Assembly (NCBI GenBank): GCA_021295965.1
Contig: JAGWBI010000023.1
Coordinates: forward strand, 33,692-73,449
Reading direction: 5' to 3'
Length of the DNA stretch: 39,758 nt
Source of the DNA: Dehalococcoidia bacterium
GTDB taxonomy: Bacteria; Chloroflexota; Dehalococcoidia; Lucifugimonadales; UBA3495
The notes under the pieces are model-generated. The model saw only the letters and a list, made by a program, of their open reading frames with translations, had not been told where the DNA came from and did not search any database. Shown here piece by piece: positions 1-39,758 of the stretch (the stretch's first letter is position 1; every line of letters begins with the position of its first letter). A program made the translations under genes and the position numbers.

Positions 1-1
1 A

Positions 2-1627
2 ATGCCCGTTGACGCCATCAGCCTGGAAGTCTTCAAGAATATGTTCATCTCCGTTTCCGAGGAGATGGGCGTGGCTTTGCAGCGCACCAGTTATTCCACC
101 AACATGAAGGAGCGGCAGGATTTTTCCTGCGCCCTGTTCAACCCGGGAGCCGAGATGGTGGCCCAGGCCGCCCACCAGCCGGTGCACCTGGGAGCCATGC
201 CCGCTTCGGTGCAGGCGGCTTTGCAGACCTTCCCCGACGGGTTGCAGGAAGGCGACATCATCATCCTCAACGACCCCTACCTGGGCGGTTCGCACCTGCC
301 CGACATTACCCTGGTCGCGCCGGCCTATACACGATCTTTGACCAACCACGAGGGCGGCGAGCGGAAACTGATTGGCTACGTCAGCAACCGGGGGCACCAC
401 TCGGACGTGGGCGGCATGGCTCCCGGCTCCATGCCCCTGTCCACCGAGTTGTACCAGGAAGGCCTGATCATCCCGCCCCTGAAACTCTCCGACGGCGGCC
501 GCATCAATAACGAAGTCATCGCGCTCATCTGCCGCAACTCCCGCACCCCCGACGACCGACAGGGCGACCTGTCCGCGCAGATCGCGTCCATCCGCGTGGG
601 TGAAAAGCGTCTCAGCGAAATCGCGGAGCGCTATGGCTTGGGCGAAACCCACGAGCATATGGACGCGCTGCTGGACTACTCCGAGCGGCTGACCCGGCGA
701 CGCATCACCGAGCTGCCCGACGGGGTATATCGCGTCACTGACTACATGGACGACGACGGGTTGACCGAAGAGCCGGTTCCCATCAGCGTTACCGTGACCG
801 TGGCCGGAGACAGGATGACCATTGATTTCACCGGCACCGCGGACCATCGCCCCGGCTGTATCAACGCCCCCCGCGCCGTCACCGTATCGGCCAGCCTCTA
901 CGTCGTCCGCTGCGTCGTCGGCGACGAAGCGCCGGCCAACCAGGGTTGCCTGCGCCCGGTGGAGGTGATTACGCCGCGAGGAAGTCTGGTGGACCCGTTG
1001 CCCCAGCGCGGCGTGGCCGGCGGCAACGTGGAAACCTCACAACGCATCACCGACGTGCTGCTGGCCGCCATGAGCCAGGCCATGCCGGACCGGATCCCGG
1101 CGTCGTCCCAGGGCACCATGAACAACATGATCATCGGCGGCCACGACATTTCCCGGGACAAGCCCTACGTCTATTACGAAACCATCGGCGGCGGCATGGG
1201 CGCACGGCCCGACAAGGACGGCGTATCCGGCATCCATACGCACATGACCAACACCATGAACACTCCGGTGGAGGCGCTGGAGTTTGCTTTCCCTCTGCGA
1301 TTGAGGCGGTATGCCCTGCGCCGCGGCTCCGGCGGCGACGGCCTCCATCGCGGCGGTGACGGGCTGATCCGCGACGTTGAGTTTCTCAGTCCCGCCCGCG
1401 TGACCGTGCTGTCGGAGCGACGCCGCTACGCCCCGCCCGGCTACCATGGCGGTCACCACGGCGAACGCGGCGAGAACGTCCTGTTGAAGGGCGGCTACGA
1501 GGAAATCCACTTGGCCGGCAAGGAAACTCTGGACGTGGAGGCCGGCGACATCCTGAGCATCCGCACTCCGGGAGGCGGAGGCTGGGGCGCCCCGGCGGAT
1601 CATGATGGACACGGCCACCATCACTGA
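2..1627 (+). CDS. hyuB: Hydantoinase B / oxoprolinase family protein (HyuB-like)
   Basis: This is the B subunit of an N-methylhydantoinase/5-oxoprolinase-type enzyme, which with an HyuA ATPase subunit opens cyclic amides such as hydantoins at the cost of ATP. The 541 residues match the usual family length. The family signatures are visible: LQRTSYSTNMKERQDFSCAL (residues 26-45), MVAQAAHQPVHLG (52-64) and the NDPYLGGSHLPD block near residue 90. The N-terminus DAISLEVFKNMF is where family members normally start, so the ATG at base 2 is probably the real start, although its ribosome site lies outside the window. HyuA is expected upstream but is not visible. The C-terminus ends in a short His-rich tail (DHDGHGHHH). 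The 3' end overlaps the next gene by 26 bases. The family call is firm; the substrate cannot be read from sequence. Confidence 0.92.
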   Translation: MPVDAISLEVFKNMFISVSEEMGVALQRTSYSTNMKERQDFSCALFNPGAEMVAQAAHQPVHLGAMPASVQAALQTFPDGLQEGDIIILNDPYLGGSHLPDITLVAPAYTRSLTNHEGGERKLIGYVSNRGHHSDVGGMAPGSMPLSTELYQEGLIIPPLKLSDGGRINNEVIALICRNSRTPDDRQGDLSAQIASIRVGEKRLSEIAERYGLGETHEHMDALLDYSERLTRRRITELPDGVYRVTDYMDDDGLTEEPVPISVTVTVAGDRMTIDFTGTADHRPGCINAPRAVTVSASLYVVRCVVGDEAPANQGCLRPVEVITPRGSLVDPLPQRGVAGGNVETSQRITDVLLAAMSQAMPDRIPASSQGTMNNMIIGGHDISRDKPYVYYETIGGGMGARPDKDGVSGIHTHMTNTMNTPVEALEFAFPLRLRRYALRRGSGGDGLHRGGDGLIRDVEFLSPARVTVLSERRRYAPPGYHGGHHGERGENVLLKGGYEEIHLAGKETLDVEAGDILSIRTPGGGGWGAPADHDGHGHHH

Positions 1628-2339
1628 CACCGAAAAGGCGGCCCGCGACGCCGGCACTGTCGGCGAGGTTCAGGAGCGGGTGGTTGCCTGTCGTGCTTGC
1701 CCCAGGCTGGTCGAGTGGCGGGAGGAAACGGCCCGGGTCAAGCGGCGAATGTACCGTGACGAGGACTACTGGGGTCGTCCCCTGGCCGCATTTGGCGATC
1801 CCAACGCTCGGCTGCTGATCGTCGGCCTCGCCCCCGCCGCCCACGGCGGCAACCGCACCGGCCGGATGTTCACCGGCGACCGCAGCGGCGACTGGCTTTT
1901 CGGCGCTCTGCACCGTGCCGGTTTCGCCAACCAGCCCGAATCAACCCGCCCCGGCGACGGTCTGGAGCTGCGGGGCGCGCTCATCACCGCAGCCGCCCGC
2001 TGTGCTCCGCCGCAGAACAAGCTCACGCCCGGCGAGCTGTCCGCCTGCCGCCCGTATATAACCCGCGAGATCGAGCTGCTGACCGACCTGCGCGCCGTCG
2101 TGGCGTTGGGCCGCATCGCCTTTGACGCTTTCCTCCGTGCCTGGGCCGCCGCCGGTCGCACGCCCCCGGAACGCAAACCGCCCTTCGGCCACGACGTGGC
2201 AACGCCCCTGCCGGATGGCGGCCCGCTCCTCATCGCGTGTTATCATCCTAGCCAGCAGAATACCCAAACCGGAAGGCTTACGGAAACAATGCTGGACGAC
2301 GTGTTCACGCGGGCCAGAGCCGCAGTGCAGCAGCTTTAG
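1602..2339 (+). CDS. Family 5 (UDGb-type) uracil-DNA glycosylase
   Basis: A 245-residue base-excision repair glycosylase that removes uracil and related deaminated bases from DNA. Motif 1 is GLAPAAHGG (residues 75-83), followed by NRTGRMFTGDRSG. Motif 3 is CYHPSQQNTQTGRLT near the C-terminus. Four cysteines fit the 4Fe-4S cluster of this family: C30 and C33 (CRACPRL), C134 and C149. Motif 1 carries Ala-Pro-Ala rather than the catalytic Asp/Asn of families 1 and 4, which is what marks the UDGb group. Translation starts within hyuB at either of two adjacent ATGs (1602 or 1605), so the genes are probably co-transcribed and coupled. The sbcD-like gene starts 26 bases after its stop, so two DNA-repair genes sit side by side. 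Confidence 0.9.
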   Translation: MMDTATITDTEKAARDAGTVGEVQERVVACRACPRLVEWREETARVKRRMYRDEDYWGRPLAAFGDPNARLLIVGLAPAAHGGNRTGRMFTGDRSGDWLFGALHRAGFANQPESTRPGDGLELRGALITAAARCAPPQNKLTPGELSACRPYITREIELLTDLRAVVALGRIAFDAFLRAWAAAGRTPPERKPPFGHDVATPLPDGGPLLIACYHPSQQNTQTGRLTETMLDDVFTRARAAVQQL

Positions 2340-2352
2340 TCCGGCAACCCTG

Positions 2353-2358
2353 TAAAGT
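2353..2358 (+). promoter_or_regulatory. Possible -10 element for leaderless sbcD transcript
   Basis: TAAAGT fits the TANNNT type of -10 box and ends 7 bases before the sbcD ATG. No Shine-Dalgarno sequence lies in between. In bacteria with many leaderless mRNAs, a -10 box at this distance places the transcription start on or beside the ATG. No convincing -35 box was seen, so this is tentative. Confidence 0.3.
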
Positions 2359-2365
2359 TACGGAA

Positions 2366-3622
2366 ATGAGAATCCTGCACTTCTCCGACCTGCACATCGG
2401 CGTCGAAAACTATGGGCGCACCGACCCAAATACCGGGCTTTCCACCCGGCTGGGCGACTTCCTGGACGCGCTGGACGAACTGATCGAGTATGCGTTGGAC
2501 AACGGCGTTGACCTCGTCCTGCTGGCCGGCGACGCCTACAAGGGCCGCGACCCGTCGCAAACCCACCAACGCGAGTTCGCCCGCCGCCTGCTCCGGTTGT
2601 CCAACGCCGGCATCCCGACCTTCTTGTTGCCGGGCAATCACGACCTGCCTGCCGCTGCCAGCCGCGCCCACGCCGTCGAGATATTTTCCACCCTCCAGGT
2701 TCCCAACGTTTACGTCGCCGCTCGCCAGAACTGTTATACGGTTCCGACTCCCGCAGGCCCGGTTCAGGTCCTGGCCGTACCTTGGCCCTCCCGGGGCGCA
2801 ATGCTGGCTCGCGACGAATCCCGCGGCTTGGGCATTGAGGAGATCCGCCAGGAACTGGAACGCCGAATGACCGGGGCCATTGCCCACCAGGCTCAGACGG
2901 TTGACCCCGACCTGCCCGCCATCCTTGCCGGCCATGTGACGGTGAACGGGGCAACCACCGGCACGGAACGCTCAATGATGCTGGGCAACGACCATGTTCT
3001 CAACGTCAGCGCGGTGCAGCAGCCGCAGCTGGAATACGTCGCCCTGGGACATATCCACAAACACCAGGTCCTGCGTACGCCAGGACCGGGCGGGCCGGCG
3101 GTAGCCTATTCGGGCAGCCTGCAGCGGGTCGATTTTTCGGAGGAGGACGACGAAAAGGGCTTCTGCTTGGTGGATATTGACCCCAAAGCGCCCCAGGGCC
3201 AGCGATTGACCGACTTCCGCTTCCAGACCATCGCAGCACGCCCATTCGTCACCGTTGACGCCGCCGTCCCTGATAACGAGCCCAACCCCACCGATTTCGT
3301 GGCTCGCGCCATCGCCCGCCGTCCCATTGCCGGAGCCATCGCCCGGCTGCGGTTAAAGCTCTCCGCCGAGCAATCTTCCCGCGTCCGCGATGCTGACCTG
3401 CGGCCGGCTTTATCATCCGCCCACTACGTCGCCAGCATAACCCGCGACATTACCGACGAAACCCGACGCCGGCCAACCGCCGAGCCTTCTGATCTTCAGC
3501 CCCTGGCCGCCCTGCGTATGTACCTGGAGAGCCGGAGCGTAAGTCCGGAACGCCGGGACATCCTGCTGGAACGCGCCGAGGCTTTGCTCGCCTCGGTTGA
3601 CGCTGGTGCAACATCGCCATGA
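2366..3622 (+). CDS. sbcD: SbcD/Mre11-like DNA repair exonuclease (metallophosphoesterase)
   Basis: The nuclease subunit of an SbcCD-type double-strand-break and hairpin-processing complex. The calcineurin-like metallophosphoesterase motifs are in order: SDLHIG with D8 and H10, AGDAYKG with D56, PGNHD with N91, H92 and D93, then GHVTVNG and GHIHKHQ for the later metal-binding histidines. The remaining ~170 residues correspond to the capping and dimerisation part. At 418 residues the length is normal for SbcD. The partner ATPase SbcC is not the next gene and is not in this window, which is unusual because sbcD and sbcC are normally adjacent. The start has no Shine-Dalgarno. The stop overlaps the following gene by 4 bases (ATGA), indicating coupled translation. 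Confidence 0.9.
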   Translation: MRILHFSDLHIGVENYGRTDPNTGLSTRLGDFLDALDELIEYALDNGVDLVLLAGDAYKGRDPSQTHQREFARRLLRLSNAGIPTFLLPGNHDLPAAASRAHAVEIFSTLQVPNVYVAARQNCYTVPTPAGPVQVLAVPWPSRGAMLARDESRGLGIEEIRQELERRMTGAIAHQAQTVDPDLPAILAGHVTVNGATTGTERSMMLGNDHVLNVSAVQQPQLEYVALGHIHKHQVLRTPGPGGPAVAYSGSLQRVDFSEEDDEKGFCLVDIDPKAPQGQRLTDFRFQTIAARPFVTVDAAVPDNEPNPTDFVARAIARRPIAGAIARLRLKLSAEQSSRVRDADLRPALSSAHYVASITRDITDETRRRPTAEPSDLQPLAALRMYLESRSVSPERRDILLERAEALLASVDAGATSP

Positions 3623-4626
3623 GTCGCCCGGCTTATGACGGCGCCATTGCCGACGTGCCCGGCATCACCGCCGGCCACTGGACGGACGCCGCCGCAGCCA
3701 CCGGATGCACCGTGATCCTGTGTGGCGAAAGCGCAACCGGCGGTGTAGCGGTGCGCGGCGGTTCCCCCGGCACCCACGAGACCGACCTGCTGAACCCCAT
3801 CCGCCGCGTCGACCGCGTCCACGCCATTGTGCTGAGCGGAGGCAGCGCCTTCGGCCTCGCGGCGGCCGGCGGTGTCCAGCAGTGGCTGGAAGAGCGACAC
3901 ATCGGGTTCCAAACTCTGCACGGCTACGTCCCCATCGTGCCGGCGGCTATTCTCTACGACTTGGGAGTTGGCAAATCCGACGTGCGGCCCGATACGGTCT
4001 CCGGCTACGCCGCCTGCGACGCGGCCGCCGGTGGGCCGTTCCCGTCCGGGTCGGTGGGAGCCGGCGCCGGCGCGACGGTGGCCAAGGCCTTCGGCCTGGC
4101 CGGCGCGGTCAAGGGAGGCATCGGTTCGGCCCGCTGCGTTCTGCCGGACGGCGTATCTGTGGGCGCGGCGGTGGCCGTCAACGCCTGGGGCGGCGTCCGT
4201 GATCACCGCGACGGCAGCCTCGTTGCCGGCCCGCGACGCCGGGATGGAACCATGGCCGATCCGGTGGACGTGATGCTGACGGGCGAAACCTCTGCGGAAC
4301 GCCCGCTTGGTAAGGAGCTCGGGCTGGTCAACACCACCATCGGCGTTGTTGCCACTGACGCCGTTCTGGACAAGATGCAGGTCAACTTCGTCGCATCCTC
4401 CGCCCATGACGGCCTCGGTCTGACCATCCACCCCTGCCACACTCCCATCGACGGCGATACGATGTTCTGCGTGGCAACGGGGCAAAACTCCGCTCCGGCA
4501 GACCTGATCACGATAGTCGCGGCTGCAACGCAAGTCACCGCGTTGGCGGTCATCGACGCCGTCCGGTCAGCCACTGGCGTGGACGGCATACCGGCGGTAA
4601 GCGAGCTCAATATTGCTTCCCACTGA
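3619..4626 (+). CDS. P1 family peptidase (DmpA/NylC-type N-terminal nucleophile hydrolase)
   Basis: A 335-residue member of the DmpA-like aminopeptidase/amidohydrolase family. These proteins self-cleave to expose an N-terminal Ser or Thr nucleophile and hydrolyse small peptides or amides. Family blocks include DVPGITAGHWTD near the N-terminus, GGSPGTHETDLL, VLSGGSAFGLAAAGGV, GGIGSA and VGAAVAVNAWG. The likely self-cleavage site is N238-T239 in LVNTTIGVVATDA, matching the Asn-Thr cleavage known for NylC-type enzymes. Length is normal. The ATG overlaps the sbcD stop and the 3' end overlaps or abuts the DUF2520 gene, so it belongs to the same operon. There is no signal peptide, so it should act in the cytoplasm. 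The substrate is unknown. Confidence 0.88.
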   Translation: MSRPAYDGAIADVPGITAGHWTDAAAATGCTVILCGESATGGVAVRGGSPGTHETDLLNPIRRVDRVHAIVLSGGSAFGLAAAGGVQQWLEERHIGFQTLHGYVPIVPAAILYDLGVGKSDVRPDTVSGYAACDAAAGGPFPSGSVGAGAGATVAKAFGLAGAVKGGIGSARCVLPDGVSVGAAVAVNAWGGVRDHRDGSLVAGPRRRDGTMADPVDVMLTGETSAERPLGKELGLVNTTIGVVATDAVLDKMQVNFVASSAHDGLGLTIHPCHTPIDGDTMFCVATGQNSAPADLITIVAAATQVTALAVIDAVRSATGVDGIPAVSELNIASH

Positions 4627-5497
4627 CGACGTGTCCATCGGTTTCGTGGGCGCCGGCACCTTGGGCCGGGGACTGGCGCTGGCCCTGGACGGTGTCGGCC
4701 GCGACGTGGCCGCAGTATCCAGCCGCACCCGTGCCAGCGCGGATTGGCTGGCCGAGCGCATTGACGGTTGCACCGCCTTGGACACCGCCCAGGACGTAGC
4801 CCACGCTTGCGACCTGGTCTTTATCACCACTCCCGACGCCGTCATCGCGGATGTGGCCGCCACAGTCAATTGGCGTCCGGTACAGGGCGTAGTTCACTGC
4901 TGCGGCGCGGCGTCAACGGAGTTACTCACGCCAGCAGCGGACGCCGGCGCCGAGGTAGGGGCGATGCACCCCTTCCAGACCTTCGCGGTTCTGAGTGAGC
5001 CGCCGGAGGCCGCCCGCCGGCTTTCCGGCGTCACTTTCGCCGTTTCTGCCACGGGTTGGCTTGCCGATTACCTGCCCTCCCTCGCCGAGTCGCTGGGCGG
5101 TAGCGCAGTAACCATCCCCGACGAACTGCGCCCTTTGTACCACGCCAGCGCCGTCCTGAGTTGTGGATATGTCGCTACGCTCCTCGACGCCGCCGTGAAC
5201 CTCTGGACAACGATGGGGTTCAGCGCTGAGGACGGCATCCGCGCGGCCATGCCCCTGGCCCGCGCCACCATCGAAGCCATCGCTGCCGCTGGCCCTGCCG
5301 ACGCCGTAACCGGCCCGGCGGTGCGCGGCGACGCCGCAACCATCTCCGCTCACCTCGAAGTCCTGTCCCGGCACGCCGAGAATTTGCTTCCACTCTACCG
5401 GGAACTCACGCTGGCGTCCCTGCCGTTGGCCCGGGGAAAAGGCGTCCCGGAGGCAGATCTGGCCCGATTGAGGCGGACAGCCGGGGGAGCCGGCTGA
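4613..5497 (+). CDS. Rossmann-fold / DUF2520 protein, possible ketopantoate reductase-like
   Basis: The protein starts with a dinucleotide-binding Rossmann motif (IGFVGAGTLGRGLA) and ends with a helical domain of the DUF2520 type: a MHPFQTF block, then LYHASAVLSCGYVATLLDAA, the usual dimeric helical layout of 6-phosphogluconate dehydrogenase-like enzymes. The likely role is an NAD(P)-dependent reductase. Its position 15 bases before panB suggests a role in pantothenate synthesis, for example reduction of ketopantoate, but that is inference from context. Two starts are possible: TTG at 4613, overlapping the previous gene by 14 bases, or GTG at 4631 just before the Rossmann strand. Neither has a clear Shine-Dalgarno. 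The domain call is firm, the reaction is not. Confidence 0.82.
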   Translation: MLPTDDVSIGFVGAGTLGRGLALALDGVGRDVAAVSSRTRASADWLAERIDGCTALDTAQDVAHACDLVFITTPDAVIADVAATVNWRPVQGVVHCCGAASTELLTPAADAGAEVGAMHPFQTFAVLSEPPEAARRLSGVTFAVSATGWLADYLPSLAESLGGSAVTIPDELRPLYHASAVLSCGYVATLLDAAVNLWTTMGFSAEDGIRAAMPLARATIEAIAAAGPADAVTGPAVRGDAATISAHLEVLSRHAENLLPLYRELTLASLPLARGKGVPEADLARLRRTAGGAG

Positions 5498-5503
5498 TAC
5501 AAT
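5498..5503 (+). promoter_or_regulatory. Possible -10 element for near-leaderless panB transcript
   Basis: TACAAT matches a TANNNT -10 box, with 9 bases separating it from the panB ATG. A weak -35-like CGGACA lies 18 bases upstream. No ribosome site precedes panB, so transcription starting at or near the ATG is plausible. This would give panB its own start inside the operon. Evidence is one motif only. Confidence 0.3.
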
Positions 5504-5512
5504 TCTGCTATC

Positions 5513-6346
5513 ATGCCGACCACAATCAGAAAGCTGGCCGAGATGAAGCGGGCCGGGGAGAAGATCCCCATGGTAACCGCTTACGACTACACGGCGGCCC
5601 GCATCGCCGACGCCGCTGGCATCCCCATCATCCTGGTCGGCGATAGCCTGGGCATGGTGGTCCTGGGCTACGATTCGACCATTCCAGTCACGATGGACGA
5701 CATGGTGCGCCATGGCCGCATGGTGAGCCGTGGAGCCTCCGAGGCGCTGGTGGTGGTGGACCTGCCCTTCATGGCCTACCAGGTTGATCCCGCCGAAGCC
5801 CTGCGCAACGCCGGCCGGCTGATGCAGGAAGGCGGCGCCCATACGGTGAAGCTGGAAGGGGGCGTCGCCATCGCCGACACCGTCCGCCGCATCGTTGATG
5901 CCGGCGTGCCCGTTATGGGCCACATCGGCCTGACCCCGCAGTCGGTGAACGCGCTGGGCGGCTACCGGGTTCAGGGACGCACCAGGGCCGCTGCCCGTCG
6001 ATTGCTGGACGACGCATTGGCGTTGCAGGACGCCGGCGCATATTCGGTAGTTCTGGAGTGCGTGCCCAGCCAGTTGGCCCGGCTGATTACCCAGCGGCTC
6101 ACCATCCCAACCATCGGCATCGGCGCCGGCCCGGACTGCGACGGGCAGGTGCAAGTTTTCCACGATATGCTTGGCCTCTTCGCCGACTTCGTGCCCAGGC
6201 ACGCCCGGCAATACGCCAAACTGGCCGAGGACATGGGTAAAGCGTTCCGCCGGTATGCCGACGATGTACGCAGCGGCGCATTCCCGGCAGAGGCGGAAAG
6301 TTTCACGATGAACGAACAGGTGCTGGCCGACCTGCTGGAAAGCTGA
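5513..6346 (+). CDS. panB: 3-methyl-2-oxobutanoate hydroxymethyltransferase
   Basis: The first committed enzyme of pantothenate and coenzyme A synthesis. It transfers a hydroxymethyl group from methylene-tetrahydrofolate to ketoisovalerate, giving ketopantoate. The 277-residue TIM barrel carries the family signatures: MVTAYDYTAARIADAAG near residue 20, the Mg-binding VGDSLGMVVLGYDST, HTVKLEGG, VMGHIGLTPQSVNALGG, LECVP and GIGAGPDCDGQVQVFHDM. It is slightly longer than the usual ~265 residues because of its C-terminal tail. It starts at ATG with no Shine-Dalgarno, 15 bases after the DUF2520 gene. panC and panD are not in the window. The call is firm. Confidence 0.96.
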   Translation: MPTTIRKLAEMKRAGEKIPMVTAYDYTAARIADAAGIPIILVGDSLGMVVLGYDSTIPVTMDDMVRHGRMVSRGASEALVVVDLPFMAYQVDPAEALRNAGRLMQEGGAHTVKLEGGVAIADTVRRIVDAGVPVMGHIGLTPQSVNALGGYRVQGRTRAAARRLLDDALALQDAGAYSVVLECVPSQLARLITQRLTIPTIGIGAGPDCDGQVQVFHDMLGLFADFVPRHARQYAKLAEDMGKAFRRYADDVRSGAFPAEAESFTMNEQVLADLLES

Positions 6347-6347
6347 G

Positions 6348-6797
6348 GTGGCTGCCAGAGTCAGCAATAATCGCAACGACCGCAGGAACGCTTTCGACGT
6401 AATAGTCCGCCATATTGGCTGGTTCCTGACGGTGTTCTACACCCTCTGGGCGTTGTTCACGGGCCTGCTGAGCTACGCCCGCGTGATGACTGCCGAAGAT
6501 CCGCCGCTAGCCTGGACGGAAATTGCTATAATCGCAATCATTGCTGCCGCGGCAACCGTCGGCATCGCGTTCCCGCTCGCGTTCGGAATAGTGGAGGGAG
6601 TAAGAATGGTGCTAGCAGAATTTCGCAAGCGTTTCTACCGGGAAGAGGGTCGGGAAGAGGGCCGGGAGGAGGGCCGGAAAGAGGGCCGGGAGGAAAGGGA
6701 TCGGATTTGGCGGGAGTGGAACCAGCGTCGCCTGCAAGCTGAGCATGACGGCGTGGCTTTCAATGAGCCGACGCCTGATGCTGATGCAAGCGACTAG
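6348..6797 (+). CDS. Small two-TM protein with EGREEG repeat tail and Trp-rich motif
   Basis: A 149-residue protein not recognised as a known family. It starts at GTG one base after the panB stop. The GTG is chosen because it keeps the first membrane segment. There are two hydrophobic segments, at about residues 22-46 and 58-84, so it should sit in the inner membrane with a charged cytoplasmic tail. The tail has a run of about four EEGR-type repeats (residues ~98-116), encoded by a 12-bp DNA tandem repeat. A motif then follows, RIWREWNQRR at 119-128 and ending FNEPTP. The same motif occurs twice in the next gene, so the two are paralogous in their C-terminal part. Function is unknown. Confidence 0.72.
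   Translation: MAARVSNNRNDRRNAFDVIVRHIGWFLTVFYTLWALFTGLLSYARVMTAEDPPLAWTEIAIIAIIAAAATVGIAFPLAFGIVEGVRMVLAEFRKRFYREEGREEGREEGRKEGREERDRIWREWNQRRLQAEHDGVAFNEPTPDADASD
6640..6699 (+). repeat. 12-bp coding tandem repeat, five units
   Basis: Five consecutive 12-bp units of the form GGGAAGAGGGCC. Unit 1 ends in TC, units 3-5 carry one to a few substitutions. They encode the repeated Arg-Glu-Glu-Gly tail of the small membrane protein. Because 12 is a multiple of three, gain or loss of units would keep the frame. Confidence 0.85.
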
Positions 6798-6865
6798 TGG
6801 TAATCGGCAACGGCTTTCCCACCGCGCCGGCTTGACCTGGACAACTTCCGCCGGAGGCAATGCTG

Positions 6866-7273
6866 ATGGTATTGGCGTCGATGATACGGAACCGGGCTCG
6901 TGAGGAGGGGCGTCGAGAGTACCAAGCTGCCTACGAGAAGGGGCGTAGCGCCGGATTGCAAGAGGCTCAGCACGATGCATATAGCGCTGGTCATGCTGAC
7001 GGACGTCGCGTCGGTTGGCAGGAAGGTCGGGATGCTATACATCGCGTTTGGTCCGATTGGAGCGAACGACGTGAGCGCGCTTGGATCAATGCTCTCATTT
7101 TTGACGAGCCGCCCCCTTCTCCCAACTCGGTCAGTCGTTACCAAGCCGGGCTGAAAGACGGCAGCGATAGAATGTTCCGCCTGTGGCAGCATTGGAACGA
7201 ACGACCGTTGCAGGCGGAATGGGACGGAACTGCGTTCGACGAATCTCCCCCATCCCCGTACCCTGTACAGTAG
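6866..7273 (+). CDS. Small protein with two copies of a Trp-rich motif
   Basis: A 135-residue protein with no recognised family. A GGAGG ribosome site at 6853-6857 fits the ATG at 6866 (8-base spacing) better than the in-frame ATG at 6860. A charged helical stretch rich in spaced EGR, KGR and AG steps leads into two copies of the motif found in the preceding gene: RVWSDWSERR with W62 and W65, ending FDEPPPSP, and RLWQHWNERP with W107 and W110, ending FDESPPSP. The copies are 45 residues apart. There is no membrane segment. With the preceding gene it looks like a locally duplicated family. A role as a partner of the membrane protein is possible but unproven. Confidence 0.7.
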   Translation: MVLASMIRNRAREEGRREYQAAYEKGRSAGLQEAQHDAYSAGHADGRRVGWQEGRDAIHRVWSDWSERRERAWINALIFDEPPPSPNSVSRYQAGLKDGSDRMFRLWQHWNERPLQAEWDGTAFDESPPSPYPVQ

Positions 7274-7313
7274 CCTGTCCGGTTGAGGACACTACCGTAA
7301 GGAAGGAATGTAA

Positions 7314-8165
7314 ATGCCCAGACTCGAAGGTAAAACCGCAATCGTCACCGGCGCCAGCCGTGGTATCGGCGCCGAGATCAGCCGCCTTTTCGCCTCAGAA
7401 GGCGCCCGCGTCATCTGCGCCGCCCGCACCGTTAACGAGGGCGATCATCCCCTGGAGGGTTCCCTCTCCAAGACCATCGCCGACATCAAGGAAGCCGGCG
7501 GCGAGGCCACGGCGGTTGCGGCCAACATTTCCCTGCCCGAAGACTGCGAGCGGCTCGTCGAGGAAGCCCGCAGCATCTATGGCCCGGTTGACGTGCTGGT
7601 CAACAATGCCGCCCTCACCTACTACCTGCCCATCAAGGACTTTCCCGTCAACCGTTGGATGCGATCCTGGGCGGTTAACTTCCACGCCCCTTTCATCCTG
7701 AGCCAACTCGTGCTGGGCGGCATGATTGAACGACGGTCGGGCAGTATCGTCAACATCTCATCAGGCGCGGCGGTCGGTCCGGGCCGTGGGCCCTACACCA
7801 CGCCGGCCAACAACGGCACCTGCTACGGGGCCGAGAAGGCGGCGTTGGAACGATTTTCCCAGGGCCTGGCCCAGGAAGTGTACGACTACGGCATATCCGT
7901 CTCAGCAGTATCGCCGTCGCTGGTGGTGCCTACCCCCGGCACCGTTTTCCATCATTTGGTGGAAGGGATGGACGACCCGCGGGGCGAGCCGCCCGAACTT
8001 CTCGCCAAAGCCACGCTCCTTCTCGCCTCCGAGCCGGCGGACAAGGTCACTGGGCGTGTGTGTTACAGCCAGCAGATCCTCCTGGAATTCGGCTGGATCT
8101 CCGAAGGCCGAGGCTGGGGTGTTGACGACACTAGAGGCCCCGGCAGCGGCTACAGCCAAATCTGA
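7314..8165 (+). CDS. SDR family NAD(P)-dependent oxidoreductase
   Basis: A classical short-chain dehydrogenase of 283 residues. It has the TGASRGIG cofactor loop near residue 13, NNAA in the middle, the NISSG serine segment and a YGAEK catalytic Tyr-Lys pair. A 15-residue insertion after the cofactor-binding strand (GDHPLEGSLSKT) and the long C-terminal tail resemble SDRs seen beside acyl-CoA genes. An AAGGAAGG ribosome site precedes the ATG. The next gene is an acyl-CoA dehydrogenase, then a crotonase, which suggests a role in fatty- or aromatic-acid CoA chemistry. Substrate not determinable. Confidence 0.9.
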   Translation: MPRLEGKTAIVTGASRGIGAEISRLFASEGARVICAARTVNEGDHPLEGSLSKTIADIKEAGGEATAVAANISLPEDCERLVEEARSIYGPVDVLVNNAALTYYLPIKDFPVNRWMRSWAVNFHAPFILSQLVLGGMIERRSGSIVNISSGAAVGPGRGPYTTPANNGTCYGAEKAALERFSQGLAQEVYDYGISVSAVSPSLVVPTPGTVFHHLVEGMDDPRGEPPELLAKATLLLASEPADKVTGRVCYSQQILLEFGWISEGRGWGVDDTRGPGSGYSQI

Positions 8166-8194
8166 CGCATACCGTGATAATATAGCGCAACCCC

Positions 8195-8224
8195 GCGAGA
8201 CCGCCACCCTGCGCTCGCAATGAC
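8195..8224 (+). repeat. Half-copy of GCGAG...CTCGCAATGAC element
   Basis: The stretch starts GCGAGACCGCCACCCTG and ends CGCTCGCAATGAC. It matches the right half of the elements at 16884-16981 and 37859-37958. It lies in the short gap just before the acyl-CoA dehydrogenase ribosome site. Confidence 0.6.
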
Positions 8225-8251
8225 AGGGACGCTCGCAATAGGAGTTCTACC

Positions 8252-9424
8252 ATGGAGTTCCAGTTCAGTACCGAAGACGCCGCATTCCAGAGCGAATTGC
8301 AGCAGTTCATCGCCGAAGAATACGTCCCGGAATGGGAATTGGGCGAACGGGGCTCCGGCGAGGAGAACTGGGAGCGTACCCTTGACGTGCGCCGCAAGCT
8401 GGCCGACCGGGGTTGGCTCACCATGCACTGGCCGGAAGAGTACGGCGGCCAGAAGGCGTCTCCGGTGCGCACGGCCATCTTCAACGAAGCGATGACCTAC
8501 CACCGCGCGCCCGGCCGGGACAACTTCGGCGTCCGAATGATGGGCGCGACCCTCATGATCCACGGCACCGACGAACAGAAGGCCGAGCACCTGCCCCCGG
8601 TGGCCAAGGGCGAAGTCCAGTGGTGCCAGGGCTACAGCGAACCCGAATCCGGTTCCGACCTGGCGTCCCTCAGCACCCGCGCCATCCGCGACGGCGACGA
8701 GTTCGTCGTCAACGGCAGCAAAATCTGGACCTCCATGGGACACCGGGGCGACTGGATAATGCTCCTCACCCGCACCGACACCGACGCGCCCAAGCACCGT
8801 GGCATCAGCTTCTTCTTGGTGGACATGAAGACGCCGGGCATCGAGGTGCGCCCCATCATCAACATGGGTGGCCGCCACGAGTTCAATCAGATCATATTCG
8901 ACAACGTCCGCGTCCCGGCACGCAACATCGTCGGCGAGGAAAATCGCGGCTGGTACGTCGCGGTGACGCTGCTGGACTTCGAGCGTTCCGGCATCGACTA
9001 CTCGGCGGCGGCCCGCCGCCACCTGGACGACACGCGCCAGTGGGCCGACGACGCCCGGCGCAACGGCCAGCCGCTGAGCCAGGAACCGTGGGTCCGCAAT
9101 GCCCTGGCCGACCGCTACATTGAGACTGAGGTGGCCCGCCTGATCGCCTACAACGTTGCGTGGATGCAAGGCGAGGGCCTGGTTCCTAACAAGGAAGCGT
9201 CCATGTCCAAGGTCTTCGGCAGCGAAACCGTGCAGCGCACCACCGCCTCCTGCCTGGAAATCATGGGCATGTACGGCGGCCTGCGCGACCAGAAGTGGAC
9301 GCCCATGGAAGCCGACATGCAGGAGCACTGGCTCCGCGCCTTCTCCCACACCATCGCCGCCGGCACCAGCGAAGTCCAGCGCAACATCATCGCCAGCCGA
9401 GGCTTGGGACTGCCCAGAGGATAG
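8252..9424 (+). CDS. Acyl-CoA dehydrogenase family protein
   Basis: A 390-residue FAD enzyme that introduces a double bond next to the thioester of an acyl-CoA. Domain order is normal: N-terminal helices, the middle beta domain with GYSEPESGSDLASL (FAD/substrate loop) and VNGSKIWTS, and the C-terminal helical domain with LLDFERSG and the terminal HTIAAGTSEVQRNIIA block that contacts FAD. An AATAGGAG ribosome-type site precedes the ATG. The enoyl-CoA hydratase-like gene starts 14 bases downstream, so both should be translated from one mRNA and act in sequence in a beta-oxidation-type route. Confidence 0.93.
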   Translation: MEFQFSTEDAAFQSELQQFIAEEYVPEWELGERGSGEENWERTLDVRRKLADRGWLTMHWPEEYGGQKASPVRTAIFNEAMTYHRAPGRDNFGVRMMGATLMIHGTDEQKAEHLPPVAKGEVQWCQGYSEPESGSDLASLSTRAIRDGDEFVVNGSKIWTSMGHRGDWIMLLTRTDTDAPKHRGISFFLVDMKTPGIEVRPIINMGGRHEFNQIIFDNVRVPARNIVGEENRGWYVAVTLLDFERSGIDYSAAARRHLDDTRQWADDARRNGQPLSQEPWVRNALADRYIETEVARLIAYNVAWMQGEGLVPNKEASMSKVFGSETVQRTTASCLEIMGMYGGLRDQKWTPMEADMQEHWLRAFSHTIAAGTSEVQRNIIASRGLGLPRG

Positions 9425-9438
9425 CAGGTGGATTCAAT

Positions 9439-10215
9439 ATGACGACGTCTCCCGTCCTTTACGCGATCACCCCAGAAGGCGTCGCCACCCTGACGCTGAA
9501 CAATCCGGAGCGGCGCAACGCGCTTTCGTCTCCAACCCTGGTCGAGTTGGAACGGTTACTTGCCCAAATCGCCGATGACCCGTCGGCACGAGTGGTGGTC
9601 TTCCGCTCGGAAGGCCCGGTCTTCAGCTCCGGCCACGACCTGAACGAGTTGGTCAACGCCGACGCCGAGGACTACACCGCTGTTTTCCAGGCCTGTATGC
9701 GGGTCATGGAGGCCATCCGCCTGCTGCCCAAGCCGGTCATCGCCCAGGTGCAGGGTCTCGCCACCGCCGCTGGTTGCCAGCTCGTAGCGACGTGCGACAT
9801 TGCCGTAGCTGCTGACACCGCCGCCTTCGCCACGCCGGGCGTCCAAATCGGACTCTTCTGCACTACGCCGGGCGTCGCCGTCGCCCGCTCGGTCATGCCC
9901 AAAAAGGCCATGGAAATGCTGCTCACCGGCCGGCCCATTTCCGCCCAGGAAGCGCTGGATTTCGGCCTCGTCAGTCGCATCGCCCCGGCGGAAGAGCTGG
10001 AAGGCCGGGTGATGGAACTGGCCAAACAGATCGCGTCGGCCAGCGCCCACACCCTCGCCCTGGGCAAGGCCGCCTTCTACCAACAGATCGAAATGGACCG
10101 CCCGTCGGCCTACCAGTTCGCCAGCAAGGTGATGGTGGATAACCTCCAGACTGACGACGCCAAAGAGGGCATATCGGCGTTTCTCGAGAAGCGCTCGCCG
10201 GTATGGACAACTTGA
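9439..10215 (+). CDS. Enoyl-CoA hydratase/isomerase family protein (ECHDC3-like)
   Basis: A crotonase-fold protein of 258 residues. The start chosen is the ATG at 9439, preceded by AGGTGG. An open frame extends further upstream but only as antiframe of the acyl-CoA dehydrogenase. Visible blocks are ERRNALSSPTLVELE, VFSSGHDLNEL (first oxyanion-hole strand), TAAGCQLVATCDI (second oxyanion loop) and LLTGRPISAQEALDFGLVSR. The block FATPGVQIGLFCTTPG has Gly where rat enoyl-CoA hydratase has catalytic Glu144, as in the ECHDC3 subgroup. Ordinary hydration is therefore doubtful, and another crotonase reaction may be catalysed. It sits next to the acyl-CoA dehydrogenase gene. Confidence 0.9.
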   Translation: MTTSPVLYAITPEGVATLTLNNPERRNALSSPTLVELERLLAQIADDPSARVVVFRSEGPVFSSGHDLNELVNADAEDYTAVFQACMRVMEAIRLLPKPVIAQVQGLATAAGCQLVATCDIAVAADTAAFATPGVQIGLFCTTPGVAVARSVMPKKAMEMLLTGRPISAQEALDFGLVSRIAPAEELEGRVMELAKQIASASAHTLALGKAAFYQQIEMDRPSAYQFASKVMVDNLQTDDAKEGISAFLEKRSPVWTT

Positions 10216-10233
10216 ACGACAACAGAGGCAATC

Positions 10234-10752
10234 ATGGCGCTGAAGGAATTCATCCAAGGGTCTTTTGACAACAACTGGGATTGGTTGGTCCGCTACGTGG
10301 ACGGTCTGACCCAGGAAGAGATTCAGTTCACCCCCAACGACCAGTGCCACTCTATCGGGTTTATCGTCTGGCACTACGGCCGGGCGTTGGACATGTGGGT
10401 CCAGTCGCTCGCCAAACAGGAGCCGCAGCTCTACGAGCGCGAGTGGGCCGAACGCCTCGGCTTCGCGCCGGAACCGATGAACGTCGGTTTTGGCTATACG
10501 GTCGAGGATCTCACCAATTGGAAATGTCCCGACAAAGCCCTGCTCATGGAGTACGCCGACGCCGCTCGCAACAACCTGCTGGACTTCCTCAGCGGCCACG
10601 ACGACGACTCACTGGTCAGCACTCAGATGACCAACCGCCGGGGCGAGAGCATGGCCGTGGCCGATATGTTCCGCCTGCTCATCTGGGAGGTCAACCAGCA
10701 CGGCGGGCAGGCCGGCTACCTGCGGGGAATGCAGCGGGGTCTGAACCAATAG
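10234..10752 (+). CDS. DinB family protein
   Basis: A 172-residue four-helix-bundle protein of the DinB/YfiT group. These use a His triad to bind a metal and act in detoxification or thiol-dependent transfer. Visible features are the CHSIGFIVWHYGRA segment with H47, typical of the second helix, and the late NQHGGQAGYLRG with the third histidine. It starts 18 bases after the crotonase gene. A palindromic repeat follows 19 bases after its stop. The enzyme activity cannot be predicted. Confidence 0.85.
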   Translation: MALKEFIQGSFDNNWDWLVRYVDGLTQEEIQFTPNDQCHSIGFIVWHYGRALDMWVQSLAKQEPQLYEREWAERLGFAPEPMNVGFGYTVEDLTNWKCPDKALLMEYADAARNNLLDFLSGHDDDSLVSTQMTNRRGESMAVADMFRLLIWEVNQHGGQAGYLRGMQRGLNQ

Positions 10753-10771
10753 AGAATCACTTCAGAACCGG

Positions 10772-10799
10772 GTAGGGGCGAATAATCATTCGCCCCTAC
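10772..10799 (+). repeat. Modular palindrome, GAAT core
   Basis: A near-perfect hairpin with 12-base arms GTAGGGGCGAAT and ATTCGCCCCTAC around a 4-base AATC loop. It starts 20 bases after the DinB gene stop. It is the same unit as at 33658 and related to those at 23845 and 34751. It may act as a terminator or mRNA end-stabilising hairpin, but there is no T-run after it. Confidence 0.85.
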
Positions 10800-10826
10800 T
10801 TCTCTGTCACCGTCGGAGGCATCATC

Positions 10827-12011
10827 ATGGCTACCAATTCCTTGCAATACCGCTACAACCCTCTTCACCAGGACATCGTCTGCTCCGAAACCGCCATCAA
10901 CGACCTGCCGGCCGTGGTTGACAGCCTGGGCGCCAGCCGGGCCATGATCACCTGCGGTCCCACCATCCTGGCCGCCTGCGACGTGGTGCCACGGGTGCAG
11001 GAAGCCCTCGGCTCGCGCTACGTCGGCACCTACTCCGGCGTACAGCCCCACTCGCCGGTGGACACCGTGGAGGCCGGCGCGGCAATGGCCCAGGAAACCC
11101 AGCCCGATATCTTCATCAGCGTCGGCGGCGGCAGCACCCATGACACCACCAAGGCCATTGCGACGTTGCAGGCCGAGGGCGGGGACATCCGCGACTACGC
11201 CATCATCTTCGAGCCCCCGGACAAGATCACTGTGCCGCCCACGCCGGCTCCCAAGCTGCCCATTCTCAGCGTTCCCACCACCATGGGCTGCGCCGAGTTC
11301 AGCCGCGGCGGCGGCGGGATCACCGATCACCAGCAGGGTCGCAAGTTGAGCATCGCCGGCGACGGCGTTACGCACCGCACCGTCATAATCGATGGGCAGG
11401 CATTGGCGACTACGCCGCTGCGCATCCTGGTCTCCACTGCCATCGGCCAACTTCGCATCGCCATCGAAACGGTGTACTCCACCGGACACAACCCCATCGG
11501 CGACGGCATGGCATTGCACGCCATCCGGCTGCTCTTCGAGAACCTGCCGCGCTGTCAGCACGGCGACATTGACACCCTGCTCGCCACCAAGACCGCGTGC
11601 GCCATGGCGTCCCTGGGCTCCTTCGGCGGCTTGGGACTGAACACTGCGACCTGCCACCACGTGGGCGGACTTTACGACGTTCCCCACGGCGAGGCCAACG
11701 CCATCCTGCTCCCCCATTCTATGCGCTACAACCTGGACGCCTGCGCCGACCGCCAGCGCCTCATCGCCGAGGCCATCGGGGTTGCCAATAGCACGATGAC
11801 CGACGAGGAAGCCGGCCTGGCCGCCGCCGATGCGGTGGACGAGCTATGCCGTGAACTGGAATTGCCCCGCACCCTGCGGGAAGCGGGCGTCCCCGAAGAC
11901 GGTCTGGAATACATCGCCACGGCCACCCTACAGGACCGCAGCCTCAGCACCAATCCCAAGACCATCACCGACGCCGGGCCGATCATGGAGGTGCTGCGGG
12001 CGGCTTACTGA
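10827..12011 (+). CDS. Iron-containing ADH-fold / maleylacetate reductase-like protein with degenerate metal site
   Basis: A 394-residue protein of the group III (iron) alcohol dehydrogenase superfamily, closest in style to maleylacetate reductases, which reduce maleylacetate to 3-oxoadipate in aromatic degradation. The cofactor-binding ISVGGGSTHDTTKA and LPILSVPTTMGCAEFS blocks are clear. In the metal region, the Asp and His of the usual GMDALTHAIEA motif correspond to G207 and I211 (sequence AIGQLRIAIE). The first His of the later motif corresponds to T273. Only H277 (catalytic-type) and H287 (HGEANAILLPH) remain. Maleylacetate reductases also lack the metal, which fits. A GGAGG ribosome site precedes the ATG. 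The start follows a palindromic repeat. Confidence 0.85.
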   Translation: MATNSLQYRYNPLHQDIVCSETAINDLPAVVDSLGASRAMITCGPTILAACDVVPRVQEALGSRYVGTYSGVQPHSPVDTVEAGAAMAQETQPDIFISVGGGSTHDTTKAIATLQAEGGDIRDYAIIFEPPDKITVPPTPAPKLPILSVPTTMGCAEFSRGGGGITDHQQGRKLSIAGDGVTHRTVIIDGQALATTPLRILVSTAIGQLRIAIETVYSTGHNPIGDGMALHAIRLLFENLPRCQHGDIDTLLATKTACAMASLGSFGGLGLNTATCHHVGGLYDVPHGEANAILLPHSMRYNLDACADRQRLIAEAIGVANSTMTDEEAGLAAADAVDELCRELELPRTLREAGVPEDGLEYIATATLQDRSLSTNPKTITDAGPIMEVLRAAY

Positions 12012-12025
12012 TTCCGTGATGGGCA

Positions 12026-12619
12026 CTAACCTAGTTGGAAGATCGGTTTATCAGGTATCAGGATCACATGTACACTCGTCGATTCCGCGAGTTCTTGACC
12101 CTGCGGGCTGATGTGGCAGCCAACGGCGTAAGAGAAAGCCGGGCAATTGAAGATGCTGCTTAATGCGTCGGCTGAGCGGCAAGCATTGAGCACGTCAGTT
12201 TCGTTGATACGATAGCGACGCTGTATTGCCACCGCCTGGGTCGGCGCCTTGTCCCAGTCTCGACCGTTTCTGAACCGGCGGCGCTGATGCGAGTCAAGGC
12301 TGCCCGACGTGCTTGCCTCCAATTCAATTTCGGCCCAATCCAACCCGTAAAACAACAGGTCGCTGTTCAGGGCTGCGTAGTCGGTGGCCGAAACGCGCTT
12401 CCCAAGAAAATCTTCTTCAGTACCGTCATCGCCAACGCAGACCACCCCGTCAACGAAAACGTAGTATTCCGGTTCCTGGCCGGGCGATTGGAAGCTGCAC
12501 TTCTCCACGCCGCGCAGACGGTACATCGAGAGTTCCACGACTATGTCATGGATGGCCTCCTTTCGCACGTAGCGGTTGAATTGGTAGGTGTCAATGCGGT
12601 CCACGATTAGGGCGCACAT
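12026..12619 (-). CDS. Hypothetical protein, minus strand
   Basis: A 197-residue protein I do not recognise. The ATG at 12619 is chosen because GGAGG lies 6 bases upstream on the minus strand and the protein then starts MCALIVDRIDTYQFNRYVRK. It looks like a real soluble protein: strand-like N-terminus with repeated acidic and aromatic residues (EPEYYVFVDGVVCVGDDG), then a mixed helical C-terminal half with DVLNACRSADALSS. There is no signal peptide or membrane segment. It lies 37 bases downstream of the S9 peptidase on the same strand and ends 14 bases from the convergent reductase stop. Its codon use looks less GC-rich than its neighbours, which may point to later acquisition. Confidence 0.6.
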   Translation of the reverse strand: MCALIVDRIDTYQFNRYVRKEAIHDIVVELSMYRLRGVEKCSFQSPGQEPEYYVFVDGVVCVGDDGTEEDFLGKRVSATDYAALNSDLLFYGLDWAEIELEASTSGSLDSHQRRRFRNGRDWDKAPTQAVAIQRRYRINETDVLNACRSADALSSIFNCPAFSYAVGCHISPQGQELAESTSVHVILIPDKPIFQLG

Positions 12620-12656
12620 AAGTCCTCCGCTCCGGCCACAGGCGCGGCGCTTGCAA

Positions 12657-14642
12657 TCAGGGCAGGTTCTCAATCTCCACTGGCTCCACCGCATCGGCCA
12701 GCTCGAACCCGAACACCCGAGAGTAGAAGTACAGCTCCGCTTCCAGCGCCCGCTTGATGTTCTCGGCGCGACGGAACCCGTGCTGCTCGCCCTCGAAGGG
12801 TAGATAAGCGCATGGCAGTCCCTTGGTTCGCACCGCGTCGAACATCATCTCGGCCTGGTTCGGCGGGACGATCTGATCCTCCAAACCCTGCAACAGGATG
12901 ATGGGACACGACAATCCGTCGGTGTGATTGATTGGTGAGCGAAGCCGGTAGGTGTCGGCCCCCTCGGGATACGGCGCCACCAGCCGGTCCAGGTAGCGCG
13001 ACTCGAACTTGTGCGTGTCGGCAGCCAGCGCGGTTAGGTCGGAGACGCCGTAATAGCTGGCCCCGGCGGCGAACACGTTGCGGAAGGTCAGCGCGGCCAG
13101 CGTGGTATAACCCCCGGCGCTGCCGCCACGGATCGCCAGTCGCGAACCGTCGGCCAGGCCCTGATGCACTAGGTGCAGCGCGGCGTTGGCGCAGTCGTCC
13201 ACGTCAACCACGCCCCAGTTCCCGTTGAGCAGCTGCCGGTACGTCCGCCCGTAACCGACGCTGCCGCCATAGTTCACATCCACCACCGCAAAACCCCGGC
13301 TGGTCCAATGCTGGATCGACAGATCAAGCGCGCCCGACGCCGCTCCCGTCGGCCCTCCGTGGCTCAACGTCAGCAGTGGCGGCAAATGTCCGGCCGGCGT
13401 CTGGTAGGCTGGGTTGCGCGGCGCGTAGTAGAGAGCGTAGGCCGGGCGCCCGTCGGTGGACGGGAACTCAATGGTCTGCGCTGGCGATATGTACTCGTCC
13501 GCTACATTCACGGACGCCGACTGCCGCAGCGTTTCCCAGCTCCCGTCGCGCAGGTTCACCCGCATCAGCGATAGCGGTCGCCCGGCGTCTCCGGCGATCA
13601 CCAAGGCGGTATCGCCCGAAACCGCCAGGTCCCCCCGCCCCATTTCCCCAGCCGGCACGTTCAACGGGGCCAACGTCCCACTATCGGGGTTGAGCAGATT
13701 CAGCGACCAGGCTCCCCGCCGGTTCACCGAACACACGATATCGCCGTTCCCGGCGAACCCGTAGGTTCGCGATGCAAACGCCCACTGCGGCCGGCCGTAT
13801 TCAGCGTCGTCGGGATGTAGCGCCTGTTGCACCCCATCAACGACGCGATACAGGTTCCACCATCCCGATTGTTCGGAAACGTAGTGCAGCACGCCAGCCG
13901 GCGACCACTCCGGCTGGAAAACAGACAGGCTCTCCCCGCCGGCGACCAGCGTGGCCTCGCCCAACGATCCGTCGTCAAGCACTGGGGCCGTCCACAGGTG
14001 CGTCCCATCCCAGGGCATGTTGGGATGGTTCCACGACAGCCACGCCAGCGTGCTCCCGTCGGGGCTCAACCGGGGCGACGACACGAAATCCCAGCCGTCG
14101 AACAACACCGCCTGCTCGCCGTTCCCGTCGGCGGGCACGGCGGCGATGGCGTTGATGATGTTGTCCGGGTCGGTATGGTCCTCCCGCACGCAGATCAGGC
14201 GGTTGCGAGCGCGATCCGGCACGGCGTCGGCGTATCGCAACGGAGCCTCCGGCGTGATCGCCTGCGGTTCGCCGCCGGCATCCAGCCGATAGATGCGCTG
14301 GTCGCCAAAGTTGGAGAACCACACCATGCTGCCATCGACAATCCACGCGCCGCCGCCGTACTCATGGACGCGGGTCCGCGCGTTGAACGGCGGCGGGTTG
14401 ACATCGGCCACAGTCCCATCCGACTCACGACGGACGATAACGTAGCGTCCCCCTTCGGAGGGTCGGGACTCGGTCCACAGAATGGCGTCCCCTTCGATGG
14501 CAACGCTGCTGATGCCGATCGACTCCGCCACAGTGGCGTCGGCAGTGATGGGGGAACGCCACGAACCATAGGGCGCGACAACAGGATGGGCGGTAGTCAA
14601 GGCGAAAACTCCGGAGACGAAAAGGTCAATCCCTCGTATCAT
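12657..14642 (-). CDS. S9 family peptidase (prolyl oligopeptidase-type)
   Basis: A serine peptidase of about 661 residues that cleaves small peptides, probably releasing dipeptides or acylated residues. An N-terminal seven-bladed propeller region (WFSNFGDQRIYRLD, SPRLSPDGSTLAWLSW, FQPEWSPAGVLHYVS) precedes an alpha/beta-hydrolase domain. Catalytic residues are S508 in RGGSAGGYTT, D589 in LEDQIVPPNQ and H621 in EGEQHGFR. LSHGGPTG forms the oxyanion region. ATG at 14642 is taken as start. A TTG at 14660 adds six residues, and the homologous part only begins at about VVAPYGSWRSPI. There is no convincing signal peptide, so it is probably cytoplasmic. The orphan minus-strand gene follows in the same transcription unit. 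Confidence 0.92.
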   Translation of the reverse strand: MIRGIDLFVSGVFALTTAHPVVAPYGSWRSPITADATVAESIGISSVAIEGDAILWTESRPSEGGRYVIVRRESDGTVADVNPPPFNARTRVHEYGGGAWIVDGSMVWFSNFGDQRIYRLDAGGEPQAITPEAPLRYADAVPDRARNRLICVREDHTDPDNIINAIAAVPADGNGEQAVLFDGWDFVSSPRLSPDGSTLAWLSWNHPNMPWDGTHLWTAPVLDDGSLGEATLVAGGESLSVFQPEWSPAGVLHYVSEQSGWWNLYRVVDGVQQALHPDDAEYGRPQWAFASRTYGFAGNGDIVCSVNRRGAWSLNLLNPDSGTLAPLNVPAGEMGRGDLAVSGDTALVIAGDAGRPLSLMRVNLRDGSWETLRQSASVNVADEYISPAQTIEFPSTDGRPAYALYYAPRNPAYQTPAGHLPPLLTLSHGGPTGAASGALDLSIQHWTSRGFAVVDVNYGGSVGYGRTYRQLLNGNWGVVDVDDCANAALHLVHQGLADGSRLAIRGGSAGGYTTLAALTFRNVFAAGASYYGVSDLTALAADTHKFESRYLDRLVAPYPEGADTYRLRSPINHTDGLSCPIILLQGLEDQIVPPNQAEMMFDAVRTKGLPCAYLPFEGEQHGFRRAENIKRALEAELYFYSRVFGFELADAVEPVEIENLP

Positions 14643-14704
14643 ACATTCGCGGTCTCCCAATTGTCATGAAAGTTCCGCTGACACCGGGCAATCCCACCAT
14701 CCCT

Positions 14705-14731
14705 GTCATTCCGGCGTTCACCGGAATCCAG
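14705..14731 (+). repeat. GTCATTCCGGC hairpin repeat, copy 1
   Basis: Starts GTCATTCCGGCG and ends ACCGGAATCCAG, with CATTCCGG-type arms pairing across a short loop. First of four related copies in 650 bases. Confidence 0.75.
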
Positions 14732-14812
14732 TAGTGTTTCCAGGCTTCCAACGCGCCCTTGGCGTGCCGGAAGCGGCGGATTATCAACCGAACCACCTAA
14801 TACGGAACGCTA

Positions 14813-14953
14813 TCGCGTGACCAGGGCCTTTCCAAAGTTAATCCGTCATTCCGGCGAAAGCCGGAATCCAGGACATCCTGAGCACAACGGCCTTCTGACG
14901 GTTTGGGGCGGAAGACCGCTATTCGTGACTTTGGAAAGGCCCTGTCGCGTGAC
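14813..14953 (+). mobile_element. MITE-like element with 17-bp TIRs and 9-bp target duplication
   Basis: The element proper is 14822-14944 (123 bp). Its ends are exact 17-bp inverted repeats, CAGGGCCTTTCCAAAGT at 14822-14838 and its complement at 14928-14944. It is flanked on both sides by the same 9 bases, TCGCGTGAC (14813-14821 and 14945-14953), which is what a transposase that duplicates a 9-bp target leaves. It has no room for a transposase, so it must have been moved in trans. It carries one copy of the GTCATTCCGGC hairpin repeat inside. The transposase family is not identifiable from the ends alone; 9-bp duplications are known for several IS4- and IS5-type groups. Confidence 0.82.
14845..14871 (+). 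repeat. GTCATTCCGGC hairpin repeat, copy 2 (inside MITE)
   Basis: Arms ATTCCGGC (14848-14855) and GCCGGAAT (14860-14867) pair perfectly around a 4-base loop. The copy ends with TCCAG, like the others. It lies inside the 123-bp MITE. Confidence 0.8.
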
Positions 14954-15270
14954 ACCCGCCCCTTGCATACCAGCACATCAGTTCGCTACACTATACCCCA
15001 CGCGTAAGGCAGCAAGCCCAAGGCCACAGCCCATCTGCCTTAATCACATCTGAATATCGGGTTCTCAGGGGTTCAGGTAACACGGCCAACCGCTGTCCGC
15101 CCACGGTCGGAGATACGCCCGCGGCGTGTCGCATCTGCGACCGTAGGCGTGCAGCACGTCGGATTTCATGCACCGCTGGCTATCGCAAAGGCCGGTTCAT
15201 TCCCCGGTACCGCATAGACCAGTACGGCGCCGCTCCGTCCGTCACGGCGGGGCAACCGCGCCTTACCCCC

Positions 15271-15297
15271 GTCATTCCCGCAAACGCGGGAATCCAG
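15271..15297 (+). repeat. GTCATTCCCGC hairpin repeat, copy 3
   Basis: Arms ATTCCCGC (15274-15281) and GCGGGAAT (15286-15293) pair perfectly. Compared with copy 2, two bases in each arm changed together, so the pairing is kept while the sequence differs. Confidence 0.8.
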
Positions 15298-15310
15298 GAA
15301 CATGACTTTC

Positions 15311-15359
15311 GTCATTTCGGCGGAAGTCACGGATGCGCCTTTGGCGTGCCGGAATCCAG
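15311..15359 (+). repeat. GTCATTTCGGC hairpin repeat, copy 4, with insertion
   Basis: The left end GTCATTTCGGC and the right end GCCGGAATCCAG match the other copies, but about 26 extra bases separate the arms. The inserted part contains GCGCCTTTGGCGTG, also seen next to copy 1. Confidence 0.6.
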
Positions 15360-15675
15360 GCGGGGCTGAGCGTGGGGCGGTCAGCACGCGCAAACTTAGG
15401 AAATCAATTCGCAGACCACGCTCTCTGGCCGTAGCGCCGACAACCTGAACCCCCGAACCCGAAGCCAGTCAACCAGCCAATAAGCCAATAAAATAAAAGG
15501 AGGAGAACCCGTACAACTGCCGTGCCACCATTTTATATACCCACCTCGCTATTGCGAGACGCGGAGTGCTTTCGTTGACGTAAGGGTCGCGGCTCGATTG
15601 GCGCAATCGTCACCCTTCCCCCGCAGTGTCGCAGGTGTCTTCAGGTGGGCCGTTTACCCTCCCCGAAATGCTCTT

Positions 15676-15704
15676 TTGCCGCTTCCGGTAAGTTTGTCTA
15701 TACT
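15676..15704 (+). promoter_or_regulatory. Probable promoter of the dipeptidase gene
   Basis: TTGCCG (15676-15681) and TATACT (15699-15704) are separated by 17 bases, a good sigma-70-type layout. Transcription would begin near 15711, leaving a ~35-base leader with GGAGG at 15733-15737 before the ATG at 15746. This also argues against the upstream TTG at 15704 as a start codon. Confidence 0.5.
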
Positions 15705-15745
15705 TGGCCCACCACTGGCAATCCCCACCACTGGAGGTCGGCCCT

Positions 15746-16861
15746 ATGACTACGCCCGGCATCCCCCTGGCCCGCGAGGTGGGCCGCGTACCCTCGTCCA
15801 CCGTGCCCCTGGACCGCGACGAGGAAACCCGTTTCGAGCGCATCATGGACCAGGCCGTGATGATCGACGTCCACCAGCACCCCTTCGTGCTGCCCGACGA
15901 CATGGACCGGTTCATCGAGTTCCTGCGCACCAACGACCGCTATCACTACGGCTACGCGGCGGCAGAGGCCGGCGGGTGGTCCACGGTGACCACGGCCAGC
16001 GCGTTCAGCGGGTTCAAGAGCACCACCGATATGTCCTTCATGGAATACGAGGACATCGCCGCTGAAGTGGGCGGGATGCTGGCCGACGTGGCCCAACAGG
16101 GCAGCGTGGTCCGCGTGACCAACGCCGAAGAGATCCTGTCCGCCCGCCAGCAGGGCAAGATCGGTTTCCTGCCAACCCTCGAACACCTGGCCATCGGCAA
16201 CCGCATCGAGCGAGTGGACGCCCTCTACGGCATGGGCGTGCGCCTGGCCGGCATCACCTACAACCGCCGGAACTTCATCGGTGACGGCCAGACTGAGCGC
16301 AACCCCGGCGGTTTGAGCGACTTCGGCGTCCAGGTCGTCCACCGGATGAACGACCTGGGCATGGCCGTGGATTTGTCCCACGCCTCCACTCCCACGGCCA
16401 TGGATGCCATCGAGATCTCCCGCGCGCCCACCGTCTTCAGCCACAACGCGTCCTACACCCTGCGTCCCAATGGCCGCACCCGCAAGGACGAGGAACTGCT
16501 GGCCTGCGCCCGCTACGGCGGCCTGGTCTGCATCACCGCCGTGCCCAACTCCCTCAGCGACGACCCCGAGCAGGACATCGAATGCGTCCTCGACCACTAC
16601 GACTACATGGTCAATCTCGTCGGCGTTGACCATGTTGGCATCGGCACCGACACCACCGTCGGCGACCACGTGGGCTTCCACCGCGTCCTGCTGGGCCGCA
16701 CGCCGGATATGCTCCCGGCGCCGTATCTCAACGGCCTGGAGTCGCCGGCCGACGGCAAGAACATCGTGCGCGGCCTGATCCGCCGCGGCCACTCCGACGA
16801 GGACGTTCTGAAAATCATCGGCGGCAACGCCCTGGACTATTTCCGCCGCGTCATGGCCTAA
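15746..16861 (+). CDS. Membrane dipeptidase family (M19) protein
   Basis: A 371-residue metal-dependent dipeptidase-fold enzyme. Start at ATG 15746 is set by GGAGG 8 bases upstream. Expected binuclear zinc ligands are visible: H43 and H45 (DVHQHPF), E146 (PTLEHLA), H212 (DLSHAS), H233 (FSHNAS) and D302 (GIGTD). Renal dipeptidase has His-x-Asp at the first site, whereas here it is His-x-His, as in ordinary amidohydrolases. The C-terminal IIGGNALDYFRRV block is a family hallmark (GGN-x-LR). No signal peptide or lipid-anchor site is present, so it should be cytoplasmic. Activity on dipeptides or on another amide/lactone is possible. Confidence 0.9.
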   Translation: MTTPGIPLAREVGRVPSSTVPLDRDEETRFERIMDQAVMIDVHQHPFVLPDDMDRFIEFLRTNDRYHYGYAAAEAGGWSTVTTASAFSGFKSTTDMSFMEYEDIAAEVGGMLADVAQQGSVVRVTNAEEILSARQQGKIGFLPTLEHLAIGNRIERVDALYGMGVRLAGITYNRRNFIGDGQTERNPGGLSDFGVQVVHRMNDLGMAVDLSHASTPTAMDAIEISRAPTVFSHNASYTLRPNGRTRKDEELLACARYGGLVCITAVPNSLSDDPEQDIECVLDHYDYMVNLVGVDHVGIGTDTTVGDHVGFHRVLLGRTPDMLPAPYLNGLESPADGKNIVRGLIRRGHSDEDVLKIIGGNALDYFRRVMA

Positions 16862-16883
16862 CGGACCATGCGCCCCGACCTTT

Positions 16884-16981
16884 GTCATCGCGAAAAGTGC
16901 AGCGACGTGGTGATCTCGTTGCCGCAGAACTGCATTCCTGCCTACGAGATTGCCATCCGCCGGAGGCGGACTCGCAATGAC
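16884..16981 (+). repeat. GTCATCGCGA...CTCGCAATGAC element, full copy
   Basis: A 98-base element bounded by GTCATCGCGA on the left and TCGCAATGAC on the right, which are inverted repeats of each other. Inside, GGTGATCTCG pairs with CGAGATTGCC. It fills the gap just before the ribosome site of the MetE-like gene. A second full copy is at 37859. Confidence 0.75.
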
Positions 16982-17016
16982 CAAAGCAAATGCTTGACTG
17001 CCAAATGGGAGGCTAA

Positions 17017-18072
17017 ATGCCTGCTCGTCAAACCGGAGCCCATCTCGTCGGCAGCGTCCCCCTGCCCGACGCCGAAACGGTCTTCCGCACCGTGAGCGCG
17101 TCCCTGGGCCCGCACCTGCGCCGCATCACCGACGGCGAAACGGGCCGGCGCGGACGCTGGATCTGGTTCCAGCGGGAGATGCTGGGAGAGCACCCCGATA
17201 TGGAGTTGGACACGGATGAACCGCCCTACGCGCTGTACCAGTGGGACGGCCAACTGCTTCGGGAAACGCCGTACCTCCGCTTTAAGCCCGGCGTTGACCC
17301 GACGTCGGTGGAGTTCCCCATCGGGTACGCTGAAGCCGCCGTGGAGTCCTTCGGCCTGTACACCAAACTGCAACGCGAGGGCATCATCCCCGAGGACGCC
17401 CTGTTCCAGGTGTCGCTGCCTACACCCATGGCCACCGCCTATATGTACGTCAGCCCCAGCGCCCGCGACGCCTATATTCCCGCCTACGAGCGTTCGCTGC
17501 TGGCCGCCGTGCGGGAGATCCTGGATTCCACTCCCCATGACCGCCTGTCCATCCAGTGGGACGTCTGCCAGGAAGTGCTGATTTTCGAGGACTACTTTTC
17601 CCACCGTCCCGCCGACTACAAGGAACAGATCTTCGCTGAGTTAGGCCGGTTGGGCGAAGCCATACCCGCCTCCGTGGACCTGGGGTACCACCTCTGCTAC
17701 GGGTCGCCCCGCGACGAGCACCTGGTGATGCCCAAGGACATGGGCATTCTCGTGGAAATCGCCAACGGCCTGTCGGATAACCTGGACCGTCGCCTGGACT
17801 TCATCCATATGCCCGTCCCCCAGGGCCGCTCCGACGATGCTTACTTTCAGCCGCTCAACGGCCTGGCGCTGTCCGCCGACACCGAGATAGTGCTGGGCCT
17901 GATCCACTACGACGACGAAAAGGGAGACCGCGCCCGCAGCGATACGGCCCGCCAGTGCCTCCCGTCCTTCAGCATCGCCACCGAATGCGGCTGGGGCCGC
18001 ACCGACCCGGCCCGGGTCACCGGCCTGCTGGAAAGCCACCGCAAGGCCGTCGAATATCTGAGCGGTGGGTAA
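17017..18072 (+). CDS. MetE/UROD-barrel protein (cobalamin-independent methionine synthase-like)
   Basis: A 351-residue single-barrel protein related to the catalytic C-terminal half of MetE. Zinc-type ligands are preserved: H225 and C227 in GYHLCYG, equivalent to the HxC pair of MetE, and C324 in IATECGWGRTD near the C-terminus. The N-terminus has HLVGSVPLPD and ITDGETGRRGRWI, characteristic of short UROD/MetE-like proteins. It lacks the N-terminal duplicated barrel of full MetE, so it is not a classical methionine synthase. It could transfer methyl groups between other thiols and donors. GGGAGG before the ATG fixes the start. It follows a palindromic element. Confidence 0.8.
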   Translation: MPARQTGAHLVGSVPLPDAETVFRTVSASLGPHLRRITDGETGRRGRWIWFQREMLGEHPDMELDTDEPPYALYQWDGQLLRETPYLRFKPGVDPTSVEFPIGYAEAAVESFGLYTKLQREGIIPEDALFQVSLPTPMATAYMYVSPSARDAYIPAYERSLLAAVREILDSTPHDRLSIQWDVCQEVLIFEDYFSHRPADYKEQIFAELGRLGEAIPASVDLGYHLCYGSPRDEHLVMPKDMGILVEIANGLSDNLDRRLDFIHMPVPQGRSDDAYFQPLNGLALSADTEIVLGLIHYDDEKGDRARSDTARQCLPSFSIATECGWGRTDPARVTGLLESHRKAVEYLSGG

Positions 18073-18151
18073 TGGCGATGCGGTTGGCACGAGCGTTACC
18101 ATGTCGTTGCCAGCGTAGCGGGGCAATCTCGACGCCTCAAGGAGTGACCGG

Positions 18152-18595
18152 ATGATCCAGATGACCGAAGAAATGACTCAGTTGATTAACCGAGCGCGGG
18201 ATGACGGCTATCCCTGCATCGTCGGCACCGCCGGCGCCGACGGCACGCCCAATTGCGGCTACATCGGCACTGTCCTCACCGTTGGCGACGACACCCTGAT
18301 CTACCGCGACCGCACCGGCCGCAACCCCCTGGACCACATCGAGGAGAACCCCAAGGTAATCGTCCTCTTCCGCAACACCGACCGCGACGCCGGCTGGAAA
18401 TTCCGCTGCACCGCCAGCGTTCACCGCGACGGCTCGGTGTTCGAGGAAATGACCGACCGTCTGCTCCAATCCGGCCTGGTCAACGAGCGTTACCTGGCCG
18501 ACAGCGCGGGCGCCATCGTCGTCCTGCAAATCGACCAGGTTCTCACCCTGTTTGGCGAGGTACTCCAGGAGCGCGTTCCCGGCCAGCGTTGGTAA
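18152..18595 (+). CDS. Pyridoxamine 5'-phosphate oxidase-like FMN-binding protein
   Basis: A 147-residue split-barrel flavoprotein. The order MTQLINRARDDGYPCIVGTAG, DGTPNCGYIGTVLTVGDDTLIYRDR, then NPKVIVLFRN and the late GAIVVLQIDQV strand is typical of small PNPOx-like proteins. Members bind FMN or F420 and act as oxidoreductases or haem/flavin carriers. AAGGAG lies 7 bases before the ATG. It is too short for true PdxH and lacks its C-terminal RLAP-type ending. Specific substrate unknown. Confidence 0.85.
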   Translation: MIQMTEEMTQLINRARDDGYPCIVGTAGADGTPNCGYIGTVLTVGDDTLIYRDRTGRNPLDHIEENPKVIVLFRNTDRDAGWKFRCTASVHRDGSVFEEMTDRLLQSGLVNERYLADSAGAIVVLQIDQVLTLFGEVLQERVPGQRW

Positions 18596-18652
18596 TTGGG
18601 GTTGGACACCGTATGAGCGGGAACTCCTCGGCTCTTTCCGAGTAAATTCGAT

Positions 18653-19660
18653 ATGGCAGACGCACAAAACCATTCCGAAATCCTCGTCGCCACGGCCACT
18701 AGGTTGAATGAACTGGCGTCCAACCTGGTGGCCAGCAACCTTGCGGAGCAGCCCAGGGAGTCCCTGACCAGATCCTACGTGCGCCGGGCGTTGGAAACAA
18801 ACCGCTTGGTCGGGCATCATATGGCCGCGCTGGCCGTGGCGTTGGGCATACCCGATCCCTCAACCACGGCTGCTTTGGCGTCGGACATCGAAAACGCCGG
18901 CCTGCCGCACACATCGGACCTGACGGAAGACGAACTCGAAAGTATCTACGACTGCCGACCGGACAGCGAAGAAGACTGTATGCAGGTCTGCTACAGCGAC
19001 GGGTACTCCGGCCACTATCTCTGCGAAATAGTTATCAACGAAGCTACCTTTCCCTGCCTGGGCTGTCCATTGGTGGTCCGCCAATTCGCCGACCTGCACC
19101 ATCGGCCCGACCAGGAGCGCCGAGAGCCTGTGCCCGTCTCCGTTGACCGCCCCCGCAACCCCGGTCCCCCGGCCCGCCGAATGATGATGGATCTGGCCGA
19201 CGCCGTGAACGCCCTGTGCGAACTGGACCTCTCCGGAACACCGGCTGCTACGGGTGCGGGCCGTCGGCTGACCTACATCGCAATCGCTCTGGCACAGTTG
19301 GCCGACCACGGCGTCAACATCCACTATCACGCGCTAATGGAGATGGCCCAACTGGAAAGGTCGTCGGCGTGGGAGGAATCTGCGCCCCAGGCTGAACGTG
19401 CCTTTGCAATAGACCGCATGTTGTACGAAATGGCAACCGGGAGCCCTTTTACCGAACCCAATCCCGATGCGCGTATAAGGAGGAATAGGTGCGAGCAGGC
19501 ATTCCAGGCCCGGAGCGAAACGTACCGGTATCACTGCAACTACCTGGATACCATCCCGGCCCACCTTCAAGAGGACGAGACCGTAGGGGAGATCTGTCAG
19601 CGGTGCCCGTTTCACCAAAGCCCTCCCCATCCGAGCCTGCTTGATCTCGCGACAACTTGA
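18653..19660 (+). CDS. Hypothetical Cys-rich protein
   Basis: A 335-residue protein that I do not recognise. The N-terminal ~100 residues are helical. A Cys-rich region follows: C-x6-C-x3-C in YDCRPDSEEDCMQVCYSD, then GHYLCEI and FPCLGCPLVV with a CxxC pair, followed by DLHHRPD. A middle helical part has HGVNIHYHALMEMAQL. The C-terminus holds RYHCNY and ICQRCPFHQ, a second CxxC next to His. The Cys/His pattern suggests bound zinc or an iron-sulphur cluster, but this is inference. There is no membrane segment. No Shine-Dalgarno is present; TAAATT lies just before the ATG. It may be co-transcribed with the PNPOx-like gene upstream. Confidence 0.7.
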   Translation: MADAQNHSEILVATATRLNELASNLVASNLAEQPRESLTRSYVRRALETNRLVGHHMAALAVALGIPDPSTTAALASDIENAGLPHTSDLTEDELESIYDCRPDSEEDCMQVCYSDGYSGHYLCEIVINEATFPCLGCPLVVRQFADLHHRPDQERREPVPVSVDRPRNPGPPARRMMMDLADAVNALCELDLSGTPAATGAGRRLTYIAIALAQLADHGVNIHYHALMEMAQLERSSAWEESAPQAERAFAIDRMLYEMATGSPFTEPNPDARIRRNRCEQAFQARSETYRYHCNYLDTIPAHLQEDETVGEICQRCPFHQSPPHPSLLDLATT

Positions 19661-19671
19661 TTGAACATAGG

Positions 19672-19687
19672 GGCTACCCGGGTAGCC
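19672..19687 (+). repeat. Perfect 16-bp palindrome
   Basis: GGCTACCCGGGTAGCC reads the same on both strands. It lies 12 bases after the Cys-rich gene stop and ~85 bases before the next start. Dyad without a loop favours a protein-binding site over a terminator, but neither is shown. Confidence 0.45.
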
Positions 19688-19771
19688 GAACCTGTCAGGC
19701 CATCCCCGCTGTACAGGATGCCGGAGTATCCATACAATTTAGTTAGACTCTCTGGTCCGACATTTGCCACC

Positions 19772-20503
19772 ATGCCATTGCCAATAATCCTACTGCCCAT
19801 CGCCCTGGCCGGCGGTTCCGCTGCCATCCAGGCGGCCAGCAAGGTGCGCGCCCACCGCAAGCTGACCCAGTTGCATCAGGAACTGGAGGAGGCCCGGCAG
19901 CAGCACGTCCAAGAGATGCAGCGTCAATACGACCGCCAGTTGGAGTTGTGCGACCAATTGGGTCTGCCTGAACCGGACCTGCCGGCCGCGTTGCTGCCAC
20001 AACCCGAACCCGAGTTGGAGCAGGGACGTTGGTCCCAAATGCGTTCCAGAATCCGCGCCAGGCTGCCCCTCCGCAAAAAAGCGTCGTTGCTTGATCAACG
20101 CCCCGGCGGGTCTTCGGTGACCATCGTGGGGCGTCACGGCGCCAGTTTCGCTGCCTCCACGGTTTGGAAAACCTCGTCCGCGCCCATAATCCGCTTCGTC
20201 CAGCCCGTCGCCGCCCGCACCGTGACTTTCATGCCCAAGTTCGCCTCCGTCGGAGGTGGCGCCACCGGCTCAATCGCCGCTTCCACGGGCCTGCGTTTCG
20301 CCCTCAGCGCGGTTTCCGTAGCGGGTCTGGTCATCGGTCCCGCCCTGGCCGCCTGGACGGTCTGGAGCGAGTATCGAAAGGTCAAAAAAGCCCGGGTTGA
20401 ACTGGCCGATGCCTTGGTCCAGTTCCAAACCGAGCTGGATGAAATGAGCGAGCAGACTTCCGAGTGGGAGGCCCGGTTGACGGCGGAATTGATCGGGGTA
20501 TAG
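19772..20503 (+). CDS. Hypothetical membrane-associated coiled-coil protein
   Basis: A 243-residue protein without a known family. The ATG at 19772 is chosen because the sequence before it (from a TTG at 19661) contains a perfect palindrome and reads poorly. It opens with a hydrophobic stretch (MPLPIILLPIALAGGSAAI), followed by a charged helix that looks like a coiled coil (LTQLHQELEEARQQHVQEMQ). A proline-rich linker and a basic stretch follow. Small-residue and hydrophobic segments (SVAGLVIGPALAAWTVW) suggest a second membrane helix, followed by a second coiled coil at the C-terminus. The two coiled coils flanking membrane segments resemble membrane scaffold proteins. The neighbouring flavin gene is convergent. 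Confidence 0.6.
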   Translation: MPLPIILLPIALAGGSAAIQAASKVRAHRKLTQLHQELEEARQQHVQEMQRQYDRQLELCDQLGLPEPDLPAALLPQPEPELEQGRWSQMRSRIRARLPLRKKASLLDQRPGGSSVTIVGRHGASFAASTVWKTSSAPIIRFVQPVAARTVTFMPKFASVGGGATGSIAASTGLRFALSAVSVAGLVIGPALAAWTVWSEYRKVKKARVELADALVQFQTELDEMSEQTSEWEARLTAELIGV

Positions 20504-20548
20504 CCGCGTTTTGTTCGCGCGGAATGACCGGCTGGAGCGGCCTGCCCG

Positions 20549-21577
20549 CTACTTGAAGTGCGGCATTACCTGCTCGCTGATCAACCGCAGCGAGTTCTTC
20601 ACCCGGTCATAGGGGACCCGCCCGCCGTAGTTGACCTCCATCACCACTCCGGTGGCGCCGAAGTCATCCTGGTAGCCCTTGAACCGCTCGACGATCTCCG
20701 CCGGCGTGCCGAATACCACCCTCTGCTGCAAAACCTGGGAGTAGGGTGTGTTCGCCGTCTGGCGAATGCGCTGGGCGGTCTCCTCGCTGGCGGCGGTCTT
20801 CACTAACTCGCTGGCCGCGTACTGGATGGCTGACATCGCGCTGGCCTCCGGCTCGGAGTGGGCCTGCTCCGTCGTTTCCGCCGCGTACACCGGGATGCGC
20901 ACGGCGATGTCGGCGGGGCCGGTGTGGCCGGCGGCGGCCCGGGCTTCTTCATAGGAAGCGATGCGGGTCTTCAGCTGCTCCCGCCCCGCGTTGGCGCTGA
21001 CGAATATGGGATGCCCCATCTTGCCGATGAGGGGGAAGGTATCCTCGCCGGCCACCGCCACGCGCACCGGCGGATAGGGCTGCTGGAAGGGCTTGGGTAC
21101 CACGGCAACATCCTCGTAGGAATGGAACTGCCCCTCGTAGGAGAACTCGTCGCTCTTCCACGCTTCCATGATGATTTCCAACGCTTCCAGGAAACGGGGC
21201 CGGCTCTCGGAATAGGGGATGTTGTAGCCCTGGTAGTACTTGGTGAGGCCGCTGCGCCCGATGCCGAACTCGAAGCGGCCCTTGCTGATGTGGTCAACGG
21301 TGGCGGCTTCCTCGGCGACGCGCAGGGGGTTGGTCAGGGGCAGCACCTGCACCGCCAGCCCGGTCCGGATGCGCCTGGTGCGGGCGGCGATGGCGCTGGC
21401 GATGACCATGGGTGAGGCCAGTACGGCCCGCTCCGGGCTGAAGTGGTGCTCGGCCAGCCACACGGTATCGAAGCCCATGCTCTCGGCGTCGTCGATCTGG
21501 GTGAATGACTCGTCGAAAGCCTCGGCCTGGGTCTTGTTTTCGCCGATGTGAAAGTCGGTGAACATACCAAAATTCAT
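20549..21577 (-). CDS. LLM class flavin-dependent oxidoreductase (luciferase-like)
   Basis: A 342-residue bacterial-luciferase-fold enzyme that uses FMN or F420 in a TIM barrel to oxidise or reduce organic substrates. The start is the ATG at 21577, preceded by GGGAGG on the minus strand. It begins MNFGMFTDFHIGENK. Family blocks are DTVWLAEHHF, RIRTGLAVQVLPLTNPLRVAEE, GRFEFGIGRSG and the substrate-side PYPPVRVAV. It is divergent from the Rieske-amidohydrolase gene across 226 bases, so the two may share control. It ends 45 bases from the convergent coiled-coil gene. Confidence 0.92.
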   Translation of the reverse strand: MNFGMFTDFHIGENKTQAEAFDESFTQIDDAESMGFDTVWLAEHHFSPERAVLASPMVIASAIAARTRRIRTGLAVQVLPLTNPLRVAEEAATVDHISKGRFEFGIGRSGLTKYYQGYNIPYSESRPRFLEALEIIMEAWKSDEFSYEGQFHSYEDVAVVPKPFQQPYPPVRVAVAGEDTFPLIGKMGHPIFVSANAGREQLKTRIASYEEARAAAGHTGPADIAVRIPVYAAETTEQAHSEPEASAMSAIQYAASELVKTAASEETAQRIRQTANTPYSQVLQQRVVFGTPAEIVERFKGYQDDFGATGVVMEVNYGGRVPYDRVKNSLRLISEQVMPHFK

Positions 21578-21698
21578 GAGTTCCTCCCTGGCGCAGCGGG
21601 TAGGCGCGTGGGGCTGATTATAGTGCCTGCGCCAATCAACGTCATCCCGCACCAGCGGCTTTGTCAAGATACTGCATTGGAAATACGAATAAAATTTA

Positions 21699-21727
21699 TT
21701 GACTACCTTTTAGGCTGTCATTTACAC
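21699..21727 (+). promoter_or_regulatory. Probable promoter of the Rieske-amidohydrolase gene
   Basis: TTGACT at 21699-21704 and TTACAC at 21722-21727 are separated by 17 bases (TACACT at an 18-base spacing also fits) in a stretch that is clearly AT-richer than its surroundings. Transcription would start near 21735, giving a leader of about 70 bases. The rest of the divergent gap (21578-21803) shows no gene. Confidence 0.5.
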
Positions 21728-21803
21728 TGGGACAACTACGGATTCTTGACGGAATTCGACGTTATGGTATCCGTCGCCGAAAGCAACCCAGAGGAGGGGA
21801 ACG

Positions 21804-23825
21804 ATGGCAGATTACGATATCATCATCAGAAGAGGCACCATCGTTGACGGAACGCGAACCCCACGTTTCGTCAGTGACATTGCCATCAAGGACGGCAGGA
21901 TCGCCAAGATTGGCGGCCTGAACGGCGGCACCGCCGACCGCGTAATCGATGCCGAGGGGCTGATCGTTGCCCCCGGCTTCGTTGACCTGCACACCCACTA
22001 CGACGCCCAGATCTTCTGGGACCCCTATTGCACGCTATCGGGCTGGCATGGCGTCACGTCCGTGGCCCTCGGCAACTGCGGGTTCGGCTTCGCTCCCTCG
22101 CGGGTGGAGGACCAGGATCGAGCCATGCTCAGCATGACCCGCAACGAGGCCATCCCATACGACGCCATGAAGGAAGGGATGCCGTGGAACTGGGTGACCT
22201 TCCCCGACTTCATGGAAAGCCTCAGCAACACGCCCAAAGGTGTGAACTGCCTGACCTATGTGCCGCTGACGCCGCTCTATGCCTGGGTGATGGGCTGGGA
22301 CGAGGCCAAGAACCGCCGGCCCACGGAGGACGAACTGCAGGAAATGGTCCGGCTGATTCATGAGGCCATGGACGCCGGCGCGTGCGGCTGGTCGGCCCAG
22401 GTGCTGGGCGTGAACTCAGTGCAGCGCGACTACGACGGAACGCCGATGATTACCGACCTGCTCTCCGAGCACGAGGTGCTGACCTTCGCCAAAGTGCTGG
22501 CCGACCGGGACGAGGGGTTCATCGAGTTGGCCTATCAAGAGACTGGTGAGGAGGGGCGGCCCCTGGGCGAAGGGGCGCGCCTGTTCTTTGAAAAGGTAGC
22601 CGAAGTCTCCGGCCGGCCCGTGCTGTACCAGACGGTGTCCCCCAACTCCGTGCATCCCGAACAGCACCGCGAGCGCATCCGCTGGCTCGAGAGTTGCGCT
22701 GAGCGTGGCCTGCGCGTGTACGGACAGGGCAACACCCGCCGCGGGGGCTTCGAGCTCACCTTCGAAGATTGGAACCTGTTCGACGACACTCCCATGTGGC
22801 GCGAGGTTACGCTGGGCGACAAGGCCGTCAGAAAGGCCAAGATGTCCGACCCGGAGATGCGCCGGAAGCTCAAGGAAGAATGGGACTCGGGCCGCCGCCC
22901 CACCCAGGTCACCCCCGGCTCCGTGGGCAGCCTCCAGGTCATGACCCGCAAGGTGAAGATTGACATCGGCGCGGAAACCGACTTCACTCATATGCCCGCC
23001 AAGGTCAACGTCAGCGGCGGGGATTACTTCCTGGTCAACACCCGCGACGGCTACAAGCTGCTGTCGGTCACCTGCCCCCACCAGGGTGGTTGCGTGGACG
23101 ACGATGGGGATAAGTTCGTCTGCGACACCCACGGCTACGAGTACGAACACGACGGGGGGCGCTGCATCACCAACGGCGAACTGCGCCTGAAGTCCTTTGT
23201 CGTCAACGTCGTCGATGGGCGCATGATTGCCCTGGCGCCGGACGAGACCGAGGCTTCCAGCCCGCAAGCCGGCCTGACGGTGCAGGACATCGCCGACGAG
23301 CAGGGCAAGCACGTTATCGACGCGCTGCTGGACATGTGCGTTGAGGACGACCTGGCCACCGAGTTCTACGCCGACACCCAGGGTCGCGACGTGGCGCAGT
23401 ACACGGCGGAGGTGCTGGACTCCAACCACGTCGTCGCCGGTGTTTCCGACGGCGGCGCCCACGTCAAGTTCCTCACCGCCGGCATCTATCCGACGGATAT
23501 GCTGGCCTGGCTGGTGCGCGACGAACAGGTCATCACCCTGGAGGACGCTCACTTCAAGCTGTCCTACCTGCCGGCCCATTTCGGCGGGTTCCAGGACCGG
23601 GGCGCGCTGCGCGAGGGCGCGCCGGCGGACATGGTCGTCTATGACCTGGAGAAGCTGGAAGTGCTGCCTTCCGAGGTCGCCGAGGACCTGCCCGGCGGCG
23701 AGTGGCGCCGCATCCAGAAGGCCAAGGGCTACCGCTACACCCTGGTGAACGGTGAGATCACCTTCCAGGACGGCGAGCCTACCGGCGCGATGCCCGGCCT
23801 CCTGCTGCGCAACGGCCGCGGCTAG
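21804..23825 (+). CDS. N-acyl-D-amino-acid deacylase-type amidohydrolase with inserted Rieske [2Fe-2S] domain
   Basis: A 673-residue protein. The N-terminal half is a D-aminoacylase-like amidohydrolase: GFVDLHTHYDAQ with metal ligands H63 and H65, ALGNCGFGFAP with C92, and a typical substrate barrel. The last part resumes the same enzyme: LTVQDIADEQGKHVIDALLD, VAGVSDGGAH with D549, LPAHFGGFQDRGALREG, ADMVVYD. Between them, about residues 380-482, lies a Rieske domain: C424-P-H426 (CPHQGG), then C440-D-T-H443 (CDTHGYEY), followed by DGG and FVVNVVDGRMIAL, the normal Rieske strand order. The frame is open throughout, so this is one polypeptide. GAGGAGGGG before the ATG fixes the start. It is divergent from a flavin monooxygenase gene. 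The combined reaction is unknown. Confidence 0.9.
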   Translation: MADYDIIIRRGTIVDGTRTPRFVSDIAIKDGRIAKIGGLNGGTADRVIDAEGLIVAPGFVDLHTHYDAQIFWDPYCTLSGWHGVTSVALGNCGFGFAPSRVEDQDRAMLSMTRNEAIPYDAMKEGMPWNWVTFPDFMESLSNTPKGVNCLTYVPLTPLYAWVMGWDEAKNRRPTEDELQEMVRLIHEAMDAGACGWSAQVLGVNSVQRDYDGTPMITDLLSEHEVLTFAKVLADRDEGFIELAYQETGEEGRPLGEGARLFFEKVAEVSGRPVLYQTVSPNSVHPEQHRERIRWLESCAERGLRVYGQGNTRRGGFELTFEDWNLFDDTPMWREVTLGDKAVRKAKMSDPEMRRKLKEEWDSGRRPTQVTPGSVGSLQVMTRKVKIDIGAETDFTHMPAKVNVSGGDYFLVNTRDGYKLLSVTCPHQGGCVDDDGDKFVCDTHGYEYEHDGGRCITNGELRLKSFVVNVVDGRMIALAPDETEASSPQAGLTVQDIADEQGKHVIDALLDMCVEDDLATEFYADTQGRDVAQYTAEVLDSNHVVAGVSDGGAHVKFLTAGIYPTDMLAWLVRDEQVITLEDAHFKLSYLPAHFGGFQDRGALREGAPADMVVYDLEKLEVLPSEVAEDLPGGEWRRIQKAKGYRYTLVNGEITFQDGEPTGAMPGLLLRNGRG

Positions 23826-23844
23826 CACTCTATTCACCAAGAAG

Positions 23845-23872
23845 GTAGGGGCGAATGATCATTCGCCCCTTC
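23845..23872 (+). repeat. Modular palindrome, GAATGATCATTC core
   Basis: The inner 22 bases (23848-23869) are a perfect palindrome with arms GGGGCGAATGA and TCATTCGCCCC. The outer GTA/TTC no longer pair. It lies 19 bases after the amidohydrolase stop. Confidence 0.85.
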
Positions 23873-23981
23873 GGTTGCGGGCCGCGGGGCGATCCTCGCG
23901 GCCCTTTTCAATCCATGTACCTTGTTTTATCCTTGCCCGGCGAATCCTACCACTCTGAACCAAATCGCGGCAGGTGGAATC

Positions 23982-25526
23982 ATGAAGTACGACGTCATTG
24001 TTATCGGGGCCGGATCCGGCGGCTGCGTGGTGGCCTCCCGGCTGGCCGAGGATGCCAACCGCTCCGTGTTGCTGCTGGAGGCAGGGCCGGACTATCCCGA
24101 ATACGACCACTATCCCGACGACCTGAAGTACGGCTACAAACCCGACGCCTCCGCCCAGGGCGCGCCCCACAACTGGACCTGGTGGGCCCAGGGTTCCCCG
24201 GAGCAGACCGAGATGCTGCCCGCCCCCCGCGGCAAGGTGGTCGGCGGCACCAGCGCCATCAACGGCCAGGTGCTGCTGCGCGGCGTCCCCGAGGACTACG
24301 ACGGCTGGGCCTCCGAAGGCAACGACGAGTGGTCTTTCGTCAACGTCCTGCCCTACTTCCGCCGGATGGAAACCGACCTGGACATCAGCGACGACTTCCA
24401 CGGCTCCGAAGGCCCCATCCCGGTGCGCCGTTTCCTCCGTCAGGAGTGGCTGCCCTTCCAGAACGCCTTCGTCCAGTCCTGCCTGGAGGCTGGCTACCCC
24501 GCCGATGAGGACATGAACCATCCCGACTCCGGCGGTGTCGGCCCGATTCCCATGAACAATCCGGAAGGCGTGCGCATGAGCACGGCCCTCACCTTCCTGC
24601 GCGCCGTGCGCCACCGCCTCAACCTGACGGTGCGGTCCAGCGTCGTCGTGCGCCGCATCGTGTTCGAGGGCAAGCGGGCCGTTGGCGTGGAGGTTGAAAG
24701 CGGAGGCGAGGTGTACCAGGTGGAGGCTGACCAGATCGTTCTCTCCGCCGGCGCAATGGCTTCGCCGCAGATCCTGATGCTGTCGGGCATCGGGCCGGCG
24801 GACCACCTGAGCGAAATGGGCATCCCGGTGATCCACGAGTTGCCCGGCGTGGGCCAGAACCTGCGTGACCATCCCATCGTCGCCGTCATCTGCAAGGTGC
24901 GCGATGACCACGAGCAGGATCCTCTCGCCCCGCGCACCCAAACCGCTCTGCGCTACACCGCCAGCGGCTCGCCCGACCGCAACGATATGCAGATCACGGC
25001 GTCGTCCTTCTCCACCCCCATCGGCGGCGCAGACCCCTTCGAGCCGGGCGGCGTCCGCATCCAGTGCATTCTGGAGCTGGCCGACGGGGCCGGCGAGGTT
25101 CGCCTGTCCGCCAACGATCCGCACGTTCAGCCGTCGCTCAACTACCACTACCTGGAGGAGGAACGGGACGTGGAGCGTCTGCGGGAGGCGGTGCGCATCA
25201 GCCTCAACCTGCTGGAGAACGGCGCCTTCGGCCCCATCGTGGAGGAGATCCAACAGCCCGCACCCGAGGATCTGTCCTCGGACGAGTCATTGGACAACTG
25301 GATGCGGCGCACGGTGTTCAACACCACCCATGCCTCGGGCACCTGCAAGATCGGGCCGGCCAGCGACCCCATGGCGGTGGTTGACCAGCACCTGAACATC
25401 CACGGGCTGGAGGGCATCAAAGTCGCGGACGCCTCGGTGATGCCCAACGTGATACGCGCCAACACCAACTGCACTACCATCATGATCGGCGAACGCTGCG
25501 CCGACTGGGTGAAAGCGGGGCAATAG
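23982..25526 (+). CDS. GMC family FAD-dependent oxidoreductase (choline dehydrogenase-like), paralogue 1
   Basis: A 514-residue flavoprotein that oxidises an alcohol group to a carbonyl. The start is the ATG at 23982 (AGGTGGA upstream), giving MKYDVIVIGAGSGGCVVASR, the ADP-binding motif. The second GMC signature GKVVGGTSAINGQVLLRG and the FAD-binding LLLEAGPDYP are clear. The C-terminal active site has H450 in THASGTCKIG, then VADASVMPNVIRANTNCTTI. It is an obvious paralogue of the enzyme at 35443, with the same active-site ending, and both open with MKYDVIVIGAGS. No export signal is seen. It sits 157 bases after the Rieske-amidohydrolase, with a palindrome in the gap, and is followed by another palindrome. 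Confidence 0.95.
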   Translation: MKYDVIVIGAGSGGCVVASRLAEDANRSVLLLEAGPDYPEYDHYPDDLKYGYKPDASAQGAPHNWTWWAQGSPEQTEMLPAPRGKVVGGTSAINGQVLLRGVPEDYDGWASEGNDEWSFVNVLPYFRRMETDLDISDDFHGSEGPIPVRRFLRQEWLPFQNAFVQSCLEAGYPADEDMNHPDSGGVGPIPMNNPEGVRMSTALTFLRAVRHRLNLTVRSSVVVRRIVFEGKRAVGVEVESGGEVYQVEADQIVLSAGAMASPQILMLSGIGPADHLSEMGIPVIHELPGVGQNLRDHPIVAVICKVRDDHEQDPLAPRTQTALRYTASGSPDRNDMQITASSFSTPIGGADPFEPGGVRIQCILELADGAGEVRLSANDPHVQPSLNYHYLEEERDVERLREAVRISLNLLENGAFGPIVEEIQQPAPEDLSSDESLDNWMRRTVFNTTHASGTCKIGPASDPMAVVDQHLNIHGLEGIKVADASVMPNVIRANTNCTTIMIGERCADWVKAGQ

Positions 25527-25550
25527 GCAGAAACGACCGCGAATTGAAGA

Positions 25551-25579
25551 GTAGGGGCGGGTTTGAAACCCGCCCCTAC
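25551..25579 (+). repeat. Modular palindrome, GGGTTTGAAACCC core
   Basis: Perfect hairpin of 14-base arms (GTAGGGGCGGGTTT and its complement) around a single G. It is 24 bases after the GMC stop and identical to the copy at 39072. Confidence 0.88.
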
Positions 25580-25615
25580 GTGGGAAATTGGTTGAGCGCC
25601 AAAAGGATTGTTTGC

Positions 25616-25822
25616 ATGAAGTGGGAATACACCGTTGACAAGATACAGATTCGTTCGGGAGGATTTTTCGGCGGGGGAATGAATGTCGACTCTGTCGATG
25701 AAGAATATTTGAACGAACGAGGCGCGTCGGGGTGGGAACTGGTGTCGGCGATGCCCCTCTTTGTGCCGCAGAACCCCACCGATTGCTACGTGTATTATTA
25801 CTGGAAACGGCCCGCGGGCTAG
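25616..25822 (+). CDS. DUF4177 domain-containing small protein
   Basis: A 68-residue protein of the small DUF4177 type. It starts KWEYTVDKIQ, has the central LNERGASGWELVSAM block that defines the family, and ends with an aromatic strand YVYYYWKRP. ATG 25616 is preceded by AAGGA at 8 bases. An in-frame start further upstream would run through the palindrome and is rejected. The family function is unknown. It is a lone small gene between an oxidoreductase and a transporter. Confidence 0.8.
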   Translation: MKWEYTVDKIQIRSGGFFGGGMNVDSVDEEYLNERGASGWELVSAMPLFVPQNPTDCYVYYYWKRPAG

Positions 25823-25873
25823 GATCGCCGTTGGCCTTGCTGCAGATTCCGCCTCGCCTTTCTGCCGGAAACG

Positions 25874-27529
25874 ATGAAAACGGGAGCAATGATACGTAAC
25901 AGGTTGCGCTTGTCATACCATCCCCGACAATTGTCCGGGGATGTTTTCGGCGGCCTTACCACGGCGGCCACGGTGCTACCGGTCTCCCTGGCTTATGGCG
26001 TCGCCACCGGGTTGGGTCCGGTCGCGGGCATGTACGGCTCCATAGTCGTTGGGTTATGCGCGTCGATATTCGGTGGGTCGGCAGCCCGGATCGCCTTTCC
26101 CGCCGCGGCGATGGTGGTGGGTATGATCGTTGTGCTCACCCAACACGCCAGCAACGCGGCTGAAGCCTTCACCATCGTGATGCTGGCCGGCCTGATCCAG
26201 ATAGCCTTGGGAGTTCTGCGCATCGGCCGGTTCGTCACCTATACGCCGTACTCCATGATTGCCGGATTTACCTCGGGCATCGGTATCACCATAATCATAA
26301 TCCAGACCTTGCCTTTCCTGGGCGTGGCCTCCGCGCCGGGCGGCCTGCTCGGGATAATCCGCTCCTGGCCGCAGGCGGTGTTGTCTCTCAACCTCCACGC
26401 GGTCGTGGTGGGTTTGGCTGCCCTGGCGATATGCGTGTTCTGGCCCCGTCGGTTCCGCCGGTTTGCGCCCGAGCCGCTGGTCGCCCTGATCGTTAGCACC
26501 GCGTTGGCCGCGCTGTGGTTGCGCGACGCGCCGGTGATCGGGCAGTTGCCCACCGCCCTGCCGACGCTGCAAATGCCCGTATTGTCTGCCGGCCTGCTGG
26601 TATCGGCCATCCAGCCGGCGCTGACGTTGGCGCTCATCGGCTCCGTTAACAGCCTCGTGGCGTGCTTGGTGGCCGACTCTCTCACGCGCGCTCGCCACAA
26701 ATCCAACCGTGAACTCGTCGGCCAGGGCATCGCCAATGTTGCCGCCGGCGTGTTGGGGGCCCTGCCGGGGGCCGGCTCGACGTCGGGTACTACCGTCAAC
26801 ATCAGGGCCGGCGGCTCCAGCCCCGTCTCCGGCGCGCTGTGCGCGTTGGTGTTGCTGGCCCTGATACTGGGCCTGGGACGGATAGCCGAACCCATACCCT
26901 TGGCCGCTCTCGCCGCCATCCTGATCAAAACCGGCTGGGACATCATCGATTGGCGGCTCATCACTCGCATTCGCTATGTTCAGCGCGATTATCTGCTGGT
27001 AATGCTGCTGACCCTCTGCGTCACGGTATTCGTGGACCTGGTCACGGCGATCGTCCTGGGCCTTATCGTGGCGGGATTTGCCCGTGCACGGGAGGCCGAG
27101 CGGCTGGAGCTGGGACGCGTGATTTCGGTGCCGGTGCTGGACCGGGCGTTTTTCTCCGGCGCCGATGCCGACGTCGATCAGTTTTCGGCCCGTGTGGGAC
27201 TGGTCGATCTGCGCGGCCAGTTTTCCTTCGCATCCGCCAACGAACTGGCCTGGCGAGTTGGCTCCGACATCGAGGAGCACGAGGTGGTCATCTTCGACTT
27301 CTCCAACACGATCCACATGGACGACAGCGCGGCACTGGTGATGGAGCGCCTCATCACCGCGGCCGGCGCGACAAACACCGAGTGCATCGTGCTCAATCTG
27401 TCCGGCACCGTGTCTGACACCCTGAAATCGCTCAACGTATTCCGACGACTGCCGGAGGAGCGGTTCGTCAACGGTCTGGATGACGCCAGGGAACTGGCTA
27501 AAACCTTGCTGGACGACGACAGCGAATAG
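25874..27529 (+). CDS. SulP family inorganic anion transporter with STAS domain
   Basis: A 551-residue membrane transporter of the SulP/SLC26 family, which moves sulphate, bicarbonate or other anions. About 11-13 hydrophobic segments fill residues ~25-400, including the family start DVFGGLTTAATVLPVSLAYG and the GLGPVAGMYGS loop. The middle holds ALIGSVNSLVACLVADSLT and LPGAGSTSGTTVNIRAGG. The C-terminal ~130 residues are a cytoplasmic STAS domain (VGLVDLRGQFSFASANELA, VVIFDFSNTIHMDDSAALVME), a usual regulatory module. Two starts are possible, 25874 or 25889. The exact anion cannot be told. Confidence 0.93.
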   Translation: MKTGAMIRNRLRLSYHPRQLSGDVFGGLTTAATVLPVSLAYGVATGLGPVAGMYGSIVVGLCASIFGGSAARIAFPAAAMVVGMIVVLTQHASNAAEAFTIVMLAGLIQIALGVLRIGRFVTYTPYSMIAGFTSGIGITIIIIQTLPFLGVASAPGGLLGIIRSWPQAVLSLNLHAVVVGLAALAICVFWPRRFRRFAPEPLVALIVSTALAALWLRDAPVIGQLPTALPTLQMPVLSAGLLVSAIQPALTLALIGSVNSLVACLVADSLTRARHKSNRELVGQGIANVAAGVLGALPGAGSTSGTTVNIRAGGSSPVSGALCALVLLALILGLGRIAEPIPLAALAAILIKTGWDIIDWRLITRIRYVQRDYLLVMLLTLCVTVFVDLVTAIVLGLIVAGFARAREAERLELGRVISVPVLDRAFFSGADADVDQFSARVGLVDLRGQFSFASANELAWRVGSDIEEHEVVIFDFSNTIHMDDSAALVMERLITAAGATNTECIVLNLSGTVSDTLKSLNVFRRLPEERFVNGLDDARELAKTLLDDDSE

Positions 27530-27568
27530 CCAACGCCAGTAGCGCTTCCGTCACACTGGGGCACGTGC

Positions 27569-27597
27569 TTGACAGCATCGTTGGCGCGGATTAGAAA
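27569..27597 (+). promoter_or_regulatory. Probable promoter of the NACHT gene
   Basis: A perfect -35 box TTGACA (27569-27574) is followed after 17 bases by TAGAAA (27592-27597). Transcription would start near 27604, about 36 bases before the ATG. The leader has no evident Shine-Dalgarno. Confidence 0.5.
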
Positions 27598-27639
27598 CGT
27601 ACCATACCAACGGGACCCCAAGGTCTCCTGTAGTACTTG

Positions 27640-30600
27640 ATGCCCTTTGACGGGTGGGCGGCGGTCATGTTCGGAACGACTCTATTCGGAAAATGCTTGC
27701 GGTTCGTGCGCGCCGATTCCATAGCCCTGACAGATTCAGGAGTCACTGCGGCGGATGTGGACCCGGCCGTAGCATTTTCCGCGTTGACGTTTATGGCCGT
27801 GGCGGTTCCCACGGGTCGGGCCTTCCTTCAGTGGAAAAAAGATCGCGATGGCGACAAGCCGGAACTTGAAATTTCGCCGGATTCGGTACCCGATTCAGTC
27901 AAGAGCATCTTTGAGGTTCTTGCCGACGCGCGCAACGGCACGGTGAGTGGCGATCTGGATGCTGAGTTGGCCGACCTTATGGATGAGCCTGATTGGAGCA
28001 ACGTCAATCGCCGGCTGGACGATGCGGTAAAGAAGTGGTGCCAGGGTTGCGACGCTGGGGCCGGCAACCCGCTGTACGAACAGCAAATGTTCAATGTCCT
28101 GTTGTCTCTCATCCGCAATGTGCGCGAGGCTCCGTATCGTGATGAGTTTGCCAACCACTACCGGCGGATCTTCTCCGTTGACCGTCGGGACCGGTCTGAA
28201 GTGAACGATGTTTTCGTACGATTGGAGACCGATGTCCGGAGAGATGCGCCGTACGAACTAGATGTGCCGGAGTATCTGGACTTTCGGGGCGCCACGCCCA
28301 CCGATATTGAGACCACGTTGCGGCGGTTGACTGACGACCACAACCTTGTCATCCTCGGCGAGCCCGGGTCTGGCAAGAGCACCCTGCTCCGTTACCTGGC
28401 GCTTTCCTGCGCTCAGTCCGAGTCCGCCGACCCCCTGTTGCCCGTTTTCCTCCCGCTGAGGGCTTACGCCGGCGGTGAAGACATCCTCATTGCCGACAGC
28501 GCCTTGACCTTCGCCGAGGAAGAGCTACAGGTGGCGATGCCCGATGGTTTCTTTGAAGATGCCTTAGGCAGCGGTCGCTGCCTGGTGTGCCTGGACGCAT
28601 TGGACGAAGTCCCGGCGGTGCAGCGGTACGACATCGTCAGAAAAGTGGAGCGGTTGGCAGGCCGCTATCCTGACAGCCGTTTCATCGTCACTTCCCGACA
28701 CGCGGGCTACGACGATGCGCCTCTTGGCGAAAAAATATTCACGCGCTACGACATCCAGCCTATGGACGATGACGGCATCTCTGCCTTCATCGACCGGCTG
28801 TGTGCCGGCGATCGGGAACGTGCCCAAAACCTTCGCAACGTTCTGAACGCGAATCCAAGCATCAAGGCTCTGGCGTCGAACCCACTCTTGCTGACCATTC
28901 TCGGCCTGGTATATCGCGAGGACCAGCGGGAAGGATTGCCCCTCAAGACAGCCGGACTTTATAAAAGAGCAATTGCAGAGCTGCTCAATGACGAAGATTT
29001 CGAGGTCGATCGCGATACGCGTAATAGCACGTTTTTCAAGTACCGCGAGGACATCCTGGTGGCGGTTGCTTATTATTTGCACACCCAAGGGAGTGAAACC
29101 ATCGGCAGGAACCCTTTGGCTCGAGAAGTTGCCAGATTCCTGATAAACGAAGATGGAATAAATATGGGTGCACGCGAAGCCAGATTGCAAGCTCAAGCTT
29201 TCGTGGAACTGGCGGAGCAGCGTACCGGACTGCTGCTGGGAGAACAAGTCGGCAGAGCTACGGAGTTTCGCTTCCTGCACTCCACGTTCCGGGAGTATCT
29301 GGCCGCTCAGCACATCTATCTCAAACATTTCTCCGATGAGCCGGACGTGTTCTGGGAAGAAATCAAGGAACATGTCACCGATTTCCGGTGGAGGGAAGTG
29401 CTCTTATTCCTCCTGAGTGGGTTTTCGGATGACGATGAAGAATATGCAACCTTCCTGACCCGCCAAATCCTCTCCTCGGGCGACAACACCAATGCATCGG
29501 ATACCAAATGGAGGATCACAACACACCTGCAACTGGCCGCTGACGCTCTGATCAACCAGGCTCCCATGTCAGCCGAATTACAACGAGAAATCGCAGACAG
29601 GTTGGCACGAATAGCTAAAGGTGTTGATTTTCCCCTATCAGTTGGCGTGGATGTAGTTGCGCGTCCCGCCGTCGACACCCTAAGCGCCATTAGGAACGCA
29701 CCTGAAACGGCAGCTGTCGCACTGACCGCTATCGCGACTGACTCAAAAGTTCACCCCGACACCCGGATGCGTGCTGCCCTGGTCTTGGGAGAATTCAGCA
29801 TCATGGCAACGGCTACATCGGTACTATCTGATATCGCGAATGACCCAACGCTTGGCGCCAAGGCCAGGGTGGCTGTAGCGCGAGCGCTCGGGGGGTTGGG
29901 CAGAACAGATGCAGTGGTGCCAACGCTGGTTGCCATCTCCACCGATCCGGCGGTTGCTGATGGAGTCCGAGTGGATGCAGCCCGAGCGTTGGGAGATTTC
30001 GGCGAAAGAGATCCGGCGATCCTGACGCTAATGGCCATAATCGATGACCCTGCTTGTTTGGTAACCGACCGCGTGGCTGCGGCGGGAGGGCTGGGCCATT
30101 TGGATGAAAGGGATGCCGCGGTACCATTTCTATCCTCTGTCGCCACCGACCCGGCGCGTTGGGGCATAAACCGCGTGGATGCGGCGCGGGAGTTGGTACG
30201 CTTGGGTGAGGGAAATGACGCCGTCGCAGCGCTAGCCGCCGTCGCAGCCGACCCGACGGTTCACGACAGGGTCCGCAGGTCCGCGGCCCAGGAATTGGAG
30301 GGCTTGGACGAAAGGGATGACGCGATTGCCGCGTTGACGGCAATCGCTACCGACCCGACAGTTTCCAATAACATCCGTCGGATTGTGGTGCGGGAACTGG
30401 AGCGCTTGAGCGGGAGAGATGGGGCGATAACTGCGCTTACTGGCATTGCCAACCGGGCCGCGTTTGGTGCTGCGGCCCGGCTAACAGCGACGAAGGAGTT
30501 AATACGCCTGGGTGAAAGGAATACGGCGATGCTAGCGTTAGCTGGCATCGCCACCGACTCATCAGTGCGCCCCAGGGACCGCTCGTCTGCGGCGGCGGAG

Positions 30601-30930
30601 CTGGGACACCTAGGCGAAAGGGATACGTCGATAGCAACTCTGACCGCTGTCGCGACCGACGCGACGGTTGATGATATGACGCGTGTTTCTGCCGCTGTGC
30701 GACTGGAACAGTTGGGTTACAAGGAGGCGGCGATAGCAACGCTAACCGTGATCGTAGGCGACCCGGCAGTGTCCATCAGGATGCGTGTAGACGCGGCGTG
30801 GGGGTTGGGTCGGCTGGGAGACAAAAAAACGGCAGAAACCATTCTCCACCCTATCGCGGATGATGAGTCGTTAGGCGACTTTATACGAAGGGCTGCACGC
30901 GAGGCCCTACAACAATTGAACGAGGAATAG
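27640..30930 (+). CDS. NACHT-type STAND NTPase with twelve 34-residue HEAT-like repeats
   Basis: A 1096-residue protein. The ATG at 27640 follows directly on an in-frame TTG. One hydrophobic segment lies at about residues 44-68, and a helical region runs to ~200. The NTPase has a P-loop GEPGSGKSTLLRYLAL with K246, Walker B LDALDEVP (D319, D322, E323), a sensor-like IVTSRHAGY, LASNPLLLTILGLVY and the late FLHSTFREYLAAQHI, all usual in NACHT proteins. From about residue 688 to the end there are twelve repeats of exactly 34 residues, with a pattern such as ALTAIATDPTV then RVDAARELGRLGERD. Bacterial NACHT proteins with sensor repeats can be antiphage defence proteins; a role here is inferred. 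No nuclease or other effector domain is visible at the N-terminus. Confidence 0.9.
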   Translation: MPFDGWAAVMFGTTLFGKCLRFVRADSIALTDSGVTAADVDPAVAFSALTFMAVAVPTGRAFLQWKKDRDGDKPELEISPDSVPDSVKSIFEVLADARNGTVSGDLDAELADLMDEPDWSNVNRRLDDAVKKWCQGCDAGAGNPLYEQQMFNVLLSLIRNVREAPYRDEFANHYRRIFSVDRRDRSEVNDVFVRLETDVRRDAPYELDVPEYLDFRGATPTDIETTLRRLTDDHNLVILGEPGSGKSTLLRYLALSCAQSESADPLLPVFLPLRAYAGGEDILIADSALTFAEEELQVAMPDGFFEDALGSGRCLVCLDALDEVPAVQRYDIVRKVERLAGRYPDSRFIVTSRHAGYDDAPLGEKIFTRYDIQPMDDDGISAFIDRLCAGDRERAQNLRNVLNANPSIKALASNPLLLTILGLVYREDQREGLPLKTAGLYKRAIAELLNDEDFEVDRDTRNSTFFKYREDILVAVAYYLHTQGSETIGRNPLAREVARFLINEDGINMGAREARLQAQAFVELAEQRTGLLLGEQVGRATEFRFLHSTFREYLAAQHIYLKHFSDEPDVFWEEIKEHVTDFRWREVLLFLLSGFSDDDEEYATFLTRQILSSGDNTNASDTKWRITTHLQLAADALINQAPMSAELQREIADRLARIAKGVDFPLSVGVDVVARPAVDTLSAIRNAPETAAVALTAIATDSKVHPDTRMRAALVLGEFSIMATATSVLSDIANDPTLGAKARVAVARALGGLGRTDAVVPTLVAISTDPAVADGVRVDAARALGDFGERDPAILTLMAIIDDPACLVTDRVAAAGGLGHLDERDAAVPFLSSVATDPARWGINRVDAARELVRLGEGNDAVAALAAVAADPTVHDRVRRSAAQELEGLDERDDAIAALTAIATDPTVSNNIRRIVVRELERLSGRDGAITALTGIANRAAFGAAARLTATKELIRLGERNTAMLALAGIATDSSVRPRDRSSAAAELGHLGERDTSIATLTAVATDATVDDMTRVSAAVRLEQLGYKEAAIATLTVIVGDPAVSIRMRVDAAWGLGRLGDKKTAETILHPIADDESLGDFIRRAAREALQQLNEE

Positions 30931-30957
30931 CGAGACGGCGCATACCCATTAGCTTCC

Positions 30958-30986
30958 TTGACAGTGTTCGGCCCATTCCGTAGCAT
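30958..30986 (+). promoter_or_regulatory. Probable promoter of the DUF1800/DUF1501 operon
   Basis: TTGACA (30958-30963) and TAGCAT (30981-30986) with a 17-base spacer. Transcription from about 30993 leaves a ~67-base leader before the DUF1800 ATG, which has AGGAGGGTG upstream. Confidence 0.5.
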
Positions 30987-31059
30987 ACACTTACATAATT
31001 GTCGGAATAGGGTGTCGCGCAACAACGCGTTTGAACAGTCCCCAACAGGAGGGTGAGCG

Positions 31060-32463
31060 ATGGCTAATCGGGAAGATATTGCATTGATGGGCCATCTGAT
31101 GCGACGGGCCGGTTTCGGCGCGACGCACGATGAGCTGCAGGAAAGGGCGGAGCAGGGATACGAAGCCACGGTGGAGGCGCTGCTCAATCCCGAGCGGTTC
31201 GAACCTGTGGACACGGAATTGCTTTACCGCTTTATGCCCGGTTACGAGGGCGCCCTCGGCCCGCCGCTGAACCAGGCCGATTGGGTCTATCGGATGGTCA
31301 ACACCGAGCGGCCGCTGGAAGAGAAGATGGCGCTGTTCTGGCACCAACTCTTTGCCACCGGCAACTCCAAGGTGGACAACCCGCCGGAACTCACCCAGCA
31401 GATCGCCATGTTCCGCAGCGTCGGGCTGGGCAAGTTCAGCGACATCCTCGTGGAATTGGCGCGGAATCCAGCCATGATCTTCTGGCTGGACAACAATGGC
31501 AACCATCGGGGCGCGATCAACGAGAACTGGGGCCGCGAGCTGCTGGAACTCTTCTCCATGGGCGTCGGCAACTACTCGGAGGATGACATCAAGGAGGCCA
31601 GCCGCGCCTTCACCGGCTGGACCATCGGTCCCAAGATTCCACGGAACCCCCTGGGCCGCTTCTACTGGAGCTTCGAGTACCGTCCCGAAGACCATGACGA
31701 CGGAGAGAAAACCTTCCTGGGTCACACTGGCAACCTCGACGGCCAGGACATCGTCGATATCGTGGTGAACCAGCCGGCCACCGCCCGATTCCTCTCCCGG
31801 CACCTCTACAACTTCTTCGTGGCTGACGAGCCGCAGGTGCCCAGCTGGAACATCACGCCGCCCAACGACCCGGACGCCATCGACCAGCTCATCGCCGCCT
31901 ACGACGAATCCGACGGCGACATACGGGCGATGCTCCGTGTCATGTTCAACTCCGACTTCTTCAAACAGGCCCGCTTCAGCCGCGTCAAGAGCCCGGCGGA
32001 ACTGGTGGTGAGCACCGTGAAACTGGCGGGCAACTATGATGCGCCGCGTCCCGGCTTCAACGCGCTGGCTTTCGAGTGCGCCTACCAGGGCCAGGAACTG
32101 CTGAACCCGCCCAGCGTCGAAAGCTGGCACACCGGTAGCGAGTGGATCGACGGTGGCGCGCTGGTGCGTCGGGTCAACTTCGCCGCCGGACTGCTCGGCG
32201 ACGTTTCCCTGCCCGGTGTCCGTTCCATGGTGGAGAACCTGCGTGGGCGCGGAGCCCTCGGCCCCGAAGAACTGGTGGATGCCTGCCTGGAGCTGGTCGG
32301 GCCCCTGGAAATCAGCGACGGCACCCGCGCCGAACTGCTGGACGAAGCGCGCGGCCACGGCGCATTGCGCTGGGACGCTGAGGCAGACGTTGCTGAATCC
32401 GAGAGACGTGTAGGCGTGATGCTGGCCCTCATCGCCGCATCGCGCGATTTCCAGTTTGCATAA
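31060..32463 (+). CDS. DUF1800 domain-containing protein
   Basis: A 467-residue protein of the DUF1800 family. It opens with HLMRRAGFGAT, the family's standard start, and carries EKMALFWHQLFATGNSKV, GAINENWGRELLELFSMG and ASRAFTGWTI, all conserved blocks. The C-terminal part includes RVKSPAELVVSTVKLAG and PPSVESWHTGSEW. These proteins occur paired with a DUF1501 protein in many bacteria, as here, and their chemistry is not established. The gene starts with a good ribosome site. No signal peptide or Tat motif is present, whereas many family members are exported. Confidence 0.93.
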   Translation: MANREDIALMGHLMRRAGFGATHDELQERAEQGYEATVEALLNPERFEPVDTELLYRFMPGYEGALGPPLNQADWVYRMVNTERPLEEKMALFWHQLFATGNSKVDNPPELTQQIAMFRSVGLGKFSDILVELARNPAMIFWLDNNGNHRGAINENWGRELLELFSMGVGNYSEDDIKEASRAFTGWTIGPKIPRNPLGRFYWSFEYRPEDHDDGEKTFLGHTGNLDGQDIVDIVVNQPATARFLSRHLYNFFVADEPQVPSWNITPPNDPDAIDQLIAAYDESDGDIRAMLRVMFNSDFFKQARFSRVKSPAELVVSTVKLAGNYDAPRPGFNALAFECAYQGQELLNPPSVESWHTGSEWIDGGALVRRVNFAAGLLGDVSLPGVRSMVENLRGRGALGPEELVDACLELVGPLEISDGTRAELLDEARGHGALRWDAEADVAESERRVGVMLALIAASRDFQFA

Positions 32464-32505
32464 CCCCGCCAATGGGACAACCCATACCCGGTATGGAGGA
32501 ATGAA

Positions 32506-33633
32506 ATGACGGCTACGACGAAAGACCCGGTGATGGTGGTTCTGCAAATGACCGGGGCCAACGACTACCTGAACACGATAATTCCCTACACCAACGGCCA
32601 TTATCACGACGCCCGGCCCAAGGTCGGGATCCCTGCCGACCAGGTTATCCCCATCAACGATGAGTTGGCGTTCAACCCCCAGATGGGTCCGATGAAGAAG
32701 CTGTGGGATGAGGGCAAGATGGCCATCATCCACGGCATCGGCTACGCGAACTCGCCGCGCTCCCACTTCCGTTCCATGGACATCTGGCACACCTGTGAGC
32801 CGGACATCGTCGGCACCGAAGGCTGGGCCGGCCGCGTCATCCGTGACCTTGATCCCCGTGGCGAGAACGTGCTGAAGGGCATCAACTTCGGCCAGGGTCT
32901 GCCGCGGGCGTTGGCTCTGCGCGGCGTGCCCATCACGTCCGTATCCAGCCTGGAATCCTACGGCGTCCTGTCCAGCGTCCCCGTGGACGCGGAACGTGAC
33001 CAACTTCTGGACCGCTTCGCCCGCATGTACTCCCCCACCGTCGGTACGGGAGCGGTGATGGACTACCTGGGCCAGACCGGTAGGGACGCTCTCAAAGGCG
33101 CGGACATCATTCGCGCCGCGCCGGAGCAGTACACTTCCACCGTCGAATACGCCGATACCCCCATCGCCAAGTACCTGCGCGACATCTCCCAGGTATATCT
33201 GGCCGATCTGGGAACGCAGCTGTTCTACACCCAACACGGCAGCTTCGACTCTCACTTCAACCAGCCGCCGATGCACACCAAGCTGTGGATCGACATGTCC
33301 CGGGCCATCAGTGACTTCTTCGATGACCTGGCCGAACACGACGCCGGCGACAACCTGATCATGGTGCTGTTCACCGAGTTCGGGCGCCGCGTCAAGGACA
33401 ACGGCACCGGGACCGACCACGGCGCCGGTGGCGCGGCCTTCGTCATCGGCAACCAGGTTAAGGGCGGCCATTACAGTTCCTATCCGTCCCTGGCGCCCGA
33501 GGATCTGACCCAGGGCGACCTTGAGCCCAACTACGACTTCCGCGGCCTCTACTCCACCGTCATCGATAAGTGGCTGGGCTTGGACCCGGTGCCTATCGTC
33601 AACGGCAACTTCGAGCAGCTGGACTTTGTGTAA
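32506..33633 (+). CDS. DUF1501 domain-containing protein
   Basis: A 375-residue protein of the DUF1501 (sulphatase-like fold) family. Visible blocks are VVLQMTGANDYLNTIIPY, MAIIHGIGYANSPRSHFRSMDIWHT, YTQHGSFDSHFNQ and VMVLFTEFGRRVKDNGTGTDHGAGGAAF, which carry the expected alkaline-phosphatase-superfamily-style metal residues (Asp and His). GGAGG before the ATG. Its usual partner DUF1800 lies 42 bases upstream, forming an operon. In many bacteria this protein begins with a Tat signal; here it begins directly with the first strand, so it should be cytoplasmic. Function unknown. Confidence 0.93.
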   Translation: MTATTKDPVMVVLQMTGANDYLNTIIPYTNGHYHDARPKVGIPADQVIPINDELAFNPQMGPMKKLWDEGKMAIIHGIGYANSPRSHFRSMDIWHTCEPDIVGTEGWAGRVIRDLDPRGENVLKGINFGQGLPRALALRGVPITSVSSLESYGVLSSVPVDAERDQLLDRFARMYSPTVGTGAVMDYLGQTGRDALKGADIIRAAPEQYTSTVEYADTPIAKYLRDISQVYLADLGTQLFYTQHGSFDSHFNQPPMHTKLWIDMSRAISDFFDDLAEHDAGDNLIMVLFTEFGRRVKDNGTGTDHGAGGAAFVIGNQVKGGHYSSYPSLAPEDLTQGDLEPNYDFRGLYSTVIDKWLGLDPVPIVNGNFEQLDFV

Positions 33634-33657
33634 AAGTCCGGCTGGGTGATCCGCTAG

Positions 33658-33685
33658 GTAGGGGCGAATAATCATTCGCCCCTAC
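33658..33685 (+). repeat. Modular palindrome, GAAT core
   Basis: The same 28-base sequence as at 10772: 12-base arms around AATC. It begins 25 bases after the DUF1501 stop. Confidence 0.88.
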
Positions 33686-33726
33686 CAATAGGAGAGTAGA
33701 AGGCGGTTGGACGAAGGAGGATAACC

Positions 33727-34725
33727 ATGCTAACCACAGTGGCCGCTGGGCGGGTCTTTGACTACAACTACTGCATCGGCATGTACGGCATGTCGGGGCA
33801 GGGATTCTGGACACCCCAGGACTTCGCGCTGGCTGACGAAACGCTCTACGTCCTCAGCCGAGGGGCGGAAGAGTTGGGGCAACGCGTCAGCCGCGTCACG
33901 CTGGACCATCAGTTCCTGGGCCAGTTCGGCGCGTTTGGCCGCGGCGACGGGCAGTTCGTCTGGCCCCGCTCCATCACGCTGGACGACGACGGCAACGTAT
34001 ATGCTTCCGACGACTTTCTCAACCGCGTGTCCGTGTTCGATCCTGAGGGCGGGTTCATATCCTGCTGGGGCGAGGCGGGCAGCGGCAAGGGTGAGTTGAA
34101 CGGCCCGTGCGGGATCGCCTTCGATGCCGACGGCAATATGCTCGTCGTGGACAGCCAGAACCACCGGGTGCAGAAGTTCACCAAGGAGGGTAAGTTCCTC
34201 GGCGGCTTTGGCCAGAAGGGCAAGCACGACGGCGAGTTCAACCTGCCCTGGGGCCTGTGCCTGGACTCCGAAGGCAACGTGTACGTCGCCGACTGGAAGA
34301 ACAACCGGGTGCAGAAGTTCGACCCCGACGGCAATTTCCTGCTGAAGTTCGAGGCTTCGGCAACGTCAGGTGTGGGCGACTTGTCCGGCCCCACCGGCGT
34401 CGCCGTGGACTCGGAAGGCGACGTGTACGTCACCGACTGGGGCAACCACAGGCTGCAGATCTACGCGCCCGATGGCCGCTTCATCGCCACCCTGGTGGGC
34501 GATGCTCAACAGCCCTCGCCGTGGACCCAGACCTACATCGACGCCAACCCCGATATCGTCAAGGCCAGGCGTCGCGTGAACCTGGAACCGGAGTGGCGTT
34601 TCCGCCGCCCCGTGTCCGTCCGCGTGGACGAAAACGACCGCATCTTCGTCCTGGAAGCCAACCGCCATCGCATCCAGGTGTACGACAAGGTCAAGGACTA
34701 CGAGGAGCATCCGCTGAACCTGTAA
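33727..34725 (+). CDS. NHL repeat beta-propeller protein
   Basis: A 332-residue protein made almost wholly of NHL-type propeller blades. Repeats such as WPRSITLDDDGNVYASD, GPCGIAFDADGNMLVVDS, LPWGLCLDSEGNVYVADW and GPTGVAVDSEGDVYVTDW each end NHRVQKF or a variant. Six blades can be counted, the normal ring size. There is no signal peptide and no enzymatic domain, so it may be a scaffold or a lyase/lactonase-like propeller. AAGGAGG before the ATG gives a clear start. It lies between the DUF1501 gene and an isochorismatase gene, each gap holding one palindrome. Confidence 0.92.
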   Translation: MLTTVAAGRVFDYNYCIGMYGMSGQGFWTPQDFALADETLYVLSRGAEELGQRVSRVTLDHQFLGQFGAFGRGDGQFVWPRSITLDDDGNVYASDDFLNRVSVFDPEGGFISCWGEAGSGKGELNGPCGIAFDADGNMLVVDSQNHRVQKFTKEGKFLGGFGQKGKHDGEFNLPWGLCLDSEGNVYVADWKNNRVQKFDPDGNFLLKFEASATSGVGDLSGPTGVAVDSEGDVYVTDWGNHRLQIYAPDGRFIATLVGDAQQPSPWTQTYIDANPDIVKARRRVNLEPEWRFRRPVSVRVDENDRIFVLEANRHRIQVYDKVKDYEEHPLNL

Positions 34726-34750
34726 GGATTTCGCGACAGCCGCAATCTGT

Positions 34751-34776
34751 TCGGGGCGAATGATCATTCGCCCCGA
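34751..34776 (+). repeat. Modular palindrome, perfect, GAATGATCATTC core
   Basis: All 26 bases are a perfect palindrome with arms TCGGGGCGAATGA and its complement. CGTTTTTGG follows, giving five Ts shortly after the stem, so this copy could serve as a Rho-independent terminator for the NHL gene. The outermost bases (TC/GA) differ from the GTA/TAC of other copies. Confidence 0.85.
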
Positions 34777-34789
34777 CGTTTTTGGACGC

Positions 34790-34795
34790 TATAAT
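34790..34795 (+). promoter_or_regulatory. Candidate -10 box of the isochorismatase gene
   Basis: A perfect TATAAT, 46 bases before the ATG. A 17-base spacing would put the -35 box inside the right arm of the palindrome (TTCGCC at 34767-34772), which is a weak match. GGAGG at 34831-34835 fits the leader. Confidence 0.4.
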
Positions 34796-34841
34796 ATCGC
34801 TCAACTTAGGATGGCGACGCCAAGCGCAAGGGAGGAACCCC

Positions 34842-35366
34842 ATGACACAACAAGCCACCAAGATCGACGCCGCCCGAACCGCCGTTTTGATCATGGACTT
34901 CCAACAGCGCATCATCGCGAACGTGGCAACCGAGCCGGCGGCGGTGGTTGAGAATGCGGCCAAAGCCCTCACCGGCGCCCGGCAGGCTGGCATCCCCGTG
35001 ATATACGTGGTACACCGTGGCGGCCCCTTCGCCGAGTATGCCCCTGACGTGGAGCTCCACCAGGGCGTCGCGCCAGCGGAGGGTGAACTGGTCATCACCA
35101 AAGTCCGCCCCGGCCCGTTCTCCACCACGGCGTTGGATGTGACCCTGCGTGAGATGGGCAAGGACAACCTGGTAATAATGGGTGTTGCCACCAGCGGCTG
35201 CGTGCTTTCATCGGTGCGCTGGGCGGTGGACGTCAATTATAGTTTCATCGTACTGTCCGACGCCTGCTCCGACGGCGACCCGGAGGTGCACCGCGTCCTC
35301 ACCGAAAAGGTGTATCCGAGGCAGGGCACGGTGATGACCACCGACGAATTTCTGGCAGCGTTGTAG
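34842..35366 (+). CDS. Isochorismatase family cysteine hydrolase
   Basis: A 174-residue hydrolase with the isochorismatase fold. Catalytic residues are D19 (LIMDFQQ), K87 (VITKVRPGPF) and C120 (ATSGCVLSSV), the triad of amidases such as nicotinamidase and N-carbamoyl hydrolases. The cis-peptide-type VATSGC block is normal. The ATG at 34842 has GGAGG upstream; an upstream in-frame ATG at 34782 is rejected because it overlaps the -10 box region. The last codons lie inside the next palindrome, whose second to fourth bases supply the stop codon. The substrate is probably a small amide, perhaps linked to hydantoin or carbamoyl catabolism, by inference only. Confidence 0.9.
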   Translation: MTQQATKIDAARTAVLIMDFQQRIIANVATEPAAVVENAAKALTGARQAGIPVIYVVHRGGPFAEYAPDVELHQGVAPAEGELVITKVRPGPFSTTALDVTLREMGKDNLVIMGVATSGCVLSSVRWAVDVNYSFIVLSDACSDGDPEVHRVLTEKVYPRQGTVMTTDEFLAAL

Positions 35367-35391
35367 GGGCAGGTTTCAAACCTGCCCCTAC
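35363..35391 (+). repeat. Modular palindrome, AGGTTTCAAACCT core, overlapping a stop codon
   Basis: Perfect 14-base arms (GTAGGGGCAGGTTT) around one C. The TAG within GTAGGGG (35364-35366) is the stop of the isochorismatase gene, so the repeat begins inside the coding sequence. Confidence 0.88.
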
Positions 35392-35400
35392 CGTGCGAAC

Positions 35401-35428
35401 GAGATTGCCACGCTGCGCTCGCAATGAC
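35401..35428 (+). repeat. Half-copy of GAGATTGCCA...CTCGCAATGAC element
   Basis: Begins GAGATTGCCACGCTG and ends CGCTCGCAATGAC. It matches the right half of the full elements at 16884 and 37859. It lies 14 bases before the GMC paralogue 2 start, so it includes or abuts its ribosome site. Confidence 0.7.
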
Positions 35429-35442
35429 AGAGGAGCAACGGT

Positions 35443-36981
35443 ATGAAGTATGACGTAATAGTAATCGGCGCCGGTTCCGCTGGCGGAACCATGGCAACCC
35501 GCTTGTCAGAAGACCCGTCCCGCTCGGTGCTGCTGCTGGAAGCCGGACCGGACTATCCCGACCTGGAGCAGACGCCTGACGACCTGAAGTTCGGCTACGC
35601 TCCCCGCGCCTCGGAAATGGGCGCGCCGCACAACTGGTCCTTCGTGGGCACCGGTACGCCCCGCCAGACCGAGCCGGTGAACGTGCCCCGGGGCCGCGTG
35701 GTCGGCGGCACCAGCGCCATCAACGGCCAGGTGTTTCTGCGCGGCGTGCCCGAGGACTACGACCGCTGGGCATCCTGGGGCAACGACGAGTGGGGCTACA
35801 TCAACGTCCTGCCCTTCTTCCGCAGGCAAGAAACCGACACCGACATCACTGACGACTTCCACGGCTTCGATGGCCCCATACCCGTCCGGCGCCACCGGCG
35901 TGAGAACTGGCTGCCCCTGCAGGAATCCTTCGTCCAGGCATGCACCGACATCGGCTACAACGAGGTGTACGACCACAATCATCCCGATTCCACCGGCGTC
36001 GGGCCTTTCCCGATGAACAACCCCAACGGCGTGCGCATGAGCACCGCTCTGTCCTACGTTAACCCCAACCGCCACCGGCTCAACCTGACCATACGCGGCA
36101 ACGTCCGCGTCCGGCGCATCCTTTTCGAGGGGGAGCGGGCCGTGGGTGTTGCGGTGGAGAGCGGCGGCGAGACCTTCCAGATCGAGGCGAACCAGATCGT
36201 CCTCTGCGCCGGCGCTATCGCCTCTCCCCAGCTCCTCATGCTGTCCGGCGTCGGCCCGGCGGAAGAACTGAGAAGCCTGGGTATTCCGGTGGTCAAAGAC
36301 CTGCCCGGCGTGGGCAAGAACCTACGTGATCACCCCCTGGTGCCGGTGCGCGTCAAGGTGAAGGATGACTTCCCCCTGGACCCCGACGCGCCGCGCATCC
36401 AGACTGTCCTGCGCTACACTGCCAGCGGCTCCGACGCCCGCAACGATATGCAGATTTTCCCCTCGTCCTTCTCGACGCCGCTGGGCGGCGACCCCTTCGA
36501 CAACGAGGGCATCCGTATCACGTGCATGATGGAGTTGGCCGAGAGCGCCGGCGAACTCACCCTGCAATCCACCGATCCCGACGTACAGCCTCATATCGAC
36601 TGCCGGTATCTCGAAGCCGAATGGGACCGGGAACGGATGCGAGAAGCCGTCCGCATCGCCCTGGGTCTGCTGGATCACGAGCAGTTCCGCAACATCTACG
36701 ACGGCCTGATCTCGCCCACCGAAGAGGATTTGGTTTCCGACGAAGCGCTGGACGACTGGATGCTGCGTGAGGTCTGCATCGGCCAGCACTTATCCGGCAC
36801 CTGCAAGATGGGGCCGGGCAGCGATCCCATGGCCGTGGTGGACCAGTATTGCCGCGTCCACGGCATCGAGTCCCTGCGCGTCGCCGACGCCTCTGTAATG
36901 CCCGACGTTATCCGCGCCAACACCAACTGCACCACCATCATGATCGGCGAGCGCGTCGCCCAATGGATTGCTGAAGCCTAA
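35443..36981 (+). CDS. GMC family FAD-dependent oxidoreductase, paralogue 2
   Basis: A 512-residue paralogue of the enzyme at 23982. It opens MKYDVIVIGAGSAGGTMATR and has RGRVVGGTSAINGQVFLRG, the FAD-binding LLLEAGPDYP and IANQIVLCAGAIASPQLL-type block. The active-site end is H449 in GQHLSGTCKMG, with VADASVMPDVIRANTNCTTI. It should oxidise an alcohol group, as do choline and aryl-alcohol dehydrogenases, but its substrate is not deducible. It is followed by a luciferase-like enzyme whose gene starts 17 bases after its stop, so the two flavoproteins are probably translated together. Confidence 0.95.
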   Translation: MKYDVIVIGAGSAGGTMATRLSEDPSRSVLLLEAGPDYPDLEQTPDDLKFGYAPRASEMGAPHNWSFVGTGTPRQTEPVNVPRGRVVGGTSAINGQVFLRGVPEDYDRWASWGNDEWGYINVLPFFRRQETDTDITDDFHGFDGPIPVRRHRRENWLPLQESFVQACTDIGYNEVYDHNHPDSTGVGPFPMNNPNGVRMSTALSYVNPNRHRLNLTIRGNVRVRRILFEGERAVGVAVESGGETFQIEANQIVLCAGAIASPQLLMLSGVGPAEELRSLGIPVVKDLPGVGKNLRDHPLVPVRVKVKDDFPLDPDAPRIQTVLRYTASGSDARNDMQIFPSSFSTPLGGDPFDNEGIRITCMMELAESAGELTLQSTDPDVQPHIDCRYLEAEWDRERMREAVRIALGLLDHEQFRNIYDGLISPTEEDLVSDEALDDWMLREVCIGQHLSGTCKMGPGSDPMAVVDQYCRVHGIESLRVADASVMPDVIRANTNCTTIMIGERVAQWIAEA

Positions 36982-36998
36982 TGAACAAAGGAGTAACC

Positions 36999-37850
36999 AT
37001 GTCAGTAGGAATCATCGTTCCCCTGCCGGCCTACACTCTGAACCCGGCATTCATCGCCAAGAAGGCCGAAGACCTGGGCTTCGAGTCGATCTGGTATCAC
37101 GAGCACCCCATCCTGCCCGTGCATAGCGAAAGCCCCTTCCCGGCCACCGGCGGCGAAATTCCCTGGACGTACCGCCACTTCTCCGACCCCTATATGTCCC
37201 TGGCCATGGCCGCCGCCGTCACCGAGAAGATCAAGCTCTGCACCGGCATCACGCTGGTTCCCGAGCGCAACCCTCTGATCCTGGCGAAGCAGATTTCCGT
37301 CCTGGACCAGCACAGCAACGGCCGTTTCGTCTTCGGGATCGGCGCCGGCTGGAACCGCGAGGAAACCGAAATGATGGGGGGCGACTTCGACCACCGCTGG
37401 ACCCAAACCGAGGAAGCGGTGAACGCCCTCAAAGCCCTCTGGACCGAGGACCAGGCCGAGTTCCACGGCAAGTACTACAACTTCCCGCCCGTCTATATGT
37501 ACCCCAAGCCGGCCCAGGACCCACACCCGCCCGTCCTGCTGGGTGGTAACGCCCGCAACGTGCTGCGCCGGGTGGTGCGCTACGGCGACGGCTGGCTGCC
37601 CAACCGGGCCACCCCCGGCCAGATTGAGGACAGCCGCCAACAGCTGGACGCACTGGCTGAAGAGCGTGGCCGCGACCCCGAGTCGCTGACCATCTCCGTG
37701 TTCGGCCAGCAGCCGGACACCACTCGCCAGACGGTCGATGACTTTCTGAATGCCGGCGCGATGCGTGTCTGCGTCTGGCCCAACCACTCCGACAGCGAGG
37801 AAGAGATGGGCCAGCAGCTGGAGCGCATGGCGGAAAACCTGCTTCGGTAA
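36999..37850 (+). CDS. LLM class F420/FMN-dependent oxidoreductase
   Basis: A 283-residue luciferase-like enzyme. AAGGAG 6 bases before the ATG at 36999 decides the start; an earlier ATG at 36981 overlaps the GMC stop. Blocks include FESIWYHEHPIL, EKIKLCTGITLVPERNPLILAKQI, SNGRFVFGIGAGWNREE, PPVLLGGNARNVLRRVVRYG and DGWLPN, which are the classic F420-dependent monooxygenase/reductase signatures. It is followed by a 100-base repeat and then a lactonase. Together with the GMC gene it forms a likely oxidation pair: alcohol to carbonyl, then oxygen insertion or reduction. Confidence 0.92.
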   Translation: MSVGIIVPLPAYTLNPAFIAKKAEDLGFESIWYHEHPILPVHSESPFPATGGEIPWTYRHFSDPYMSLAMAAAVTEKIKLCTGITLVPERNPLILAKQISVLDQHSNGRFVFGIGAGWNREETEMMGGDFDHRWTQTEEAVNALKALWTEDQAEFHGKYYNFPPVYMYPKPAQDPHPPVLLGGNARNVLRRVVRYGDGWLPNRATPGQIEDSRQQLDALAEERGRDPESLTISVFGQQPDTTRQTVDDFLNAGAMRVCVWPNHSDSEEEMGQQLERMAENLLR

Positions 37851-37858
37851 TACACTCC

Positions 37859-37958
37859 GTCATCGCGAGCGCAGCGTGGCGATCTCGTCCCGGGGGAACC
37901 TTCGCCAAGTCAACGTGATTGCCATCCGCCTGGGGCGGACTGCGTTCCTCGCAATGAC
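37859..37958 (+). repeat. GTCATCGCGAG...CTCGCAATGAC element, full copy
   Basis: A 100-base element whose ends GTCATCGCGAG and CTCGCAATGAC are inverted repeats with one mismatch. GGCGATCTCG inside pairs partly with CGTGATTGCC. It is just upstream of the lactonase ribosome site and is the second full copy of the element at 16884. Confidence 0.8.
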
Positions 37959-37998
37959 AATACCATTGGATATGGGTCAAAAACAGGAGGCAGTAGAA

Positions 37999-39051
37999 AT
38001 GGCAACCTATGTGTATGTAGCGGCCCAGGATGACAACAAGGTATCCATCTTCACCATGGACGAAGCGAGCGGAGCGTTGACGCTGGTGGGTGAGGAACCC
38101 GTTTCCGGCGGCCCGTCCCTGCTGGCCATCAGCCCCGATCGCCAGACCCTCTACGCCGGGCACCGCGAGGTCCCCGAAATCACCAGTCACCGCATTAACC
38201 AGCAGACCGGCGAGCTTACCACCACTGGCTCCGTCACGCCGCCGGGTCAGCCGGCCTACCTGTCCACCGACCGCACCGGCCGCTACCTGCTGTCGTCCTA
38301 CTATGCCGACGGCCGCGCCGCCGTGCATCCTCTTGGAAATGACGGCAGCGTGGGCGGCGCGGCAACCGCAGTCGTGGACACCGACTCCGGTGCGCACGCC
38401 ATGCTCACCGACCGTTCCAACCGGTTCGCATATGTGCCCCACATCGCCAAGCAGCAGGACAACGTGCTGGAGCCGCCCAAGAACATCCCCGGCCCCAACA
38501 TCATTTACCAGTTCCGGTTTGATGCGTCCAGTGGTTCGCTGACCCCCAACGATCCGCCCACCTTGGCTCAGGGCGACGACATCGGCCCACGACATTTCAC
38601 CTTCCATCCTTCGCTGGACGTGGTGTATTTCTCCAACGAGCAGGGATGCAGCGTGTCGTCCTATACCATTGACGGCGAAGGTCGGCTGACCCCCTTGGAA
38701 ACCGTATCCACGCTGCCGGCCGGCGTCACCGAGCGCAACACCTGCTCGCAGATCCAGTTCGCGCCGGATGGCAGTTTGCTCTTCGTGCCCAACCGGGGCC
38801 ACAACAGCATCGCCAGCTTCACCGTGGACGGCGAGGGCCGGTTGACGCCGGCGGATCACGCGGCAACCGAGGCGGTGCCCAGCGCGTTCAGCCTGGACCC
38901 GTCCGGCCGCTACGTTTTCGCCGCCGGCTCGGCGACGGGACAGCTGGCGTCCTACAGCGTCAACGCCGATACGGGAGCGATGACCCCGCTGGGAACCTAC
39001 GCGGTGGGCGAGCGCCCCATGTGGGTGCTTACTACCACCCTGGGCGACTAA
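37999..39051 (+). CDS. Lactonase family protein (6-phosphogluconolactonase-like seven-bladed propeller)
   Basis: A 350-residue propeller protein. AGGAGG before the ATG at 37999 sets the start; a long upstream open frame is repeat sequence. It begins ATYVYVAAQDDNKVSIFTMD and has blade ends such as LLAISPDRQTLYAGHRE, PAYLSTDRTGRYLLSSYYADG, IGPRHFTFHPSLDVVYFSNE and IQFAPDGSLLFVPNRGHNSI, all hallmarks of the PF10282 lactonase family. It may open a sugar or organic lactone, which would fit lactones made by the neighbouring monooxygenases, but this link is inference. There is no signal peptide. Confidence 0.92.
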   Translation: MATYVYVAAQDDNKVSIFTMDEASGALTLVGEEPVSGGPSLLAISPDRQTLYAGHREVPEITSHRINQQTGELTTTGSVTPPGQPAYLSTDRTGRYLLSSYYADGRAAVHPLGNDGSVGGAATAVVDTDSGAHAMLTDRSNRFAYVPHIAKQQDNVLEPPKNIPGPNIIYQFRFDASSGSLTPNDPPTLAQGDDIGPRHFTFHPSLDVVYFSNEQGCSVSSYTIDGEGRLTPLETVSTLPAGVTERNTCSQIQFAPDGSLLFVPNRGHNSIASFTVDGEGRLTPADHAATEAVPSAFSLDPSGRYVFAAGSATGQLASYSVNADTGAMTPLGTYAVGERPMWVLTTTLGD

Positions 39052-39071
39052 CGCCGCACCTCGTGAACGAC

Positions 39072-39100
39072 GTAGGGGCGGGTTTGAAACCCGCCCCTAC
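39072..39100 (+). repeat. Modular palindrome, GGGTTTGAAACCC core
   Basis: Identical to the 29-base copy at 25551. It begins 21 bases after the lactonase stop and just before the SDR ribosome site (AGAGGAGA). Confidence 0.88.
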
Positions 39101-39132
39101 CGGCTTAGACACAATGCAGAGGAGAAATTACC

Positions 39133-39758
<626 letters not shown>

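Follow-up and report, generated by a model that had tools for sequence, protein, structure and literature searches.

The window (the whole stretch of DNA that was analysed, 39,758 nt) contains a gene in which an amidohydrolase barrel is interrupted by a Rieske [2Fe-2S] domain within one reading frame (Table 1). In Pfam searches, the encoded protein matched PF07969 (Amidohydro_3) in two stretches (E 3.6e-24, 86.5 bits against a cut-off of 29.7) and PF01979 (Amidohydro_1; E 3.3e-7, 30.3 bits against a cut-off of 25), and between the amidohydrolase halves, at residues 392-457, it matched the Rieske family PF00355 (E 1.6e-5, 25.2 against 20.3). A PF00355 search of the whole genome again returned this site above the cut-off (E 2.1e-6). 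The first-pass annotation of this DNA had described a Rieske signature inside an amidohydrolase frame and had called for a domain search with PF00355 and PF07969; the search bears the description out, both domains passing their cut-offs, and the residue numbers given there for H63/H65, C92, C424-P-H426, C440-x2-H443 and SDGGAH (D549/H553) are correct. A chance Rieske motif is rejected, since the profile match, the predicted fold and the conservation agree, and an artefact or a chimeric assembly is rejected because the same frame is present in 12 other loci, found in a search for the architecture elsewhere that the annotation had also proposed.

Table 1. The fused gene, its parts and neighbouring genes in the window; barrel strands carry our own numbering, read off the AlphaFold2 (AF2) model
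Feature	Positions	Strand	Basis or remark
Fused gene, amidohydrolase barrel with internal Rieske domain	21804..23825	+	single ATG-started frame, 673 aa
Amidohydrolase N-part (residues 1-378): small beta-domain, barrel strands 1-7, first half of the insertion region after strand 7	21804..22937	+	PF07969, D-aminoacylase matches, AF2 secondary structure
H63-T64-H65 motif, strand 1	21990..21998	+	H63 and H65 in 100/100 rows
C92 of GNC, strand 2	22077..22079	+	100/100 rows
Rieske [2Fe-2S] domain insert, about residues 379-482	22938..23249	+	PF00355 over cut-off; predicted Rieske fold
Rieske box 1, C424-P-H426	23073..23081	+	invariant in 13/13 fused sequences
Rieske box 2, C440-D-T-H443	23121..23132	+	C and H invariant in 13/13 fused sequences
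Amidohydrolase C-part (residues 483-673): helix 7, strand 8, C-terminal beta-domain	23250..23822	+	PF07969, PF01979, AF2
S548-D549-G-G-A-H553, strand-8 motif	23445..23462	+	D549 and H553 in 100/100 rows
GMC oxidoreductase	23922-25526	+	passes the NCBIfam cut-off for mycofactocin dehydrogenase MftG (400.4 against 387.45 bits)
NACHT/STAND-type NTPase, 1097 aa	27637-30930	+	partial match to antiphage protein EruA, far below cut-off
894-aa frame	30991-33675	-	no Pfam or NCBIfam match at E 0.1

The structure prediction for which the same annotation had asked gave a D-aminoacylase-like fold for the whole protein and a Rieske fold for the insert alone. For the fused protein (AlphaFold2 with 62 aligned sequences; pLDDT 87.5, pTM 0.81), the nearest solved fold found by Foldseek was D-aminoacylase 1v4y (E 3.7e-30), the others being D-aminoacylases and their close kin, so that PF07969 and the barrel fold of D-aminoacylase occur together. 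The insert modelled alone (pLDDT 81.2, pTM 0.73) had among the matches listed Rieske proteins, Rieske oxygenases, Rieske-bearing complexes and nitrite reductase small subunits (E 1e-4 to 8e-4), the last of which have a Rieske-like fold, and it is thus predicted to form a Rieske fold. In the model, strand 7 comprises residues 305-309, the strands of the insert lie within residues 383-479 and the next helix starts at residue 493. In PpOngB, the insertion domain Ser290-His347 is described as coming after strand 7 and binding the substrate (PMC12017989). Since the insert occupies this same site, the Rieske domain is predicted to sit in the cap, on the catalytic side of the barrel.

A GTDB scan, from which the best 80 of 213 confirmed stretches were taken, gave 78 loci: 12 are fused (11 MAGs), 65 are unfused and without a counterpart of the Rieske insert, and one (L070) is cut by a contig end before the insertion point. 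With the window gene, the fusion is found in 13 loci, and its frame is intact in all of them. The close relatives of the window gene come from SAR202/Dehalococcoidia (Chloroflexota) MAGs; nine of the 12 fused loci are from Chloroflexota, and three (L054-L056, two MAGs) are labelled Alphaproteobacteria/Acetobacteraceae, a label that may mean transfer or misbinning. Among the 197 nearest genomes, the fusion occurs in 10, the genome of the window included, all of them among the 50 genomes of the same family, and nine of these 10 overlap the 12 loci from the GTDB scan. In 393 genomes from the class (overlapping the 197), only the genome of the window and one other, with a standalone frame, gave a match at E 1e-10. 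Two genomes, G125 and G136, have long frames with weak Rieske matches. No viral contig matched the fused protein. Relatives were present in 28 plasmid records, in none of which a single region spanned 80% of the query.

All four cluster ligands are invariant in the 13 fused sequences, and the protein has both marks of a Rieske [2Fe-2S] protein, a PF00355 match above the cut-off and the pattern C-x-H ... C-x2-H. H426 and C440 are separated by 13 residues (14 in L055), which is short compared with the usual spacing of 15-17 residues between Rieske boxes. High-potential Rieske proteins carry a disulfide; in the 13 fused sequences the additional Cys of box 1 (C430) varies and C440 is the sole Cys of box 2, so this disulfide is missing, from which we infer a ferredoxin-like, lower potential for the cluster. 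In 13 pairs of fused genes, dN/dS was 0.04-0.31 for the Rieske part and 0.03-0.10 for the barrel, the ratios being rough for distant pairs, where dS is near or above 1. Of the two parts, the Rieske domain diverges the more quickly: in the five most distant fused loci its identity to the window gene is 53-62%, against 80-87% for the barrel. This faster change is what would be expected if the Rieske domain were a neutral or decaying insertion, tolerated in a surface loop and with no present function, but the invariant ligands, a dN/dS well below 1, the intact frame in 13 loci and a parallel linkage of separate genes (see below) make such an insertion very improbable.

We then compared the barrel active site in an alignment of 100 rows, comprising fused, split and unfused proteins (L070, shorter than 480 aa, was left out). 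The HxH motif, the strand-2 Cys and the strand-8 Asp of D-aminoacylase are present in all 100 rows and, as in the D-aminoacylases/N-acyl-D-amino-acid deacylases (subtype V; AfDam 1m7j/1v4y, BbDam 3gip, PpOngB 9kb1), which share PF07969 and the fold, extra sequence follows strand 7. Set against two canonical paralogues from the genome of the window and three plasmid relatives, the subfamily motifs read HxHYD, G(N/Q)C and (S/G)DGGAH. One of these canonical paralogues was compared whole and carries Asp where the strand-2 Cys would be, and the other was read in part; their strand-8 motifs are SDAIL and TDAIL, without the extra invariant His seen at H553. The subfamily also differs in the beta-site: columns 242 and 277, occupied by His in both canonical paralogues, are without His in all 100 rows. 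Which His of each canonical pair binds the metal is presumed here from comparison and general knowledge. Other His lie close to these columns (column 239 in 13, 275 in 21, 283 in 33, 284 in 17 and 288 in 84 of the 100 rows), so that a two-residue alignment slip or a shifted ligand could be involved; within residues 205-330, no His is invariant, H288 included.

In PpOngB, His222 and His252 (strands 5 and 6) together with the Cys are reported to bind the single catalytic zinc, and replacing a zinc ligand by alanine is reported to leave very low or no activity (PMC12017989). Judged from the alignment, the D-aminoacylase zinc site appears to be absent in its known form from the barrel of this subfamily. 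The earlier description of the barrel as D-aminoacylase-type therefore holds for the fold and fails for the zinc-binding His pair of the beta-site, and, with both of these His missing, ordinary deacylase activity should not be assumed. The unfused relatives lack them too, which makes the loss a trait of the subfamily rather than of the fusion; as a marker of Rieske partnership it is rejected, since it is shared by relatives without a Rieske domain. Only G38, S221, E224, E290 and K585 are found in at least 90% of the fused and split rows and in at most 10% of the unfused rows, and none of them lies within the proposed metal motifs.

The first-pass annotation had also suggested that electrons might pass to the divergent flavin (luciferase-like) monooxygenase beside the fused gene. 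This finds little support, an orthologue (89%) being present in one of the 12 other fused loci (L050), and the best match in the other 11 reaching 32%. The genome of the window (3.2 Mb) has 83 luciferase-like monooxygenase matches, so such a neighbour is not surprising, and the count is in line with the expansion of this family reported for SAR202 (PMC6946804). The trio of luciferase-like monooxygenase, fusion and GMC oxidoreductase likewise recurs in L050 only, and neither a hand-off to the former nor a link to the latter is supported as general. The genome, which is 86.6% complete, contains no mycofactocin radical-SAM maturase over its cut-off. The 894-aa frame further downstream has a 59% identical counterpart near the fused gene in L050 and may be an antisense frame.

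An unfused relative of 558 aa is encoded on contig C72 of the genome of the window, and a standalone Rieske gene adjoins its 3′ end in convergent orientation. To follow such genes, 20 stretches were fetched around standalone Rieske matches and then a second set of 20, giving 40 regions out of a larger set. In 14 of the first 20 stretches, the Rieske gene and the amidohydrolase gene form a convergent pair; in two (L142, 9515-13061, and L143, 5456-9016), a third arrangement is found, with Rieske, cupin and amidohydrolase (613 aa) genes on one strand, the cupin being identified by Pfam in L142 and by homology to it in L143. The 7-kb contig L133 has a Rieske gene of the clade without an amidohydrolase, and the three remaining stretches hold other, non-clade Rieskes. 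The standalone Rieskes of the clade thus have an adjoining split amidohydrolase in 16 of 17 loci; since 14 of these 16 linked pairs are convergent, they do not form one operon. Nine of the 10 fused genomes from the nearest-genome search also carry the convergent pair, and the tenth, G035, has the L133 Rieske. Hence, one Rieske clade is partnered with this barrel subfamily in three gene arrangements.

The sister set consists of 23 non-clade Rieskes, from the second 20 stretches and the three of the first set. None of the 23 has an amidohydrolase beside it by profile (Fisher p = 3e-10 for clade against sisters, a value that is only indicative given stretches of 3.6-20 kb and kinship among the genomes). 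A Rieske oxygenase gene lies near 10 of the 23 sisters, near none of the 17 clade loci and near none of the 13 fused loci, as judged with two SAR202 and two own-genome proteins as queries, which could miss other oxygenase types; two of the ten sister-linked oxygenases were checked by Pfam and consist of Rieske and LigXa_C. The amidohydrolase therefore takes the place where the sister Rieskes have an oxygenase, and this swap of partner is what argues for the Rieske protein being the electron donor of the barrel. It also bears on another reading, in which the Rieske domain serves as ferredoxin to an oxygenase from another locus, the fusion doing no more than anchor it to the hydrolase that handles an intermediate of the same pathway. 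The oxygenases near sister Rieskes, together with a genome that has nine PF00355 matches in all besides its many luciferase-like monooxygenases, are compatible with such a carrier, but it is made improbable by the lack of any oxygenase of the types searched near the clade and fused loci, by the luciferase-like and GMC neighbours being common to a single other fused locus, and by the amidohydrolase being the partner that recurs in all three arrangements.

In the 66 unfused loci (L059-L124), a Rieske gene was found by profile (E 0.01) in two only (L080 and L061), and a bare Rieske motif in L118 looks like chance. Two genomes of this set, searched whole, gave no Rieske match of the clade type at E 0.01. 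The neighbours conserved around these loci are SDR-like genes (17 loci) and luciferase-like genes (15), many of the loci being from close Reyranella relatives, and several further neighbour clusters resemble antisense frames; no redox partner recurred in all 66. Three relatives on sphingomonad plasmids lie among catabolic genes for CoA-transferase, P450 or dehydrogenase, with no Rieske gene annotated nearby in a gene table that is incomplete.

As the unfused relatives in other phyla keep the conserved residues and so rarely have a Rieske gene, the chemistry of the barrel need not require the Rieske domain. The protein might then be a hydrolase or lyase whose metal site is unusual and in which the Rieske cap acts as a redox or oxygen switch, or as a scaffold, with no electron transfer into the reaction. 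Such a gating or structural role would also suit an insert that changes faster than the barrel and that lies in the region shaping the substrate pocket of solved relatives. That Rieskes of the same clade also exist as standalone partner genes is easier to reconcile with a mobile electron carrier than with an element of the cap, and 10 of the 23 sister Rieskes lie near Rieske oxygenases; with this evidence against it, we consider the role unlikely, though less so than that of a carrier for a third enzyme.

In the Rieske tree (51 rows), the fused sequences form one clade (100/98), and the fused and linked Rieskes fall on one side of a branch (100/99); when all 23 sisters were included (53 rows, 115 columns, duplicates removed), the 30 fused and linked rows stood opposite the 23 sisters (100/99). 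The barrel tree, made without the insert (100 rows; a quick search with SH-aLRT only, in which long branches were flagged), also places the fused rows in one clade (100), which groups with Rieske-less relatives of Proteobacteria and other phyla, the split barrels being a separate group. Thus, two branches of the barrel subfamily that stand well apart share a single Rieske clade as partner. The pairing would either be old and then lost in relatives or have been made twice, and both readings point to a working partnership.

A small Rieske protein partnered with an amidohydrolase-superfamily barrel is also a feature of the amidohydrolase-related dinuclear oxygenases or AROs (AibH1H2 with AibG/AibF; SfbO; PtmU3), which belong to PF04909; here, it is fused in 13 loci and adjacent in 16 of 17 split-type loci. 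The hydroxylase AibH1H2, of the amidohydrolase superfamily, is described as part of a system that also comprises a Rieske ferredoxin, AibG, and a reductase, AibF (PMC7782822). Further PF04909 oxygenases such as SfbO are reported from a search of Rieske neighbours, and one found in this way was then shown to hydroxylate with O2 (PMC10811679; PMC10401708). The role of the Rieske protein in these systems is described as assigned from the gene cluster and from expression of the whole system, SfbO having been assayed with ascorbate (PMC10811679).

The fused protein is not itself an ARO, since it belongs to PF07969 and has other motifs, and an explanation by PF04909 is rejected, as this family gave no match up to E 0.1. 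The ligand set of AibH2 (Asp25, His27, His211, Glu265, Asp337, His340) is not reproduced by motif: HxH replaces Asp25/His27, no counterparts of His211 and Glu265 were found in the motif comparison, and D549/H553 resemble Asp337/His340 in that the last motif has an Asp followed shortly by a His, with a different spacing. The Rieske domain, moreover, lies within the same chain. By analogy, the fused protein may nevertheless work like the AROs. The genome of the window has a PF04909 gene about 1 kb from the split amidohydrolase; its strand-8 region, read by eye, is GSNFPSS, without the Asp and His of AibH2, and it falls in no cluster with genes of the other compared loci.

In the alpha subunit of Rieske non-heme iron oxygenases (KshA, biphenyl dioxygenase alpha), a Rieske domain is followed by a helix-grip catalytic domain. 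The fused protein likewise joins a Rieske domain and a catalytic metal domain in one chain, but in another layout, with the Rieske domain lying within the catalytic domain, which is an amidohydrolase barrel. CMP-Neu5Ac hydroxylase joins a Rieske domain to a hydrolase (metallo-beta-lactamase) fold that is used for hydroxylation; it differs in its fold and in having its Rieske domain at a terminus rather than internally. A search of the open-access literature, judged by titles and the opening of abstracts, found no publication on a Rieske-amidohydrolase fusion, although a table in some other paper or supplement may list the architecture. The earlier statement that no described enzyme joins the two thus stands for a single chain and needs qualifying for separate proteins, since oxygenases of the amidohydrolase superfamily have been described whose Rieske ferredoxin is a separate protein (AibH1H2/AibG; SfbO).

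Taken together, these observations suggest that the reaction of the barrel may be driven by electrons instead of being a simple hydrolysis. The reading that we prefer, at a probability of roughly 45%, is a two-domain metalloenzyme in which a ferredoxin-type Rieske domain inserted in the cap feeds electrons to the barrel metal, as a single-chain analogue of AibH2/AibG. The Rieske cluster would take electrons from a general reductase and hand them to a barrel metal (Fe, or Mn/Fe) with ligands from among H63, H65, C92, D549 and H553, and this metal would activate O2 and hydroxylate or oxidatively cleave a small catabolic substrate. To the wider proposal of a new oxygenase class on the Amidohydro_3 branch, in which H-x-H, Cys and D-x3-H make a redox metal site out of the former zinc site, the barrel has its own Rieske donor in the active-site cap and most of these genomes also encode the system as two genes, we give slightly less credence again.

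If the Rieske domain does drive the barrel, oxygenase chemistry would have arisen on the amidohydrolase fold outside PF04909 too, and such proteins, when annotated as amidohydrolases or deacylases, would be misnamed. The SAR202 bacteria are described as abundant marine organisms with a presumed role in oxidising organic matter that withstands degradation (PMC6946804). The single-chain protein makes the question of the electron donor directly testable.

Among the sister Rieskes, three (L135, 9042-11626; L167; L179) have an amidase-type gene 25-55 bp downstream of the Rieske gene. In L135, Pfam confirms Amidase and the next gene is a Nitroreductase, and L167 and L179 also hold a Rieske oxygenase; these groups are probably catabolic clusters.
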